64,000 nt of DNA from assembly GCF_000309385.1 (NCBI RefSeq), contig NZ_JH976537.1:3716507-3780506 (forward strand). The letters are read 5' to 3'. The stretch is from Nodosilinea nodulosa PCC 7104 (GTDB lineage: Bacteria > Cyanobacteriota > Cyanobacteriia > Phormidesmidales > Phormidesmidaceae). Both the position numbers and the translations under genes were made by a program. This document shows positions 1 through 64,000 of this stretch, piece after piece (position 1 is the stretch's first letter; the number at the start of each line of letters is the position of its first letter). The notes beneath the pieces are model-generated. The model saw nothing but the letters and a program-made list of their open reading frames with translations, did no database searches and had not been told where the DNA came from.

Positions 1-1
1 C

Positions 2-919
2 CAGGCACTCGATGCGCTGGTGATGGCCCCGGTGCGAGCGGCACTGGGCAGTACTACAACGGTGTTTCTCTCCCCTGACGGTGCCCTCAGCCTGATTCCC
101 TTTGAAGCCCTGGTGGATGAATCTAACCAGTACCTGGTTGAGACCTACCAGTTCCGCTACCTCACCTCGGGACGTGACCTGATGCGGATAGCCAATACGG
201 CGGCCAGCGACAACCTGGCGGTGCTGATGGGCAACCCCACCTATGGAGTTGCCGGAGCCCTAGTGGCCCAGGCCGATACCGATGACGACCCCACCCGCGC
301 CATTGATTTTGAGAACCGTATTTTTCCGGCGCTACCGGGCACTCAGGTAGAGGTAGAGCTGATTGCACCCCTACTCCCCAGCCCCTTAGTTTATACCCAA
401 ACCAATGCCACCGAAGCGGCCATCAAGCAGCAGGCTGAGCCCAGCATCTTGCACATCGCCACCCATGGCTTCTTTGAACCTACCGAGGACGCTGCTAATC
501 CGCTGCTGCAATCGGGGCTAATTTTGGCCGGGGCTGCTGATGGTCAGAGTGGGCCTGACCAAGACGGCATTCTCACCGCCCTGGAGGTGACGGGGTTGAA
601 CCTGCGAGGGACTCAACTGGTGGTGCTCTCAGCCTGCCAGACCGGGCTGGGAGCACTCTCGACGGGGGAGGGGCTGTACGGCTTGCGGCGGGCTTTGGTG
701 CTGGCCGGTGCTCAGAGCCAGGTGATCAGCCTGTGGAAGGTGAGCGATGACGCGACCCAAAAGCTGATGGTGGCGTACTACCAGATATTACTCTCGGACA
801 CCCCCCGTGATGTCGCGTTGAGGGAAACCCAGTTGGCGTTTTTACATAGTGAAGACTACAGTCATCCCTACTACTGGGCGGCCTTCATTGGCTCCGGCGA
901 CTGGCGGCCTTTGGAGTAA
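2..919 (+). CDS. CHAT-domain protease, C-terminal part (5' end outside window)
   Basis: The reading frame is open to the window edge, so this is the end of a longer gene; cyanobacterial relatives usually carry TPR repeats upstream of the protease. CHAT domains are caspase-like cysteine peptidases (clan CD). Numbering from the ATG at base 20, the His of the HATHG motif is about residue 149 and the Cys of SACQTG is about residue 206. They are spaced as expected for the catalytic dyad, and the LWKVSD block downstream is also typical. The substrate cannot be inferred. It ends 26 bp before the convergent end of an XRE/zinc-ribbon gene. Confidence 0.9.
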   Translation, partial: QALDALVMAPVRAALGSTTTVFLSPDGALSLIPFEALVDESNQYLVETYQFRYLTSGRDLMRIANTAASDNLAVLMGNPTYGVAGALVAQADTDDDPTRAIDFENRIFPALPGTQVEVELIAPLLPSPLVYTQTNATEAAIKQQAEPSILHIATHGFFEPTEDAANPLLQSGLILAGAADGQSGPDQDGILTALEVTGLNLRGTQLVVLSACQTGLGALSTGEGLYGLRRALVLAGAQSQVISLWKVSDDATQKLMVAYYQILLSDTPRDVALRETQLAFLHSEDYSHPYYWAAFIGSGDWRPLE

Positions 920-945
920 AAGGCGCTCGACAGTGCAACCCATGA

Positions 946-1401
946 TTAGTGTCCACAATATCCTTTCCCACACTCCGGACAAAACTTTGCCCGGAGCAGC
1001 ACCAGCTCACCACAAGCACAAGTACTCACCAGCCCCTCCCCGCACCGCAGACAGAACTTCGCATCAGCAAACCCCCATCGACTATCGGGTGAAGTGCCTG
1101 GCACCCAGCACCGGAGACAGATCTTGTTTGACTGTGACATTTCGATCGCAGTCCCCGAACCAGCAGCCCGGAGATACTCAACCGGCACCTGAAGCGCCGT
1201 GGCGATCCGAGCCAGCACCAAGCCTTTCAGCTTCTGTCCCTTTACCTGACCGCTCTCCAGTCGAAGGATCGTAGTGAGATGCACCTGGGCGCGGCGGGCA
1301 AGCTCAGTCTTGTTCATGCGCCTGGCCTCCCGCACTCGCGCCATATACTCACCGAGTGGTTCCCCCTGGGGGCTGATATCGAGAGGCGATGATGCTGCCA
1401 T
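946..1401 (-). CDS. XRE-family HTH protein with C-terminal zinc-ribbon cysteine pairs
   Basis: This 151-residue protein has an N-terminal helix-turn-helix of the Cro/C1 type (about residues 17-78, with TELARRAQVHLTTILRLESG as the core). Cysteine pairs follow at about 95/98, 117/120, 128/130 and 141/144, suggesting two zinc-ribbon knuckles. The likely role is a DNA-binding regulator whose tail binds zinc or a partner. It faces the CHAT gene tail to tail, and its upstream region is interrupted by the left end of an IS3-family element about 70 bp away. The target is unknown. Confidence 0.75.
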   Translation of the reverse strand: MAASSPLDISPQGEPLGEYMARVREARRMNKTELARRAQVHLTTILRLESGQVKGQKLKGLVLARIATALQVPVEYLRAAGSGTAIEMSQSNKICLRCWVPGTSPDSRWGFADAKFCLRCGEGLVSTCACGELVLLRAKFCPECGKGYCGH

Positions 1402-1533
1402 GGCGGTGGGAGAGTTAGAACGCCAGGCGCGGAGTAATTCCGCTTTCTACTCCGCTCTACATACCCACTGTGACAACAATAGATGAGACAGCTTAGCCAG
1501 TCCCAATTAGAGTAGAAGGAACGGTTATCCCGC

Positions 1534-1977
1534 ATGTCAGACTCTATGCAATCGCAGCTCTTGAATCCTGAAAACAATGGGAAAGCCGCCCGTCTAGATC
1601 CCGAAGTTCTAGAAAAACCTGTCCGCCGTCAATTCACCGCCGCTTATAAGCTCGAGATGGTACAAGCTGCAGATCGGTGCACTGAGCTGGGTCAAATCGG
1701 GGCCTTACTGCGACGAGAAGGGCTGTACTCATCGCAGTTGAGTACCTGGCGCAACCAGCGACAACAGGGGCAACTGCAAGCGCTGGCCGATAATAAGCGG
1801 GGCTGCAAAGCCACAATTCCGCATCCGGTTCAACAAGAGCTGGCGCAATTGCGCCGAGAGAATCAACAGCTGCGCCACAAAATGCAGCAGGCCGAACTGA
1901 TCATCGATATCCAAAAAAAAGCTTCGCAGTTAATGGGGATCTCTCTGAGTCCTATCCATTGCGACGAGCCCGACTGA
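1534..1977 (+). CDS. IS3-family transposase OrfA
   Basis: The 147-residue protein has an N-terminal helix-turn-helix (FTAAYKLEMVQAADRC and following, about residues 35-85). A leucine-zipper-like stretch near residues 105-130 is typical of IS3 OrfA proteins, which bind the element ends and dimerise. It overlaps orfB by 19 bp and carries the A-rich slippage site at its 3' end, so translation can continue into orfB to make the OrfAB transposase. Confidence 0.85.
   Translation: MSDSMQSQLLNPENNGKAARLDPEVLEKPVRRQFTAAYKLEMVQAADRCTELGQIGALLRREGLYSSQLSTWRNQRQQGQLQALADNKRGCKATIPHPVQQELAQLRRENQQLRHKMQQAELIIDIQKKASQLMGISLSPIHCDEPD
1914..1920 (+). promoter_or_regulatory. Programmed -1 frameshift heptamer A AAA AAA in IS3 orfA
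   Basis: Eight consecutive A residues (1913-1920) lie so that orfA reads CAA AAA AAA GCT. A -1 slip gives AAA AAA AGC TTC. That frame stays open from here through the orfB start at 1959, so a fused OrfAB protein is possible. This is the standard way IS3 elements make active transposase. Confidence 0.8.
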
Positions 1978-2987
1978 ACCGTGCTGCTGAGACCCTGGCG
2001 CTCGACGTGGGCGTTGCCCCGGCTTGCCTGGCGTTAGGCGTCAGTCGAGCCACCCTGTATCGTCAGCGTAGCCCGTCCACGCCGTCTGCCCCTAAGGTTC
2101 GACCTAAACCGCAGCGCTCCCTGTCTGTGGCAGAACAGCAGCAGGTGTTAGCCTGGCTCAATTCAGAACGATTTATGGATTGTTCGGTGGCTGAGGTCTA
2201 CGCCACGCTCTTGGATGAAGGCATCTACCTCTGTTCGATACGGACCATGTATCGACTGTTGGCCGCTGATGGCGAGACCCAAGACCGGCGTCAGCAACGC
2301 CAGCATCCCACGTATACCAAGCCAGAACTGTTGGCCACCGCGCCCAATCAACTCTGGTCTTGGGACATCACAAAGCTCCGTAGCCACCAAAAATGGACGT
2401 ACTTTCAGCTCTATGTGATTCTCGATGTCTTCAGTCGCTATGTCGTCGGCTGGATGGTGGCGCATCGCGAATCGGGCGCGTTGGCCGAGCGCTTGATTCG
2501 ACTCACCTGTCAGAAGCAGGCCATTGAGCCGGGGCAGTTGACGCTCCATGCTGACCGGGGTACGTCAATGACCTCGAAGACGGTCGCGTTCCTGCTCTCT
2601 GATCTGGGCGTGACCAAGAGCCATAGCCGTCCCCAGGTGTCCAATGACAATCCGTTTTCGGAGGCGCAATTCAAAACCTTGAAATATCAGCCCACGTTTC
2701 CCACACAGTTTGGCTGTATCGAAGATGCCAGGGCCTTTTGCCAACACTTCTTTGCCTGGTATAACCAAGTCCATCATCATGGGGGCATTGGTCTATTGAC
2801 CCCTGAGGTGATGCATTCAGGCCAAGCTGACGTCGTCACTCAGCAACGACAAGCCGTTTTAAACACGGCTTATCTCGCCCATCCTGAGCGCTTTGTCCAT
2901 CATCCGCCCACTCCACCCGTGGTGCCCAATGCCGTTTGGATCAATCCACCGATAGCAGCTCCTAACAGCCAGGCGGTTCCACACTAA
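1959..2987 (+). CDS. IS3-family transposase OrfB, rve/DDE integrase core
   Basis: The 342-residue product has an HTH_21-like segment, then an rve catalytic core. The acidic triad is visible as WDIT (first Asp), LHADRGT (second Asp) and NPFSEAQFKTLK (Glu). The annotated start is TTG, consistent with synthesis mainly by frameshift from orfA. There are no internal stops and the triad is intact, so the element may still be mobile. Confidence 0.88.
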   Translation: MRRARLNRAAETLALDVGVAPACLALGVSRATLYRQRSPSTPSAPKVRPKPQRSLSVAEQQQVLAWLNSERFMDCSVAEVYATLLDEGIYLCSIRTMYRLLAADGETQDRRQQRQHPTYTKPELLATAPNQLWSWDITKLRSHQKWTYFQLYVILDVFSRYVVGWMVAHRESGALAERLIRLTCQKQAIEPGQLTLHADRGTSMTSKTVAFLLSDLGVTKSHSRPQVSNDNPFSEAQFKTLKYQPTFPTQFGCIEDARAFCQHFFAWYNQVHHHGGIGLLTPEVMHSGQADVVTQQRQAVLNTAYLAHPERFVHHPPTPPVVPNAVWINPPIAAPNSQAVPH

Positions 2988-3066
2988 TTTGTTTTTAGTT
3001 TCTGTCTCATTTTTGTTGACACATTCCGCATACGGCATAGTGATGCCGCTAGCAATAGGGATGTAT

Positions 3067-3981
3067 ATGGCCACACTTCACACCTTGGCGCGGGTCGCCA
3101 GTGAGCTGCTCGACAGCCCCGATCTCTCCCCAAGGACTAAAAAGCTCTACGAAGGAATCCTTACTGGGTTTGTCGCCCAGTGCGGCAGCACCTGGGTGGA
3201 GCAGGCGAGCCGCCAGCAGGTTGAGGCGTACTTGAGGGGCCTCAACCACCTAAGCTTTCGCACCCACCAACTGCACCAGACCGTTATTCACCGGCTGTTT
3301 CGCTTTGCCATGGAGAGACAATACACGGACAGAAACCCGGTAGCACTTATCAAGCGCCGCAAGCCGGATCCGGCTAAGGACGAGCACAAAAGCGACGAGG
3401 CTGTGAAATACCTAACCCAGGAGCAGCTCCGCACCCTGATGCGTGCTGCAAGCACCAATCCTCGACTCAATGCGCTCCTGTGGCTTCTTTATGAAAGTGG
3501 TGCTCGAATTGCGGAAATTCTGGCGTTAAAGCTCAAAGACATAGACCTGGTGGAGCGCCAATTTCAGGTCATCGGCAAGGGCAACAAAAAACGGCTGTGC
3601 TTCTTTGGGGAACTGGCAGCCGGTGCGCTCAAAGACTATATCGAGCAGCACCGCCAGAGCCCCTACCCTGCGCTATTCACCGAACGACTTACGCGATCAT
3701 GCCAGGTGCGTCCCCTTTCCTACGCCATGGCGTACCGAGACTTAAGAGAGGCGATCGACCAGTACAAGTCACTCACAGGCACCCGATTCCACGACCTACG
3801 CCACACCTTTGCCACCGAGCGAGCCCAGATTGTCCCACTGGAAGTCTTACGGGCACTGCTCGGCCACGAGAAGATTCAGACGACGCTCCTGTACCAAAAA
3901 ATCACTTCGCGGGTGGCCAGAGAAAGCGCCCAGGAGGCGCTCGACCACCTAGCGAAATCATGGAGCGGTAACGCCGCCTAA
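3067..3981 (+). CDS. Tyrosine recombinase (phage-integrase / XerC-D type)
   Basis: The product is about 304 residues with an N-terminal SAM-like core-binding domain (about 1-100) and a C-terminal catalytic domain. The catalytic set is complete: Arg in ESGARIAEIL (about 147), His and Arg in HDLRH (about 242 and 245), His in LLGHE (about 267) and nucleophile Tyr in LLYQKI (about 276). I chose the ATG at 3067 because AGGG lies six bases before it; ATG 3061 is also possible. The IS3 element ends only 43 bp upstream and may have replaced its promoter. The host element is unknown. Confidence 0.85.
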   Translation: MATLHTLARVASELLDSPDLSPRTKKLYEGILTGFVAQCGSTWVEQASRQQVEAYLRGLNHLSFRTHQLHQTVIHRLFRFAMERQYTDRNPVALIKRRKPDPAKDEHKSDEAVKYLTQEQLRTLMRAASTNPRLNALLWLLYESGARIAEILALKLKDIDLVERQFQVIGKGNKKRLCFFGELAAGALKDYIEQHRQSPYPALFTERLTRSCQVRPLSYAMAYRDLREAIDQYKSLTGTRFHDLRHTFATERAQIVPLEVLRALLGHEKIQTTLLYQKITSRVARESAQEALDHLAKSWSGNAA

Positions 3982-4759
3982 TGTTGCGTTGTTAGGGCCG
4001 CCTGCAGGACGTTCAAGACTATGGCCAATAGTCTACAAAGTAGAAAGTAGGTAAGTCCGGTGTCTGCCATTAACAGTTACCGTTGACCTTTAGCACCAAC
4101 GTCACCTTTGGCGGTTGCGTCGACCACCAAGAGGGAATCGCCGACGACGAGACACATGCTTTCTTGACCTGCCTTATGGACGAGAGATGGGGAATACTGT
4201 GCGGCCACGTCACCTACGAGATGATGGAGAGCTACTAGACGGCGGTCGCCCCCTGGCCTTATCTGCTGCACCTCCAAAAGCGCAGAAGCACCGTTCATCA
4301 AAGAACTCAACACCTACAAAGTAAACTCCCAAACCAAAAAGAGGCATCACTACGGCTGGATAGAAGAATTCATTTATGCGTTTCTAGCCATTGCGACTGG
4401 AAACGCTTGTATATGGAATTAGGGGCCTATGCTCAGCAGCGATATACGGTCGGAGAAGAAGAAAGGATATATCTTGCTGGATAAGCGAAGACTGGGCAAG
4501 GGTAGATTATGAGTAACGATAGTCTTGTGTATTCCAGTCCCTAAAATCATTTTATATCTAGGATCCTATAAGGGCATTACTACTTCGATAGAGAGCTTTA
4601 AGTTCGTCACTATTGAAATAATTTTCAAGATGTATCATGATTACCATTCCTCTATCCTACAGTGCTGCTTCACGGCCAAATTCTGTATGAGACCTATGCC
4701 ACTTTATGATCAACAAAATATTGAGTGAATTTAATTACGATATTCTTTGGCTTGAACAC
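3982..4759. other. Gene-poor stretch with decayed cassette-like remnants
   Basis: No intact gene is visible. Right after the recombinase stop is a CGCCTAAT...GTTGTTAGGGC segment resembling one end of an integron attC site. A broken dihydrofolate-reductase-like fragment follows (separate entry). The remainder, about 4240-4759, becomes A+T-rich toward the immunity gene, and I see no convincing coding signal in it. Confidence 0.5.
4074..4238 (+). pseudogene. Relic of a RibD-C / dihydrofolate-reductase-family protein
   Basis: One frame reads like the N-terminus of the RibD_C/DHFR-like family: LTFSTNVTFGGCVDH, then EGIADDETHAFL, then GHVTYEMMESY. Family members typically read STNVSLDGCVDH and GRVTYEMMESYW. 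The start codon is missing, an in-frame stop (TAG, 4236-4238) stands where the conserved Trp (TGG) is expected, and the rest of the domain is not recognisable. It is therefore a dead fragment of about 55 codons. Confidence 0.6.
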
Positions 4760-5359
4760 TTAGAAGGCTATAAAACGTACTAAGAGCAAGCAGTAATGAA
4801 AATCTTGAAGAACTTTCCATGCTACTTCATACTCACCTGAGTCAACTTTGCAGCATAACCTATTTCCAATGAAAGCATTCTTTTTAATTCCATAAGGTTC
4901 GGTCAAATCATCGCTTCCATTTGAGGCGGCGTGAATAAGGTTCAATCGCTTATTTTCTGTATTAAATCTTCCAAGTGAGAACCACCCTTCACTTTGATCA
5001 ACTTCGGCGTTTAGAAATTCTTGTGATGGCGCTAGGTCTAAGCTGTAAACACCAAGAAAGAGTATTTTTCTGTTATACAGTAAAGGTACCCATCTACTGG
5101 AGGGGACATCCTCATCTGCTCCAATTACAAGTCCCCAAGAGCTATCAATATCTAATGGTGAGACTGTATCTTCCGTTTGACAAGCCACGTCGTAATCAGT
5201 TTGTGAATATCGGCCCGTAGCCGCTATCAATTCACTCCTTGCTTGTGCACTAGATCGAGCATCGCCTCCCTTCCAAAGTCTTAGTGCTTCATCAGGCAGA
5301 ATCAATAATGGCCCACCGTCATTGACAAACCGCATGTATTGATAAAGCCAAAAGTCCAT
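4760..5359 (-). CDS. Imm21-type immunity protein for the adjacent RHS toxin
   Basis: The 199-residue protein shows the pattern I associate with the Imm21 family: an opening F-x-N-DGGPLLILP-x-E-L-W-GG block, then DYDVACQ, then a region ending RWVPLLYNRKILFL. Imm21 proteins neutralise nuclease-type tips of polymorphic toxins. The gene starts 21 bp after the RHS gene in the same direction, the usual toxin-immunity order. It should act in the cytosol, as no signal peptide is visible. The family call is from memory of the motif pattern. Confidence 0.65.
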   Translation of the reverse strand: MDFWLYQYMRFVNDGGPLLILPDEALRLWKGGDARSSAQARSELIAATGRYSQTDYDVACQTEDTVSPLDIDSSWGLVIGADEDVPSSRWVPLLYNRKILFLGVYSLDLAPSQEFLNAEVDQSEGWFSLGRFNTENKRLNLIHAASNGSDDLTEPYGIKKNAFIGNRLCCKVDSGEYEVAWKVLQDFHYCLLLVRFIAF

Positions 5360-5380
5360 AACAAGTCTTCCTTTGAAGTT

Positions 5381-8300
5381 TCAAATAACTTCGCAGATTT
5401 TAGGATTCTGTGCACAACGAGCTTGCTGCATTATCTGCTCAACTTCATCAAATATGTTATCTGATGAAAGAATACATCCTAATATGCCGAACAATCCAGA
5501 TCCACGCTTTATGATCTGGCGAACATACCCTCCTTGAATACGGCTACAGTTCAAACATTGAGGGTACAATCTTTGAGGTCCATGTCTGGCTGGATCGTAA
5601 ACTTGACTGGGAGGCTGATGATCGGGAATGAAGCTCCCTTGCTTGGTTCCTGGAGTTTTAGACCCGCAAGTATGACAACCTGATTTTCGTCCAATTTCAT
5701 TAATTTGGCGTCGCTGTTCAGTCGTAAAATCCCTTGAAGTATCAGGGGCTGGAATAGAATCCTGTGCAAAAGTGCCTGGCTTGAGATATTTGTTTGGATC
5801 CCTTGGTTCATCTCCGAGATCATCAAAGAAACTAATTGGATTAGCATCTACATAAGAATATAAGTTCTTACTTCCTTCATATCCCAGTGGATCACGGCTT
5901 AACCACCGTTTTACCTCTGTCTCATACCATCGCTGCCCGCAAAGCATAATCTGTTGGTCAGTGTAACAGCCAAACTGTCCAACAAATTTAAAGGGGTTGC
6001 CTATGCTTTCTGTTTCCTTTGTAATTTTCCCGTACGCCTCATACTGATAAGCTGCAACAACTTTTCCTCGTCGGTCAGTCACCATCGCAGATTCTGCGCG
6101 TGGTCCACTCCCTACCCAGTAGCTCTGCTTCTCAGGCAAGTGTCTTAAAGAAACAAGCCCATTGGCACCCCAGGTGTAAATACGTTGAGGCACTCCTTCC
6201 TTGGTTACTTCACCAAGCAGAAGATCACCGAAAAATACAAAGAAGCGTTTCTGATTTCCCTCCTCCCGCGAAATCCGTAAGCCGTCCTCGTTATAGCCAT
6301 ACCGGATAACCTGGTTCTCAATGGTTCGCTGTATCAGCTTGCTTTTGGAATCCCAAACAAACTGTTCGTCTTGCAGTTGGGTCAGGTTGCCATCAGCATC
6401 ATAGGCAACTGTTGCACCAGCCAGGTTAGAGATTTTGTTAGCAGCGTCGTAGACGGCAAAGGGTTGCCCATCAAGTGTTGTCAGGTTTCCAGCGAGATCA
6501 TACCCGTAGCTACGGGTTCCTGCTGGTCCCTCTTCACGCGTCACTCGGTAAAGTTCATCGTATTGATAGCGAATCGAGGAAGAACCCGGTGATTGCACCT
6601 CAGTGATTTTTCCGGTTTTGTCTCGCTGCATTGAGAATGAGAGGGGCTGAGCTGCTTCACCTCCAGGAAGTTGATGAATAATGGAACTTAGCCAGCTACG
6701 TTGTGGATCATATGTATAAGTTGTGACCGTCTTGTTCTGGTTTTTCTGCTCGCTCAATCTTTTTTTACTGTCATACTTGAAGCGAGTAGATTCGTTAAAA
6801 TTGTTAGTGACCCTGGTAAGCCTTCCTGCTCCGTCGTACTGATAGAGCCAGGAAGCCGCAATCGCATTTCCACTTTTCCAGATGAGTTCCTGGAGTAAGC
6901 CATCTGGGAAGTATTTTGCCTCCAGTACCTGGGGAATTGTCAAACCAGATGTTGTGTAATCGTAGGTAAGAGAGGTAATACGACGGGACGCGTCATAGCC
7001 GTAGCGTGTAGTGCCAGTTAGATCTGTAACTGACTCAACTAACCCGTCAGCCGCATATCTGAACGTTGTGGTCCCTTCAGGACGATTGATAGTTTTCACT
7101 TGCCCCAAAGCATCATACGTATACGCCGTCACCTGCCCTCGGCTATTGGTGACAGAACGAATACGTCCTGCCTTATCGTAGGCATAGGTTTCTTCAGAGC
7201 CGTCTGGGTAAATCATTCGAGCAAGTTCACGGGCTGAACCAAAGCCATAGCGTGTCTCGTTACCTCTCGCATCGATAAATTTGGTTACATCGTCATCGCT
7301 ATCTCGAAGGAACGAGAGTGACCATCCCAGCGGTCCTGAGATCCGTTTCAATCCTCCACATGCCTTACAGAACTCATAGGCATAGCGAGTCCCCAGCTCA
7401 TCAATAGTTTGATCAAGGTCTTGCCCCTGATAAAGCCGTTGATAGGAACTTCCATCTCCAAAAGTACGCGCTATTTCTCGGTGAAGTGCATCAATTTTGG
7501 AGGATACGGTTGGGCTTTCAGTGGTATCTCTCCAGATGAGGAGGTCGCCAAGCTTTGAATAACTGTCAAACAACGTGGCCTTACCACTGCCATCGGTTAC
7601 TCGTCGTGGTAACCCAAGGAATGTTCCTCGTTCGTTATAGTCAATCCGTGTTACTCCTTGAGCTGAACCGTTTGGTGGACGAACTTCTGTTACTTGCCCA
7701 AACTTGTTATAGGTAAATTGCCACGACGCACCAGAGCCATCGGTGATCTTGGTAGGGTTATGAGGAAAAGCGGCATTTTCGTAGGCGTATTGAAAAAGGA
7801 TCCCACGATTGTCTTCAATCCGAAGCGGATTAACTCCTTGGTATGTAAACCGTTGGAATGCGCCTCCTTGCGATACTTCAGTAATTAGCCCGAGGTCGTT
7901 GTAGGTAAAGATGGTTGTTGTGGCACCATCTGAAATACGGGTTGGATTATGTTTATTGTCGTACTCAAGGGTGAAGACTGATGGTTCTCCTGCTCCTGCG
8001 AAAGAAGGAGTGATGATTCGTCCTACATCTCCCTTTGCTGTGAAGTCAAAGAAAGTAGTTCCTCCTTTCGCGTTCGTTTGAATAGTTCGACGGGCATAGC
8101 CGTCAGAAGCAGTTTGGTTGTACCTAAGCCCCGTTGTCTTCGTTCGAGTTGTAATGTTTGCTAAGGGAACGTCGATATCAAGGTTATTAGACCGACCTAT
8201 GTCATAGGAGAATGACAAGGTTGAATCGGGGTTTTCATCCTCAACGATCGCGGTTAATAAGCCGCGAGCATCATAGGAAAATCCAATCACGCTTGCCCGA

Positions 8301-9691
8301 CTCCCATCACTATTTCTCGCATCAATTTTGGCAAGAAGGCCTTGAGGAGTGTATGAGAGTCTAGTAATAGCACCTCCACCATTCTCATTCACCTCGACGA
8401 TCTTGTTACCCTGCCAGCTAAATTGAACTTGCCTCTTGGTGTTGGTATCGGCAACATTGCTCAGCTGATTGTTGGTGTAGTTTAGAACCTGTTCATTACC
8501 TGCGGGATCTACAATTTTCTGAAGGTTTCCAGACTTACCAAACCTATAGGTGAAATTTCCTGCACGTTCTACATTGTCAGGAGCTCCAGCATTACGTAGT
8601 TCATATTTCTCACCAACTTTGATCAGTTGTCCATAAGCGTCTGTGGGTGGTGCAAGGGAGCCGCCCGGATCACCATAGTCGAGCCGAGAGCCGTCTCCAT
8701 CTATTAAGAGAAGATGCTGTGTGCGATCGCGCCATGTCTCATTACGTAGATGTATATCGTAGGAGAATGTCGCATTCCCCATAGGACGATCGCTTTCAAC
8801 TACCTGCGTGTTGAGATGAATATCGTTTCGCAGTGGATACCCACGAGTCGCTATTGGGTCAGGCCAGTTGTACTTGTAGTTGCCTGTTCGCCGATCAGGA
8901 GCTTCTAGGCAATCCTCGGCACCTGGCTCTGGCTCTCGGCTTTGGAATGAAACTTGAACAACAACTTTTGATTCAGTAAGCACAGAACCACGAACATCGG
9001 AACCATAGCAGAATGGGTAGTAAAAGTCAGAGCCAGATCCCGCAAAATAGTTAGCTACTTTGCAATAGTGAGCACCAGGATACTCAGGAAATGTTATGGA
9101 ACATTTCCCTTGAATTTCTCCTTCATATACACGTTTATAACTCCAACTTGATTCCCCATATTCTTGCTGGTTTCGCCCATCTTTCTGAAAATAGCTAGAA
9201 TTGTTGGTTCCCGTACCAAATACCCTTCCTGAAACATCAACCGTGTGACGTGCTTGATGTTCTTGTGTAACAGAATACTTGCCGATTCCATCGAGTAAAA
9301 ACACGTCTACAGCGTCATTAACACCAACTTTCCAGAACCAATCCCCACCGGTGCAAACAAAATAATCGAGGAAAGAACCACCTTCATCAAGTACCTTTGC
9401 TTTTTGCGAAAGTTCGTAGGAATTTTCAGACACCTGCACTATGGAGGAGGCTTGTCGAAACGGTTCTTCAAAGAGATTGCTCTCTCCATCTCCTGGAGCA
9501 AGAAGGCGATCATAGGAGCGTGTAGCTTCTTTAGGAGAAGGTCTTAAATCGAAGCTACCTTGGACTCGGTAAAGAACTTTTGGCGGAGCTACCTCTATGG
9601 CTATTGCTGGCTTAGAAAAAGCAACCATCGGCAATAGCGTAGCAAGGGAAAGCACAATGAGTGCGAGAAATGCTGTAAGGAAACGCTTCAT
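5381..9691 (-). CDS. Secreted RHS/YD-repeat polymorphic toxin with treble-clef nuclease-like C-terminus
   Basis: The 1436-residue protein starts with a Sec-type signal (about 1-32, ending KPAIA). Dozens of YD repeats follow to about residue 1200. Next comes the RHS-associated core (RDPLGYEG and YVDANPISFFDDLG), which normally marks the boundary of the variable toxin tip. The last ~140 residues hold two CxxC pairs (about Cys1339/1342 and Cys1379/1382) around an IPDHQPPS motif (Asp1357-His1358). That arrangement fits a zinc-stabilised treble-clef (HNH-like) nuclease. No PAAR or VgrG gene is nearby, so export by Sec rather than type VI is suggested. The Imm21-like gene follows directly. Confidence 0.85.
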   Translation of the reverse strand: MKRFLTAFLALIVLSLATLLPMVAFSKPAIAIEVAPPKVLYRVQGSFDLRPSPKEATRSYDRLLAPGDGESNLFEEPFRQASSIVQVSENSYELSQKAKVLDEGGSFLDYFVCTGGDWFWKVGVNDAVDVFLLDGIGKYSVTQEHQARHTVDVSGRVFGTGTNNSSYFQKDGRNQQEYGESSWSYKRVYEGEIQGKCSITFPEYPGAHYCKVANYFAGSGSDFYYPFCYGSDVRGSVLTESKVVVQVSFQSREPEPGAEDCLEAPDRRTGNYKYNWPDPIATRGYPLRNDIHLNTQVVESDRPMGNATFSYDIHLRNETWRDRTQHLLLIDGDGSRLDYGDPGGSLAPPTDAYGQLIKVGEKYELRNAGAPDNVERAGNFTYRFGKSGNLQKIVDPAGNEQVLNYTNNQLSNVADTNTKRQVQFSWQGNKIVEVNENGGGAITRLSYTPQGLLAKIDARNSDGSRASVIGFSYDARGLLTAIVEDENPDSTLSFSYDIGRSNNLDIDVPLANITTRTKTTGLRYNQTASDGYARRTIQTNAKGGTTFFDFTAKGDVGRIITPSFAGAGEPSVFTLEYDNKHNPTRISDGATTTIFTYNDLGLITEVSQGGAFQRFTYQGVNPLRIEDNRGILFQYAYENAAFPHNPTKITDGSGASWQFTYNKFGQVTEVRPPNGSAQGVTRIDYNERGTFLGLPRRVTDGSGKATLFDSYSKLGDLLIWRDTTESPTVSSKIDALHREIARTFGDGSSYQRLYQGQDLDQTIDELGTRYAYEFCKACGGLKRISGPLGWSLSFLRDSDDDVTKFIDARGNETRYGFGSARELARMIYPDGSEETYAYDKAGRIRSVTNSRGQVTAYTYDALGQVKTINRPEGTTTFRYAADGLVESVTDLTGTTRYGYDASRRITSLTYDYTTSGLTIPQVLEAKYFPDGLLQELIWKSGNAIAASWLYQYDGAGRLTRVTNNFNESTRFKYDSKKRLSEQKNQNKTVTTYTYDPQRSWLSSIIHQLPGGEAAQPLSFSMQRDKTGKITEVQSPGSSSIRYQYDELYRVTREEGPAGTRSYGYDLAGNLTTLDGQPFAVYDAANKISNLAGATVAYDADGNLTQLQDEQFVWDSKSKLIQRTIENQVIRYGYNEDGLRISREEGNQKRFFVFFGDLLLGEVTKEGVPQRIYTWGANGLVSLRHLPEKQSYWVGSGPRAESAMVTDRRGKVVAAYQYEAYGKITKETESIGNPFKFVGQFGCYTDQQIMLCGQRWYETEVKRWLSRDPLGYEGSKNLYSYVDANPISFFDDLGDEPRDPNKYLKPGTFAQDSIPAPDTSRDFTTEQRRQINEIGRKSGCHTCGSKTPGTKQGSFIPDHQPPSQVYDPARHGPQRLYPQCLNCSRIQGGYVRQIIKRGSGLFGILGCILSSDNIFDEVEQIMQQARCAQNPKICEVI

Positions 9692-9752
9692 GATGAGAGG
9701 CTAGCGCAGGTTTATCATATCAATGATTATCAGTCGAATACGACTGCACCCC

Positions 9753-9920
9753 CTTAGTGGTGTAGAAAACTCCTGAAATCCTTATGGATAAAGGATTTTC
9801 GCCGAGACAGCAGATTTGGGATTTCTCAAGAGATCGAACGAAGGCAATGGGTTTCAGAGGCCATTTTGGCCGCATGTGCCGTCCATCATGAGACTCAAAA
9901 AAGTTTTCTGCACCACTAAG
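9753..9920. repeat. 18/19-bp inverted repeat pair bounding ~168 bp (MITE-like)
   Basis: CTTAGTGGTGTAGAAAACT at 9753-9771 is matched in reverse by 9902-9920 with a single mismatch. The bounded stretch has no convincing gene and contains a further hairpin (AAATCCTTAT...ATAAAGGATTT, near 9777). With an IS5 transposase relic only 200 bp away, a deletion derivative or MITE of such an element is likely. Confidence 0.55.
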
Positions 9921-10122
9921 CTGTACCCCAGACACTTCCCACCTCATACGAATCATATCAGTTGAAAATGAATTTGCATCAACTAGAGAAATCCCCTTAG
10001 GGCAAATTGGCATTAATAGGATGGGTTTTCTGGGTTTAGTTAAGTCTGCTTGAAATGAAGCTGTTATAAAATTCAATTAGGCTGAGAGCTGATTTCTGAA
10101 GCAGATCTTAAGCTGCTTTGCG

Positions 10123-10221
10123 TCATAGCATGAGACGAATGAGTGCCCCATAAATCATGGCTTCGCTGGTCTCGGTGTAAACCTCATAGTCCTTATTCAA
10201 CCGTCGATAGCGGTTCAACTT
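10123..10221 (-). pseudogene. IS5-family transposase, C-terminal relic
   Basis: The minus strand encodes RYRRLNKDYEVYTETSEAM followed by IYGALIRLML and a stop. This is the characteristic end of IS5-group DDE transposases (R-x-RRL-x-KDYE...ET-x-EAMI-x-A). Only about 32 codons remain, joined directly to unrelated sequence upstream. Confidence 0.75.
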
Positions 10222-10408
10222 ACAGCAGCTGGTCTAGGTACCCTAGGTTTTTCTGAACCCAGTTAAGCGCTTCACTCATAAGCACAGGGCACCAGGGGAT
10301 ATATAATCCCTCGTACGTTTGAGCACCGCTCGCCTGGCCTTCCATTGCTTGGCTTGCTCTGTAACTGCTCAAAAAGCCAACATGAACATAGTACAAATCA
10401 TGCAGGGG
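10220..10408 (-). pseudogene. Unrecognised 62-codon coding-like fragment
   Basis: An uninterrupted minus-strand frame reads protein-like (for example YEGLYIPWCPVLMSEALNWV) but has no good upstream start, since a stop precedes it at 10409-10411. It ends exactly where the IS5 relic begins. It may be the C-terminus of a gene broken by the element, or a short gene starting at an internal ATG (42 codons before the stop). I do not recognise the family. Confidence 0.3.
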
Positions 10409-10473
10409 TCACGTCCGAAAACCTTCCGTCCATGCCCCTACACATCTCGATACACCCTGACAAAGCCTCGCAG

Positions 10474-10896
10474 CTAATATTCAGATGGTAGCAAGAGCAC
10501 TCCTCCGTGACAGTAGATAGTAACTGATTGGAGCGGAAAATCTGTAAATGGGATCTCCTGAGTGACAGCTACATCATCTGAATCGCGCTCGCAGATGAGT
10601 AGTGCCGAGCGATCTAGATTTACCGCCAGCTTCCAGAACTGAATCTGCTGAAGCATGCGATCATCCCTGATTCGCGGATCGAACTGCCAAGATGCGATCG
10701 CATCCAGCAACCAGTAAGCACCTCCCCGCTCAGCCAGGTACAACACTCCATCTGTATACAAAAGCCCCAGTGGATGAGGGTACCACTGAGATGTTCCGGT
10801 GAACTGATAGAGATCGCTCTCAGTCAGTCGATACTCACTTTCGCCTTGGGTCACGGGAAAACTTCCTCCGTAGATATCAACGTCCACAGAGGGCAT
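10474..10896 (-). CDS. DUF6876-family protein
   Basis: The core reads ESDLYQFTGTSQWYPHPLG, then YLAERGGAYWLLDAIASWQ and, near the end, the EIPFTDFPL block. That order is characteristic of the DUF6876 family, which has no known function and turns up on plasmids and integrated elements. I chose the start at 10896 because AAGG lies seven bases before this ATG; a longer frame begins at 10971 but its extra residues look non-conserved. It fits the mobile character of this region. Confidence 0.65.
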   Translation of the reverse strand: MPSVDVDIYGGSFPVTQGESEYRLTESDLYQFTGTSQWYPHPLGLLYTDGVLYLAERGGAYWLLDAIASWQFDPRIRDDRMLQQIQFWKLAVNLDRSALLICERDSDDVAVTQEIPFTDFPLQSVTIYCHGGVLLLPSEY

Positions 10897-11078
10897 GGAG
10901 AACCTTTGGTTAAAACCGTTGGCACTTGCCCTGCATGGTTTCTGCCCCATGCATAAGCACCGTCTACCCATGGCTATCGGTTTCGGGAGAAAGCATACGA
11001 ACCGACAAGACCTGGGTTCAAGAGATTTTTTATTGACGCATCAACTCATTGATCTACCTTTGAGGCCAAGAACGCTCT

Positions 11079-11672
11079 ATGACCAGAACGAGCATAATGA
11101 GCAGTGGTATCGAACCCGGCATCTTGGCTGACCTACTTATGGTGGCGATCACATTCATTGCCACAGTGGCGAATATCCTATTGTGGTTTACGACTCGGGC
11201 CACTCTGAAAATCTTAGTGGAGCAGGTTCAGCATCAAGCTGCCAATAGCTACAGCGTGGCCCAAGGAGATATCGTCAGTGCCCATCGGGAGCTTTTCTTC
11301 GGCATCCTCAACAACCCACCGCTATTGGAGAGTTTCACCAGGGCCAACAGTCTCGATAGGAAGACATGGGAAATTGAGAAAATCTCAGAGTTTCTGATCA
11401 ACCAAGTGCTGATCGGTTACATCAATTTCAAGAACAGAATTATCAGCGATACCCATTTTGAGGGATTTAAGCGCGATGCGCGATCGCTGTTTCGCTACCG
11501 GACCGTGTGCCAACACTGGGCGCGAGTTAGCGACGTTCATTCAGAAGACTTTCGCCAATTTGTAGAAGCAGAGTTACTTCCGCCAGCGAGCACCGCCCAA
11601 GAAAAAGTGGCCCCCCAGAGTAATGGGGAGCCACCCGACAATCAGGGCTTTTCAAACATTAACCACGAATAA
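11079..11672 (+). CDS. Membrane-anchored protein of unknown function
   Basis: The 197-residue protein has one clear transmembrane helix near the N-terminus (about residues 15-37, ILADLLMVAITFIATVANIL). A soluble helical domain of about 140 residues follows, then a low-complexity tail. The pattern resembles bacterial proteins with one TM helix followed by an HRELF...L...F domain, but I cannot name a family. Its end overlaps the end of the convergent small gene by 14 bp. Confidence 0.6.
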   Translation: MTRTSIMSSGIEPGILADLLMVAITFIATVANILLWFTTRATLKILVEQVQHQAANSYSVAQGDIVSAHRELFFGILNNPPLLESFTRANSLDRKTWEIEKISEFLINQVLIGYINFKNRIISDTHFEGFKRDARSLFRYRTVCQHWARVSDVHSEDFRQFVEAELLPPASTAQEKVAPQSNGEPPDNQGFSNINHE

Positions 11673-11859
11673 ACGCAATGAGCTCTGGGGTTAGTTCAAC
11701 CACATCCTCATGGTCAGCGAGGGTGACACCGTCTCGGGCTACACCGCTTAGGCGACTACCTTGGACGAACATCCGGCCTTGCTCATCGCTGTAGAGCGCT
11801 GGGCACATGCCACTGTTGCACGGAACAAAAAGCGTTGAGAGCTGCTGGGAACCAGACAT
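11659..11859 (-). CDS. Small conserved-looking protein, 66 residues
   Basis: Start chosen at 11859 because AGGAGG lies seven bases upstream of this ATG, the best ribosome binding site in the neighbourhood; a longer frame to 11970 would add residues without such support. The product reads FVPCNSGMCPALYSDEQGRM, then ARDGVTL and VVELTPELIAFI. It has two closely spaced Cys residues and an acidic C-terminal half. I do not recognise a named family. Confidence 0.6.
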   Translation of the reverse strand: MSGSQQLSTLFVPCNSGMCPALYSDEQGRMFVQGSRLSGVARDGVTLADHEDVVELTPELIAFIRG

Positions 11860-11980
11860 GGGAATTCCTCCTGGAAAAACGTGGGAATGACAAACGAACA
11901 CAGGATCCCGAACTGGCCTATTTCTCCTCACCCATGGCCAGAGGTTAAGGCGTATCGCCTTGCGCGTCATGATAACATAG

Positions 11981-11999
11981 TGGCATCAATTGGATGCCA
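11981..11999. promoter_or_regulatory. Palindromic operator candidate between two divergent small genes
   Basis: TGGCATCAATTGGATGCCA is a perfect 7+7 palindrome with a 5-base centre. A further half-site (CGGCATCAAA) follows at about 12010. It lies in the 223-bp divergent gap between the genes at 11859 (minus) and 12083 (plus), next to a GATAACATAG stretch that could be a -10 region. The regulator is unknown. Confidence 0.45.
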
Positions 12000-12082
12000 A
12001 GTGATTCTATCGGCATCAAACGCTTTCCTCTCATAGCCCAGGGATACCATGGGGGGTAGAGCCGTACTAGGGTTGATGCTTT

Positions 12083-12265
12083 GTGAGCCAGCGCGATCGC
12101 ATCTCTGTTGATGTCAGCGATATTCGAGAACGAGTCGAGACCTGCCGGGATGATGTGGCTTGGACAGAGCTACCGCTTGCAGCAAAACTCCGCGTTCTCA
12201 TTCGAGAACGGCTGGAGCAACTTGAAGAAGGGAATGAAACTAAAGATTCAAAGGCTCAAAGCTAA
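12083..12265 (+). CDS. Small hypothetical protein, 60 residues
   Basis: It begins with GTG at 12083. The sequence is charged and helical with an R/K/E-rich C-terminal half (IRERLEQLEEGNETKDSK). The opening DRISVDVSDIRERVE resembles small plasmid-type proteins of the ribbon-helix-helix kind (R-I-x-V-D), but the match is too weak to call. The palindrome 85 bp upstream may control it. Confidence 0.45.
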   Translation: MSQRDRISVDVSDIRERVETCRDDVAWTELPLAAKLRVLIRERLEQLEEGNETKDSKAQS

Positions 12266-12402
12266 GTTCAGCGAGCCCTGTTCTCGGTGGTTGTGATCTA
12301 CGAACTTAAAATCTTTACTGAAAGCTAAGAAGTCCTCAGGGTACCCTGTGAACAGGATCGAGCTTAGACCTATACCAGCGTGACCAGGGGAGAATAGGTA
12401 AA

Positions 12403-12771
12403 ATGACTGATGATGAGTTTCACCGTGACCTAAAAGAGGTTATCTACGGCCCCAACGAGCCAACTGATTATGAAGATTTCCCTGAAGATGATGGCGCGGT
12501 TGCTGAGTATGAAGAAAGGAAAAGAAGATTGGAACGCGATGAGCGAGAGCATCTGCCAATAATGCTTGGTTCAGTCTCGTCAGACCTGCGAACAATAGCA
12601 TCTTCGCTCGATAAAAATGGTGACGATGTCAATCGGAAAGAGATATTAGAAATATCAGAGAGATTAGATGAAATTGCCAGTGTTATGGGAGAAAGAATAA
12701 GAGGCGAGGAAGTTCCACCTCCTCCAGTCACGACTCAATCCAATCCAACCTATGGAGATATTCCTTTCTAA
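12403..12771 (+). CDS. Acidic hypothetical protein, 122 residues
   Basis: An ATG at 12403 opens a frame of 122 residues, very acidic in the first 45 (DYEDFPEDDGAVAEYEERK) and then helical, with a proline-rich tail (PPPPVTTQSNPTYG). Base composition is more A+T-rich than the core genes. It sits just before the end of the integrase gene, within the presumed island. No family recognised. Confidence 0.5.
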   Translation: MTDDEFHRDLKEVIYGPNEPTDYEDFPEDDGAVAEYEERKRRLERDEREHLPIMLGSVSSDLRTIASSLDKNGDDVNRKEILEISERLDEIASVMGERIRGEEVPPPPVTTQSNPTYGDIPF

Positions 12772-12869
12772 CTTTTATCTACAGAGAAAGGTTATTGGAT
12801 TATCAATATCTCTTTCTCTGGATGTTGTCATTGATTAAGCCCGAATCCTTCCAACTTTCACATATTAGG

Positions 12870-14033
12870 TCACAGCTCAGGCACCTGGATATGGTCAGTT
12901 GGTTTTGCGTAAACGCGATCAATCATCTCAGCTGAATTTCCTACCCACTTCGCGATCTGGATGCTGGGGATGTCAGCCTCCCGGCACAAACTACAGAAGG
13001 TGTGTCTTGTCTGGTACGGGTTTCGATATTCAATATCGGGCAGAGTAGCCAGGACAGCCGCCCACCCTCTTGTGGTGAAGTTACCCCAGTCGATGTACTT
13101 CCCTTTGGGGCTGGGGAACACCAGCTCCTTGGGCTTTGCCCCATCTGGCTTGATCCCCTCCAGCAGCGACTGAAGCTGGGCGTTAATGGGGAATTTTCGG
13201 GCCTTCTGGGTTTTAAGCCCTTCTTTTAAGACGAGGCCTCTGCCGTCGTAGATGAGCGCCTGCTCAAAGGTAATCATTGATTTCCCGATATGCTTCCAGT
13301 AGAGGGCGAGTGCTTCAGATGGACGGCACCCAGTGAGAAATAGGAACTGCATCAGGGGAGCGTAGTAACTGTAGTAACGGTTTGTCTCAAAGGCAGCAAT
13401 GATGCGGTTGCGCTCATCACGGGTAAAAGGGTTTATCTCTTCTTCCTCAGTGCCCGCTTTTTTAAGTTTCACCTCAGCCTGCATTCCATCAAAAGGATCA
13501 GCCAGATTTAGGAGTCCAGCTTTTTTGGCCCATCGACAGCACGATGACAGGTGCATCATGAGACGCTTTGTGGAGTCGGCAGGCACGTGCCCATTCATCC
13601 AGTCAAAGATGAGCTGCGACTCCTCAGGATGTTTATGCGGGCACCGGTCGAGATGATTAGCGACCCAGCCGTACATACGGATGGTGGCTGGAGACTTCCC
13701 CTTCTCCCTCGCTGCTACATACTGCTGCCAGAGGGCTGAGAGTTTGGGTGTAAGAACGGGTGTAATGTCTGGTGAGTCGATGCTCAACGACGGCCCGGCC
13801 TTGTACTTCGCCAGAGATTCATCGAAGTGCCCGGAGAGCATATCCAGCTCCATCTCGCGAGCCTTCATTTCTGCGAGCTTTCGGTTTGTGGGGGTATCGG
13901 ACAAGCCAATGGAGACATAGTGCCGCTTGGCACCAAAGCGGAATCGGAGCTGTAGCCGGTTGTGGGAACTAATGACCTTAACCGAACCCTTGGAAGCCTT
14001 ACCAGTGGGGGTACTGGAGTACATGGGAGACAC
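12870..14033 (-). CDS. Tyrosine-type integrase of a tRNA-Thr-linked island
   Basis: The 387-residue protein has an N-terminal arm-binding segment (about 1-70), a SAM-like core-binding domain (about 105-200) and a C-terminal catalytic domain. Catalytic pieces are FLTGCRPSEALALYW (Arg), YQTRHTF (Arg-His), AKWVGNS (Trp replacing the usual His) and RVYAK (Tyr). The gene begins 170 bp from the 3' end of tRNA-Thr, the classic layout of an element integrated into a tRNA. The rest of the element presumably extends to lower coordinates; I found no second copy of the tRNA end in the window. Confidence 0.88.
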   Translation of the reverse strand: MSPMYSSTPTGKASKGSVKVISSHNRLQLRFRFGAKRHYVSIGLSDTPTNRKLAEMKAREMELDMLSGHFDESLAKYKAGPSLSIDSPDITPVLTPKLSALWQQYVAAREKGKSPATIRMYGWVANHLDRCPHKHPEESQLIFDWMNGHVPADSTKRLMMHLSSCCRWAKKAGLLNLADPFDGMQAEVKLKKAGTEEEEINPFTRDERNRIIAAFETNRYYSYYAPLMQFLFLTGCRPSEALALYWKHIGKSMITFEQALIYDGRGLVLKEGLKTQKARKFPINAQLQSLLEGIKPDGAKPKELVFPSPKGKYIDWGNFTTRGWAAVLATLPDIEYRNPYQTRHTFCSLCREADIPSIQIAKWVGNSAEMIDRVYAKPTDHIQVPEL

Positions 14034-14161
14034 CTCGCCAGAACAGTGGTTGTCTTACACCCGATTTACACCCAATTTACACCCAAACTTGGCTAACCCT
14101 CCCCGATCTTTACATATTTTTAGTACATGGGTTCCCCCTCAGGCGGCTTGCCTGAAAAAGC

Positions 14162-14195
14162 AAACCCCCTGAAACCAAGCAGTTTCAGGGGGTTT
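14162..14195 (-). terminator. Strong hairpin downstream of tRNA-Thr
   Basis: A 14-base perfect inverted repeat (AAACCCCCTGAAAC / GTTTCAGGGGGTTT) has a 6-base loop. On the minus strand it is followed by GCTTTTTC. It should terminate tRNA transcription. It may also insulate the integrase. Confidence 0.8.
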
Positions 14196-14202
14196 GGGGA
14201 TA

Positions 14203-14275
14203 AGCTGGTGACAAGACTCGAACTTGCGACCGGCTGATTACAAATCAGCTGCTCTACCAACTGAGCTACACCAGC
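14203..14275 (-). tRNA. tRNA-Thr (anticodon UGU)
   Basis: Read on the minus strand it begins GCTGGTGTAGCTCAGTTGG, and its 7-bp acceptor stem pairs perfectly with CACCAGC at the 3' end. The D-arm is normal, the anticodon stem GCTGA/TCAGC holds the loop TTTGTAA (anticodon TGT), and the T-arm carries GTTCGAGTC. CCA is not encoded. The 3' end faces the integrase gene. Confidence 0.95.
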
Positions 14276-14321
14276 AAAGGCATACTCAGTATAGCAATGT
14301 CGCTGCCCTGCTTTATAATCT

Positions 14322-15812
14322 TCAAGACGCCTCTGGGGTAGACTCTACCTCCTCAGCAGTGGCGATCTCAGCCGCAGGCTTAAGCGCATCTTCGTCATCT
14401 TTAAACACTACTCGCAGCAAAGGCGGGGCCAAGAACGTGGTGAAAATGACCATGACAATGATGGCTGCATCAAGAGATTCAGTGAGTACCCCACTAGCAG
14501 CCCCCACCCCGGCGAACACTAAGCCTACCTCGCCCCGTGGAATCATGCCGACCCCGACCGCCAGGCGGTTTATGCCAGGTTGACCAAAGATGGCAAAACC
14601 CGCTACTACCTTGCCCAAAATGGCCACCACCACCAAGAATGAGGCAATGATTAGCCCAGCCCGGTTGGCCGGTTCCAGGGGATTGAGCACGCTTAAATCA
14701 GTGCGCGCTCCTACGGTAATAAAAAAGATCGGCACTAGCATGTCAGCAATGGGGCTGATTTGCTCTTCCAGCTCCTTATGCTTTGTGGTTTCGGCTAAAA
14801 TGAGGCCCGCCGCAAAGGCACCCAAAATGGCCTCAAGCTGAATGGCTGCGGCGATGTAGGCCAGCACAAAGGCAAAAATCAGCGAGCTGATGAGTACCTG
14901 CCCACGGGTATTCATCTGATCGACCACCATGACAAAGTAGGGGCTAAGCAGGCGGCCAACCAGAATTGAACCCACCAAAAATGCCGCTGCCCCAGCGATC
15001 AGGTACACCACATTGAGGATTTCGATTTCGCCAGTTTTAGCTAGGCTGGCAACCACGGCCAGCACAATGATGCCGAGCACGTCGTCGAGCACGGCAGCGC
15101 CAATGATAATTTGGCCTTCCTTAGAGCTAAGCTGCTGCATTTCTGCCAGCACCTTGGCGGTAATGCCAATACTGGTAGCGGTTAACGCGGCTCCAGCAAA
15201 CACGGCCGGGATAGTGTCGATGCCGAAGATCGCAATCAGCCCCGCAGTGCCAGCGGCAAAGGGAACTACGACCCCCACAACGGCTACCATGGCGGCCTGG
15301 GGACCCACGCGAATCAGCTCTTTGAGGTCAGATTCTAGGCCGATTTCAAACAGCAGGATAATCACCCCCAGCTCAGCCAGGATGGAAATGACCTCGCTCT
15401 CCCCCTGAAAGACCTTCAGCAAGCCCTCCGGCGACTGGCCAGCCGTCATGCCTACCAGATTCATCAGGAGCGACTGCACTTCGCTGCCACCCTCGGGAAA
15501 CACAATCAGGTGCATGGCCGAGACGCCGACAATCACGCCTCCCACCAGCTCTCCTAGTACGGCGGGCAGGTTGATGCGGGTACAGAGCTCACCGCCAATC
15601 TTAGCGGCTAGGTATATCACAATCAGGCTCAGCAGCACGCTGGCCAGCACCAGGGGCTCTAGCTCCGCATCTGCGTCTGCTTCCGACACTTGCGCAAGCC
15701 ACGGTATAAGGCCAGATGTGAAGGGAGACAAAGGGATTGAAAGATTAATCAGGTCGCTGCCGATGAGGGCACTCATCCAATATGCCATGCAGACCGCTAC
15801 AACTCGTCCCAT
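14322..15812 (-). CDS. Monovalent cation:proton antiporter (CPA2 family)
   Basis: The 496-residue, very hydrophobic protein has about 12 predicted helices and the Na_H_Exchanger domain over nearly its full length. Typical pieces are PAVLGELVGGVIVG, LLFEIGLES, the ALTATSIGITAKVL helix and AVLDDVLGIIVLA (paired Asp of the transport site). The tail is acidic and soluble (DDEDALKPAAEIATAEE), with no TrkA domain. It likely exports Na+ or K+ for protons at the plasma or thylakoid membrane. The true start may be an internal Met a few residues in. Confidence 0.88.
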   Translation of the reverse strand: MGRVVAVCMAYWMSALIGSDLINLSIPLSPFTSGLIPWLAQVSEADADAELEPLVLASVLLSLIVIYLAAKIGGELCTRINLPAVLGELVGGVIVGVSAMHLIVFPEGGSEVQSLLMNLVGMTAGQSPEGLLKVFQGESEVISILAELGVIILLFEIGLESDLKELIRVGPQAAMVAVVGVVVPFAAGTAGLIAIFGIDTIPAVFAGAALTATSIGITAKVLAEMQQLSSKEGQIIIGAAVLDDVLGIIVLAVVASLAKTGEIEILNVVYLIAGAAAFLVGSILVGRLLSPYFVMVVDQMNTRGQVLISSLIFAFVLAYIAAAIQLEAILGAFAAGLILAETTKHKELEEQISPIADMLVPIFFITVGARTDLSVLNPLEPANRAGLIIASFLVVVAILGKVVAGFAIFGQPGINRLAVGVGMIPRGEVGLVFAGVGAASGVLTESLDAAIIVMVIFTTFLAPPLLRVVFKDDEDALKPAAEIATAEEVESTPEAS

Positions 15813-15890
15813 ACAATGTACATGAGATTTCTCCCCGTAAAGAGTTCAGGAGGATCGTTCCAGCTATCCTTTTAGTCTCTGTCAGTTGCC

Positions 15891-16703
15891 CTAGGGAAAG
15901 ACCCGGTGGGCTAAAGACGGCATCTGGCGGCGCACCTGGGCGATGCGGTCGGGATTGATTTCGGCGATCGCGACGCCTTTTTCAACCCCAGCATCGGCCA
16001 GTACCATGCCCCAGGGATCAATAATCATGGCGTGCCCGTGGGACTGACGGCGAGAGTTGTGGAAGCCGGTTTGGGCCGGGGCAATCACGTAGCAGGTATT
16101 TTCGATGGCGCGGGCCTGCAGCAGCACCTGCCAGTGGTCTTTGCCGGTGAACTCGGTAAAGGCGGCGGGCACGACTAAAACCTCGGCCCCCTGCTGCGAC
16201 AGGTGGCGGTACAGCTCTGGAAAGCGCACGTCGTAGCACACCGATAGCCCCAAAATGCCAAAGGGCTTGGAGGGAAACACATCGGGCAATAGGTGGCCAG
16301 AAATAACCGTGTTTGACTCGCGGTAGGTGTTGCCGTCGGGCAGATTGACATCGAACAGGTGAACTTTTTCGTAGCGCAATAGCTCCTGGCCTTCGGGGGA
16401 GACCAGCAGCGCGGTGTTAAAGACTTTGCCTTCCTTGGCCGGAACCGGATAGCCGCCGCCAATCAGGGTGACCTGGTAGCGCTGGGCCATGGTTTTGAGA
16501 AAGGCCTCGCTGGCCTGGCTAATGATGTCGGCCTGGGCAATTTTGGCCGCTTCGTCGCCCAAAAACGAGAAATTTTCGGGCAGGCTGACCAGTTCTGCTC
16601 CCTGGCGCGTGGCTAGGTCAATTAGCTCTTCGGCCTGGGCCAAGTTTTTGGCCAAATCTGGCACACTGGTCATCTGTACGGCGGCGGCCCGATACGCTCT
16701 CAT
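15891..16703 (-). CDS. Carbon-nitrogen hydrolase (Nit / omega-amidase type)
   Basis: The 270-residue length is normal for the nitrilase superfamily. The Glu-Lys-Cys triad is complete: Glu43 in LPENFS, Lys113 in YEKVHLFD and Cys156 in SVCYDVRFPELYR. Overall it resembles the Nit1/Nit2 branch, which hydrolyses deaminated glutathione or alpha-ketoglutaramate; which substrate is used here cannot be told. It is followed 121 bp upstream (higher coordinates) by the end gap of an unrelated anchored-protein gene on the same strand. Confidence 0.88.
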   Translation of the reverse strand: MRAYRAAAVQMTSVPDLAKNLAQAEELIDLATRQGAELVSLPENFSFLGDEAAKIAQADIISQASEAFLKTMAQRYQVTLIGGGYPVPAKEGKVFNTALLVSPEGQELLRYEKVHLFDVNLPDGNTYRESNTVISGHLLPDVFPSKPFGILGLSVCYDVRFPELYRHLSQQGAEVLVVPAAFTEFTGKDHWQVLLQARAIENTCYVIAPAQTGFHNSRRQSHGHAMIIDPWGMVLADAGVEKGVAIAEINPDRIAQVRRQMPSLAHRVFP

Positions 16704-16824
16704 AAATTACCTGACTGGAGATGGAGAAACCTGGAACGGCTACGTTCCCTACGCTTTAATTTTATTCGCTCGGGGGAACGGTTTACCTGGTCGGGCCAAA
16801 ACAGTCTGGGCAACGCCGAGCGCT

Positions 16825-17604
16825 CTAAGGCTCTGTGACAACGCTGATGGAAAGGGCCTCAGGATCGGTGCTGAGGGTGATGGGAGCACTGGCGGGCAGG
16901 GGGCGGGGGCGATCGCTCTGGGCGGCCCGCAAACCCTCCAGCAGCCACGGCTGAGCCGCTGCCTCTGGGGCGGTCAGGGCCAAAAACTGGCTGGCGTAGA
17001 CCACCTGGGCCATAGTCAGAGAAGTACTATTTGCGCGGCGGGGTAACACCAGGGTGGCCCGATCGCCCGTCAGCTCCACGGTGGCTAGGCCATCGGCGGA
17101 GTGCCCTACGGTGCGGTTGGCGGGTCCGGGGGTAAAGGTAAAAGCCGATTCGCTGGCGGCCAGCGCTGTTTGCAGATCGCTGGCGGTAGGGGGCTTAGGG
17201 GTAGAATTGGCCTTGGCCTGGCGATCGCTGGCGATCGCCCGATTGCCGCGATAGTCCTGGGCTTTGGCCTGGGCCTCGGCGTAGTTGGGGGCATCGGTGG
17301 GGATGCGCTCTAGGGCGGCGATCGCCTGCCCCCACAGGTCGGCTACCCGCTGCCAGTCGACTTTGGTTTGGGCCGTTTGGGCCGCCACCGCCGCCTGCCA
17401 GCCCAGGTCGGTGCCCTGCTGCCACGGCGACGCCAAACTGTGGCTAGGGGCTGGCTCAGATTCAGGCACAGAGGCGCTGCCCTGGCGCAAGTAGGAGAGG
17501 CCAATCAGGGCGATCGCGATCGCCCCCACGCCGCCAATACTCCAGGCCAACGGCGATTTCGCTAAATTGAGCACCATAAAAACCTCGCGCCTCAGCGTAG
17601 ACAC
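16825..17604 (-). CDS. Membrane-anchored cyanobacterial protein of unknown function
   Basis: The 259-residue protein has one N-terminal transmembrane helix (about residues 17-36, LAWSIGGVGAIAIALIGLSY). A helical, TPR-like segment follows around residues 65-130 (LGWQAAVAAQTAQTKVDWQR and VADLWGQAIAALERIP). The C-terminal beta domain has no motif I know. The segment WQRVADLWGQAIAALERIP...YAEAQAKAQDY is common in cyanobacterial anchored proteins. The function is unknown. Confidence 0.6.
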   Translation of the reverse strand: MSTLRREVFMVLNLAKSPLAWSIGGVGAIAIALIGLSYLRQGSASVPESEPAPSHSLASPWQQGTDLGWQAAVAAQTAQTKVDWQRVADLWGQAIAALERIPTDAPNYAEAQAKAQDYRGNRAIASDRQAKANSTPKPPTASDLQTALAASESAFTFTPGPANRTVGHSADGLATVELTGDRATLVLPRRANSTSLTMAQVVYASQFLALTAPEAAAQPWLLEGLRAAQSDRPRPLPASAPITLSTDPEALSISVVTEP

Positions 17605-17712
17605 TTAGGTTTTCAGGGTTGCTGCCCCATCAACCGGGCAATTTTGGAATGGGTTTAGGCCCAGCCCGATGAGCGCTGGGCCAGGCAAGGCTGCCTTCAA
17701 CCGCAAAACGAC

Positions 17713-19350
17713 CTAGATCAGACAGCTCAGATCGCCCGCCTTCTGGCTAAACAGCAGGTTTTCGCGGTAGTCCACGGGGCAGTCGATCACGGCGGGCACA
17801 TTGTCCTCCAGAGCCGTTTTCAGGGTGGGGATAAAGTCTTCGGTTGCCTCAATGCGGTAGCCCTTCAGGCCCATGGCCTCGGCCAGTTTGACAAAGTCGG
17901 GGTTGGTGAAGTGAATATAGGTTGACTCGCCGTAGTAGTTCATCTGCTTCCACTCGATCAGCCCGTAGCCGCCGTCATTGAAGATGATGGTGACAAAGGG
18001 CGTGCCCACCCGCAGGGCCGTTTCTAGCTCCTGGCAGTTCATCATAAAGCCGCCGTCGCCCGTGACCGCCACCACCTTGCGGTTGGGGTGCACCAGCTTA
18101 GCCGCCAGCGCCCCCGGCAGGGCAATGCCCATGGCCGCAAAGCCGTTGGAAATCAGGCAGGTGTTAGGGCGCAGACAGTGGTAGTTGCGGGCCATCCACA
18201 TCTTGTGGGCCCCCACGTCAGAAATCACAATGTCTTCGGGGGCCAGCACCTGGCGCAGGTCGTAGATCAGCTTTTGGGGCTTGATTGGAAAGCCGTAGTC
18301 GTCGGCGTACTGCTCGTAGTCGGCGCGAATTTCGTCCCGCACCTTGAGGCTAATGGGTTCGGGGTGGCCCTGGCGCTTCACCCGCTTGAGAATTTCCTCC
18401 AGGGAGTCAGAAATGTCGCCAATTACTTCCACCTTGGGAATGTAGCTGCTGTCGATTTCGGCCTGGGTGAGGTTGATGTGCAGAATGGGCAGCTTGCCGT
18501 CGGGGTTCCACTTCTTGGGCGAATATTCAATCAGGTCGTAGCCCACCGCAATGATCAGATCGGTCTGCTCCATGGCGCAGGTGATGTAGTCGCGCTGCTG
18601 TAGGCCCAGCGACCACAGCGCCAGGGGGTGGGTATAGGGAATCACGCCCTTGCCCATGAAGGTATTGGCGACCGGAATGTTGAGCTGAGTGGCAAACTCG
18701 GTCAGGGCCTCGCTGGCGCTGGCGCGAATGGCCCCGTTGCCGACCAAAATCATCGGGTTGCTGGCCTGGGAAATGGCGATCGCCGCCTGCTGAATGCTCT
18801 GGAGAGAGGCGTAGGTCTTTTCTTTGCTGTCTTTGCGCAGGGCCAGGCCCGTCACCTCCATTTCGGCAATGTTTTCGGGCAGGTCGATGTGGACGGCGCC
18901 GGGCTTTTCAGACTGGGCCAGCTTGAAGGCCTTGCGGACAATTTCGGGGGTGTTGCTGGGCCGCACAATCTGGGCGTTCCACTTGGTAACGGGGGCAAAC
19001 ATCGCCACCAGGTCGAGGTACTGGTGCGACTCAATGTGCATGCGATCGGTGCCCACCTGGCCAGTAATGGCGACTAGCGGAGCGCGATCGAGGGTGGCGT
19101 CGGCTACGCCGGTCATTAAATTTGTCGCCCCTGGCCCCAGGGTTGATAGGCACACCCCAGCCTTGCCGGTCAGCCGCCCGTAGACATCGGCCATAAAGGC
19201 CGCCCCCTGCTCGTGGCGGGTGGTGATGAACTGAATGGAGGAGCGCTTGAGGGCCTGGAGGAGCTGGAGGTTTTCTTCTCCCGGCAGACCAAAGATATAT
19301 TCGACGCCTTCATTCTCAAGGCACTGGACAAGCAATTCGGCGGTATTCAT
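17713..19350 (-). CDS. Acetolactate-synthase-like ThDP enzyme, probable 2-oxoglutarate decarboxylase
   Basis: The 545-residue protein has all three ThDP-enzyme domains. The activating Glu is about residue 47 in RHEQGAAFMADVYGR. The ThDP/Mg motif begins VTGDGGFMMNCQELETA, with NDGGYGL closing it. By sequence alone this would be called an acetolactate synthase large subunit. However, it lies directly downstream (92 bp) of a succinate semialdehyde dehydrogenase gene, the arrangement described for the Synechococcus PCC 7002 pair A2770/A2771. There the enzyme decarboxylates 2-oxoglutarate to succinic semialdehyde. I infer the same role here. Confidence 0.85.
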   Translation of the reverse strand: MNTAELLVQCLENEGVEYIFGLPGEENLQLLQALKRSSIQFITTRHEQGAAFMADVYGRLTGKAGVCLSTLGPGATNLMTGVADATLDRAPLVAITGQVGTDRMHIESHQYLDLVAMFAPVTKWNAQIVRPSNTPEIVRKAFKLAQSEKPGAVHIDLPENIAEMEVTGLALRKDSKEKTYASLQSIQQAAIAISQASNPMILVGNGAIRASASEALTEFATQLNIPVANTFMGKGVIPYTHPLALWSLGLQQRDYITCAMEQTDLIIAVGYDLIEYSPKKWNPDGKLPILHINLTQAEIDSSYIPKVEVIGDISDSLEEILKRVKRQGHPEPISLKVRDEIRADYEQYADDYGFPIKPQKLIYDLRQVLAPEDIVISDVGAHKMWMARNYHCLRPNTCLISNGFAAMGIALPGALAAKLVHPNRKVVAVTGDGGFMMNCQELETALRVGTPFVTIIFNDGGYGLIEWKQMNYYGESTYIHFTNPDFVKLAEAMGLKGYRIEATEDFIPTLKTALEDNVPAVIDCPVDYRENLLFSQKAGDLSCLI

Positions 19351-19442
19351 AGCGTGATTTGGGGGTGTAGATAGTCGAGAAACAGAGGTGAATGGCAGGC
19401 GATCAAACGGTTTATCAGGTAGAAATCAGGTGATCTAGCGGG

Positions 19443-20834
19443 CTATTTAACCCACACACTTTTGACGTTGACAAACTCGTGAATGCCCTGGCGACCTAGC
19501 TCTCTTCCGTATCCTGAGCGCTTGATTCCGCCAAAGGGTAGGCGTGGGTCAGACTTCACTAAACCGTTAATAAAGACTGCCCCGGCCTCTAGCTCGGCCA
19601 TCATCCGTTCCTGCTCGGCAGCATCCTGGCTCCAGCCGCTGGCCCCCAGCCCAAAGGGAATGTCATTGGCCCGCTGAATCGCCTCGTCGAGATTGGCGAC
19701 TCGGAACACCAGCGCCACCGGGCCGAAGAACTCCTCCTGGTCGGCGGGGGTGCCGGGGGGCAGGGCGGCGAGAATAGTGGGCGGAAACCAGTTGCCATCT
19801 TGCAGCTCAGCAGGCAGCTGGGCCTTGAGGGCGGCGGTGTTGCCACCAATTAAGGCGGTTCCCCCCGCTGCCAGGCAGGCGCTGACCTGCTGCTCTAGCT
19901 CGGCGGCAATGTCGGGGGTGGACATCGGCCCCACGGTAACGCCCTCGTCGAGGGGGTTGCCGACGACGAGGGCGGCAAATTTTTCGGTCAGGCCCTGCTC
20001 AAACCGCTCGGCAATGGATTCGTGGACGATAAATCGCTTGGCGGCAATGCACGACTGGCCGTTGTTGAGCATGCGGGCGGTGGCGGCGGTGGCGATCGCC
20101 CCCTCCAGATCGGCGCTGGGCATGACGATAAACGGATCGCTGCCGCCCAGCTCCAGCACCGTTTTTTTGATCTGCTGACCGCAGGCGGCGGCCAGGCTGG
20201 CTCCGGCGGGCTCGCTGCCGGTCAGGGTGGCGGCTTTGATGCGGTCGTCGGTAACCAGCTGGGCAATGCGATCGCCGCCAATCAGCAGGGTTTGAAACGC
20301 CCCCTTCGGCAGCCCCGCCTTCTGAAAAATTTCCTCGATCGCCAGGGCGCACTGGGGCACGTTGGAGGCGTGCTTGAGCAGCCCCACATTGCCCGCCATC
20401 AGCGCCGGAGCAGCAAAGCGAAACACCTGCCAAAACGGAAAGTTCCACGGCATTACCGCCAGCACTGGCCCCAGGGGCTGGTAGCGCACAAAGCTGCGGC
20501 TGGCGTCTGTACTGGCGGGTTCGTCGGCCAAAAACTCGGCTCCATGGTCGGCGTAGTAGCGGCACACCAGGGCGCTTTTTTCCACTTCAGCCACGGCCCC
20601 CGCCAGGGGTTTGCCCATCTCCAGGGTCATCATTTTGGCGTAGGCGGCTTTGTTGTCGTCCAGCACCTGGGCGGCCTGGCGCAGCCAGGTGGCCCGCTGG
20701 TCAAAGGTTGTCTGCCGATAGGCGGCGAAGGTTTGAGCGGCCAGGGCGAGCTTTTGCTCAATTTCGGCCTCGCTGAGGGCTTCAAACTCCTTCAGCACCG
20801 CTCCGGTGGCGGGGTTAATACTGGCTATGGGCAT
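19443..20834 (-). CDS. gabD: NAD(P)-dependent succinate semialdehyde dehydrogenase
   Basis: The 463-residue ALDH-superfamily enzyme has catalytic Cys at residue 262 (NNGQSCIAAKRF) and the general-base Glu at 228 (LELGGSDPF). The Cys262 position matches that reported for the cyanobacterial SSADH. It would oxidise succinic semialdehyde to succinate, completing the bypass from 2-oxoglutarate started by the downstream ThDP enzyme. The start follows an AGGAGG-like GACCTCCTG-complement region (AACAGGAGGTCAA). The pair is probably one operon. Confidence 0.88.
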   Translation of the reverse strand: MPIASINPATGAVLKEFEALSEAEIEQKLALAAQTFAAYRQTTFDQRATWLRQAAQVLDDNKAAYAKMMTLEMGKPLAGAVAEVEKSALVCRYYADHGAEFLADEPASTDASRSFVRYQPLGPVLAVMPWNFPFWQVFRFAAPALMAGNVGLLKHASNVPQCALAIEEIFQKAGLPKGAFQTLLIGGDRIAQLVTDDRIKAATLTGSEPAGASLAAACGQQIKKTVLELGGSDPFIVMPSADLEGAIATAATARMLNNGQSCIAAKRFIVHESIAERFEQGLTEKFAALVVGNPLDEGVTVGPMSTPDIAAELEQQVSACLAAGGTALIGGNTAALKAQLPAELQDGNWFPPTILAALPPGTPADQEEFFGPVALVFRVANLDEAIQRANDIPFGLGASGWSQDAAEQERMMAELEAGAVFINGLVKSDPRLPFGGIKRSGYGRELGRQGIHEFVNVKSVWVK

Positions 20835-21137
20835 GATTTGACCTCCTGTTGGTCAGCTGAGGTCGGCGGCTCGCCCGATCGCACCACAGCCAAACTACCC
20901 CAGAGCGCGGCGGTAACGCTGCGCCTGTAGATAAACCAGCTGGGTCTAAATCTCGACAACCCAGACTTGTCGGCTAGTGGAATGTGTTAGCTCTTGGCAC
21001 GAGCGTAGCTTTGGTCGCCAACCTCTAAAACTAAGTCTCTTCTAACTGTGCCCTGAAGCACAAAAGGCTATTCTCCTATCCTATTACTTCTGCACAAAAC
21101 ATAGTGTTATGTAACGATGACCAAACATCGCCGATTT

Positions 21138-23723
21138 TCAAGCTTTTTGAGCCTCGCCCGGCATGCTCCTTCCAGGCCAGGGCGAGGGATTGGCCAACAG
21201 CGCTGTGGCCGCCTCTCGCCCCAGCGGCTGAGAAAATAGGTATCCCTGCCCCCGCCTGCAGCCCATCGCCCGCAGCCGATTGAGCTGGTTTTGGGTTTCA
21301 ATGCCCTCGGCGACTAGATCCATGCCGAGGTTGTGGCCCAGGGTAACGATGGTCTGCACGATTTCGCGATCGTCGTCGCTCTCATCCATCCGGCCCACAA
21401 AGGATTGATCAATTTTGAGGGTATCGGTGGGAAAGCGGTGCAGGTAGCTCAGCGAGGAGTAGCCGGTGCCAAAGTCGTCAATGGCCAGCTTTAGCCCCAG
21501 CTGCTTGAGCCGATGCATCAGGTCTACGGCGCCATCCACATCGCGCATGATCATGCTTTCGGTAATTTCGAGCTGTACCCGACTGCCGACCAAGGCCAGC
21601 TCCCGCAGGGTGTCGCCAAACTGGTCGACTAAATCGGCCTGGTGAAACTGTCGCCGCGACAGGTTAATGCTCATGGTCAGCGGCTGGTCAGGAAACTGCT
21701 GCTGCCAGGCTTTGAGCTGGGTGCAGGCGGCCCGAAAAATCCACTGGCCCAGGTGCACAATTAGCCCAGTTTCTTCGGTGACCTGGATAAACTGCCCTGG
21801 GGACACAAAGCCCTCCTCCGGTCGGTACCAGCGCACCAGGGCCTCAAACCCGGCGATGCGTCCGCTCTGAAGGCAGACGATGGGCTGAAAGTGGAGCAAA
21901 AACTCATTGTTCTCGAAGGCGTTGAGCAGGTGGCTCTCCAGCTCCAGACGGCGCACCGCCTCTTCGTGCATGGTGCTGGCAAATACCTCGTGGCGGTACT
22001 CGTGTAGCGCCTTAGCCCGGTACATGGCAGTGTGGGCATCGCGCAGCAGGTCCTGGGCGGTGGGTGGGTGATCTCTATGGGCCATTGCCACCCCCATGGA
22101 GCTGGTCACCGAGAGCCGCCGCCGGGCAATGGAAAAGGGAATCGATAGCTCGGTTTGCAGTCGGCTGAGCCACTGGTCGACGCTGGGCTGGTCGTGCACC
22201 GGCAGCAAAAAGGCAAACTCGTCGCCGCCCACCCGCGCTAGCTGAGCCGAAGGGGGCAGAAACTGCCGCAGCCGCTGGCCGATGGTCTGCAGCACGCGAT
22301 CGCCCATCAAATGCCCAAAGGACTGATTAATTAGCTTGAAGCGATCGATATCTAAAAACACCACCGTGATCGCGGTGCCGGGATAGTGCTGCAATGCCCG
22401 CTGCACTTGCAGCAAAAATATGTCGCGCCCCGGCAGCAGGGTGAGCTGGTCGTAGCTGCTGCGGTACAGCGCCTTTTGGGTCAATACCAGCCCCATCGCC
22501 AGCAGAAAGGCGGCTACCGGCTCTACGGTGGGCACCCAGACCAATTGGGCCAGGGCTAAGCTGCTGAGGCCCCAAATGCCCACCACGGTGGCTCCGCTCA
22601 GCATTAGCAGTATCGTTGGACGGCGCACGGTCCAACCCACGACCCCGGCCAGCAGCGTCCAGCCCAGCAGCCAGAGAAACTCGCCCCACTGGGGCAAAAA
22701 TCGGTAGAGGGCGGGCTGCCCTGCGATCGCGTCGAGCATCTGGCTAATGCTCTGGGCATGCACTTCAACCCCAGACATAACAAACTGCGACGACTGATCC
22801 TGGCTAAATGGGGTAAAAAACTCGTCCTTGAGGCTAGAGGCCGTAGAGCCAATTAGCACAATTTTGCCCCGCACCCAGTCCGGGGGAACGGCCCCAGCCA
22901 GCACCTGGGTAATGGTCAAACTCGGAGCTGGCTGGTAGGGGGTGCGATACTTCATCAGCACTTGATAGCCCCGGTTGTCGATGTTGACGTAACCGCCATC
23001 GGCCGCCATCAGAGCCGGAAATTCAGCCTTGCCGATGCGCAGCAAATCGTCCTGGCGATCGACCTGAAACGCTAGGTCAGAGTGGTAAGCCAGCACCACC
23101 CGGAGGGGAAACGAATAAAACGGATTTTCTGGGTCTGAGACGTAAAGCAGGCTGCGGCGCAGGACGCCATCCGGGTCAATCGCCAAATCGTTGAACCCTG
23201 TCTGGTCCGGAGGCCAGGTGGCGGGGGCCGGGACCTCAATGCCATCGCCCTGCTCACCCACGTTGAAAATGCCAATCACGTTGGGAGCCGTGAAGGCCTG
23301 GGCTAAAGCCGCCTGCCCAGGCATATCCTGGGGGGTGTTGCGATAGAGGTCTAAGCCCACCACCGCAGGTTTGTAGCGCTGTACCTCTGCGATGATATTG
23401 GCCACAACCTGGTCAGAGAGGGGCCAGCCGTAGGCCTCCAGATCGGCCTCGGTAACTTCTACCAGCAGCAGCCTCGAGTCTGGAGATCCCTGGGTCTGGA
23501 GCCGGGTGAGCAGGTCAAAGCTCGACATTTCGAGGGTTTCAAACAGCTGTAGCCGCTTACCCGCAGACACCATTGCCAGAGCCAGCAGGCTAGAAACCAG
23601 CACCGCTCGACTGCCAAAGTTAATCGGTTTTGAAAAAAAGGAAACCCACTGATTAAACTTCTGCCCAAAGGGCCAAATCCGGAAATGCACCATGGATGAA
23701 ACCGGCGACGGTAGAGGTGACAA
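21138..23723 (-). CDS. CHASE2-GGDEF-EAL cyclic-di-GMP signalling protein
   Basis: The 861-residue protein is ordered as an N-terminal TM helix (about 35-55), an extracytoplasmic CHASE2 sensor (about 60-340), three TM helices (about 345-420), GGDEF (about 430-590) and EAL (about 605-850). The cyclase site reads RVGGDEFAFLL. The phosphodiesterase has EAL, EITES, DDFGTGYSSLSYL and VAEGIET, so both domains look active. It would set c-di-GMP levels in response to a periplasmic cue. It is an architectural paralogue of the protein at 38484-41606. Confidence 0.9.
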   Translation of the reverse strand: MSPLPSPVSSMVHFRIWPFGQKFNQWVSFFSKPINFGSRAVLVSSLLALAMVSAGKRLQLFETLEMSSFDLLTRLQTQGSPDSRLLLVEVTEADLEAYGWPLSDQVVANIIAEVQRYKPAVVGLDLYRNTPQDMPGQAALAQAFTAPNVIGIFNVGEQGDGIEVPAPATWPPDQTGFNDLAIDPDGVLRRSLLYVSDPENPFYSFPLRVVLAYHSDLAFQVDRQDDLLRIGKAEFPALMAADGGYVNIDNRGYQVLMKYRTPYQPAPSLTITQVLAGAVPPDWVRGKIVLIGSTASSLKDEFFTPFSQDQSSQFVMSGVEVHAQSISQMLDAIAGQPALYRFLPQWGEFLWLLGWTLLAGVVGWTVRRPTILLMLSGATVVGIWGLSSLALAQLVWVPTVEPVAAFLLAMGLVLTQKALYRSSYDQLTLLPGRDIFLLQVQRALQHYPGTAITVVFLDIDRFKLINQSFGHLMGDRVLQTIGQRLRQFLPPSAQLARVGGDEFAFLLPVHDQPSVDQWLSRLQTELSIPFSIARRRLSVTSSMGVAMAHRDHPPTAQDLLRDAHTAMYRAKALHEYRHEVFASTMHEEAVRRLELESHLLNAFENNEFLLHFQPIVCLQSGRIAGFEALVRWYRPEEGFVSPGQFIQVTEETGLIVHLGQWIFRAACTQLKAWQQQFPDQPLTMSINLSRRQFHQADLVDQFGDTLRELALVGSRVQLEITESMIMRDVDGAVDLMHRLKQLGLKLAIDDFGTGYSSLSYLHRFPTDTLKIDQSFVGRMDESDDDREIVQTIVTLGHNLGMDLVAEGIETQNQLNRLRAMGCRRGQGYLFSQPLGREAATALLANPSPWPGRSMPGEAQKA

Positions 23724-24797
23724 TGGCAGGCATTGACTTAAATCCCTGAATACACAGCTATACAGGGCATAATCAACGCTATCCGGAAATCGCCAGCGAT
23801 CAGATTGTCTCTAGCTTCCTCCACAGACCGCTAGGCCTGCCAAAGCCACAGGCTTTAAGCCATAGTGTCATTGTGTGGCTCGTTCACCCAGTGGGTGCCG
23901 CCCCCTCTCCGCTGCCCCGGAAACTCATCGCGGGAACCGTTGGCCTGGCAGTCGTTCCCTAAATGGGGCCAGTGCAGTAGTAGCAAAGTTAACACACTGA
24001 TTGCCACTATCATGACTGTGCCACTGGGCCAGATAAATACTCGTATGAGCGTAGCTTTCATCGCTGGAACCCAACCTACAGTAGTGACAGAACTCCTGCC
24101 CCCTGTTGGACTAAGGTGCGCTTATGCGGCCTCGGTAACGCTTGGGGGTATAGTGTGATTCTTCACGTTAAAGGTTTTATTCGATACCTTGGCGGCCAGG
24201 CTTTCACTGAAGCTTTATGGTCGGATAAAGGGCCGTAAGCTTTCCTTAATCTCCGGGCGATCGCCAGGCAGGCTTTTTCATCCCCCAGGGGTGTCTTGGT
24301 TGCCCTTGGGGCAGATGACAAGCCGAAAGGCATTAAAAACTTGTTAAGGGAGAGCTCTAGCGCTCTATTCCCCGGATATGCTAGACGCAAGATACCTCCT
24401 AACTGCGTCTCCAGCCCCATCCGACCCTTATTGGTGTCACTCGGTGGGGCTGCTACTTTGTCAGGCCGCCTTAGGACGCCTCTGGGGCGGTTGTTGGTAG
24501 GCAGAGGCCTTGACTAAGCAACTTTTCTAGATGGCTGTGAGCTTTGCCTGGAGGCGGGCCTACCCTAAAAGCCTCCCCAGAAATGTCGTTGCATATACAA
24601 AAAATAGGTGTTAGGCTGAAAAGCTATTCGTGAATTAGCGAATAGTCTTGAAAGTCAGCTTTTTTTGCCCTGACAGTCCAGCAAGCACCGCTGTCGGGGT
24701 TGCTGCTTTCTTTTGCCCATGGTTTGAGCTTGTCGCTAGGCCTGCCGCTGGCTAGGCTGCGTGCGAGCTGTGGGCGTTGATCTCAGCACACGCATAA
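23724..24797. other. 1.07-kb gene-free region upstream of the RlpA gene
   Basis: No convincing gene is visible on either strand. Near the RlpA gene are several potential RNA structures: CCGCC...GGCGG (about 24462-24491), CTATTCG...CGAATAG (about 24624-24645) and CCCTGACAG...CTGTCGGGG (about 24669-24698). The last is followed by GTTGCTGCTTTCTTTT. This could be a long structured leader with a terminator-like hairpin before the RlpA coding sequence. I did not match it to a known riboswitch. Confidence 0.4.
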
Positions 24798-25841
24798 ATG
24801 ACGTTATTTGGTCTTTTCTGGGTTGCCTTTCTACCGTATTACCTCAATCAGCCCGACTTCATGGCCCTGCGAATGGCTAACGTCTACGCAGCGGATCATC
24901 TAAAGCATAAGTCGACGGTAGATCTTGGCGTGTTACCCCATTCCTCTCTATCTCTACAGGGGGCGGTGAGCCAGCCCCTCGGGCTGCAACCTCAGCTGGC
25001 TTGGCCCCCGACTGCCCTGGTGGATTGGCATCGCTGGAGTGCGACCGCTGCCGTTGCCGTGATTGCCCACGGCGATCATGCCAGCGGCGGCGCTGCGCAA
25101 CTCACCCCACCCGCTAGGTTTTGCAGCGGCTCCACGGCTGTTCAGCCCGATGACTCAGCGACGGGGTTTACCATTCGGGTCAAAGGTGTGCCGATTGGTC
25201 AGGTGTCATCTCGTCAGGCGGCAGATCGGATTGCCGATCAAATTCGCCAGGCCGTACCTGTTTTAGAGGCTCACCCGGAGCGACTCACCCCCAGCCTGAG
25301 CCAGCACCAGGCGGCCGCTCAGGTGAGCGGCAAAACCGTGTTTGTGTTGCCCGATCTGGCCCAGGGCGCCGATGCCTCCAAGAATGAGCAGCCTGCCCTG
25401 AAGGCGACTCAATGGGTCAACAACCTGCGCTTGGCCTTTGGGGTGGCGCCGCTTGACCCTAGCCAGGTGCAGATGGTGGCCCACGGGCTGGGCGAAACCC
25501 GCCAGACCTTTAGCGGTGTTGCGTCTTGGTATGGGCCATACTTTCACGGGCGGCAGACGGCTACGGGCGAAACGTTTAACCAGAACGACCTCACGGCAGC
25601 CCACAAGACGCTGCCCTTTGGCACCTACCTCAAGGTGCGTAACCAGCTCAACGGCGCCACCGTAGTGGTGCGCATTAACGATCGCGGTCCGTATATCGGC
25701 GATCGCTCCCTTGACCTCTCCTACGCTGCCGCCCAGTGCCTTGGCAGTGACCATACCGGGGTAATTCCCTACCAGGCAACGGTTTTAGCGCCGGGATTTC
25801 CCCATGCCTGGCGTGAGGATGTAGTCGCTAAGCTGCCTTAG
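24798..25841 (+). CDS. rlpA: RlpA-like double-psi beta-barrel protein
   Basis: The 347-residue protein has a hydrophobic N-terminus (LFGLFWVAFLPYYL) followed by a poorly conserved middle region. The C-terminal DPBB domain (about 245-335) reads GVASWYGPYFHGRQTATGE, then ALPFGTYLKVRN-type residues, then RINDRGPY and the catalytic-type Asp. RlpA proteins bind and in some species cleave denuded peptidoglycan at septa. There is no SPOR domain. The gene stands alone behind a long leader. Confidence 0.8.
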   Translation: MTLFGLFWVAFLPYYLNQPDFMALRMANVYAADHLKHKSTVDLGVLPHSSLSLQGAVSQPLGLQPQLAWPPTALVDWHRWSATAAVAVIAHGDHASGGAAQLTPPARFCSGSTAVQPDDSATGFTIRVKGVPIGQVSSRQAADRIADQIRQAVPVLEAHPERLTPSLSQHQAAAQVSGKTVFVLPDLAQGADASKNEQPALKATQWVNNLRLAFGVAPLDPSQVQMVAHGLGETRQTFSGVASWYGPYFHGRQTATGETFNQNDLTAAHKTLPFGTYLKVRNQLNGATVVVRINDRGPYIGDRSLDLSYAAAQCLGSDHTGVIPYQATVLAPGFPHAWREDVVAKLP

Positions 25842-25912
25842 CACCCTTAATCAGCAGAACGGCCATGGAGTGAGCGGCACCAGAGTCCGGCAGGGTTTAC
25901 TTTAGGGCCTTG

Positions 25913-26965
25913 CTAGGCTCGCCACTTGAGCAGCTGGGTCTTAACGGGGGTGACAAACTCGCGGTCTTCAGCCTGGGAGCGCTGGTACTCTTTTTTGAGC
26001 TGGTAGTACCACCGGGCCAGGGTGTCGGAGTCTTTGATCAGCCGCAGCACGGTCTCGTGCTTGAGACCTTCCTGCTGCTTGATCACCACATCGCGGTCCT
26101 GGCCCAAAAAGGAGCGAATCATCAGGGGCAGAATGGGTTTGAGCAGAGCGCCCCAGGGCAGATCCCAGTAGAGCTCGAAGGTGACGTCGGTCTGGTCGTC
26201 GGTGAGCGGTGTCACCGTAGTTAAGTTCACCACCCGGTGCCTGGCGGTCGTGGTTTCTTCGGTGCGCACGCCGGGTAGGTAAAAGATAATTTCGTTGTCG
26301 GGCACGCCGCCGATCAGCCAGTAGCCGTAGCCCATGCTCTCGCCCATGTGGTGCTTGCGCATGGTAAACCCGTAGGTGGAAGGGTCAAACCATTTGATTT
26401 CGTCGTTGAGCTTGCCCCCGCGCCACCACCAGGAGCGGTGGACAAAGGGCGAGTGCGCCGGGTCCATCAGCCCCACTACGGCGTGGTCGATGTAGCAGGG
26501 AAAGCGCATGGTGTAGGTGACGCTGGGGCGCACGTCATTGCCAAAGCCGGGAACGCGAGGAATATCGAAGCGGGGGGGCTTGGGGTTGGCAGGGTCGCTC
26601 ATATAAACCCACACATTGCCCTGCACCTCTTTAACCTCGTAGCTGTTGACGTCGAAGCGGCTCAGATCCATCTGCTGGTCGGGCATCAGCGAAGGAATCT
26701 CGGTGCAATGGCCGTTTTCGTTGAATCGCCAGCCGTGGTAGCAGCACTCCACCTCGGTGCCGTCGAAGCGACCGCAGCTGAGGGGCACCGCCCGGTGAGG
26801 GCAAATGTCGCGAATGGCAAAGGCTTTGCCCTGGCGGGTGCGGCCAAACAAGATCGGCTCGTTGAGCAGGGTTTTGGCTACCATTTTGCCCGCCTTCAGC
26901 TCGTGGCTCGGCATGGCGTGGTACCAGATATTGCGCAGCAGGTAGATGTCGTTAACGGCAACCAC
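25913..26965 (-). CDS. Rieske non-haem iron oxygenase (pheophorbide-a-oxygenase-like)
   Basis: The 350-residue protein begins with GTG. The Rieske 2Fe-2S ligands are CPHR (about residue 53) and CCYHGW (about 72). The mononuclear iron site follows in the stretch DHAVVGLMDPAHSPFVHRSW (Asp and two His). This layout matches the PaO/Tic55/vanillate-demethylase branch, which uses an external ferredoxin reductase, and the substrate is probably a chlorophyll derivative or aromatic compound. The C-terminal TM anchor of plant PaO is absent. Confidence 0.82.
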   Translation of the reverse strand: MVAVNDIYLLRNIWYHAMPSHELKAGKMVAKTLLNEPILFGRTRQGKAFAIRDICPHRAVPLSCGRFDGTEVECCYHGWRFNENGHCTEIPSLMPDQQMDLSRFDVNSYEVKEVQGNVWVYMSDPANPKPPRFDIPRVPGFGNDVRPSVTYTMRFPCYIDHAVVGLMDPAHSPFVHRSWWWRGGKLNDEIKWFDPSTYGFTMRKHHMGESMGYGYWLIGGVPDNEIIFYLPGVRTEETTTARHRVVNLTTVTPLTDDQTDVTFELYWDLPWGALLKPILPLMIRSFLGQDRDVVIKQQEGLKHETVLRLIKDSDTLARWYYQLKKEYQRSQAEDREFVTPVKTQLLKWRA

Positions 26966-27135
26966 AGGTCTTCAAGGAGGTTAAGGATTGAGGCGACTAA
27001 TACTGTAGCAGAGGCTTGGTAGTGGCGAAGATCTGGCGTGGGCCAGTTCGTAGCATATCTCGCAGCTGCGCCTCTACCTAAGGCGGGAACCATAGCTTTA
27101 AAGGCTTACTTCACGACTTACTCTGGCGATTCTCC

Positions 27136-27444
27136 ATGCTCTCTGACGAACAGCGTGCCAAACTTGAGGAAGGCATCACCCAAAATGCCAGACACATTTT
27201 TCGCCAGGCTCCAGGTCACTTTTCTGAAGATACTCCTGCTACGCGTCAGCTCATAATTGAAACAGCTCTTAACCCGCTTTTTTACCAAGGGCAAGACAAG
27301 TACAAGACTCAGTGGTACAGCCAAACCTTGGATACGGGAAGTCAGGTCTGGGTTCAAGTCAGAAACGGCAAAATTCGCAATGCTGGCATTAACCTAACGG
27401 CAAGACCTTGGAGACTTGATACCGGGTTTGCGGGCTTATCATAG
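27136..27444 (+). CDS. Small CdiA-CT-like toxin domain (candidate tRNase), free-standing
   Basis: The 102-residue protein consists of a helical N-terminus (EEGITQNARHIFRQAPGHF) and a beta-rich C-terminal half, YSQTLDTGSQVWVQVRNGKI followed by NAGINLTARPW. The block GTQ/SQ-x-W-V-Q-VRNG-x-I-x-N-x-G-N is, as I recall it, found at the C-terminal tips of CdiA-type toxins with the BECR nuclease fold. Here it is a complete small gene with no RHS or CdiA body. The partner gene 24 bp downstream resembles a CdiI. The family call is from motif memory, not a search. Confidence 0.5.
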   Translation: MLSDEQRAKLEEGITQNARHIFRQAPGHFSEDTPATRQLIIETALNPLFYQGQDKYKTQWYSQTLDTGSQVWVQVRNGKIRNAGINLTARPWRLDTGFAGLS

Positions 27445-27468
27445 TAAAACTACTCACAATGTAACCCC

Positions 27469-27672
27469 ATGGGAAACTTAACCGAGCGGCAAGCGTTTGA
27501 CGCCATGGTGCTCTTTCTAGAGCAGGTTTATGAACGTACCGAGTCCGATGATATTGCGGGTCTGTTATCTGACTTAATATTTGCTGCCGACAATCAAACC
27601 GCTGACCCTGCCGCCTGGCAAGACTGGTTGGCGTGCCTTCAGAGGGTTACGCCGGTTCACCTTTCTCAGTAA
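27469..27672 (+). CDS. CdiI-like immunity protein, 67 residues
   Basis: The sequence reads AFDAMVLFLEQVYERTESDD, then IAGLLSDLIF and DPAAWQDWLACL. This fits the CdiI immunity pattern A-M-x-x-FLE-x-Y-x-RT-x-SDDI-x-LL...ADPA-x-W-x-DW. Such proteins block BECR-fold tRNase toxins. It begins 24 bp after the toxin-like gene in the same direction, so the two are probably co-transcribed. Confidence 0.6.
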   Translation: MGNLTERQAFDAMVLFLEQVYERTESDDIAGLLSDLIFAADNQTADPAAWQDWLACLQRVTPVHLSQ

Positions 27673-27709
27673 ACCCTTGCGAAAACCATTTTTTTAGCTG
27701 CAAATGATT

Positions 27710-27749
27710 GAAGATTGTCCCAGCTTCACAATCTGCTGAGGCAATCTTC
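27710..27749. terminator. Hairpin between convergent immunity and ftsH genes
   Basis: GAAGATTG (27710-27717) pairs perfectly with CAATCTTC (27742-27749). It sits in the 105-bp convergent gap and could serve as a shared weak terminator; the loop is long (24 bases), so strength is uncertain. Confidence 0.4.
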
Positions 27750-27777
27750 GTCAACTGTCGACCACTCAGTTACCCCC

Positions 27778-29646
27778 TTAGGCCACCGATTGGGGTTCCT
27801 GCACCTGCTTGAGCTGTTCGCGCAGGGGTGCGCCTTCGATCACCTCAGTCTCTAGCAGCTGCTGGGCCAGGGTTTCGAGCAGCTCGCGGTTCTGCTTAAG
27901 AATGCCCAGGGCGCGCTGGTGGCCCTCTTCGACCAGGGCTTTGACCTCTTCGTCGATCGCCTTGGCGGTCTCTTCGCTGATTGGGCGGCGGGCGTTGGGC
28001 ATGCCGTTCTCAAGGAAGGCGTTGCGCTGGGCGCGATCGTAGGCCAATGGTCCTAAAACCTGGCTCATGCCGTAGGTGGTGACCATCTGCTCTGCCAGGT
28101 CGGTGGCCCGCTGCAAGTCGTTAGACGCCCCGGTAGTGATGCTGCCGAAGATGATTTCTTCCGCCGATCGCCCCCCCAGCAGGGTAGCAATTTGGCCCTT
28201 TAGCTCGGTCTCATCCCTGAGGAACCGATCTTCAGTGGGCAGTTGCAGGGTGTAGCCCAGGGCGGCCATGCCGCGCGGCACGATGGAGATTTTTTCGACC
28301 TCGTCGGTGCCGGGCATCATGGCCCCGACCAGAGCGTGGCCGACTTCGTGGTAGGCAACGATTTTCTTTTCCTTGTCGTTGAGCACGCGACTCTTTTTCT
28401 CCAGGCCGGCGACCACGCGCTCGATTGCCTCGCCAAAGTCTTCTTGCTCAACCACGGTGCTATTGCGGCGGGCGGCCAGCAGGGCGGCCTCGTTGACCAG
28501 GTTGGCCAGATCGGCTCCGGCAAAGCCTGGGGTGCGGGTAGCGGTCTGGCGCAGATCGACGGTGTCGGCCAGCTTCACATCCTTGGCGTGGATTTTGAGA
28601 ATGGCTTCACGGCCTTTGACATCGGGGCGATCGACCAGCACCTGGCGATCGAAGCGACCGGGGCGCAGCAGGGCGGGGTCGAGGGTTTCGGGGCGGTTGG
28701 TGGCGGCCAGCACGATTACCGTGGTATCGCTGGCGTCGAAACCATCCATTTCGGTCAGCAGCTGGTTGAGGGTTTGCTCGCGCTCGTCGTTGCCACCGTA
28801 GAAACCGTTGCTAGAGCGCGACTTGCCGATCGCATCCAGTTCGTCAATGAAAATGATGCAGGGCGACTGTTTCTTGGCCTGATCAAACAGGTCGCGCACG
28901 CGGGAAGAGCCGACCCCAACAAACATTTCCACGAATTCTGAACCCGAGATGCTGAAGAAGGGCACCCCCGCCTCGCCCGCGACGGCCTTGGCCATAAGGG
29001 TCTTGCCTGTTCCCGGTGGGCCAACCAGCAGCACGCCCTTGGGAATTTTGGCCCCCAGATCGGTGAAGCGCTTGGGGGTTTTGAGGAAATCGACCACCTC
29101 TACCAGTTCGGTTTTGGCCTCTTCGACCCCGGCCACATCGTCAAAGGTGACTTTGCCCGTGTCCCCCTCCACATAGACCTTGGCCTTGCTTTTGCCGATG
29201 GAGAGTGCGCCCTGGGGGCCACCGCTACCGCGAGCTATAAAGAATCGCCAGACCCCGATAAAGATCAGCGGCGGAATCACCCAGCTCAGCAGGCTGCCAA
29301 ACCACTGGCCCTTGGGCGGCGGCACGGCGGCAAACTCAACCCCGTTGTCTTCGAGCAGCTGGGGCAGCTGTAGGTCAAAGATCGGCGTCGTGCTGTAGAC
29401 ATCGCCCGGTTCGCCCGTGGTGGGATCTTTGATCTGGTAGCGAATTTCGTTTTGCCCTACCGAGGCCCGCATTACCTCTTGCTCTTGGATGCGGTGGATG
29501 AACATGCTGTAGGGTTCGCGGGAGGTCTGGTTGCCAAAGACGCCGGAGAACACAATGTTGAGTAGCAAGAGGCCGGTTGCGGCCCAGAGGACGATGTTGG
29601 CGATCTGGCGCGATCGCGGCGGCTGAGGATCTTTTTTAACAGGCAT
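27778..29646 (-). CDS. ftsH: ATP-dependent zinc metalloprotease FtsH
   Basis: The 622-residue membrane AAA+ protease would degrade damaged membrane proteins such as photosystem II D1. It has two TM helices (about 15-37 and 117-140), Walker A GPPGTGKT (about 209-216), Walker [12 protein letters not shown] (about 264-274), the SRH block [17 protein letters not shown] and the zinc site HEVGH (about 433-437). Start taken at the ATG for [10 protein letters not shown] (29646): the extra 24 residues of a longer frame come from a simple repeat rather than coding sequence. It is probably monocistronic. Confidence 0.95.
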
Positions 29647-29650
29647 AGCA

Positions 29651-29687
29651 ATTTTGGATTGGCGATTTTGGATTTTTGAATTTTGGC
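29651..29687. repeat. GATTTTGGATT-type short dispersed repeat, copy 1
   Basis: A run of ATTTTGGATT/GCGATTTTGGATT units lies directly upstream of ftsH. Close relatives occur at 30191-30223 and 51393-51426, and an inverted partner (AAAATCCAAAATC) is at about 30268-30282. This is a family of short intergenic repeats. Confidence 0.6.
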
Positions 29688-29799
29688 GGGGCGATCGCCC
29701 AAACAGAAAGGGGATCAACCGTAGGGTGGGCTAGGCCATCCCAGTCTTGGCGATGGGCGATAACTTTAAGAGCTGTAACCCACCCCTAAAAAATCTCAT

Positions 29800-30090
29800 C
29801 TAGTTAAAATCTACATCTACAGTGGTTTTGGTGGCATCAGGAGCATCGGACCGCAGCCCAGACTGCTTTTTGTTGGTCAGCCCCGACAGCACGATCTGCG
29901 ACATGGCGGCAATAAAGATCGAGGCTACCGCCGCGTCATCGATCCAGCCGAGGATGGGGATGAAGTCGGGGGAAATGTCGATGGGGCTGAGCAGGTACAG
30001 CAGGGTGGCACCAGCCAGCAGCCAGCGGTACTTGGGGTGCTCAAGGGTGCGCTTATACCAGTCGTAGAAGGCTTGAACGGAGGAGTTCAT
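29800..30090 (-). CDS. YkvA-like DUF1232 membrane protein
   Basis: The 96-residue protein has the diagnostic core YLLSPIDISPDFIPILGWID-x-A (about residues 35-58) between two hydrophobic helices. The family is widespread and its function is not established. The C-terminal tail is short and polar. Confidence 0.85.
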   Translation of the reverse strand: MNSSVQAFYDWYKRTLEHPKYRWLLAGATLLYLLSPIDISPDFIPILGWIDDAAVASIFIAAMSQIVLSGLTNKKQSGLRSDAPDATKTTVDVDFN

Positions 30091-30190
30091 GGGGGGCCGT
30101 TGAATGCGATGGCTTTATGGTGCCACGGAACCCCTGGTTTACCCCTTGGTGGATTGCCGCCCGATGGTAGGGGCGAGGGCCGAACCCTGG

Positions 30191-30223
30191 CAATTTGGGA
30201 TTTTGGATTTGCGATTTTGGATT
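30191..30223. repeat. GATTTTGGATT-type short dispersed repeat, copy 2
   Basis: CAATTTGGGATTTTGGATTT and GCGATTTTGGATTG sit between the DUF1232 and ALDH genes, with an inverted partner about 50 bp further on. Same family as the repeat upstream of ftsH. Confidence 0.55.
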
Positions 30224-30286
30224 GATCGTCAGACCTTAATCAGACTTAGCCCTTTGCAACCCGCCTCGAAAATCCAAAATCTGAAA

Positions 30287-31687
30287 TCATCCTGCTCGCA
30301 AATGCCAGGCCCTTGGCTGCAAAAACGTATAGAGTCCTGCCAGCGATAGGGTTGTGCCCAGGCCTGAGTGGCCGCGACCGCTCCAGGGCAGGCGGGGGCT
30401 GACGCGATCGCAGCAGTTCCAGTACGCACTCCCAGTCTTGAGCTGGCTGAGGATTCCTACAGCCCGCTCCCGATCGGTCCCATATACCGCCGCCGTTAGC
30501 CCGTAGGGCGTATCTTGCATCAGCGCGATCGCTTCGCCGTCGCTGGCCACTCGCTGAATGCCGATCACCGGGCCAAAGCTCTCCTCCTGCATCACCGTCA
30601 TCGTGTGGTTGACCTCGGTGAGCACCGTGGGGGCAAAGTACCAGCCGCGGCGATCCACCCGCTGCCCGCCACAGTGCAGGGTGGCTCCCTTGGCGATCGC
30701 ATCCGCCACTTGGTCAGCCAAAATATCTAGCTGAGGTTTGCGACTCACCGGGCCGAGGTAAGTGGCTGGATCGGTCGGATCGCCTAGATTGAAGCCTTCC
30801 ACGGTTTCCATAAAGACGTCTAGGAACTCCTCATAGACATCGGTATGGACATAGATGCGCTCCACCGCACAGCAGCTCTGACCGTTGTTGTAGAAGGCTC
30901 CATCCGCCAAACCCGCCGCCGCCACCGCCACATTTGCGGCAGCGCCCACATAGGCCGGATCTTTGCCGCCCAGCTCCAGCTGGGTGCGAATGAGTTTTGG
31001 CGCTGCCGCCACCGCAATCTTTTGACCCGTAGCGTAGGAACCCGTGAAAAAGATGCCGTCGATGGGCTGCTCTAGCAGAGCTGCTCCGGTCAGGCCAGCG
31101 CCGACCACCGGAATGAAGATGTCTTGGGGAATGCCGGACTCGTGGAGGAGAGAGGCGATCGCATCCCCAGTCAACGCCGCCAGCTCCGATGGCTTGTACA
31201 GCACTGCATTGCCCATCAGCAGCGCCGGAATAAACACATTCCCCCCGACAAAATAGGGATAGTTCCAGGCCGAAATATTCGCCACCACCCCCAGCGGATC
31301 GTAGCCAATCACCTCCTCCAGCATCCCCATGCCCGGCAGCGCCGCCGCTGGCTCCGAGTAAACGCGCTCCGGGGCGAGAACTTTAGCCGCATTCTCGACG
31401 AAAAAATCAATCCGCACTGGCACCGCCAAAATCTCGTTGCGAGCCTGGGTGATGGGCTTGCCCGTCTCCGACGTCAGCAGCGCCGCCAGCGTATCGACCT
31501 GCTCCACCAGCAATTCCCGAAACCGCAGAATAGACTTGACGCGATCGCCCAAAGGCAACGCCGCCCACCCTGGCTGCGCCCGCCGTGCCCTGGCATACTT
31601 TTCCGCTACCGCCGCCCCATCATCGGCCGGTATCTCTTGAATCAGCGCTTCGGTAGCCGGGTTAATGATGGAAAGAACGTCAGCCAT
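30287..31687 (-). CDS. Aldehyde dehydrogenase (NAD(P)-dependent)
   Basis: The 466-residue ALDH-superfamily enzyme has catalytic Cys272 in NNGQSCCAVERIY and general-base Glu238 in LELGGKDP. ISAWNYPYFVGGN, corresponding to the nucleotide-binding region, is also present. By position next to the amine oxidase/ligase cluster it could oxidise an amine-derived aldehyde, like PuuC in E. coli. That role is inferred from context only. A second ALDH in the window (19443-20834) is clearly different. Confidence 0.85.
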   Translation of the reverse strand: MADVLSIINPATEALIQEIPADDGAAVAEKYARARRAQPGWAALPLGDRVKSILRFRELLVEQVDTLAALLTSETGKPITQARNEILAVPVRIDFFVENAAKVLAPERVYSEPAAALPGMGMLEEVIGYDPLGVVANISAWNYPYFVGGNVFIPALLMGNAVLYKPSELAALTGDAIASLLHESGIPQDIFIPVVGAGLTGAALLEQPIDGIFFTGSYATGQKIAVAAAPKLIRTQLELGGKDPAYVGAAANVAVAAAGLADGAFYNNGQSCCAVERIYVHTDVYEEFLDVFMETVEGFNLGDPTDPATYLGPVSRKPQLDILADQVADAIAKGATLHCGGQRVDRRGWYFAPTVLTEVNHTMTVMQEESFGPVIGIQRVASDGEAIALMQDTPYGLTAAVYGTDRERAVGILSQLKTGSAYWNCCDRVSPRLPWSGRGHSGLGTTLSLAGLYTFLQPRAWHLRAG

Positions 31688-31754
31688 GGTGATAGGAAGT
31701 TCTAAAAGTGGTAGGTAAGGCCAATTAATGGATCTGTTTTCGTCTGGAGCAGCT

Positions 31755-31771
31755 GGTGGGCAGAGCCCACC
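31755..31771. repeat. 17-bp palindromic dispersed repeat GGTGGGCAGAGCCCACC
   Basis: A perfect palindrome apart from the central base. The identical 17-mer is at 53145-53161, and a variant with CACTG at the centre is at 33490-33506. All are intergenic and flanked by a TAGG element. These look like copies of a cyanobacterial palindromic repeat. Confidence 0.65.
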
Positions 31772-31812
31772 CTAGGGCGCCTCAGGTCAATTGCAGAGCA
31801 GGACAGATAACT

Positions 31813-32009
31813 TCGCAAAACAGAGGTTTAAACCGATGATCGATCACTCCTTTCCGTGAGGTCCAGGACGACGGAACGTCCTGGACGAAGGGGGCTGGGG
31901 GCTGCGAAATGCCCCCAGCAGCAGATTTGGCTTTGTTCAAAGACTTTCTCAACAGCGGTTGGTTATGGCGCAAGACAATGGTGCATCGCTGCGCGGATGC
32001 ACCCTACGG
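31813..32009 (-). repeat. ~200-bp inverted repeat flanking the Fe-ADH gene, left copy
   Basis: This segment matches the reverse complement of 33228-33424 almost throughout. The identical block GCAGCGGTTGGTTATGGCGC (one base different in the left copy) and the block GGTTTAAACCGATGATCG are shared, and I estimate over 75% identity by eye. It ends in the hairpin GGTGCATC...GATGCACC. A frame conserved in both copies (RHNQPLLRKS, SRKG, DHRFK, LFCE) could be a relic of a small gene. Confidence 0.75.
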
Positions 32010-32014
32010 GATCT

Positions 32015-33199
32015 CTAAAATGCATCTTGGTAAATGGCATAAAAATCCTCCTCAGCCACCGGACGAGGATTCAGCGGATGACACCCATCCCTAATCGCCA
32101 CCGCCACCAGCGGATCAAGACCATCGGATTTCACCCCCAAATCGCCCAGCGAAGCCGGAATGCCAATCGCCTCCGACAACGCCACAATCCAATCCACAAA
32201 CTCCTGCCCATCCGTCGCCCCCGGCTGCACCACCCGCGCCATCCGCAAAAACCGCTCCGGCTCCGCCGACAGGTTAAACCGCATCGCCGCCGGCAGCATA
32301 ATGCCGTTCGCCAACCCGTGGTGGGTGTCGTACACCGTCGATAGCGCGTGGGCACAGGAGTGGGTGACGCCCAGGCCTTTTTGGAAGGCGATCGCCCCCA
32401 TCATCGAGGCATTCAGCATTCCTCCCCGCGCCGCCAAGTGAGCCGCCGCCGTCACCTCATCAAAGCTTTCTCCTGTGCCAAGGCGCTGAGCAAAGTCCAC
32501 ACAAGCCTTCAGATTCTTGGCCACCAGATGAATACCCTCCAGGGCAATACCATCGCAGAGTGGGTTAAAGCCCTTGGCCAAAAACGCCTCGATCAGGTGC
32601 GTTAGCGCGTCCATGCCCGTAGCGGCGGTAATTTTGGCCGGTAGCCCCAGCAATAACTCGGGGTCGGCCAGCACCACCTGGGGCAGCAGCTGCGGGTCGA
32701 ACATGATTTTCTTGGCGTGGGTCTCATCGTCGGAGATCACCGCACTGCGGCCCACTTCGCTGCCGGTGCCTGCCGTGGTGGGCAGGGCCACGATGGGCGG
32801 AATCGGCTGATCGATGGGGCGGGTGCTGTTGCCGTCTTCGTAGTCGAAGAGGTGGCCGGGGTGGTTGGCCATCAGAGCGATCGCCTTGGCTACATCCATC
32901 GGCGCACCGCCGCCCACTGCCACAATGCCGTCGGCTTGGTGGGCTTTCCAGGCCTCTACTCCGGCATTGACTTGGGAGACAACGGGGTTGCCCCAAACGC
33001 CGCTAAAGGTGGCGGAGTCAAAGGCAATGAGAGATTCTTCTAATGCTGGGAACCAGGGCAGTTGGGCAACATCTTTATCGGTGACGATGAGAACGCGCTG
33101 AATGCCCAGGGTGGTAAGTTCGGCGGTGAGTTCGTGGCGTGCCCCTGGCCCAAAGCGAATGCGGGTGGGGAAGTTGTAGGTGTGAATAGTAGAAGCCAT
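32015..33199 (-). CDS. Iron-containing alcohol dehydrogenase (group III)
   Basis: The 394-residue length is typical for the family. The NAD-binding loop reads VGGGAPMDVAKA, and the iron-binding region comprises GMDALTHLIEAFLAKGFNPL with Asp and His ligands, plus GVTHSCAHALSTVYDTHHG. It interconverts an aldehyde or ketone and an alcohol; the substrate is unknown. The gene is bracketed by a pair of ~200-bp inverted repeats 5 bp and 28 bp from its ends, so it may have moved as a unit. It could dispose of aldehydes made by the amine oxidase. Confidence 0.88.
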   Translation of the reverse strand: MASTIHTYNFPTRIRFGPGARHELTAELTTLGIQRVLIVTDKDVAQLPWFPALEESLIAFDSATFSGVWGNPVVSQVNAGVEAWKAHQADGIVAVGGGAPMDVAKAIALMANHPGHLFDYEDGNSTRPIDQPIPPIVALPTTAGTGSEVGRSAVISDDETHAKKIMFDPQLLPQVVLADPELLLGLPAKITAATGMDALTHLIEAFLAKGFNPLCDGIALEGIHLVAKNLKACVDFAQRLGTGESFDEVTAAAHLAARGGMLNASMMGAIAFQKGLGVTHSCAHALSTVYDTHHGLANGIMLPAAMRFNLSAEPERFLRMARVVQPGATDGQEFVDWIVALSEAIGIPASLGDLGVKSDGLDPLVAVAIRDGCHPLNPRPVAEEDFYAIYQDAF

Positions 33200-33227
33200 A
33201 GCAGATTTACGTCCTTAAAACGAGGAA

Positions 33228-33424
33228 CCGTAGGGTGCATCCGCGCAGCGATGCACCATTGTCTTGCGCCATAACCAACCGCTGCTGAGAAAGTCTATTA
33301 ACAAAGCCAGGCCTGCCGCTGGGGGGATTTCGGTCCCCCCAGACCCCTACGAGAAGGACGTTCCGCCGTCCTTCACCTCACGGAAAGGACTTACCGATCA
33401 TCGGTTTAAACTTCTGTTCTGCGA
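33228..33424 (+). repeat. ~200-bp inverted repeat flanking the Fe-ADH gene, right copy
   Basis: Inverted partner of 31813-32009. It begins with CCGTAGGGTGCATCCGCGCA, containing the GATGCACC hairpin, and ends past TCGGTTTAAAC. With the left copy it encloses exactly one gene. Confidence 0.75.
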
Positions 33425-33489
33425 ATGCGCCTGTTCTTCTCTGCGATCAATCTGGGACAGCCGTAACGATCAATCTGGGACAGCCGTAG

Positions 33490-33506
33490 GGTGGGCACTG
33501 CCCACC
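33490..33506. repeat. 17-bp palindromic dispersed repeat, variant centre
   Basis: GGTGGGCACTGCCCACC belongs to the family also seen at 31755 and 53145. A second palindrome follows at once (GGCGAATGCCATTCGCC, 33519-33535). Confidence 0.6.
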
Positions 33507-33550
33507 ATTTACCTAGTGGGGGCGAATGCCATTCGCCTTCACCAACCCCC

Positions 33551-34876
33551 TTAAATATTCACGTACTGGTTCATTTCCCAATCCGTGATTTGGGCGTTGA
33601 AGGCGTCCCATTCCTTGGCTTTCATCTCTAGGAAGGTTTTCGCGCCGAGTTCGCCCATCATCTCCATCAGGAGCGAGTCTTGCTTGAGGGCTTCCACGGC
33701 TTCGTAGAGGTTTTTGGGCAGGGTTTGCAGGTTGGGGAATTCGTCGCCGCGGGCGAAGAGGTTTTCGTCGATGCGATCGCCGGGGTCGGTCTGGTGTTTA
33801 ATGCCGTCGAGGCCCGCTGCGAGAATACCAGCGGTGGCCAGGTAGAGGTTGACGGCTCCGTCGATCATGCGGCACTCGAAGCGGCCCGTGTCGGGAATGC
33901 GGATCAGGTGGGAGCGATTGTTGCCGCCGTAGGAGATATAGCGCGGGCTCCAGGTGCTGCCGGAGGCGGTGCTGCTGGCCCCCAATCGGCGGTAGGAGTT
34001 GACCGTGGGCGCGCAGAGGGCGGCCAGACCTTTGCCGTGGGCCATTACCCCGCCAAGGAAGTTGTAGCCGAGGGGCGACAGGCCGCCCGCGTCGGCTCCC
34101 TCGGCAAAGGCGTTGCTGCCGCCCTGCCACAGGCTGTTGTGCACATGGCCGCCGTTGCCGGTGATGTGGCTAAAGGGTTTGGGCATAAAGGTGGCGATAA
34201 AGCCGCGCTGCTCGGCCAGGGTTTTGACCATGTATTTGAAGAACACGTGGCGATCGCACGTTGTCTTCGCATCGCTGTAGGTCCAGTTCAGCTCAAACTG
34301 GCCGTTGGCGTCTTCGTGGTCGCACTGGTAGGGCTCCCAGCCCAGGTCTTCCATGTAGGTGACCACCGTGGAGATCAGGTCAAACTGGCGCATCAGGTTG
34401 AGCTGGTCATAGCAGGGGCGCTCGGCAGTGTCCTTGGGGTCGGCGATCGCGTAGCCCGTCTCGGTCTTTCTCAGCAAAAAGAACTCCGCCTCGACCCCGG
34501 TTTTGAGGCTGTAGCCCAGCGCCGCCGCCTGATCGATCGTCTGGTTAAGCATCATCCGGGGCGCGGCGGTGAAAGGCTTCCCTTCGTAGTACACATCGCT
34601 GGTCACCCAGCCCACCGTCGGCTCCCAGGGCAGCTGAATCAGCGAGTCGGGGTCGGGCACCGCCGCAATTTCCGCCGCCTCTGGCCCCAGCCCCAGATTC
34701 GACGCAAAGGAGCAGAAAAACGCGCCGTCTCTCTCCACCGGGGCAATCTGAGCCGCAGGCACCAGCTTGGCCCTGGTGCCCCCCAGCAGATCGGTATAAG
34801 ACACTAAGAAAAACTTGATGCCGAGGGCCTTGGCCTTTTCCGCCAGACTCTGGGTTTGGGCTAACGTGCCGACCAT
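33551..34876 (-). CDS. glnT: Glutamine-synthetase-like ligase 1 (GlnT / type III, GMAS-like)
   Basis: The 441-residue protein has a beta-grasp N-domain (about 15-110) and a GS catalytic domain. Recognisable sites are the Glu motif GVEAEFFLL, DHEDANGQFELNW (metal and glutamate site), the ATP/ammonia region ITGNGGHVHNSLW and the late Arg/Glu region RFECRMIDGAVN. Length and motifs match enzymes annotated type III glutamate-ammonia ligase. That group includes gamma-glutamylmethylamide synthetase, which joins glutamate to amines. The promoter has a GTAN8TAC site. It is divergent from the amidotransferase gene. Confidence 0.82.
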   Translation of the reverse strand: MVGTLAQTQSLAEKAKALGIKFFLVSYTDLLGGTRAKLVPAAQIAPVERDGAFFCSFASNLGLGPEAAEIAAVPDPDSLIQLPWEPTVGWVTSDVYYEGKPFTAAPRMMLNQTIDQAAALGYSLKTGVEAEFFLLRKTETGYAIADPKDTAERPCYDQLNLMRQFDLISTVVTYMEDLGWEPYQCDHEDANGQFELNWTYSDAKTTCDRHVFFKYMVKTLAEQRGFIATFMPKPFSHITGNGGHVHNSLWQGGSNAFAEGADAGGLSPLGYNFLGGVMAHGKGLAALCAPTVNSYRRLGASSTASGSTWSPRYISYGGNNRSHLIRIPDTGRFECRMIDGAVNLYLATAGILAAGLDGIKHQTDPGDRIDENLFARGDEFPNLQTLPKNLYEAVEALKQDSLLMEMMGELGAKTFLEMKAKEWDAFNAQITDWEMNQYVNI

Positions 34877-34901
34877 AAAACGACTCCGAGAATTTTAGCC
34901 T

Positions 34902-34943
34902 AGTAAAACAGGCTGACGAAGGGGCTTTTGTAGCTGTAGATAC
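34902..34943 (-). promoter_or_regulatory. NtcA-type promoter of ligase gene 1
   Basis: GTAGCTGTAGATAC (34930-34943) fits the NtcA consensus GTAN8TAC. On the minus strand a TTTACT hexamer (34902-34907) follows after exactly 22 bases, the spacing of class II NtcA-activated promoters, and lies 25 bp before the ATG. TTTACT deviates from the usual TAN3T at its second base. The ligase 3 promoter has the same layout. Confidence 0.6.
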
Positions 34944-35154
34944 GAGGGGAGGTGGGCAGATACGGGAGTAGGCGGGCCTGAATCGGCGCGGCAATCTGCT
35001 CGGCCAGAGTAGTTGCGGCGATATCCAAAGCACATCGCCCCGAGTCTCAAAAGGTCAAATTCCGGTGGTGAATGCGATGCGTCCGCCTCAACCCGGGCCA
35101 GCCAGGCAGGATTGAGCTATGGGTAGGACAAACGTCACAGTTTGAGCAAATTGT

Positions 35155-35198
35155 TTGCCAATCTAGAAAAATTCTGGGATAACTTGATATAACAAGTT
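35155..35198 (+). promoter_or_regulatory. Promoter with overlapping palindromic operator, amidotransferase gene
   Basis: TTGCCA (35155-35160), a 17-bp spacer and GATAAC (35178-35183) form a sigma70-like promoter toward the amidotransferase gene. The palindrome AACTTGATATAACAAGTT (35181-35198) overlaps the -10 element. Close relatives of this palindrome lie at 45033-45050 and 50368-50385, so a repressor common to all three is likely. Confidence 0.6.
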
Positions 35199-35322
35199 TG
35201 CCTCGGTCTCCCCTCGGTCTTCTAGGACGCGTCCACACCAGGCTGTATCGTTACGGCTGAACGAGACTGCCCCCAAGCGCGGAGCTAAAGCCTGGGACTT
35301 ACACTTACGGATACTTTGGCCC

Positions 35323-36051
35323 ATGGATATTCTGGTTGTTCAACATGTTGAGGCAGATCCGGTCGGCATCCTGGGCCGATACCTGGAAGTGAAGGGAGCC
35401 TGGCTACACACCTGGCTGGTGCCCCAGCGCTCGACTCCGCCCCAGGGGCACTACGACGGTTTGATTGTGCTGGGCGGCCCCATGAACGCCTGCGAAGACG
35501 AGAAGTTCCCCCACCTGGGGCGGGTGATGGAGCTAATTTGCGAGTTTCACCGTCAGGACAAACCCGTGCTGGGCATCTGCCTGGGGGCACAGCTGATTGC
35601 CCGCGCCTTTGGCAGTCGGGTCTACCAAAATGAGCGGCCAGAACTGGGTTTCACGCCGCTGTTTCCGGTGGCGGGGGCGGCAGAGCCCTGGCTACAGGAC
35701 TACCCGGCGGGTATGCCGATGATGCAGTGGCACTTCGACACCTTTGATCTGCCCGCCGGAGCGGAGCTGCTGCTCACCAATGCAGTCTGCCAAAACCAGG
35801 CCTTTCGCGTGGGGTCTAACACCTACGGTTTGCAGTTCCATCCCGAAGTTACGCCCGAGATTGTCATGAGCTGGATGGCCTTCAAAACTGAGTGGATTGA
35901 GGCCAACTACCCCCATCTGTTTCAAGAACTGCGAGAGCAGCTGGTGTCGCACTGGGTGCAGTCGGCTCAGTTTACCGAAAAGCTGGCCAATGCCTGGTAC
36001 GACCAGGTGGTGGCCTCGGCCCAGACGGCGGCGCTGCTGCGCCAGGGGTAA
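35323..36051 (+). CDS. Class I glutamine amidotransferase-like hydrolase
   Basis: The 242-residue single-domain GATase1 protein has its triad visible: Cys86 in GICLGAQLIARAF, with His173 and Glu175 in QFHPEV. There is no synthetase domain attached, so it probably hydrolyses a gamma-glutamyl bond rather than feeding a synthetase. PuuD (gamma-glutamyl-GABA hydrolase) and AtdA2-type proteins of amine degradation have this fold and occur beside GS-like ligases. It lies 96 bp upstream of ligase gene 2 on the same strand, so the two are likely co-transcribed. Confidence 0.82.
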   Translation: MDILVVQHVEADPVGILGRYLEVKGAWLHTWLVPQRSTPPQGHYDGLIVLGGPMNACEDEKFPHLGRVMELICEFHRQDKPVLGICLGAQLIARAFGSRVYQNERPELGFTPLFPVAGAAEPWLQDYPAGMPMMQWHFDTFDLPAGAELLLTNAVCQNQAFRVGSNTYGLQFHPEVTPEIVMSWMAFKTEWIEANYPHLFQELREQLVSHWVQSAQFTEKLANAWYDQVVASAQTAALLRQG

Positions 36052-36147
36052 CCGGGGTTTGCAGGCAAGCTGCTGTAATCTCTGACGGCTGCTTGTCGAA
36101 GCCTAACTCGCTCCCGACTGCCGGGGAGAACCGTGTCGTTTTGAGGT

Positions 36148-37521
36148 TTGCAGGCTATGGCGTATCCCAATGTTGAACCCCTTTCCCCAGAGCTTCAGGC
36201 GCTTTTGCACAGCCTGGAGCAGCAGGGGGTAAAGTATGCCCTGGCCAGCTTTGTGGATATTCACGGCATGGCCAAGGGCAAGGTGGTGCCGCTGAGCCAC
36301 TTCGATCGCATGATGCAGGGTTCTGAGCTATTTACCGGCGCGGCCCTCGACGGCGTGCCTCAAGAGATCAACGACGACGAAGTGGGCACCATGCCCGACC
36401 CCGCCAGCGCCACGGTGCTGCCCTGGAACCCAGAGGTGGTCTGGTTCGCCAGCGATTTGCACCTGGGGGGACAGCCCTTTGAGGCCTGCTGCCGCACCAT
36501 TCTAAAACGAGGCCTGGAGCAGGCGGCGGCCATGGGCTATCGGTTCAACCTGGGCATTGAAACCGAGTTCTTTATTCTGAAGGACACCGAGGATGGGTTT
36601 GGGCCAGTGAGCGATCGCGACACCCTGCCCAAGGCCGCCTACGCGGTGCCCACCCTGCTGGATAACTACAAGATCCTCGACGCCATTGTCAGCGCCATGA
36701 ACGGCCTGGGTTGGGATGTGTATTCCTTTGACCACGAAGACGCCCAGGGCCAGTTTGAGACCGACTTTGCCTACTGCGACGCCCTGACCATGGCCGATCG
36801 CCTCACCTTCTTTCGGCTGATGGTGAAGGAACTGGCGCGGGAGCAGGGCTACTTCGCCAGCTTTATGCCCAAGCCCTACGCTAACCAGACCGGCAGCGGC
36901 GCCCACTACAACATGTCGCTGGCGGATCTGGAGACCGGCAAAAACCTGTTCGAAGACCCCAGCGACCCCTGCGGACTCTCGAAACTGGGCTACCAGTTTA
37001 TTGCCGGGGTGCTGCGGCACGCCAAGGCGATCGTGGCGGTCACCTGCCCTACGGTGAACAGCTACAAGCGACTGGTGCGCCAGGGCAGCATGTCGGGCTT
37101 TACCTGGGCACCCGTCTACATCTGCTACGGCAACAATAACCGCACCAACATGGTGCGCATTCCCATGGGCGGGGGCCGAGTCGAGTGCCGCGCCGCCGAC
37201 ATTTCCACCAACCTCTACCTGGGGGCGGCGATGGTTTTGGCCGCCGGGCTGGAGGGCATTGCCGAGGGGCTAGATCCCGGCCCGCCCCACACCGAAAATA
37301 TGTATACCTACTCCCTAGCCGAGCTGGCGGCCATGGGTGTTGATACCCTGCCCCGCACCCTCAGCGAGGCGGTGGAGGCCTTTGCCGCCGACCCCCTGAG
37401 TGAGGCGGTGATGGGGCCACTGATGTATAAAACCTACGTTGACTTCAAGACCCAGGAGTGGGAAGAGTACCACAGCCACGTCTCTGACTGGGAGATGCGG
37501 CGCTACCTGAAGTTTTTCTAG
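36148..37521 (+). CDS. glnT: Glutamine-synthetase-like ligase 2 (GlnT / type III, GMAS-like)
   Basis: The 457-residue protein has the same two-domain layout as ligase 1. Sites seen are GIETEFFIL, FDHEDAQGQFETDFAY, NQTGSGAHYNMSL and GRVECRAADISTNLYLG. The C-terminus WEEYHSHVSDWEMRRYLKFF resembles GMAS-type ends and differs clearly from ordinary GlnA. It follows the class I amidotransferase gene in an apparent operon. It probably makes a gamma-glutamyl amide from a small amine, but ordinary glutamine synthesis cannot be excluded. Confidence 0.82.
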   Translation: MQAMAYPNVEPLSPELQALLHSLEQQGVKYALASFVDIHGMAKGKVVPLSHFDRMMQGSELFTGAALDGVPQEINDDEVGTMPDPASATVLPWNPEVVWFASDLHLGGQPFEACCRTILKRGLEQAAAMGYRFNLGIETEFFILKDTEDGFGPVSDRDTLPKAAYAVPTLLDNYKILDAIVSAMNGLGWDVYSFDHEDAQGQFETDFAYCDALTMADRLTFFRLMVKELAREQGYFASFMPKPYANQTGSGAHYNMSLADLETGKNLFEDPSDPCGLSKLGYQFIAGVLRHAKAIVAVTCPTVNSYKRLVRQGSMSGFTWAPVYICYGNNNRTNMVRIPMGGGRVECRAADISTNLYLGAAMVLAAGLEGIAEGLDPGPPHTENMYTYSLAELAAMGVDTLPRTLSEAVEAFAADPLSEAVMGPLMYKTYVDFKTQEWEEYHSHVSDWEMRRYLKFF

Positions 37522-37618
37522 TGATGTGGGCGGCTGAGATGGCCGTCAAGCCTCAAGAATTACTGCGTGGGCCAACTTATATAAGCTGTATAAATGCAGA
37601 TCATGGTAAAAAATACAC

Positions 37619-38503
37619 ATGATCAATCATTTACCACAGCCGATGGCCTATCCTCCACAGAATCGTCACCGAAAGTCCCGGCGCTGGGTTCTGAGTTTTG
37701 TCAGTATTATCGCGGTTGTATCAGTATCTTTTGCCGCCTGGTCTTTGCCCGTACGGGTGGAGCGGGGGCTGTCGGTGCGCCAGATTCAGGGGGAGGTAAC
37801 TGTGCTGCGGCCCGGGGGTGCAGCCCCCGCCGCGATCGGCAACAGCCTCACTGCGGTGGGCGATGGATTGCGTACGGGGGCGCGATCTTCGGCGGTCTTA
37901 GCGGTCGATACCGACGTGGGCTTCTTAGATGTTTCGGAGCGCACCGAGCTGCGCATTAGCGCCCTGGAAATGGCCTCCGATGGAGGCCGTATCACCCATC
38001 TCGATGTGTCCCAGGGGCAGGTGCGTACGCGGCTGCGCCACTTTACCCACGAGGGATCTGAGTTTGAGATTCAAACCCCTGGCGGCATCAGCGGGGTGCG
38101 AGGAACCGAATTTGGCGTCAGCGTGCAGGGAGATGGCAAGACCGGCATTGCCACCCTCACCGGGGCGGTAGACACCACCGCCGCCGGCCAGACCGTGGGC
38201 GTACCGGCAGGGTTTCAAAACCTGATGCGCCCCGGTGAACCCCCCACCCAGCCAGTGCCTCTGCGAGATGACCCCGGCCTGGAGTACGAGCGACAGGTGG
38301 TGTTGGAAAACAACACTCGCTACGTCATTCTGACTGGTCGAGTGGACCCCGTAAATACGGTCTTTGTGGATAGTGTTCCTCAAATTGTCGATCGCCAGGG
38401 GGAGTTTCGCCTCAAGCGCCTGGCGACGGCCCGGCTCCGCGTCGAGGTTTTGGTTATAACGCCCCTTGGCCGCCAGGAAGTCCATGCGATTTACCTTCTC
38501 TAG
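37619..38503 (+). CDS. FecR-domain protein
   Basis: The 294-residue protein has an N-terminal hydrophobic stretch (about 22-42, SRRWVLSFVSIIAVVSVSFA) acting as signal or anchor. A FecR domain follows (about 55-200) with GDGLRTGARSSAVLAVD and GGISGVRGTEFGV. The C-terminal domain ends LRVEVLVITPLGRQEVH. It would be periplasmic. The stop overlaps the start of the CHASE2-GGDEF-EAL gene, so the two are translated together; FecR/CHASE2 partnerships recur in cyanobacteria. Confidence 0.82.
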   Translation: MINHLPQPMAYPPQNRHRKSRRWVLSFVSIIAVVSVSFAAWSLPVRVERGLSVRQIQGEVTVLRPGGAAPAAIGNSLTAVGDGLRTGARSSAVLAVDTDVGFLDVSERTELRISALEMASDGGRITHLDVSQGQVRTRLRHFTHEGSEFEIQTPGGISGVRGTEFGVSVQGDGKTGIATLTGAVDTTAAGQTVGVPAGFQNLMRPGEPPTQPVPLRDDPGLEYERQVVLENNTRYVILTGRVDPVNTVFVDSVPQIVDRQGEFRLKRLATARLRVEVLVITPLGRQEVHAIYLL

Positions 38504-41500
38504 CCTGTTTCGGCGAGGGTTAGAACCGCTACTGTTGTTGGGCATTGCCGGTTTGCTGGTGATGAGCGCCAGCGAGCTGGGGCTGCTGCTGCCCCTGGTA
38601 CAGGCAGAGTATCAGCTGCGCTTTCGCCTGCGGGGGCCGCGTCCCTGGGCCAACCAGCTGGTGCTAATTGCCGTTGACGACCCTAGCCTGGATACCCTGG
38701 GGGCGTTTCCCTGGCCGCGCCGCCGCTACGCTGAGCTGCTGCAACGGTTGCAGGATGCGCCGCCTCGGGTGGTGGTGTTTGACCTGCTCTTTAGCGACCC
38801 CAGCCCCGACGACGGCCTGTTTGCTGAAGCGATCGCCGCTCATCCCGCCGTTGTTTTGGCCTCCGCCTGGGATCGCAACGGGCAGCCCCTGCGGCCGACG
38901 CCCCCCCTGGCGGCGGCGGCCCTGGCCAGCGGCCACATTTTGCAGCATCACCAGGGGGGCTATATCCACAGCGTTGAGCCGATGATGGGCGGCCAACCGG
39001 CCCTGGCGGTGGCGACGGCAGAGGCCCTCAGCCTGACCCAGCAGGCGATGCCCTTGCCGCCGCTCGATCGCCCCCTGTGGGTCAACTGGCCTGGCTCAAC
39101 CGCCGATTTGCCCACCTACTCCTTTGCCGATGTGCTGGCGGGGCGGGTGCCGTCCCAGGCCTTTGAGGGCAAGGTGGTGCTGATTGGGGCCACGGCCCTG
39201 GGCCTCGATGACTGGGTGACGCCCTTTAATGCCGATCCCCCTGCCAGTGGCGTGTATTTGCACGGGGCGCTCATTGACAATCTGCTGCACCAGAGCTGGC
39301 TCAGGCCGGTCTCGGGAGGCTGGGCCGGGGCGTTGGCTCTGGCCCTGGGCCTGGTGGTCGTGCTCCAGGGCCAGGGCCAAAACGAAGCCTCACCTCCGGT
39401 GGATTCTCGCCGAATGCGCCTGTCGCTGGGTCAGCAGGGCGCGCTGGTGGGCGGGCTGCTGGTGGGCTGGTGGGGTCTGGCCCTGGCGCTGTTCGGCGCC
39501 AACTTCTGGCTGCCGGTGGTGGGGCCAGAGCTGCTGCTGGCGGCGGCGGGGGGCATCGGCATGGGCCAGCAGATGCTGCGCCAAAATCGCTGGCTGCGTC
39601 AGATTACGGCGGGTTTGCGCCACCGCCACGGCCCGGCCCTGGTGCTGCCCAGGGCCAATGCCACCCAGTCGGCGGTGGCGCGGGAGAGGCCGCCCGCCGA
39701 GCCCGACGCGGGGCCGGATATTCCGGCCGAGTTGGGGGCCGAGTTGGCAGCTGACCTCTTTGCAGGCGGCCCTTCGGGGGTGGCTCAACTGGTCGAACTG
39801 ACTCAGCTACTGGGGCGATCGCAGGCGATTCAGGCCGCCATTGCCCGCAGCTTACCCCTGGGCCTGGTGGCGGCGGCAGCGGATGGCAGCGTGTGGTTTG
39901 CCAACCCCCTGGCCGCCGAATGGCTGGGTTTGGCGGCGGGGGATAATCTCAATACCAGCGCCCTGGCCGCCTGGTTTGACGGGGAAACCTGGGCGCAGCT
40001 GTGGCAGGTGGTGATTGGCGGGCAGCCGGTGCCCTCCCAGGTGAGGCAGCGGGGCGATCCACCCCAGCACCGCTGGTACGAACTGCGCCTAGAGCCCCTG
40101 GCCGCCGACGCCAACATCCCCGCCGACTGGCCCCGAGGGGCAATCGTGCTGATCGAAGACATCACCTACCGCCAGCACATGGAAACAGAACTGCGGCGAC
40201 TGAACGACGGCCTAGAAGAACAGGTCCAGGCGCGCACCCGGCAGCTAGAGCACCTCAACCGATCGCTGCACGAGCAGATTGCCGAGCGGCAGCAGGCCCA
40301 AAACCAGCTGGCCTACGAAGCCCTGCACGATGCCCTGACCGGACTGCCCAATCGCCGCCAGTTTCTCAACCACCTCAGCGCCCAGTTTGGTCAACCCGAT
40401 GGAGAACTGTTTGCGGTACTGTTCTTAGACTGCGATCGCTTTAAGCTCATCAACGACTCCTTCGGCCACTGGATCGGGGATGAGCTGCTGAAGCGGGTGG
40501 CCGCCATCGTGCAGGATTGCGTGCGCCCTACCGATGTAGTGGCCCGCTTTGGCGGCGACGAATTTACCATTCTGCTGACCACCCTCGACCAGGTAGACGA
40601 CGCGATCGCCGTCGCCCAGCGCATTCGCCAGCAGTTTGCCCAACCGCTGGCCATTCAAGAGCACCAGCTGTTTACCAACACCAGCATTGGCATTGTCCTG
40701 GGCGGTTCCCAGTATCGCCATCCCGACGAGCTGCTGCGCGATGCCGACACTGCCATGTACCAGGCCAAAATCAACGGTCTTGGCTACGCCCTCTTTGAAC
40801 GCGGTATGCACCTGGACGTGCGGCGATCTTTGCAGATTGAAACCTCCCTGCGACTGGCCTTAGACCGGCAAGAGTTTCAGCTCCACTACCAGCCGATCAT
40901 CAACCTGGCTAGCCAGCAGCTGATCGGCTGTGAAGCGCTGCTGCGCTGGCTGCACCCAGACCGGGGGCTGCTTTTGCCCAGCGAGTTTTTGACCATTGCC
41001 GAAGATTCTGGGCTGATGGTGCCCATCGGCAGCTGGGTGCTGCAAGAGGCCTGTAGCCAGATGCAGCGCTGGCGCCGCCGCAGCCTAATTGTCGAGGATG
41101 CGGTGGTGAGCGTTAACCTATCGGCCACGCAGTTTTTACAGCCCAATTTGGTCTCAATCATTGATGACATTTTGGTTGACAGCGGCTTGCCCCCCGCCAA
41201 CCTCAAGCTCGAAATTACCGAAACCGTCGTGATGGAAAACCCTGACCAGGCCGTGCAGATGATTCAATCGCTGCGCGATCGCGGCATCCGCCTCAGCATC
41301 GATGACTTTGGCACCGGCTACTCATCGCTGGGCTACCTGCAACAGCTGCCCGTCGATATTCTCAAAATCGATCGCAGCTTCATCGTCAATATTCACCAAA
41401 GCTCGCAGCAGTACGGCATTGTCGAAGCGATCATTCGCCTCGCTACCCACCTCAACATTCAGGTCATTGCCGAGGGTATTGAGCATTTTCCCCAGCTGCG

Positions 41501-41606
41501 ATCGCTCAATCAGCTGGGCTGCGAATACGGCCAGGGGCACCTGTTTTCTCGCCCGCTCAGCGTGAGCCAGTTTAGCCAGTACCTGCGGCGCGGGACAGAG
41601 GAATAG
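38484..41606 (+). CDS. CHASE2-PAS-GGDEF-EAL cyclic-di-GMP signalling protein
   Basis: The 1040-residue protein is ordered as TM helix, CHASE2 (about 40-290), TM helices (about 285-375), a PAS-like domain (about 455-570, LPLGLVAAAADGSVWFANPL), a coiled segment, GGDEF (about 610-770) and EAL (about 790-1030). Active-site motifs are intact: FGGDEFTILL, EALLRWL, EITET, DDFGTGYSSLGYLQQ and IAEGIEH. I used the ATG at 38484; a TTG 18 bases earlier is in frame. It overlaps the FecR gene by 20 bp, so a FecR-CHASE2 signalling unit is likely. Confidence 0.88.
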   Translation: MRFTFSSLFRRGLEPLLLLGIAGLLVMSASELGLLLPLVQAEYQLRFRLRGPRPWANQLVLIAVDDPSLDTLGAFPWPRRRYAELLQRLQDAPPRVVVFDLLFSDPSPDDGLFAEAIAAHPAVVLASAWDRNGQPLRPTPPLAAAALASGHILQHHQGGYIHSVEPMMGGQPALAVATAEALSLTQQAMPLPPLDRPLWVNWPGSTADLPTYSFADVLAGRVPSQAFEGKVVLIGATALGLDDWVTPFNADPPASGVYLHGALIDNLLHQSWLRPVSGGWAGALALALGLVVVLQGQGQNEASPPVDSRRMRLSLGQQGALVGGLLVGWWGLALALFGANFWLPVVGPELLLAAAGGIGMGQQMLRQNRWLRQITAGLRHRHGPALVLPRANATQSAVARERPPAEPDAGPDIPAELGAELAADLFAGGPSGVAQLVELTQLLGRSQAIQAAIARSLPLGLVAAAADGSVWFANPLAAEWLGLAAGDNLNTSALAAWFDGETWAQLWQVVIGGQPVPSQVRQRGDPPQHRWYELRLEPLAADANIPADWPRGAIVLIEDITYRQHMETELRRLNDGLEEQVQARTRQLEHLNRSLHEQIAERQQAQNQLAYEALHDALTGLPNRRQFLNHLSAQFGQPDGELFAVLFLDCDRFKLINDSFGHWIGDELLKRVAAIVQDCVRPTDVVARFGGDEFTILLTTLDQVDDAIAVAQRIRQQFAQPLAIQEHQLFTNTSIGIVLGGSQYRHPDELLRDADTAMYQAKINGLGYALFERGMHLDVRRSLQIETSLRLALDRQEFQLHYQPIINLASQQLIGCEALLRWLHPDRGLLLPSEFLTIAEDSGLMVPIGSWVLQEACSQMQRWRRRSLIVEDAVVSVNLSATQFLQPNLVSIIDDILVDSGLPPANLKLEITETVVMENPDQAVQMIQSLRDRGIRLSIDDFGTGYSSLGYLQQLPVDILKIDRSFIVNIHQSSQQYGIVEAIIRLATHLNIQVIAEGIEHFPQLRSLNQLGCEYGQGHLFSRPLSVSQFSQYLRRGTEE

Positions 41607-41628
41607 GGGCCTAGCATGCTAAGCCCCT
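41605..41628 (+). terminator. Palindromic hairpin after CHASE2-GGDEF-EAL gene
   Basis: AGGGGC and GCCCCT frame an inner AGCATGCT palindrome immediately at the stop codon. There is no clear T-run, so it is either a weak terminator or a REP-like element. Confidence 0.45.
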
Positions 41629-41919
41629 ATGGCGTGCCTGATTGTGAACTGGGGTTTCCCAAATCGGATTTCGTGGATAGCAGCCGACGGGTAGGGTAGG
41701 GCATTTCTCAGAGCCAGCGTTCGAACGTTTGAACGTTCTCAACGTCTCTCAGTGCCCTAACTAACGTGACGAAGGCTATAAATGACCGCCCCCAGCCTGG
41801 TGCCCATTGCCGGAGGCAGAGCCTCCGACGAGAATCTCAATGCAGAGCACTGGAACAAGGGGCAGCGAATACCGGACTGGCACTGGCGTTCTGGGTGCTG
41901 GCTCAGCGCTCCGGGCCGC
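41629..41919. other. Gene-free convergent region with small repeats
   Basis: No gene supported. It holds three tandem near-copies of an 8-9-mer (GTTCGAAC, GTTTGAAC, GTTCTCAAC; 41719-41743) and the palindrome CGGAGGCAGAGCCTCCG (41811-41827). Confidence 0.5.
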
Positions 41920-43314
41920 TTAGCTCACGGCGGGCTTGGGCTTCACGTTGGCCGGGTCAAAAATGCCCTTGGGAATAATGCCGTGTACGCCCCAGTTGCC
42001 GTCCACCACCTGGGTAATGGCGAAGTCGGCCCCCACGGTAATTAGCGAAAAGGCCTCGTCTTCGCTCAGGTTCATGCCGTTCATCAAAAAGTCGCGCAGC
42101 TTGGCGGAGCTATCCTTCAGCGCCGGGTCGAGGGACGACAGTGTGTAGATTTCCTTCTGAGCGTCTTCGCCCAGGGCCTCCAGGTAGTTGGGGTAGGTAA
42201 AGCCGTGGACAATCCACGAGTCTGGGGTTTCGAGCAGCGGGTAGTTTACCCCCTCCAGAATGGTGCCCGCCAGGTCGGCTTTTTTATGGAGCACAAACTG
42301 AAACAGGCCGGTAATCGAGGTTTCAATGGCGGTGCCGTCCAGCTCTGAGTCGCCCTGGGAGGCGTGGGCATCGCCGCCGGAGAACAGCGCACCGGGTACG
42401 GCAACCGGATAGTACATGGCGGTGCCGATCGCAATGTTGCGGTCATCCAAATTGCCCCCAAAGTAGCTGGGCGGAATGGAATCGACCACATCGGCCTCGC
42501 TGGGGGCCACGCCCATGGAGCCGAGGTGCAGCCGCAGCGGCACTTTTACTCCTTCTAGCGTCTCTTCGATTTCGGTAACGGTGTCGTGGTTGACCACCAC
42601 GCCGGGATAGTCGATGGTTTCGTGCACCTTGCCGTCGGGGCTGGTTTGGGGCATCCACTTAAACCGATAGGCGGCGGTGGCGTAGTCGTTAGCAGGGTCC
42701 ATCTCGTAGATGGTGATCACTTCGCGGGGCTTGGGTTCGGTTTTCAGGTTGTCGTACTGGAAGCCCCACCAGGCGGCGGCATTAGACCCGAAGGTTTTGC
42801 CCCCGTACTTGGGGTTGCCGCTGGGCCGCAGCATCAGATCGACAACTTTCACCTCCAGCAGGTCGCCGGGTTCGGCCCCGCACACGTAGACCGGGCCGGT
42901 GAGAATGTGGACGCCGGGGCCGCGATCGCTCACCGTTTTCTCCTCAGCGGTCCAGTGGTAAATCGCCTCGATCGCCGGGTCGCCGGAAATCATGCGATCG
43001 AAGTCGTCGCCCGCGTGGTGGGTAATGGTTTCCAAAGTGACATAGTCCTGGGAATTGACCGTAATCACCGGAGCCAGATTTTTGCTGTAGTAGCCCCAGT
43101 GCACGGTCTCGGGGCTGGCCGCCACCCTGTAGTGGCGGGGACTGGCCGCAGCACTGCCACAGCTGGTGGGCACGGTACTTTCGATGGGCGGTACGGCAGC
43201 GCTGGCCTGGGTCATGCCCATGGGCAAAAAGCTAGCCCCAAAACAGAGAACGACCGTAGCCATGAACAACGACGGCCAAATCTTAGGCCACCGTTTTTTG
43301 CGATTTTCAGACAT
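41920..43314 (-). CDS. Exported acetamidase/formamidase family protein
   Basis: The 464-residue protein begins with a signal peptide (about residues 8-45, ending MTQASAA). The FmdA_AmdA domain follows, with VTLETITHHAGDD, YPGVVVNHDTV-type and GDAHASQGDSELDGTAIET blocks. Start set at 43314 because AGGAG lies eight bases before this ATG; a longer frame adds 27 residues without an RBS. Family members release ammonia from formamide or short amides. Being exported, it would act in the periplasm, upstream of ammonia assimilation by the neighbouring ligases. Confidence 0.82.
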   Translation of the reverse strand: MSENRKKRWPKIWPSLFMATVVLCFGASFLPMGMTQASAAVPPIESTVPTSCGSAAASPRHYRVAASPETVHWGYYSKNLAPVITVNSQDYVTLETITHHAGDDFDRMISGDPAIEAIYHWTAEEKTVSDRGPGVHILTGPVYVCGAEPGDLLEVKVVDLMLRPSGNPKYGGKTFGSNAAAWWGFQYDNLKTEPKPREVITIYEMDPANDYATAAYRFKWMPQTSPDGKVHETIDYPGVVVNHDTVTEIEETLEGVKVPLRLHLGSMGVAPSEADVVDSIPPSYFGGNLDDRNIAIGTAMYYPVAVPGALFSGGDAHASQGDSELDGTAIETSITGLFQFVLHKKADLAGTILEGVNYPLLETPDSWIVHGFTYPNYLEALGEDAQKEIYTLSSLDPALKDSSAKLRDFLMNGMNLSEDEAFSLITVGADFAITQVVDGNWGVHGIIPKGIFDPANVKPKPAVS

Positions 43315-43453
43315 TTTTTGTCTCCTGAAAGGATTTACGCCCATAGGCTCTTTTATGCTCATTGAGATAGTGACTGGCTTCTGTATAGTAGGCAACGCTA
43401 TTGTTTAGATAAAGCACTGCAATGTTAAGCCCGGTAAGCCCCGCCCACCCTCT

Positions 43454-43485
43454 CACCCATCTACCCCGTCACCCATCTACCCCTA
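43454..43485. repeat. Two tandem 16-mers CACCCATCTACCCC(GT/TA)
   Basis: The repeat lies just at the 3' end of ligase gene 3. Related pairs occur directly before the start codons at 51720 and 54573. Confidence 0.6.
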
Positions 43486-44982
43486 CGGCAGGCAGTCCAT
43501 GTAGTTCTCCATGTCCCAGTTGGTGGTGGTGGCCAAAAACCGCTCCCACTCGTCGCGCTTGTACTGGTCGTAGAGGCGGTACATCTCCCCCGGCAGCGCC
43601 GACTGGATCACCTCGTCGGTGGCCAGCGCATCCAGCGCTTCCCCCAGCGACATCGGCAGCTTTTTCACCTGCTTACCGCTGTCCATCGCCTCGTAGATGT
43701 TGCGCTGCTCGGGCTGACCGGGGTCGATTTGGTTGCTGAGGCCGTCGTCAAAGGCCTTGAGAATGGCGGCGGCCATTAGGTAGGGGTTCACCATCGAATC
43801 TACGGCGCGGTACTCAAACCGACCCGGGGCCGACACCCGCAGGCCGCAGGTGCGGTTCTGGTAGCCCCAGTCGGAGTAAACCGGAGCCCAAAAGCCCGCA
43901 TCCCACAGGCGGCGGTAGGAGTTAACCGTCGAGCAGCCGATCGCCGTTAGGGCAGGCAAATGCTCGATCACGCCGCCAATGCAGTGCAGCCCCACCTGGC
44001 CGGGAATGCGCTTGGAGGTGCCTTCCACAGGCATAAACGTGTTTTCGCCGCCCTGGCTGTAGGTGTAGTTGCCCTCTAGACCGGGCAGGCTCTCGAAGCC
44101 AAACATCTTAATGGCTGTATCGCCGCCCCGCCACAGCGACAGGTTGTGGTGGCAGCCCGAGGCCGACACCCCCATAAACGGCTTCGACATAAAGCAGGCG
44201 ATCAGGTTGAACTCGCGGGCCACCTGGGCACAGATCTGACGGTAGGTGGTGAGGCGATCGCAGGTCCGCACCGCATCGTCAAACATAAAGTTAAGTTCCA
44301 GCTGCCCTGGCGCATCCTCATGGTCGCCCTGGATCATGTCCAGCCCCATGGCCCGCCCGTACTCAATCACCCGCAAAAACACCGGACGCAGCTCCTCAAA
44401 CTGGTCGATGTGGTAGCAGTTGGGCTTGGTAACGCCGCCGTTGGGCTTGCCGTCGGGGCCTTTTTTCAGCCACATCATCTCCGGCTCGCAGCCGTGGCGC
44501 AGCTGCAAGCCGTGCTTGGCCTGAAACTCAGCGTGGATGCGCTTAAAGTTGCCGCGACAGTCGCCAGTCAGAAACGCCGCCGCATCCACCTCCTCTTCGC
44601 GGTTGCGAAAGCAGACGCAGTAGACCCGCGCCACCCGCTTATCCCACGGCAGCTGGCAAAAGGTTTCGGGATCTGGAATGGCCACCAGCTCCGCCGCTTC
44701 CGGCCCATAGCCCAGGTACTGGCTGCGGCGATCCATCGCCAGGTTGACCGTGGCCCCGTAGACCAGCTGAAAGCCGCTCTCAGCGGTGGTTTCCCAGTAG
44801 TCAGCGGGGATGCCCTTGCCGACAATGCGCCCGGTGATGGAGACAAACTGGTAGTAAATATATTGAATGCCCAATTCGTCGATTTTGGTGCGCACCTGCT
44901 TGACTAGCTCGGCGCGCCCCTCGGCGTAGACGTAGCGCTCTAGATCGGTTGAGGTGTCAGTCCGCGTTAATACTCCAGTCAC
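43483..44982 (-). CDS. Glutamine-synthetase-like ligase 3
   Basis: The 499-residue protein is the longest of the three ligases and the most divergent. It has the beta-grasp domain and a GS catalytic core: GCEPEMMWL, GDHEDAPGQLELNF, VSASGCHHNLSLW and GRFEYRAVDSMVNPYL. The same DHED...GQ-E and terminal W-x-M-x-x-Y features tie it to ligases 1 and 2. Its promoter carries both the palindromic operator and an NtcA-type site. Its amine substrate is unknown; the divergence suggests one different from that of ligases 1 and 2. Confidence 0.82.
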   Translation of the reverse strand: MTGVLTRTDTSTDLERYVYAEGRAELVKQVRTKIDELGIQYIYYQFVSITGRIVGKGIPADYWETTAESGFQLVYGATVNLAMDRRSQYLGYGPEAAELVAIPDPETFCQLPWDKRVARVYCVCFRNREEEVDAAAFLTGDCRGNFKRIHAEFQAKHGLQLRHGCEPEMMWLKKGPDGKPNGGVTKPNCYHIDQFEELRPVFLRVIEYGRAMGLDMIQGDHEDAPGQLELNFMFDDAVRTCDRLTTYRQICAQVAREFNLIACFMSKPFMGVSASGCHHNLSLWRGGDTAIKMFGFESLPGLEGNYTYSQGGENTFMPVEGTSKRIPGQVGLHCIGGVIEHLPALTAIGCSTVNSYRRLWDAGFWAPVYSDWGYQNRTCGLRVSAPGRFEYRAVDSMVNPYLMAAAILKAFDDGLSNQIDPGQPEQRNIYEAMDSGKQVKKLPMSLGEALDALATDEVIQSALPGEMYRLYDQYKRDEWERFLATTTNWDMENYMDCLP

Positions 44983-45023
44983 CGTGAGACCTCCTAGGGT
45001 TGCAGCGCAGCAAGAATGGTCTC

Positions 45024-45065
45024 AGTAAAGCCAACTTGTTATGACAAGTTTGTAGCCGTTGATAC
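45024..45065 (-). promoter_or_regulatory. NtcA-type promoter with embedded palindromic operator, ligase gene 3
   Basis: GTAGCCGTTGATAC (45052-45065) fits GTAN8TAC. The palindrome AACTTGTTATGACAAGTT (45033-45050) comes next, then TTTACT (45024-45029, minus-strand reading) exactly 22 bases from the NtcA site. The operator thus fills the gap between activator site and -10. This implies activation by NtcA under nitrogen shortage and repression lifted by a substrate. Confidence 0.65.
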
Positions 45066-45095
45066 GTGATGCAGAGCCCAGCGTCGTAGCTAGCT

Positions 45096-45581
45096 CTATT
45101 CCTCTCCAGCCAGTCGCTTAACGGTTTGCGTCAAACCACCATCCATGCGAAAGCCAGCCGCGAGAAGTTGGTTCAATAAAGGCGTCACTGTTTCAACTAA
45201 GCCTCGACGTTTGGCCAAAACGAGAATGCCCAGAGTCCCGATATGCGGTATTTCTCTGGCCTGAGCAATCCGCCGTCCCCTAGCTTCGTCTATGAGCAAT
45301 AGATCAGCCTGGCGCTCAAGAACGAGCACGATCGCCTCACTCTCGCCTGCGTCTAATCTCTCTCGCAAAAAACTCACGGCAATTGAATCAGACACGCCGA
45401 CAACCTCAATCCAAGATGCTGCTTTAACCTCCCTTGCCCCGGGGAGATCTGTCGGTAAACAAACGACCTCTTGTTGAACCGCAGTTGGAATGACCAACTC
45501 GCCATACAAATCTTGGAGTAAAAACAGGTGCTCAATTCGCGCCAGGGCGATAATTGGCCCTGCATTGGAAACAACAATCAC
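45096..45581 (-). CDS. DUF3368 PIN-domain toxin
   Basis: The 161-residue protein opens MIVVSNAGPIIALARIEHL, the usual DUF3368 start (Asn at the first acidic position is common in this group). It has a middle Glu in LDAGESEAIVLV and the Asp motif LLIDEARGRRIA. PIN toxins are RNases. Its start overlaps the end of the upstream UPF0175 gene by 4 bp (ATGA), the arrangement of a toxin-antitoxin pair. Confidence 0.85.
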   Translation of the reverse strand: MIVVSNAGPIIALARIEHLFLLQDLYGELVIPTAVQQEVVCLPTDLPGAREVKAASWIEVVGVSDSIAVSFLRERLDAGESEAIVLVLERQADLLLIDEARGRRIAQAREIPHIGTLGILVLAKRRGLVETVTPLLNQLLAAGFRMDGGLTQTVKRLAGEE

Positions 45582-45862
45582 TCGGTCAACTGCTCCATCA
45601 ACGCTTCTGCAGCAGCAATTTCGGCTTCTAGCTCAGCGACAGATTCAGTAAAATAAGGCACCTGGTGCCGAGCTAGAAGTTGAATGAAGTCCCACTTGGA
45701 GATGGCTAAGATCTCTGCGCCCTTGCCCGCAGAGACGCGCCCCTGGCGAAACAGCTCTAGCGCAACCAGCTCAAGCACCTGATTGGCCAGCTGTTTTTCG
45801 GGAATGTCTAAGGCTCCTAACAGGTCTCTAGGCAGTCGTACGCTGACGGTTAGATCACTCAT
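45578..45862 (-). CDS. UPF0175-family antitoxin
   Basis: The 94-residue protein has the diagnostic helix LELVALELFRQGRVSAGKGA followed by ISKWDFIQLLARHQVP-type residues, the core of UPF0175. It has an N-terminal beta strand (LTVSVRLP) and an acidic C-terminal helix. It precedes and overlaps the DUF3368 gene and should neutralise it. Confidence 0.85.
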   Translation of the reverse strand: MSDLTVSVRLPRDLLGALDIPEKQLANQVLELVALELFRQGRVSAGKGAEILAISKWDFIQLLARHQVPYFTESVAELEAEIAAAEALMEQLTE

Positions 45863-45949
45863 GGGTTGTGTTTGACCGTAGGAGGTTCTTTGTATAGCAT
45901 AAGGAACCTCTCGCCAAAATGCACCCAGAAGGTCAATAACCTCGAAACA

Positions 45950-46543
45950 ATGAAGCTTGCTAAAAGTATTGACAGAGACTATCGAAGTCTAAGAAATTAC
46001 TTCCACAAAAAATTTGAATTGATGGAGATCGCACTTACAGAAGATGAGGCAGCACCAACTGTAGCAGAAGATGCAGATGCGGACAAATCACAAGCAGCCT
46101 ATCATGGATTTTCTCATCTCATTAAGCCTGACATGCTGATGAACACATACAGTTATTGGGAGTTTTGGGCTAAAAATCTGTGTGATTATCAAAAATACAA
46201 ACGAGACTTGCCTCAAATATGCAGGAGAACTAAGGGCAAAAGTGCTCTTCAAGTTTTTCATGAGTATTTAACTGGATATGTCGGCATCGACCTTTCTGCC
46301 GTGCAGGATAGCCGTGATCGCATTGATGATCTTCGAAGAGTGAGAAATAAGTTTATGCATAATGGAGGCTATATTTCTGACAAAGAAGAAGATGAATATT
46401 GCCTTATTGAAGGAATATCAATTAATATTTTTCCTTATAAAAAGGAAGGATTAATGTCTTCCCTCATAACAATAGAATATGCTTTTATATGGAGTACGCT
46501 CGATCATGCGAAAGTATACCTCTATACAGCAGCGATAGCGTAG
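45950..46543 (+). CDS. HEPN-type all-alpha protein (RNase-like RxxxxH motif)
   Basis: Start set at ATG 45950; the longer frame upstream overlaps the antitoxin promoter. The roughly 197-residue, mostly helical product includes RRVRNKFMHNGGY, an R-x4-H HEPN motif. HEPN domains are RNases of toxin-antitoxin and defence systems. Composition is A+T-rich compared with the neighbours, suggesting transfer. There is no obvious MNT partner, and the gene is bracketed by TA genes. Some HEPN proteins of this type are non-catalytic. Confidence 0.6.
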   Translation: MKLAKSIDRDYRSLRNYFHKKFELMEIALTEDEAAPTVAEDADADKSQAAYHGFSHLIKPDMLMNTYSYWEFWAKNLCDYQKYKRDLPQICRRTKGKSALQVFHEYLTGYVGIDLSAVQDSRDRIDDLRRVRNKFMHNGGYISDKEEDEYCLIEGISINIFPYKKEGLMSSLITIEYAFIWSTLDHAKVYLYTAAIA

Positions 46544-46594
46544 TAATGTGCTGCATAAATTTTGCCCTCATGAGCAAAAGTATTCTATTTTCGC

Positions 46595-46966
46595 TTAGGG
46601 TAAATCTATCAAATTCGCGTTAGGATCTTGGATTGGGGCCTGAAGCGCCATAGGGCTATCCAATCCAGAAAAATTGGTGATTTTGACTGAGCCTTCGGGG
46701 AAGCGAGCAATAATTTCTAGCTCTCCACCCATGGCTTCGATGTGGCTGCGGAGGGTTGAAATATAGGCATCGGCGCGTTTTTCCATTTTGGCGATCGCAG
46801 GTTGGTTTACCTTCAATATCTCAGCCAGCATTTTCTGAGATAGCCCCCGAGCCTGCCGAATCTCTTGTAGGGGCATCTCTGCGCGCATAGCGGCAGCCTT
46901 TGCTGTTACACGCGCCTGTGATTTCGGCGTCATGCGAGATCTCAGCTCTGCAAATTTCTTAGCCAT
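46595..46966 (-). CDS. HigA-like XRE antitoxin (intact portion of a fused locus)
   Basis: From the ATG at 46966, with AGAGGG upstream, the frame reads MAKKFAELRSRMTPKSQARV and then an HTH (QEIRQARGLSQKMLAEILKV, continuing NQPAIAKMEKRADAYI). The SHIEAMGGELEIIARFPEG block follows. This pattern is typical of HigA-type antitoxins that bind their own promoter. The upstream toxin-like sequence is fused in frame to it by an apparent deletion (next entry), so it is now an orphan antitoxin. Confidence 0.78.
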   Translation of the reverse strand: MAKKFAELRSRMTPKSQARVTAKAAAMRAEMPLQEIRQARGLSQKMLAEILKVNQPAIAKMEKRADAYISTLRSHIEAMGGELEIIARFPEGSVKITNFSGLDSPMALQAPIQDPNANLIDLP

Positions 46967-47164
46967 CGAGTAAGCCCTCTTCTCGCTGTTGACACCGCTA
47001 CTGTGGGGGAATCTCAGGGACGGTCCAAACTCCTCCAGGAGTTGAACGGATGCCGCTATAGACTCTTTCTCACTGTTTAATAGCGTTTCCCACCATTCCC
47101 CAAATTCGTCGGCGTATTCTCCCAGACCATGGAAGCAGGATATTCCTTCGATGGAATAATTCAA
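46967..47164 (-). pseudogene. Truncated HigB/RelE-like toxin fused to the antitoxin
   Basis: The in-frame upstream segment reads EFGEWWETLLNSEKESIAAS, then VQLLEEFGPSLRFPHSSGVN, and then runs into the antitoxin Met. HigB-like toxins share the W-x-L-x-x-E-x-x-x-I...LLE-x-GP-x-L-x-x-P-x-SSGV start. They then continue for about 50 more residues, with the RNase residues, which are missing here. The fusion should lack toxin activity. Confidence 0.65.
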
Positions 47165-47304
47165 ATCTAGCTCATCCTCTCCAGGTGGACAAGTCTCCTG
47201 TCACCTGGTCAAGGATTAGCATCTCTTCAAAAATCGTCCCGCTGGGTTGTCATCGCCTACGATCGCAGCAACGGCTGTGAAACGTTGCTAAGGAGTAGAA
47301 CCCC

Positions 47305-48978
47305 ATGGCTTCAGGACGGGATACCTCAAGGGATGGCTGGATCAACAAACTTCAGACCCTGGCGCTGACCAGGTTTAAGTGGTTTTGGGCTTTTGTGCAA
47401 AGCAGCCCCGTTCTGAGCCGCTTGGCCAATAAGGTTTTGATTAACAATGCCATCTATAAGGTGCCCACGCGCCCCAATGCCTTTAGCCTAGTGACCCTGG
47501 AGCCGTTTATTCCGGGAACCGACGACCAGAGATTTGCTGCGGTTGAGGGATATGTCACCGGAAAAGGCATCCCCAAGCAAACCGATGTCTACACATCTTG
47601 GGAATCGCTCAGCGATCGCACCTACACGGGCCGCCATCTCCCTCCCGATCCAGACTTCAATCGAGACGGGAATTTGCCAGAACTCGATGACCTGGCCGTT
47701 TTGTTTAAAAAAAGACGCGACGCAGATAATCGTCCTGTCACCATCTATTCCGAAAAATCGACGCTGCTGTTTCCCTACTGGGTGCAGTGGTTTACCGATG
47801 GTTTTCTGCGCAAAGATGGCCGCAACCCGCTCAAAAACACCTCTAATCACCAGATCGATCTCAGCCCGGTTTATGGTCTAACTCCGGCATCAACCCACAT
47901 GCTGAGACGCTTTGAGGGCGGCAAACTCAAGAGCCAAATCCTCAATAGCGAAGAGTATCCGCTGTTTTACTACGCAGATCCTGAAAATGGGATTGTCAAG
48001 CCCGAATTTGAAGGCCTGTACGATCCCCTGAGCGATGAAAAAAGGCTTGACCCGGCGCTGAAATCTAAGCTGTTTGCCATGGGCGTTGAGCGGGCCAACG
48101 TGCAGATTGGCTACGTAATGCTAAACGTACTCTGTCTGCGAGAGCATAACCGACTGTGCGAGGTCTTAGCAAAGGCTTACCCCGCCTGGGATGACGAGCG
48201 CCTTTTTCAGACGGCCAGAAATATTTTGATGGTTGTGATCATGAAAATTGTGGTGGAGGAATACATCAACCATCTGACGCCCTACAACTTTAAATTCTTT
48301 GTCGATCCGCCGTTGTTTACGAAGGAGAAATGGTATCGCACCAACTGGATGACGATGGAATTTAGCTTGGTGTATCGCTGGCACAGTGCCCTGCCAGACA
48401 ACCTTATCTATAACGGTCAAGATATGCCTATGGTTACCAGCCTGTGGAATAATCAAATGGTGATTGATAGGGGCCTGGGCAGCCTATTTGAGGAAACCTG
48501 CACCCAGCCAGCGGGGCGAATTGGTTTGTTTAATACCGATGATTTTTTAATCGCAGCGACTGAGCTGGCCAGCATTAGACTGGGGCGTTTGGCTCAAATG
48601 GCTAGCTATAACGACTATCGCGCCATGGCTGGCTACCCACGGGTTACCGATTTCAACCAAATTACCAGCGATCCAGAAGCGCAAACCCTGCTGAAAGCCC
48701 TGTACGGAAATGTCGATAGAGTTGAGTTTTATGTTGGACTGAACGCTGAAGATGTGCGAGACAATTCAGCCCTAGCCCCCCTGATTGGGCGACTGGTTGG
48801 CATTGATGCGTTTTCTCAGGCGTTGACCAATCCACTGCTGTCAGAGCGAATTTTTAATGCCCAAACCTTTTCTCCTGTGGGCTGGGAAATCATTCACAGC
48901 ACCCGCAGCCTGGCTGATTTGGTCAACCGCAATACTCCCCGGCAGGAGCAGCCCTACAGAGTGACATTCTATCGATAG
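47305..48978 (+). CDS. Cyclooxygenase-like animal haem peroxidase family protein
   Basis: The 557-residue protein carries the peroxidase/COX core. In EFSLVYRWHSALPD it has the catalytic-type Tyr357 and haem-ligand His360, and LREHNRLCEVL is the helix preceding it. The motif around residues 157-166 (YWVQWFTDGF) retains the Gln, but the distal His of COX (AQHFTHQF) is replaced by Asp165. ATELASIRLGRL is typical near the C-terminus. Peroxidase turnover may be impaired while fatty-acid oxygenation remains possible. No signal peptide is visible. Confidence 0.82.
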   Translation: MASGRDTSRDGWINKLQTLALTRFKWFWAFVQSSPVLSRLANKVLINNAIYKVPTRPNAFSLVTLEPFIPGTDDQRFAAVEGYVTGKGIPKQTDVYTSWESLSDRTYTGRHLPPDPDFNRDGNLPELDDLAVLFKKRRDADNRPVTIYSEKSTLLFPYWVQWFTDGFLRKDGRNPLKNTSNHQIDLSPVYGLTPASTHMLRRFEGGKLKSQILNSEEYPLFYYADPENGIVKPEFEGLYDPLSDEKRLDPALKSKLFAMGVERANVQIGYVMLNVLCLREHNRLCEVLAKAYPAWDDERLFQTARNILMVVIMKIVVEEYINHLTPYNFKFFVDPPLFTKEKWYRTNWMTMEFSLVYRWHSALPDNLIYNGQDMPMVTSLWNNQMVIDRGLGSLFEETCTQPAGRIGLFNTDDFLIAATELASIRLGRLAQMASYNDYRAMAGYPRVTDFNQITSDPEAQTLLKALYGNVDRVEFYVGLNAEDVRDNSALAPLIGRLVGIDAFSQALTNPLLSERIFNAQTFSPVGWEIIHSTRSLADLVNRNTPRQEQPYRVTFYR

Positions 48979-49188
48979 CGGCGATAGCGGTTTGGAGCAG
49001 TCTCAACGGCTAGGGCAGTGGCCAGCGCCGCCGGGGCAACCGCTTCTAACGATGAAACCGTGACCAGAAGGCGGCCCTCAAGGGGAACATTTTCCCTTGG
49101 GAAGACGCAGCGTGAAAGGATTTTTCTGCCTCCCCCAGGTTGGCTGCCCAGCTTAGTTGAGATTCTTTTATTTGCAGAGTAATTCAGT

Positions 49189-49569
49189 ATGCATCGGTTC
49201 AAGAAAATCTCGAAATATCTGATGGCTTTGTTCTATATTTTTGCCGGGACCAACCATTTTTTGAACTCGCCTTTTTACGTGAGCATGATGCCGCCGTACC
49301 TGCCGTGGCACTCATTTTTAGTGGCGCTGAGTGGGGTGTTTGAGATTTTGCTGGGAGCGCTGCTGCTGCTGCCGCGCTATAGCCAGCTGGCGGCCTGGGG
49401 GCTGATTGCGCTATTGATTGCGGTATTTCCGGCGAATGTTCACATGGCAACCCATGGGGAGCTGTTTCCGGCCATTAGCCCGGTGCTGCTGTGGGTGAGG
49501 CTGCCATTGCAGGGCGTCCTCATTGCCTGGGCCTACTGGCACACGCGCCCAGAGGCCGAGCCGCAGTAA
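49189..49569 (+). CDS. DoxX-family membrane protein
   Basis: The 126-residue protein has four predicted helices, the FAGTNHFL segment after the first helix and an LP(R)YS loop. It is typical of small DoxX/DoxD-like proteins whose function in cyanobacteria is not known. It is followed by the oppositely oriented substrate-binding protein. Confidence 0.78.
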   Translation: MHRFKKISKYLMALFYIFAGTNHFLNSPFYVSMMPPYLPWHSFLVALSGVFEILLGALLLLPRYSQLAAWGLIALLIAVFPANVHMATHGELFPAISPVLLWVRLPLQGVLIAWAYWHTRPEAEPQ

Positions 49570-49608
49570 ATCTCGCAGTGATCTCAGGGGCAGCCCTGGA
49601 GGAATGCC

Positions 49609-50352
49609 CTACCCGAAGGGGAATGGTTTCCAGGGAATCCACTCGGCCCAGAGGGTGGCCATGGTGCCATCGGCCTGGGCGGCGGCGATCGCGCCGTTGA
49701 GGGCCGCCTGCAAGGTTGGGTTGGTCTTGGGGGTGGCGATCGCAAAGGGCACCCGCGTCGGCAGGGTAAAGGCGATTTCCAGGGAATCATCCTCCTCGGC
49801 GGCGACGACCAGCACCAGCTCATCGTCAATCAGCGCGTCGATGTCTCCGGCCCGCAGCGCCGCCAGCATTTCGGGCAGCACCTGGTCGCTGCCGGGGTAG
49901 GGTACGGCGATCGCGCCGGGAAACCCCTCTACCAGAGCAATGTTGGTGCTCTCAGCCAGTCCGCCCACCCGCTTACCGGCCAGATCTGCGATGGCGGCAA
50001 TGCCGCTGTCTTGTTTGACCAGCACGGCCTCGTCAAACAGGCCGTAGGGCTGGGTAAAATCGACCACCTGCTGGCGATCGGGGGTAATGGCCTGGTTAAA
50101 CCACACGACATCGTATTTGCCGGTGGACAGGCAGGTGTAGAACTTGGCCATGGGCAGGTTGTGCCACACCGGGGTAAGGCCCAGCTGCTCGCAGAGGTGT
50201 CGCGCCAGCTCTGGTTCGTAGCCGGTGCGCTGGCTATCGGCGGTGAGAAAGCTCATGGGGCGGGCGTCAAAGTCGCTGGCGGCGATGTGCAAAATGCCGG
50301 GCTCAAGGGTCAGACTGGTCAAAGATTCGGCTTGGGGTAACGGGGGACACAT
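49609..50352 (-). CDS. Amino-acid-type (family 3) solute-binding protein without signal peptide
   Basis: The 247-residue protein has the SBP_bac_3 fold pattern: GYEPELARHLCEQLG, YDVVWFNQAITPDRQQVVDF, then TQPYGLF and VGGLAESTN. The N-terminus (CPPLPQAESLTSL) shows no hydrophobic h-region, so it is predicted to stay in the cytosol. It could act as a ligand sensor rather than a transporter subunit; no permease or ATPase lies nearby. Its promoter, with an extended -10 inside the shared operator, drives it only 16 bp away. Confidence 0.75.
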   Translation of the reverse strand: MCPPLPQAESLTSLTLEPGILHIAASDFDARPMSFLTADSQRTGYEPELARHLCEQLGLTPVWHNLPMAKFYTCLSTGKYDVVWFNQAITPDRQQVVDFTQPYGLFDEAVLVKQDSGIAAIADLAGKRVGGLAESTNIALVEGFPGAIAVPYPGSDQVLPEMLAALRAGDIDALIDDELVLVVAAEEDDSLEIAFTLPTRVPFAIATPKTNPTLQAALNGAIAAAQADGTMATLWAEWIPWKPFPFG

Positions 50353-50367
50353 AATCTTTGGGGGGAG

Positions 50368-50385
50368 AACTTATTATAACAAGTA
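50368..50385. promoter_or_regulatory. Palindromic operator between binding-protein and dioxygenase genes
   Basis: AACTTATTATAACAAGTA, read on the minus strand, contains TGTTATAAT, a perfect extended -10 for the binding-protein gene. It matches the operators at 35181 and 45033 over the 16-mer ACTTrtTATaACAAGT. It lies in the divergent gap shared with the dioxygenase gene at 50496, so it could control both. Confidence 0.6.
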
Positions 50386-50495
50386 GATAGGGCACCCCTG
50401 AATTTGTCAACTAAGTTGAGTTCAAAGCGGCTTTTCTATCTAAAAATTGCCTGGCCGCCCACCGTGTTCCCCTGCACCTAAACACCCTGTTTGCA

Positions 50496-51392
50496 ATGGA
50501 CTATCAACCCATTCAGCTATCCCCAGAGCAGATTCAGCAGTTTCAAAACGATGGGTTTTTGATTCTGGAAAACTTTCTGCCGCTGGAGTTTACCCAGCGC
50601 CTGGCCAGCCGCCTGGAGCCGATGTTCCACGGCGAGTTTGAAACCGGCATTTACCCCGACGAGTGGCACTGGCGGCCGCGCATGAGCCTGCCCGACATCA
50701 CCCGCGAGATCTGCAACGGCTGGAAGAGCGATCGCACCATCGCCAGCCTGGTGCTCTCGTCAGAAATTGGTCGCCTCAGCGCCACGCTGGCCGGGTGGGA
50801 GGGCGCCCGCATTGGCCAGGACAGCCTCTGGATGAAGCCGCCCGGTGCCCAGGCGATCGCCATGCACCAGGACGGCGTCTACATCGACTTTCTCGAGCCT
50901 GCCCAGATGATGACCTGCTGGGTCGCCCTCGATCGCGCCACCGCCGCCGACGGCACCCTGATGTACGCTCGGGGCTCCCACAAGTGGCCAATCACTGACG
51001 TAGTGGGCGAGTTCCACGCCCCCACCAAGGACTACCGCTGGGCCATGCTGCAAGCGGCTGAAAATGCCGGAGTTCCTGAGCCTGAGCTGGTTGTGGTCGA
51101 TGTGCCCGCCGGGGGCTGCGCCTTCCACCACGGGCGCACCTGGCACGGCCTTGGCCCCACCACCCGCACCGAGGGCATGTTCCGCAGCATTGGCCTGCAC
51201 ACCATTCCCGCCGCCGCCCGGTTCCACCCCACCAACCCCCAGGGCTACATCTATGGGCGCTACAAGCGGGTGGGCGATACGGAAATGGACGAGAGCTTTT
51301 TCCCCATTCTGTGGCGCAACGACGGCTACCGCAGCCCGCACCTGGCGAGCTATTGCGAGGATCCGCTGGGGGCGGCGATGGCGATCGCCTGA
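50496..51392 (+). CDS. Phytanoyl-CoA-dioxygenase-like Fe(II)/2-oxoglutarate oxygenase
   Basis: The 298-residue PhyH-fold protein has its facial triad visible: His124 and Asp126 in HQDGVYIDF and the distal His in HHGRTWHGLG (about 217), followed by an Arg for 2-oxoglutarate near residue 230 (MFRSIG). A second conserved patch is GTLMYARGSHKWP. It hydroxylates or oxidatively cleaves an unknown small substrate. Shared operator and proximity suggest it belongs to the amine-related cluster. Confidence 0.82.
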   Translation: MDYQPIQLSPEQIQQFQNDGFLILENFLPLEFTQRLASRLEPMFHGEFETGIYPDEWHWRPRMSLPDITREICNGWKSDRTIASLVLSSEIGRLSATLAGWEGARIGQDSLWMKPPGAQAIAMHQDGVYIDFLEPAQMMTCWVALDRATAADGTLMYARGSHKWPITDVVGEFHAPTKDYRWAMLQAAENAGVPEPELVVVDVPAGGCAFHHGRTWHGLGPTTRTEGMFRSIGLHTIPAAARFHPTNPQGYIYGRYKRVGDTEMDESFFPILWRNDGYRSPHLASYCEDPLGAAMAIA

Positions 51393-51426
51393 CGATTTTG
51401 GATTGGCGATTTTGGATTTTGGATTG
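51393..51426. repeat. GATTTTGGATT-type short dispersed repeat, copy 3
   Basis: GATTTTGGATTGGCGATTTT and a following GGATTTTGGATTGG start at the dioxygenase stop. Same family as the copies at 29651 and 30191. Confidence 0.6.
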
Positions 51427-51573
51427 GTGGCCCAATTCCCTATGAGGCAGAAGGCATTGCGACAGAAGATCCCCTCCTGGGAGGGGCAGGGGTGGGTTAG
51501 CCCAGTCTCTGGAAACCCACCCCGCCCTCCGGGCACCCCTCCCAGGGTGGAGGAGTTGTCCAATTCCCCGAGT

Positions 51574-51638
51574 GGTGGGTTACGGCCATAGCCAAGGCGA
51601 TCGGTTCACCCACAGTTGGATTTTCGGCCTAACCCACC
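51574..51638. repeat. ~65-bp element with inverted ends GGTGGGTTACGGCC/GGCCTAACCCACC
   Basis: The ends are near-perfect inverted repeats of 13-14 bases. A second copy with the same ends and similar left flank is at 53209-53271. The two bracket the acyl-CoA-dehydrogenase-like gene. Confidence 0.6.
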
Positions 51639-51687
51639 CTACCCCTCTTCCCTACCTCCCTCACCTTCCCCATCCCCCCCACCTCCC

Positions 51688-51719
51688 TTACCCATCCACC
51701 CTGTTACCCATCCACCCCT
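51688..51719. repeat. Two tandem 16-mers TTACCCATCCACCC(TG/CTA) before the start codon
   Basis: They directly abut the ATG at 51720, where a ribosome binding site would normally be. Related repeats occur at 43454-43485 and 54523-54558. Confidence 0.6.
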
Positions 51720-53144
51720 ATGTCCACCAAAACCTGGAACGGTCTCCCCTTTACTGGCCTCAGCGAAGATTTTGACCCCCAGTGGTTGCTGACGCCCGCA
51801 CAGCAGGAACTCCAGTCGAAGCTGATCGATCTGTGTGCGGCGGTGCTCAGGCCCAATGCGATCGCCTCCGATCGCGGCCTGATCTACCCCCGCGAGAATT
51901 TTAAGGCTCTGGCCTCCCTAGGTCTCCTGAGCCTGTTCGTGCCCAAAGAATGGGGCGGTCTGGGCGAGAACCACGTCTGCGCCGCCATGGTAGTCGAAAC
52001 CATCGCCCGCTACGGCTGCCCCAGCACGGCGATGTGCTACACCATGCACCTGGGGGCGGTGGCGGCGGCGCTGTTTCGTGCCCACGAAAGTCCGGAACTG
52101 CAAAGTCTGCTGAAGCGATTGGATAGCGAGGTGCTGATCGGCACGCTGTCCTACTCCGACCCCGAAACCGGATCGCACTTCTGGTACCCCGTTTCCTCTA
52201 AGGCCACGGCGACCCCCGACGGCTGGCAGGTGAATAAGAAGGCGTCGTGGACGACCTCGGCGGGGTTTGCCGACTGGTACATTGTGCAGACCACCAGCCC
52301 CCATTTCGACGGCGATTTCTCTGACCTGTCGTGCTTTCTCATCTACGCCGATGAGGTGCAGGCCGAGCCTCACAAGTGGGACGCCCTGGGCCTGCGCGGC
52401 AACCAGTCGGGCACGCTGCTGGTGGATGGGGTGACGGTGCCGCGCGATCGCATGGTTGGCCCCGAGGGCGACGGCACCGCCTCCAACGACGAAATTGTGG
52501 ACCCCTTCTTTTTGCTCTGCTCCTCGGCCTGCTGGAATGGGATTGCATTGGGGGCGATCGACATCGCCAAGGCCCACGTCACCCGCAAAAAGCACGTCGA
52601 TGTGGGCATGCGCGTCGCCGACTACCCCACCATTCAGGACTACTTCGGCGAGGCGATCATGGACACCAGCGCCTGTCGCATGTTCACCTTCTCCATGGGG
52701 CAGCTGATGGATCAGCTCACCAACAACTGTGATTGGACGATCCACGCCGACATAAGCGCCCTGCCCCGCGCCGCCTACCTGCACTGGTACTGGCAGATCA
52801 AGTTCGAGGCTGCCAAGAACGTGGCCCACGTCTGCGACAAAATGCTCCACGCCTGCGGCGGCTCCGGCTTTAAGAAAGACATGGAAATCGAGCGCTACCT
52901 GCGCGACGGCAAGGCGGGCTGGGTGATGGGGCCGACCAACGAGGTGCTGCGCCAGTTCGTTGGCAAGTCGGCTCTGCTGGGTTTTGACTCGCTCGACTAC
53001 TGGAACCAGTCGGTGAACGAGCGCGTGCTGCACAACGAGCTGAAGAAAATGGACCCCGACGCCAAGCGCAAGCTCGCCGAATCCCTGCTGGCCGATTTGG
53101 CAGAAGCCGAAGAGGCCGCCCCCATTCCCGTCGGTGCCACGTAG
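51720..53144 (+). CDS. Acyl-CoA-dehydrogenase-family flavoprotein
   Basis: The 474-residue protein has the three-domain acyl-CoA dehydrogenase fold, with LFVPKEWGGLGE, LSYSDPETGSHF, KKASWTTSAGFADW and the C-terminal HACGGSGFKKDMEIERYLRD. The catalytic Glu is not certain from sequence. Related flavoproteins also oxidise non-CoA substrates (nitroalkanes, N-hydroxylated or amine compounds), so the substrate remains open. It follows the dioxygenase and precedes an IS110 insertion. Confidence 0.82.
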   Translation: MSTKTWNGLPFTGLSEDFDPQWLLTPAQQELQSKLIDLCAAVLRPNAIASDRGLIYPRENFKALASLGLLSLFVPKEWGGLGENHVCAAMVVETIARYGCPSTAMCYTMHLGAVAAALFRAHESPELQSLLKRLDSEVLIGTLSYSDPETGSHFWYPVSSKATATPDGWQVNKKASWTTSAGFADWYIVQTTSPHFDGDFSDLSCFLIYADEVQAEPHKWDALGLRGNQSGTLLVDGVTVPRDRMVGPEGDGTASNDEIVDPFFLLCSSACWNGIALGAIDIAKAHVTRKKHVDVGMRVADYPTIQDYFGEAIMDTSACRMFTFSMGQLMDQLTNNCDWTIHADISALPRAAYLHWYWQIKFEAAKNVAHVCDKMLHACGGSGFKKDMEIERYLRDGKAGWVMGPTNEVLRQFVGKSALLGFDSLDYWNQSVNERVLHNELKKMDPDAKRKLAESLLADLAEAEEAAPIPVGAT

Positions 53145-53161
53145 GGTGGGCAGAGCCCACC
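53145..53161. repeat. 17-bp palindromic dispersed repeat GGTGGGCAGAGCCCACC
   Basis: Identical to the copy at 31755-31771, located at the stop codon of the flavoprotein gene. Confidence 0.65.
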
Positions 53162-53208
53162 ATCACCACCGAAAATCTCCAATTGCTCTTTTGCCCTATT
53201 GCTCGAGC

Positions 53209-53271
53209 GGTGGGTTACGGCCAAATCAGGGGATAAGGGCACAGCACAGCTTTCCTGGGGCCTAACCCACC
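53209..53271. repeat. Second ~63-bp element with GGTGGGTTACGGCC/GGCCTAACCCACC ends
   Basis: Same terminal inverted repeats as 51574-51638. The interior differs, as in a MITE family. Confidence 0.6.
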
Positions 53272-53329
53272 CTTGTATGTAAGGTTTGGCCCAAAATAGA
53301 CCTAGGAGTGACTCTGGACGCACCCTAAA

Positions 53330-53496
53330 GCCCTTTGGAGCTTGCTATGTAGAACAAGAGCCTCCCCCTTTCATTGACCTAGATTGCCGCCAGCAGACTG
53401 GACAGTATATTAGGGAGTCCTGAGATTCCCAAGCTGGATAACAAGGATAGCGCTGAGAGCGATCTGCCCCCTTGCCGTCATCAGGAGTATCGAACC
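53330..53496 (+). ncRNA. Candidate bridge (seek) RNA region of the IS110 element
   Basis: IS110-group elements keep a structured guide RNA in the non-coding left end before the transposase. Here about 170 bp separate host sequence from the transposase ATG and include GGGAGTCCTGAGATTCCC-like stem-loop potential (about 53412-53432). The 3' non-coding side is very short, consistent with a left-end RNA. Exact element ends and loops are not resolved. Confidence 0.35.
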
Positions 53497-54495
53497 ATGA
53501 CTCAAAACCTGATTCCCGTTGGCATTGATGTGAGCAAAGCCACCTTACATGTGGCGATTCTATTTCCAGAGCGTGCCAAACCCCAGTATCAGACCTTTGA
53601 TAACACCGAAGTGGGTTATGCCGCCTTGCAGGCGTGGTTAATCGAGGCCGGGGTGAAGACGGCCCATGTATGCCTAGAGGCGACCAGTATATATGGCCAT
53701 GGTGTAGCGACAGCGCTCCACCAGCAGGGCTACCGGGTCAGCATTGTCAACCCGGTGCGGATTCACGGCTACGCCAAAAGCCAACTCAAGCGCACCAAAG
53801 CTGATCGCCCTGATGCTACGCTGATTGCCCAGTTCTGCCGTGACCTCAAGCCCAGTGCCTGGCAACCGTCATCAGCGGACATCCAAACGCTACAAGAGTA
53901 CACCCGCCGTCTCGATGCCCTCACCCACATGCTGACCCAGGAGAAGAACCGCTTGGCCATCAGTTCCGACGCGCTAAAGTCTGATATTCAAGCCCACATC
54001 ACCTTCCTCGAAGCCCAGGTCAAGGCGTTAAAAAAGCAGCTGCGCAGTCATATCCAGAGCCATGAGCACTTGCAGGCCCAGGCGGACTTGCTGGTCTCCA
54101 TCGTGGGCATCGGCCCCGATACCGCCGCCCGGCTGCTGGCTGAAATCGGCGATATTCATGCCTTTACCTCCGCTCGTCAGCTCGCTGCCTATGCGGGGTT
54201 AACGCCCCAAGAACATACCTCTGGCACATCAGTGCAGGGCAAAACCCGACTCTGCAAGATTGGCAATGCCCGCATGCGAAAAGCGCTGTATTTCCCGGCC
54301 ATCGCCTTCCTGCGCCATGCCCGAGAACTTCACCCTTGGTGTGAGCGCCTAACGGCGGCGGGCAAAACCAAAATGGCGATTATCGGCGCTGCTATGCACA
54401 AGCTCATTCGTATCGTCTACGGCGTGTTGTCCTCAGGTCAACTCTACGATCCTGAAAAGCTGAAACCCCAAAAATCGGCCTTGGCTGTCCCTTGA
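53497..54495 (+). CDS. IS110-family transposase (DEDD recombinase)
   Basis: The 332-residue protein has an N-terminal RuvC-like DEDD domain: first Asp in GIDVSKATLHV, Glu in CLEATSIYG and Asp in KADRPDATLIA. The C-terminal Transposase_20 domain contains IVGIGPDTAARLLAEIGD and the TPQEHTSG-S segment with the Ser nucleophile. It appears intact. The insertion separates the flavoprotein gene from the copper amine oxidase gene, whose promoter may therefore be displaced. Confidence 0.9.
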   Translation: MTQNLIPVGIDVSKATLHVAILFPERAKPQYQTFDNTEVGYAALQAWLIEAGVKTAHVCLEATSIYGHGVATALHQQGYRVSIVNPVRIHGYAKSQLKRTKADRPDATLIAQFCRDLKPSAWQPSSADIQTLQEYTRRLDALTHMLTQEKNRLAISSDALKSDIQAHITFLEAQVKALKKQLRSHIQSHEHLQAQADLLVSIVGIGPDTAARLLAEIGDIHAFTSARQLAAYAGLTPQEHTSGTSVQGKTRLCKIGNARMRKALYFPAIAFLRHARELHPWCERLTAAGKTKMAIIGAAMHKLIRIVYGVLSSGQLYDPEKLKPQKSALAVP

Positions 54496-54522
54496 CGATC
54501 TCGGGCCAACACAGTATCTACG

Positions 54523-54558
54523 CATCCACCCATCTACCCATCCACTCAACTACCCATC
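54523..54558. repeat. Four and a half tandem 8-mers CATCYACC before the amine oxidase gene
   Basis: The units CATCCACC, CATCTACC, CATCCACT, CAACTACC and CATC end 14 bp before the ATG at 54573; AGGAG of the ribosome site follows directly. Related 16-mers occur at 43454 and 51688. Confidence 0.65.
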
Positions 54559-54572
54559 AAGGAGCGTATCCC

Positions 54573-56501
54573 ATGACCATTGCCCAAGATCGTCCTACCG
54601 CGATCGCCGTTGCCCACCCCCTCGAACCCCTCACCCCTGAGGAAATTGCCGTTGCGGTCACGATTTTGCGCCAGGAGAAGTCTTTGGGCGCGACGACCCG
54701 CTTTGCCACCGTCACTCTCCACGAACCAGCCAAGGAGACCGTGCTGAACTTTAAGCCGGGGAATCCCATCGCCCGTGAAGCCTTTGCGATCATTCTCGAC
54801 AACGCCACGGCGCAGACCTACGAGGCGATTGTCTCCATCACCGAGGGCAAAGTTACTTCCTGGCAACACATTCCCGGCGTGCAGCCGCCGATCATGCTGG
54901 ATGAGTTCATCGAGTGCGAGGAGGCGGTCAAGGCCTGCCCAGAATTTCAGGCGGCGATCGCCAAGCGCGGCATTACCGACACCAGTCTGGTCATGGTCGA
55001 CCCCTGGTCTGCCGGTAACTACGGCCTGGTTGACGAAGAGGGCGTGCGCCTCTCCCGCGCCCTGTGCTGGGTGCGGGCCAACCCCACCGACAACGGCTAC
55101 GCCCGCCCCATCGAAGGGGTCATTCCCGTCGTTGACCTCAACAAAATGGAGGTGATCCGGGTCGAAGACTACGGCGTGGTGCCCTTGCCCCCCAGGGACG
55201 GCAACTACTCCCAGGAGTACATCAAAAACTTCCGCACCGATCTCAAGCCGCTGGAGATTATTCAGCCCGAAGGCCCCAGCTTCACCGTCGAGGGCCACCA
55301 GATTTGCTGGCAAAAGTGGAAAATGCGCATCGGCTTCACCCCCCGTGAGGGCCTGGTGCTCTACACCGTCTCCTACAACGACGGCGGCGAAGAGCGGCCC
55401 ATTCTCTACCGCGCCTCCCTGGCGGAGATGACCGTGCCCTACGGCGACCCCCAGCCCCACCACTACCGCAAAAACGCCTTCGACGTGGGCGAGTACGGCG
55501 TCGGCACCCTAGCCAACTCCCTCAAGCTGGGCTGCGACTGCCTGGGCGAAATCTACTACTTCGACGCCTTTATGACCAACTCGCGCGGCGAAGTGGCTCA
55601 GATCGAGCACGCCGTCTGCCTCCACGAAGAAGACTTTGGCGTGCTGTGGAAGCACGTGGACTGGCGCACGGAAGAGACCGAGGTGCGCAGGTCGCGCCGC
55701 CTGGTGGTCTCCTTCATCGCCACCGTGGGCAACTACGAGTACGGCTTCTTCTGGTACTTCTACCAGGACGGCACCATTCAGTACGAGGTCAAGCTCACGG
55801 GCATGGTCAGCACCGCCGCCGTGCCCCCCGGCGAATCGCCCAAGTACGGCACTCTAATTGCCCCTCAGCTCTACGCCCCGGTCCACCAGCACATCTTTAA
55901 CGTGCGGATGGATATGTGCATTGACGGCCTGCAAAACTCGGTCTATGAAGTCGATATCGAACCCGAAGAGGAGGAGCACAATCCCTACGGCAACGCTTTC
56001 TACGCCAAGTCGACCCTGCTGACCACCGAACAGGCGGCCCAGCGCCTGATCGACCCCATGAAGGCCCGCTACTGGAAGATCGTCAACCCCACGGAAACCA
56101 ACGCCATGGGCTACCCCACCGCCTACAAGCTGATGCCGGGTGAAAACACCCTGCCCATGGCTAGATCGGGCGCCAGCGTCACCAAGCGCGCCACCTACAT
56201 GACCCAGCACCTGTGGGTGACCCCCTACGCGGAAGAGGAAAAATTTCCGGCGGGCAACTACCCCAACCAGCACCCCGGCGGCGAGGGGCTGCCGAAGTGG
56301 ACCGAGCGCGATCGCCCCATAGTCAACACCGACCTGGTGGTGTGGTACACCTTTGCCCACAGCCACGTGCCCCGCGCCGAAGACTGGCCGGTGATGCCGG
56401 TGGCCTACATTGGCTTTATGCTCAAACCGCTGAACTTCTTCAACGAAAACCCGGCTAACGACGTGCCCCCCGCTGCCAGCCAGCACAGCTGCTGCAATTA
56501 A
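54573..56501 (+). CDS. Copper amine oxidase (primary-amine oxidase), cytosolic
   Basis: The 642-residue protein has AAGGAG upstream of ATG 54573, supporting this start rather than one 81 bp earlier. The catalytic residues are visible: TPQ-precursor Tyr388 in VGNYEYG, catalytic base Asp304 in AFDVGEYG, and copper ligands His438 and His440 (HQH) plus His598 (SHVPRAEDWPVMP). It oxidises primary amines to aldehyde, NH3 and H2O2. No signal peptide is seen, so the reaction would be cytoplasmic; the NH3 could go to the GS-like ligases and the aldehyde to the ALDH or Fe-ADH. Confidence 0.9.
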   Translation: MTIAQDRPTAIAVAHPLEPLTPEEIAVAVTILRQEKSLGATTRFATVTLHEPAKETVLNFKPGNPIAREAFAIILDNATAQTYEAIVSITEGKVTSWQHIPGVQPPIMLDEFIECEEAVKACPEFQAAIAKRGITDTSLVMVDPWSAGNYGLVDEEGVRLSRALCWVRANPTDNGYARPIEGVIPVVDLNKMEVIRVEDYGVVPLPPRDGNYSQEYIKNFRTDLKPLEIIQPEGPSFTVEGHQICWQKWKMRIGFTPREGLVLYTVSYNDGGEERPILYRASLAEMTVPYGDPQPHHYRKNAFDVGEYGVGTLANSLKLGCDCLGEIYYFDAFMTNSRGEVAQIEHAVCLHEEDFGVLWKHVDWRTEETEVRRSRRLVVSFIATVGNYEYGFFWYFYQDGTIQYEVKLTGMVSTAAVPPGESPKYGTLIAPQLYAPVHQHIFNVRMDMCIDGLQNSVYEVDIEPEEEEHNPYGNAFYAKSTLLTTEQAAQRLIDPMKARYWKIVNPTETNAMGYPTAYKLMPGENTLPMARSGASVTKRATYMTQHLWVTPYAEEEKFPAGNYPNQHPGGEGLPKWTERDRPIVNTDLVVWYTFAHSHVPRAEDWPVMPVAYIGFMLKPLNFFNENPANDVPPAASQHSCCN

Positions 56502-56578
56502 TGCCAGACCAGTGCCTCCGGTCCTCATCGCGTACTATGGGAATACTGGAGTCACTGACGTCTGGGGTGCTGACGCAA

Positions 56579-56794
56579 ATGACCACAACACCGAATCAAG
56601 AGCCTAACATTCAGGGGTTATCGGCCCAGATGCAAAGTTTGTCTGACAAAATAGACAAGCTCTCTACGGATATGGAACGCTCTAACGATAAATTTGATGC
56701 CTACCAAAAGGGCACCCAGTGGGTGGTGCAGCTGGCGTTTACGCTGATTGCCAGCGCCACCCTCACAATTATTCTCTCAACGGTATTTAAGTAG
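56579..56794 (+). CDS. Small coiled-coil plus transmembrane protein
   Basis: From ATG 56579 the product is about 71 residues: a coiled-coil-like segment (LSAQMQSLSDKIDKLSTDME) followed by one C-terminal TM helix (QLAFTLIASATLTIILSTVF). A longer frame to 56501 adds uncertain residues. The function is unknown. It follows the amine oxidase gene on the same strand. Confidence 0.55.
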   Translation: MTTTPNQEPNIQGLSAQMQSLSDKIDKLSTDMERSNDKFDAYQKGTQWVVQLAFTLIASATLTIILSTVFK

Positions 56795-56829
56795 TACCTG
56801 CCACGCGGCGGCGATCGCCATCAGCCAGG

Positions 56830-57291
56830 TCAGGCCTCATTCGGATTCAGCTGCGCCATCTGCCAGGTGATCAGCGTTCCCACCGGGCTCCAGAGCAGGT
56901 AGGGCAGCAGCAGCAGCAGCGCATTGGTATCTACCTGCACCACAAACCAGGCCAGCACCAGGCCAAACACAAACCCCGCCGCCCCGATCGCCATCCCCAC
57001 CCGCAGACTCCGCAGCTTGCACATGACGGGCGTATAGCTGACAATCAGCAGCTCTAGCAGTGCATATCCCGCCATCAGCCACCAGCTTTGGGTCTGCCGC
57101 CAGACGATGTAGGCCGACCAGCCGCCGCAGATAAACACCACCGTCCACACGAACGGAATGGCAAACTCGAACGTCAGCCAGTCGGGACGGCGCAGTTGCT
57201 TGAACCACTTAATGTCGCGGGAGCTGAGCAGGCTGGAAGCGGCGGCGATCGCCACCCCCACTAACGCAATCGCCAACCAGGCTGGAATCAT
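56830..57291 (-). CDS. tspO: TspO/MBR-family membrane protein
   Basis: The product is about 153 residues from Met 57291 with five predicted helices. The opening WFKQLRRPDWLTFEFAIPFV and the W-x-x-VF-x-x-GG-WSAY-x-VW block are TspO-like. TspO binds porphyrins and cholesterol-like ligands and affects stress responses. The longer frame upstream adds a non-conserved arginine-rich start. Confidence 0.8.
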   Translation of the reverse strand: MIPAWLAIALVGVAIAAASSLLSSRDIKWFKQLRRPDWLTFEFAIPFVWTVVFICGGWSAYIVWRQTQSWWLMAGYALLELLIVSYTPVMCKLRSLRVGMAIGAAGFVFGLVLAWFVVQVDTNALLLLLPYLLWSPVGTLITWQMAQLNPNEA

Positions 57292-57497
57292 CACGCACCT
57301 CAAAGAGCCTGCTTTCAACTTAACCAGACCGGAGACACCGCCGCCTCTTACCCGTGACACAACTTCAAAGAAGCGGCGGCCAGTCATGAAACACTGGGCC
57401 GCTCAAGGCGGGCTGGTAGCGATGGCGCAGTGAGCTTCCGGCGGCCAGCCCTCTGGCGGCTGGAAGGCCTGTCGATGGCAATCTACTGGCGGCGTCC

Positions 57498-58319
57498 CTA
57501 ATCGTTTACCGACAGCATCAGGTGCGGGGTGGGAATGTGGTGATCGGCGCGAATGGGAATCACCGCCGTTCCCACCGTGAAAAACTCGATCACGTGGGAG
57601 CTCCAGGAATAGCGCCCCTCGTGTAGCTGCACCCCCACAATGCCCTCGGCCTTGAGGTGGGTGGCCTCGGCCTGCATCCGCTCCATGGCTAGCTCGCGAG
57701 CGTCGTACAACCCCTGCGTAAAGTTGGTCATCTCTACGTTCTTACCCATATTTTTGAACCACTGCCCAATGCCCTGGTAGGCCACGTGGTAAACGCAGTT
57801 GCCCATCACCATGCCCACAGGCCGATAGCCCGCCCGCAGGAGCGTCCAAAAGTCCTGCCCGGAGAGGTCGCTGGTAAAGGGTTTGTTATCTAGCGTGCGG
57901 TAGGAAATGTCGTGGTCACGGGCACGAACCGCCGTGCCGATCGCCACAAATTCTGCCAGGTTAGGTTCCCATTCCATGTGTTTGGCCGTTAGCCGTACGC
58001 CCACAATGCCGTCGGCACCCAGCGCGTCGGCTTCTGCTTCCATGCGGCTCATGGCCAGCTCCCGGGCATGGTACATCGCCTGCGACAGAACGGTCATCTC
58101 CATATTCTGGTTGACGCCCGCCCACTGAAAGCCGATGTGATACATAGAGCAGCCCACCACCATGCCCACGGGGTCGAACCCGGCTTCCTTGACCAGCAAA
58201 AATTCATTGACGGTTAGATCGCTGGTAAACAGGCGGTGAGCCTCGTCTTTTCCGCGCATAGCCGCCAGCCGTTCGCGGGCGTGGACTGGCAGATCGGAGG
58301 AGGAAGGAGCGTTGGTCAT
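57498..58319 (-). CDS. Tandem YbjQ/UPF0145-type domain protein
   Basis: True start is the ATG at 58319; the longer frame upstream runs inside the neighbouring gene and is not real. The 273-residue product has two similar halves. Each contains LFTSDLTVNEFLLVKEAGFD or FTSDLSGQDFWTLLRAGYRP, then GMVxGxxxYH and AxxLGADGIVGVRL-type segments. YbjQ-type (UPF0145) domains are small, of unproven role and sometimes annotated as heavy-metal-binding. It is the second member of a three-gene operon. Confidence 0.8.
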   Translation of the reverse strand: MTNAPSSSDLPVHARERLAAMRGKDEAHRLFTSDLTVNEFLLVKEAGFDPVGMVVGCSMYHIGFQWAGVNQNMEMTVLSQAMYHARELAMSRMEAEADALGADGIVGVRLTAKHMEWEPNLAEFVAIGTAVRARDHDISYRTLDNKPFTSDLSGQDFWTLLRAGYRPVGMVMGNCVYHVAYQGIGQWFKNMGKNVEMTNFTQGLYDARELAMERMQAEATHLKAEGIVGVQLHEGRYSWSSHVIEFFTVGTAVIPIRADHHIPTPHLMLSVND

Positions 58320-58324
58320 AGGGT

Positions 58325-59284
58325 TCAGTGGGTGGAGGATGGGTTGGTGGTAAGCTGCGCGACTTTGCCGTCGGCGAGGTTGTAGTAGAGCAGGGGGGAT
58401 TTGCGATCGCCCGCCGCAGGCTGCGGATCGTGCACAATAGCCGTGCCCACCGCCACAAAATGCGCCAGCAGGTCGTGATACTTCGTGTCGTTGACCTCGT
58501 ACTCGATATCTTCGATGCCCATGTCGATGTGCATGCCCACGGCCCCTTCGCCGCCGTGCTTTTGAATATCGGCGGTAAGGCGCTCTGCGGCCAGGTGACG
58601 GGCAATCTGAAACCCCTGGGTATATTGGACAATTTCCTGATTTTGGCTGCTGCCTCTGCCCAAAAAGCCTCCCCTGGTAATGTTGCGGGTGTTCCAGTCG
58701 GTGTGGACGTAGTAGGAGCAGATGCCCAGCACCAGGCCTCGGGGGTAGTAGCCGGCCTGGTGCAGCTGCCAAAACTCCTGGCCACTCAGGTCACTGGTGA
58801 AGGGGTTGGGGTCGGGGGCGCGATCGGGGATGCGGATAGCAGTACCGATCGCGGTGAATTCCACCGTCCGGGCGCTCCAGTCATAGCCGCCCAGTTTTAG
58901 CCGCACGCCGATCACCCCGTGGGCACCCAGGATGGTCGCTTCCTGCTGGAGCCGGGCGATCGCCAGTTCCCGCGCCGCCAGCTGAGCCTGGCTGAGACTG
59001 GTTAGCTCGCCAGTCGTGTTGCGGTAGCCATTGAAGTAGCCCCAATAGCTAACCTTATAGAAGGCGGTTCCCATCACCAGCCCAATGGGTTCGTAGCCTG
59101 CCTCGCGGGTGAGCAGGTGCTCGTTGGAGCTGAGGTCGCTGGTAAAAAAGCGATCGCCCCGCTTGCGCTGCTCTTCTAGACGATGGCGGGCGCGGTAGGG
59201 TATCTGGCCCCGCTCCAGCGCTCTGCGGGTGGCTTCCTGGGCCTCGCGCCGACTTTTATCATTCGCCGATTCCCAAAAAGGCAT
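58325..59284 (-). CDS. Tandem YbjQ/UPF0145-type domain protein, paralogue
   Basis: The 319-residue product has a basic, charged N-terminal helix (about 1-45) and then two YbjQ-like halves (FFTSDLSSNEHLLTREAGYE, ILGAHGVIGVRL, FTSDLSGQEFWQLHQAGYYP). It is clearly homologous to the next gene. It ends 5 bp before that gene's start and starts 3 bp after the end of the gene upstream, so all three are one operon. Confidence 0.8.
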   Translation of the reverse strand: MPFWESANDKSRREAQEATRRALERGQIPYRARHRLEEQRKRGDRFFTSDLSSNEHLLTREAGYEPIGLVMGTAFYKVSYWGYFNGYRNTTGELTSLSQAQLAARELAIARLQQEATILGAHGVIGVRLKLGGYDWSARTVEFTAIGTAIRIPDRAPDPNPFTSDLSGQEFWQLHQAGYYPRGLVLGICSYYVHTDWNTRNITRGGFLGRGSSQNQEIVQYTQGFQIARHLAAERLTADIQKHGGEGAVGMHIDMGIEDIEYEVNDTKYHDLLAHFVAVGTAIVHDPQPAAGDRKSPLLYYNLADGKVAQLTTNPSSTH

Positions 59285-59287
59285 CGA

Positions 59288-59689
59288 TCACCCTCCCAGG
59301 ACGAATTTATGCAGGGCTTCCCGAGTTTGGGCGCTCTGCTGCGATGCCTGCACCAGCTGCTGAGCGACGTCTTCTGTCCACTGGTCAACCGAAACTTGAG
59401 TCGTCTTTAGGACCACGCCCCGCACCAGCTTTAAGACCTTGGCGGTCAGGGCACCATGCTTTTCGCGGGTGATCTGGTAGTGGTAGTCATCAAACCGCAC
59501 CAAAATTTCCTTGACCGGGCGCGTTTTGGCAAACAAACCCCCGCCGCGAGTCACGGTTGTAGCCTGGGGCAAGGATTGCTCTAACTTTTGGGCCAAAAAT
59601 TCTAGTAGATCGTTTGTGTCTTGGTGATCCAGACGTAGGGCGGCGGCCAATACGTCTACCTGCAAAGCCGGATCAAGATCGTCAGTCAT
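59288..59689 (-). CDS. Conserved hypothetical protein, first gene of the YbjQ operon
   Basis: The product is about 133 residues with a helical N-terminus (LALQVDVLAAALRLD-type) and a beta-rich middle (VKEILVRFDDYHYQI). The C-terminus is amphipathic (VSVDQWTEDVAQQLVQASQQ). Start at ATG 59689 chosen over 59713 because GGTGAG precedes it. No family recognised, but the tight spacing with two YbjQ genes suggests a shared job. Confidence 0.6.
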   Translation of the reverse strand: MTDDLDPALQVDVLAAALRLDHQDTNDLLEFLAQKLEQSLPQATTVTRGGGLFAKTRPVKEILVRFDDYHYQITREKHGALTAKVLKLVRGVVLKTTQVSVDQWTEDVAQQLVQASQQSAQTREALHKFVLGG

Positions 59690-59834
59690 GCAAAGCTCAC
59701 CGGGTTTATACACCCATTAAAGCACTAGATTTTTGGCCCGGAGGGAGATCTGGGTAGCCCACTGAAACCTAACGTAACAATCGCAGGGAGCGGGTTCCAT
59801 GGCCAGGAGCAGGTTAAAAAAAGAATCAATCTAA

Positions 59835-59867
59835 CTTGATTTGAAAGACCTGATTTTTCAAATCAAG
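59835..59867 (-). terminator. Perfect 12-bp hairpin, probable terminator of the GFA gene
   Basis: CTTGATTTGAAA (59835-59846) pairs exactly with TTTCAAATCAAG (59856-59867), loop 9 bases. In the minus direction it is followed after about 12 bases by a T-rich run (TTCTTTTTTTAA). Confidence 0.6.
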
Positions 59868-59888
59868 CATTCACTTCAGAAGAAATCA

Positions 59889-59941
59889 ACTTAACAACTC
59901 AAATTAGCGGCAACAGACGACTTCAAACCCAGCGCTAACAG
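59889..59941. repeat. attC-like segment downstream of the GFA gene
   Basis: It begins with ACTTAAC (fits RYYYAAC) and ends AGCGCTAACAG. It aligns without gaps to 60584-60636 over 53 bases with 32 matches; the conserved parts are TAAC, AGCGGC and CAGCGCT. Confidence 0.4.
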
Positions 59942-59944
59942 CTT

Positions 59945-60391
59945 TCAAATGTCCTCTGGATTTGAATTGCTGGGTGGCGGAAACTTGGCAAATTTTGTCA
60001 AGTCTGGATTCAAGTAATCCCACGGTTGAGCACTCGAAACATAAAGGTGCACCTGAGGCTTAAACCAACTTGGATCGTCTAAGCTTCCTGCTTGAATACT
60101 GATAAAGTCAGCATTCGCACGTGAACCAAATAACCGAGAACCACAATGATTACAGAAGCCACGACTAATCGGATTGCCGCTATCGCCTATCACCTCATAA
60201 TATTTTACTTCTCCAAAAATAGTTACAGTATTGCGAGGCACCATCAGCGCGGCAGCAAATGCGCTTCCTGTCGCTCGCTGACAATCTCGGCAGTGACATA
60301 AACCCATTGCGATAGGTTTTGCCGAACATTCGTAGCGGATTGCTCCGCACATACAACCGCCAGTAAAACTTTTTGCCATGAAATTATCCAT
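59945..60391 (-). CDS. GFA-family (Mss4-like) zinc protein
   Basis: The 148-residue protein has CMCGAIRYE near the start, then CHCRDCQR and FCNHCGSRL. The zinc-binding Cys sets are those of the CENP-V/GFA family, once linked to glutathione-formaldehyde chemistry. The exact role is unknown. The gene stands between two attC-like segments, so it may be a captured gene cassette. Confidence 0.82.
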   Translation of the reverse strand: MDNFMAKSFTGGCMCGAIRYECSAKPIAMGLCHCRDCQRATGSAFAAALMVPRNTVTIFGEVKYYEVIGDSGNPISRGFCNHCGSRLFGSRANADFISIQAGSLDDPSWFKPQVHLYVSSAQPWDYLNPDLTKFAKFPPPSNSNPEDI

Positions 60392-60775
60392 CTTTCCATT
60401 TTCAAAGGCTTTGTAAACTCGACGAACCTACACAGCCGAACTACATCTTATCCAACCCAAAATGCTTTAGGGAAATCGACCATAAATAATTTCAAGTGTG
60501 AATATATCAATAACCTTTGAGCACTTGATTTTCGATATCGACAGATAAGTTTTTGACTACTGCCCTCATCTACAAATTAAGCTGCCTAACGTTCCCAACC
60601 AGCGGCGGCAAACAACCTAGGACTCAGCGCTGAGGGTTTGTGTTCGTCCGCTACAAGGGGGTTGTTGTGCTGCCGTCTGCTGAGGAACACACAGTTGCCC
60701 ATCGTCACAGTTGCTCATCGGGGGCATTGATGGCTTGTTAGACAAAAGTTCCAAAGTTGTGAAATGGGGAAAATG
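60392..60775. other. Gene-free region with long imperfect stem-loop
   Basis: No gene visible. It contains the attC-like segment (separate entry) and extra inverted sequences such as CTCAGCGCTGAG (about 60623-60634). Confidence 0.45.
60584..60636. repeat. attC-like segment upstream of the GFA gene
   Basis: It begins GCCTAAC (fits RYYYAAC). CAGCGGCGGCAAACAACC (about 60600-60617) can pair with GGGTTGTTGTGCTGCCGTC further right to give a long bulged stem. The partner GTTAGAC is at about 60738. Homologous to 59889-59941. Confidence 0.4.
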
Positions 60776-60988
60776 CTAACCTTTCCAGTTTTGTTTGGCT
60801 CTAGAAAAAATTTCGTCTAATTGCTGTCCTTCATAGAGTTGACGAGAAATTTCTACATAGTCAGTTGAGTTCTGGTTGATTAATGCCAGAAAGCGCAAAG
60901 TGGCTGCCATGCCGAGTTCTTGCTTGAGCGTGGCCAGGGCTTTGACCCGAAGTTGAGAATCATTCAGGGTTGGGGTAGAATCTGTCAT
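60776..60988 (-). CDS. Small protein overlapping the PIN gene, possible antitoxin
   Basis: The 70-residue helical protein (LRVKALATLKQELGMAATLR, then FLALINQNS, YVEISRQLYEGQQLDEIF) starts inside the stop of the PIN gene (ATGA overlap, 60985-60988). No named family recognised. Its size and tight coupling suggest it is the antitoxin or partner of the PIN protein, though antitoxins more often lie first. Confidence 0.6.
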   Translation of the reverse strand: MTDSTPTLNDSQLRVKALATLKQELGMAATLRFLALINQNSTDYVEISRQLYEGQQLDEIFSRAKQNWKG

Positions 60989-61428
60989 GGATTTTCTCTC
61001 CGAATATAATCAACTGGGTTCATGACTTCACAAGCTAATGCTAGCTTCTTGGCTTGTCGCATCAGGGCATCATCACAAGTGAGGAAGAAATTTGCCTGAG
61101 CATAGCTAGCACAGGCAACATGCAAAATATCCTTTGCCGAGAACTTCCCTTGCTGGATGAATCCTTTAGCAAGGCTGTAAATAGCGTCTTCTGGGGCAAT
61201 TCTAATTTGGCACAGGGTGGAAAGTTCTAGGGCAAACTCTTGCCGCTCTGGAAATGGACAGAGTAGCGTCTCGTCTTCATGCATAAACGACCAGATCAAC
61301 TGAACCGTTTGAGTTTCTGCTCGATTGAAGATTTCTTGACAGGCTAACGCTTCAATTTGAATGCGAACTTGACTGGGATCATCAAATCTTCGCTGAAAGC
61401 AGTTGTAGTCCAGGTAAATCAAGTCCAT
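60985..61428 (-). CDS. PIN-domain nuclease (VapC-like)
   Basis: From Met 61428 the product is about 147 residues. The first acidic site is in MDLIYLDYNCFQRRFDD, the middle acidic site in FSAKDILHVACASY and the last in LTCDDALM, together the usual PIN set. A longer frame begins 51 bp upstream inside the NACHT gene but is unlikely. It overlaps both its neighbours, so it is transcribed with the NACHT gene upstream. Confidence 0.75.
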   Translation of the reverse strand: MDLIYLDYNCFQRRFDDPSQVRIQIEALACQEIFNRAETQTVQLIWSFMHEDETLLCPFPERQEFALELSTLCQIRIAPEDAIYSLAKGFIQQGKFSAKDILHVACASYAQANFFLTCDDALMRQAKKLALACEVMNPVDYIRRENP

Positions 61429-64000
61429 CCGCTTGAGCCTCCCTTCTTCTCCATCTGTTGCAACTGCTCCTGTGCCCATTCTCGTAGTTGCTCATCGGGA
61501 TCGTTGAGGGCGCGATCGCGCAGCAGCTCGATCGTTTTTGGGTGAGTGGGGTAATTTCTCAGAAGAACTTCTAAGGCATTTTGACGAGGATTCTGGTTCC
61601 GAACAGATTTTGGCAAGAATGACTCCTGTAAGACAATTTCATATAAAAGCTCGAAGATTTCTGGAGCTTGCGAGAAGTGTTCACAAATAACCTTTGCAGC
61701 TACACCACGAACATGCTGATCCGTGTCATTTCTGAGGAGATTTTCTAGTAAAATCCGGGTTTCTGCATTAGTCTGATAATATTTTGCAATTGAAAGAATT
61801 GCGGCTTGACGAGTAAATCCACCGTCAAATTCTTGATTTGCTTTCGTTTTGAGCCATGCTAAAGTTTCTGGAGCATAGTGAAAGTTTTCAGCAACTGCCA
61901 TAACTGCTGACCATCTGACAGGACCGTTGTTATCCCCAGGATTAATATCTTGCTGAGTTTGTAGTTTGAGCCAATTCAAGGTTTCCGGATAGTCATGAAA
62001 ATACTTGCTAATTATAAATATCACTGCTTGGCGAGGTAGTGCCGACGGACTATTTTCCTGTGCGGGCAGAGATTTAAGCCATGTGAGAGTTTGCTCTGTA
62101 TAAAAACAGTAGACAATGCGATTTAAGAGCGCCTCAGTTGCCTCATAAGATAGAGGAACTTCTTGTTTTTCTACTTCAAAGCAAAGATGCTGTTTTAACC
62201 TAAGCTTTATAGATGCGACTGAGCTAAAATCTTTAACTTCAAACAAACAGTCTGCTGCAAGTAGTAGATTGCCTACCCCTTCAGCGTTCACCACGCGGAA
62301 ATCTGGGAAATCTTTTAAATCCACATCTTCTAAATAAGAATTTCTGTCCATTTCCTGCGACATTAAATATTCGATCAATATCGCAGAAAACTTTGCATCA
62401 ATCATCCCACAAATGAGCCGCAAAACCTCATGCCAAGTTTCATCTTGCCAATGGTTTTCAAACACCTCATCCCGTAATTGTTCAAACGTAAGAGTGCGTT
62501 GTTTTTCAAAGCGGTGAACAATTTCAACCGCACAGAAGTATTCCAAAAAGGTGCGGTGCATGAAGCCGTAGGTGTCGGCTCCGCGATAGCAGAGGATGAA
62601 GTTGCGTTCCCGCAATTGTTGAATCAACCGATTGGCTTTTTCGCGGGGTTCACTAAAGCCCTGCTCTCGCAAATAGTTGGTCAAAATGCGGGTGAGGTGT
62701 TCTGCACTGATGAGATTCCCTTTCAATCCCTCTTCCCCTGCCTGCATCTCATAGGCAATCAAGCGAAGCATCTCTTGCTTTTCCCGTCGCCCGATCGCAT
62801 CCATCGGAATCTGCAATTGCTTGTGATCCACATCCCAGTGGTACAGCAATACCCGCGAAGCCTGGTCGTAGAGGTCGGCGCGATCGCGGGGTAACTCTTG
62901 CCGCCGATTTAGAATTGCCATCATCGTTAGCAATAATGGATTGTCTGCCAAATTTTGGATGGCTTTGGAGCTGGCGATCGCATCCTTCAATCGCTGTTTC
63001 AACCGCACTTTATCGGGATCGCTGCCCAGCGATAGGTCATACCAGCGATCTATAAACTCATGAATCTCGTCTATATCCAGGGATTGAATCGTGAAGTGCC
63101 GAAATCCACTCTGCTGAAGTCGTTCGGGGTTGTAGCCGATGATTCGAGATGTAACCAGTATTTGAGCTTTGGGATATTGCTGGGAAAATCGAATGATGTC
63201 GTCAATGACAGTAGATTGGGTGGTGCGATCGAACACCTCATCCAGACCATCAAACATCACCAGGGTAGGAAACTCTAGTAAATGCTGATGCAGTTGATGT
63301 TGATCAAACTGCCAATCTACGCCCCGACCTCGATGGAGAAATTCGAGAAAGTTGGCGGATGGAGTGATGGCAAATTCCCGTAACTCGATTAATAGCGGAA
63401 GTTTTTCAGTATTACCCTCTACCCATTCCAGCGCCAGATATTGCAACAAGCTCGACTTACCCGATCCTGGATCTCCTAAAATCACCGCCCGTTGAGAGGT
63501 TATAATCGCTTCTAAAACTTTTCGTGCGGGCTGCTGAAAATACGCATGACGATCATGCTCTAGGGCTTCAGGCGATAAATCTGCTTCGAGTTGACCTTCG
63601 GCTTGTAGCTGGCGCTTCAAGTCCAGAGGCATATCGTAGCGCATCGGGGGCAATGCCTCTCGCACGGTTTGCTCAACGAACATTGCCCAAAGCTTGATGG
63701 CATCGACCCGGTCAGTACTGTCAAGGATATACAGTTTCAGATAGCCATAACTAGACTGCAAACTCTCTCGATAGGTCTCAGCATCAAATCCTGGTGAGAG
63801 TTGTGCTGTATTACGGGCAATGTCTTCTAGCAGGCCAGAATTCAGAATCTCCCGCAACTCTGAATTCGCTTTAACAATACCCTTGACCTCATACACATAT
63901 TCTTTGCAGACGCCCCGCCAATCAAACTCCTCTAAGGGAAATTGCCATCCAGACCCTTGATACTGTTGTGTCCAAATTTGCTCTAGCTGTGCATAACCAA
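61419..64000 (-). CDS. NACHT NTPase with HEAT repeats, 5' end outside window
   Basis: The frame stays open to the window edge, so the start is missing; a GTG at 63896 is not the real start because coding continues before it. Counting from that GTG, Walker A GDPGSGKS is about 141-148. Walker B and following read FDGLDEVFD, then the TSR block (VTSRIIGY) and FMHRTFLEYFCA, all hallmarks of NACHT STAND ATPases. The C-terminal third has HEAT-like repeats. Bacterial NACHT proteins with such tails often sense phage proteins. It is followed by the overlapping PIN gene. Confidence 0.85.
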   Translation of the reverse strand, partial: GYAQLEQIWTQQYQGSGWQFPLEEFDWRGVCKEYVYEVKGIVKANSELREILNSGLLEDIARNTAQLSPGFDAETYRESLQSSYGYLKLYILDSTDRVDAIKLWAMFVEQTVREALPPMRYDMPLDLKRQLQAEGQLEADLSPEALEHDRHAYFQQPARKVLEAIITSQRAVILGDPGSGKSSLLQYLALEWVEGNTEKLPLLIELREFAITPSANFLEFLHRGRGVDWQFDQHQLHQHLLEFPTLVMFDGLDEVFDRTTQSTVIDDIIRFSQQYPKAQILVTSRIIGYNPERLQQSGFRHFTIQSLDIDEIHEFIDRWYDLSLGSDPDKVRLKQRLKDAIASSKAIQNLADNPLLLTMMAILNRRQELPRDRADLYDQASRVLLYHWDVDHKQLQIPMDAIGRREKQEMLRLIAYEMQAGEEGLKGNLISAEHLTRILTNYLREQGFSEPREKANRLIQQLRERNFILCYRGADTYGFMHRTFLEYFCAVEIVHRFEKQRTLTFEQLRDEVFENHWQDETWHEVLRLICGMIDAKFSAILIEYLMSQEMDRNSYLEDVDLKDFPDFRVVNAEGVGNLLLAADCLFEVKDFSSVASIKLRLKQHLCFEVEKQEVPLSYEATEALLNRIVYCFYTEQTLTWLKSLPAQENSPSALPRQAVIFIISKYFHDYPETLNWLKLQTQQDINPGDNNGPVRWSAVMAVAENFHYAPETLAWLKTKANQEFDGGFTRQAAILSIAKYYQTNAETRILLENLLRNDTDQHVRGVAAKVICEHFSQAPEIFELLYEIVLQESFLPKSVRNQNPRQNALEVLLRNYPTHPKTIELLRDRALNDPDEQLREWAQEQLQQMEKKGGSSGWT

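Follow-up and report, generated by a model that had tools for sequence, protein, structure and literature searches.

We suggest that two glutamine-synthetase-like ligase genes in this DNA, ligase 1 and ligase 3, are transcribed from class II NtcA promoters, and that ligase 3 has in addition a repressor switch of the GntR/HutC type, a reading to which we give a probability of about 0.8. Each gene is preceded by GTAN8TAC, a gap of 22 bp and the hexamer TTTACT, and the gap at ligase 3 holds an 18-bp palindrome. The preliminary description of this DNA had pointed to both the shared arrangement and the palindrome, and it was right to the base. The window, which is the whole stretch of 64,000 nucleotides analysed, contains the following elements of the two promoters.

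33551-34876, minus strand: ligase 1, a GmaS-like gamma-glutamyl amine ligase of the glutamine-synthetase type, 441 aa (TIGR03105, 585.6 bits)
34895, minus strand: inferred transcription start of ligase 1, an A, the 7th base past the hexamer
34902-34907, minus strand: TTTACT, probable -10 element of ligase 1 (its fixed distance is kept in orthologues)
34908-34929, minus strand: 22-nt gap of the ligase 1 promoter
34930-34943, minus strand: NtcA-type site GTATCTACAGCTAC of ligase 1 (motif search and orthologue comparison)
43483-44982, minus strand: ligase 3, glutamine-synthetase-like, 499 aa (Gln-synt_C; TIGR03105 at 298 bits, below the cut-off)
45017, minus strand: inferred transcription start of ligase 3, an A
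45024-45029, minus strand: TTTACT, probable -10 element of ligase 3 (orthologue comparison)
45030-45051, minus strand: 22-nt gap of the ligase 3 promoter
45033-45050, no strand: predicted 18-bp palindromic operator AACTTGTCATAACAAGTT inside that gap (the same motif precedes a GntR/UTRA gene)
45052-45065, minus strand: NtcA-type site GTATCAACGGCTAC of ligase 3 (motif search and orthologue comparison)

We propose that under nitrogen shortage, when 2-oxoglutarate is high, an NtcA dimer would occupy GTAN8TAC centred at -41.5, taking the place of a -35 box, and would bring RNA polymerase to TTTACT as the -10 element of both ligase 1 and ligase 3. At ligase 3, a repressor of the GntR/HutC type would sit on the palindrome, with the NtcA site on one side and the -10 element on the other, and keep the polymerase out. 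A small effector would release the repressor, and this effector is probably either an amine or a pathway product. Because transcription would need both activation by NtcA and release of the repressor by its effector, ligase 3 would be expressed only if nitrogen shortage coincides with the presence of the substrate, as in an AND gate. Ligase 1 would be under NtcA, and this operator is absent from its core promoter. The dual control by nitrogen and substrate that had been proposed earlier has acquired a candidate regulator, and it would apply to ligase 3 only.

The palindrome and its candidate regulator

The features that bear on the second part of this reading are a regulator gene elsewhere in the genome and two further palindromes in the window.

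G000:C1:4147720-4148481: gene of the GntR/HutC-type regulator, with GntR and UTRA domains
35181-35198 of the window, no strand: palindrome AACTTGATATAACAAGTT, a probable HutC-type operator in the intergenic region between ligase 1 and the amidotransferase gene, outside the ligase 1 core promoter
50368-50385 of the window, no strand: operator-like palindrome AACTTATTATAACAAGTA between divergent SBP_bac_3 and PhyH genes

Both domains of the regulator, PF00392 (GntR) and PF07702 (UTRA), score above cut-off; among solved structures, those of NagR/YvoA and DasR come closest to the regulator. A perfect copy of CTTGTNATNACAAG stands just upstream of the gene in 23 of 23 orthologues of at least 65% identity. 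Such a copy directly before a regulator's own gene is the usual sign of autoregulation, so the regulator is probably autoregulated; and because the same palindrome precedes it in all these close orthologues, the gap at ligase 3 most likely holds its operator. The motif is rare genome-wide. It was found in 29 of the 59 genomes searched, mostly as one copy at ligase 3 and one at the GntR/UTRA gene. Its GT-N4-AC spacing is that of operators of the HutC subfamily, which is little documented in cyanobacteria (1 of 389 regulators analysed) (PMC4494728). The regulator shares with NagR/YvoA, DasR and HutC the GntR and UTRA domains, a GT-N4-AC palindrome and an operator at its own gene, but the predicted operator here differs from theirs in lying inside an NtcA promoter.

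It is possible, though we consider it unlikely, that another regulator binds the palindrome at ligase 3, or that the protein bound there activates rather than represses. The gene of our candidate is about 386 kb away, and motif and regulator pair imperfectly across genomes: one ligase 3 gene has no site although a 54% identical GntR homologue is present (G058), and two genomes have the palindrome and no GntR match of at least 50% (G003, G054). A paralogue of the regulator could also be considered, as one lies near a similar site, CTTGTAATTACAAG. The perfect motif before the regulator in every close orthologue and the HutC-type spacing speak for the candidate, and a protein placed between an activator site and a -10 element should stand in the way of polymerase, which argues against activation. 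In two genomes of the same family (G031 and G035), ligase 3 keeps GTAN8TAC-N22-TTTACT and the palindrome is absent; these genomes have no close orthologue of the regulator (none in one case, a 40% match in the other).

Several observations concern the surroundings of this regulator and its paralogue. The CTTGTAATTACAAG palindrome lies 5' of a Rieske-type oxygenase gene (L008:1501-1518; G000:C1:5217174), about 4 kb from the paralogue, which is 42% identical to the regulator, and the variant recurs in other genomes. A gene of the fatty-acid-desaturase family (L005:420-1355) is divergent from the regulator gene, the operator region being common to both. In six regulator orthologues (L083, L084, L087, L094, L095 and L097), the aligned stretch is interrupted by an in-frame stop, which may mean that the match extends beyond the true start.

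The motif seems to extend to other genes, which may serve the uptake and use of amines. The AACTTATTATAACAAGTA palindrome is related to that of ligase 3, and the solute-binding protein and PhyH genes that it separates lie 5 kb from ligase 3 in the window. In other genera, these two genes adjoin ligase 3 and share its motif, which in one case (L129) is also found upstream of an ammonium-transporter-family gene. Elsewhere in the genome, matches to the palindrome with 3 mismatches did not rise above the background given by the reversed control, and a few of them were inspected. On balance we are inclined to believe that a two-input promoter exists in several cyanobacterial families, in which the operator of a HutC-type substrate repressor lies between the NtcA site and a conserved -10 element that departs from TAN3T, and that it controls a set of genes for the scavenging of organic amines, comprising ligase 3, the solute-binding protein, the PhyH-type oxygenase and, in some genera, the ammonium-transporter-family gene.

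A precedent for two such inputs is nirA, whose promoter is under dual control by NtcA and NtcB, a LysR-family activator. Ligase 3 resembles it in the pairing of the global nitrogen regulator with a pathway-specific one, but the second regulator of ligase 3 is of the HutC type, is probably a repressor, and would overlap the core promoter.

NtcA and the geometry of the promoters

The host genome groups with cyanobacteria of the Nodosilinea/Leptolyngbya type and, in a profile search, was found to encode a true NtcA (TIGR03697, 385 bits against a cut-off of 245). The genome-wide counts given here are from pattern searches. GTAN8TAC-N22-TAN3T has 13 matches in the genome, compared to 10 for the reversed control, and the genes 3' of these matches include what we take, from their translations, to be glnA, nirA, urtA and a binding protein of the nitrate-transport type. 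The two ligase promoters have the same spacing as these matches and, like most of them, TACA or TACAAA after the site. The canonical layout was not found at the locus of ntcA itself, which is consistent with the ntcA promoter being known as non-canonical (PMC3898017).

In canonical NtcA-activated promoters, the site is centred at -41.5 and the -10 box has the form TAN3T (PMC3898017). If transcription of the ligases starts at the 7th base past the hexamer, their sites are also centred at -41.5. This base is a purine in 24 of 28 ligase 3 orthologues and in 23 of 24 ligase 1 orthologues. The likeness to the class II promoters of glnA, urtA, nirA and ntcB thus includes the centre of GTAN8TAC relative to the inferred start, the 22 bp to the -10 element and target genes for nitrogen scavenging; the differences are TTTACT in place of TAN3T and, at ligase 3, the second, predicted operator within the spacer. 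From the presence of NtcA, the conservation described below, the geometry shared with targets in the same genome and the purine at the implied start, we infer that NtcA activates both genes, as had been supposed.

The sites might instead be bound by another protein of the CRP/FNR family, which we regard as improbable. Six further matches to the NtcA model, all weaker, were found in the genome, and members of the family recognise similar sites. Cyanobacterial CRP sites, however, are TGTGAN6TCACA (PMC2633013), while the ligase sites keep GTA and TAC together with the geometry of glnA, nirA and urtA in this same genome.

The -10 hexamer is where the promoters depart from the canonical class. The preliminary description had taken the spacing for that of NtcA-activated promoters, and while the site, the 22 bp and the implied centre at -41.5 agree with this, TTTACT, which is found in both ligases and in most orthologues, has a T where TAN3T has an A, at position 2. 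The deviation is itself conserved. We believe that it weakens membership of the textbook class but does not weaken the case that these promoters work as NtcA-activated promoters. Upstream of ligase 3, the search for sigma-70 promoters yielded none that has a proper -35 box.

Equally doubtful in our view is the possibility that NtcA binds as a repressor or without effect and that the working promoter lies elsewhere. At ligase 1, TCGTCA-N16-TAAAAT (34919-34892) was the only sigma-70-like promoter found, and it could be proposed for this role. We rejected it, as it is not conserved in orthologues: most of them have TGAAAC or a similar hexamer in place of TAAAAT, whereas TTTACT is retained. With a start set by TAAAAT, moreover, the transcript would have hardly any leader ahead of the ATG at 34876. 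As for repression, genes repressed by NtcA carry the box downstream of -35 (PMC3898017). TAN3T hexamers exist at other spacings in the ligase 1 promoter, namely TAGGCT at a gap of 27 and TAAAAT at a gap of 32, and neither is conserved. An inverted repeat, CAGCCT-N8-AGGCTG, flanks TTTACT of ligase 1 (34896-34915, minus strand). The copy in the window has 5 of 6 pairs, and 5 or 6 of the 6 pairs are present in 20 of 26 Nodosilinea orthologues; it could be the operator of a further regulator or a result of shared descent.

Conservation among orthologues

The window by itself does not decide whether the two promoters are meaningful, because GTAN8TAC is at the level of shuffled sequence (4 found, 3.9 expected, with no enrichment over shuffles) and the N8 segments of the two sites are mostly the same, agreeing at 6 of 8 positions. 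In the genome of 6.89 Mb, the full GTAN8TAC-N22-TTTACT has three matches, and the ligase promoters account for two of them. Because of the similar N8 and because GTATCNACNGCTAC was found nowhere else in the genome by pattern search, the promoters of ligase 1 and ligase 3 may share a common descent and not be independent.

We therefore rely on the comparison of orthologous promoters, one of the checks suggested at the outset, which showed that the element is kept across cyanobacterial families and absent from proteobacterial homologues. Regions upstream of ligase 3 were taken from 34 cyanobacterial homologues and from 46 others, proteobacterial or otherwise non-cyanobacterial, of which 45 were readable, and were scored for matches to the 12 positions of GTA, TAC and TTTACT at fixed spacing. 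All 12 positions matched in 23 of the 34 cyanobacterial regions and 11 or 12 in 28, while none of the 45 readable others reached 10. Among 6800 shuffled controls, three reached 11 and none reached 12. For ligase 1, a full score was obtained in 24 of 29 readable orthologues and a score of 11 in 2 more (26/29). In genera other than Nodosilinea, pairwise identity was 0.96 for GTA/TAC and 0.89 for the hexamer, both inflated by anchoring on the motif, compared with 0.47 for N8 and 0.28-0.33 for the flanks, which anchoring does not affect, as it does not affect the proteobacterial figures. TTTACT stood at a gap of 22 in 23 of 25 pairings among ligase 3 orthologues.

The element is not universal. At ligase 3, the site has one change in L126-L128 and is damaged or missing also in L049, L050, L133, L140, L141 and L045, and L131 scored low, yet has a complete element about 650 bp upstream. 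At ligase 1, it is damaged or missing in L060, L062, L077, L079 and L080. In Kaiparowitsia (L141), where the NtcA element is absent, a flavin-containing monooxygenase-like gene (4568-5917) lies directly 5' of ligase 3.

Coincidence, or a functionless likeness inherited by two neighbouring promoters, was suggested by the chance frequency of GTAN8TAC in the window and the similar N8, and can practically be set aside, since the orthologue comparison already contradicts it: conservation across families is selective, N8 and flanks have diverged, and the proteobacterial homologues and the shuffles lack the element. An effect of base composition was rejected on the same comparisons. The earlier statement that coincidence was unlikely is thus borne out, by the orthologues and not by the statistics of the window.

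The ligases and the significance of their proposed control

Ligase 1 is 54% identical to the GmaS of Rhodovulum sp. 12E13 (PDB 7cql; 231 of 427 positions). GmaS is characterized by the catalytic residues Asp177, Glu186 and Arg312, by a Trp replacing the flap Glu of glutamine synthetase and by the lack of Asp50' (PMC7948447). Residues matching Asp177, Glu186, Arg312 and Trp300 are present in ligase 1, and the position in the Asp50' loop has no Asp. Judged from its sequence, ligase 1 is probably a gamma-glutamylmethylamide-type synthetase. The closest structure to ligase 2 is that of a glutamate-methylamine ligase, and the distance to solved enzymes is greater for ligase 3. Proteobacterial homologues of ligase 3 adjoin glutamate-synthase-like genes, which suggests a role in amine metabolism without pinning down the substrate. 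The region 15891-56501 of the window is rich in genes suited to amine breakdown, with the three glutamine-synthetase-like ligases, a class-I amidotransferase, aldehyde dehydrogenases, an iron alcohol dehydrogenase, a formamidase-family protein, a copper amine oxidase, a Rieske protein and a nitrilase-family protein.

NtcA promoters and HutC operators are each already known, but a search of the open literature turned up no description of the two placed together in this way, of such target genes or of the conserved TTTACT. In particular, none of the open papers searched reported ligases of this kind as NtcA-controlled, or placed an operator of the HutC type within the promoter of an NtcA target. 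If our reading is true, ligases for organic amines would join the NtcA regulon, and a candidate amine-sensing repressor would be at hand with a defined operator. The conserved TTTACT provides a test of how strict the TAN3T rule is for NtcA promoters. The arrangement would suggest that glutamylated amines may serve cyanobacteria as a nitrogen source under tight control by two signals.
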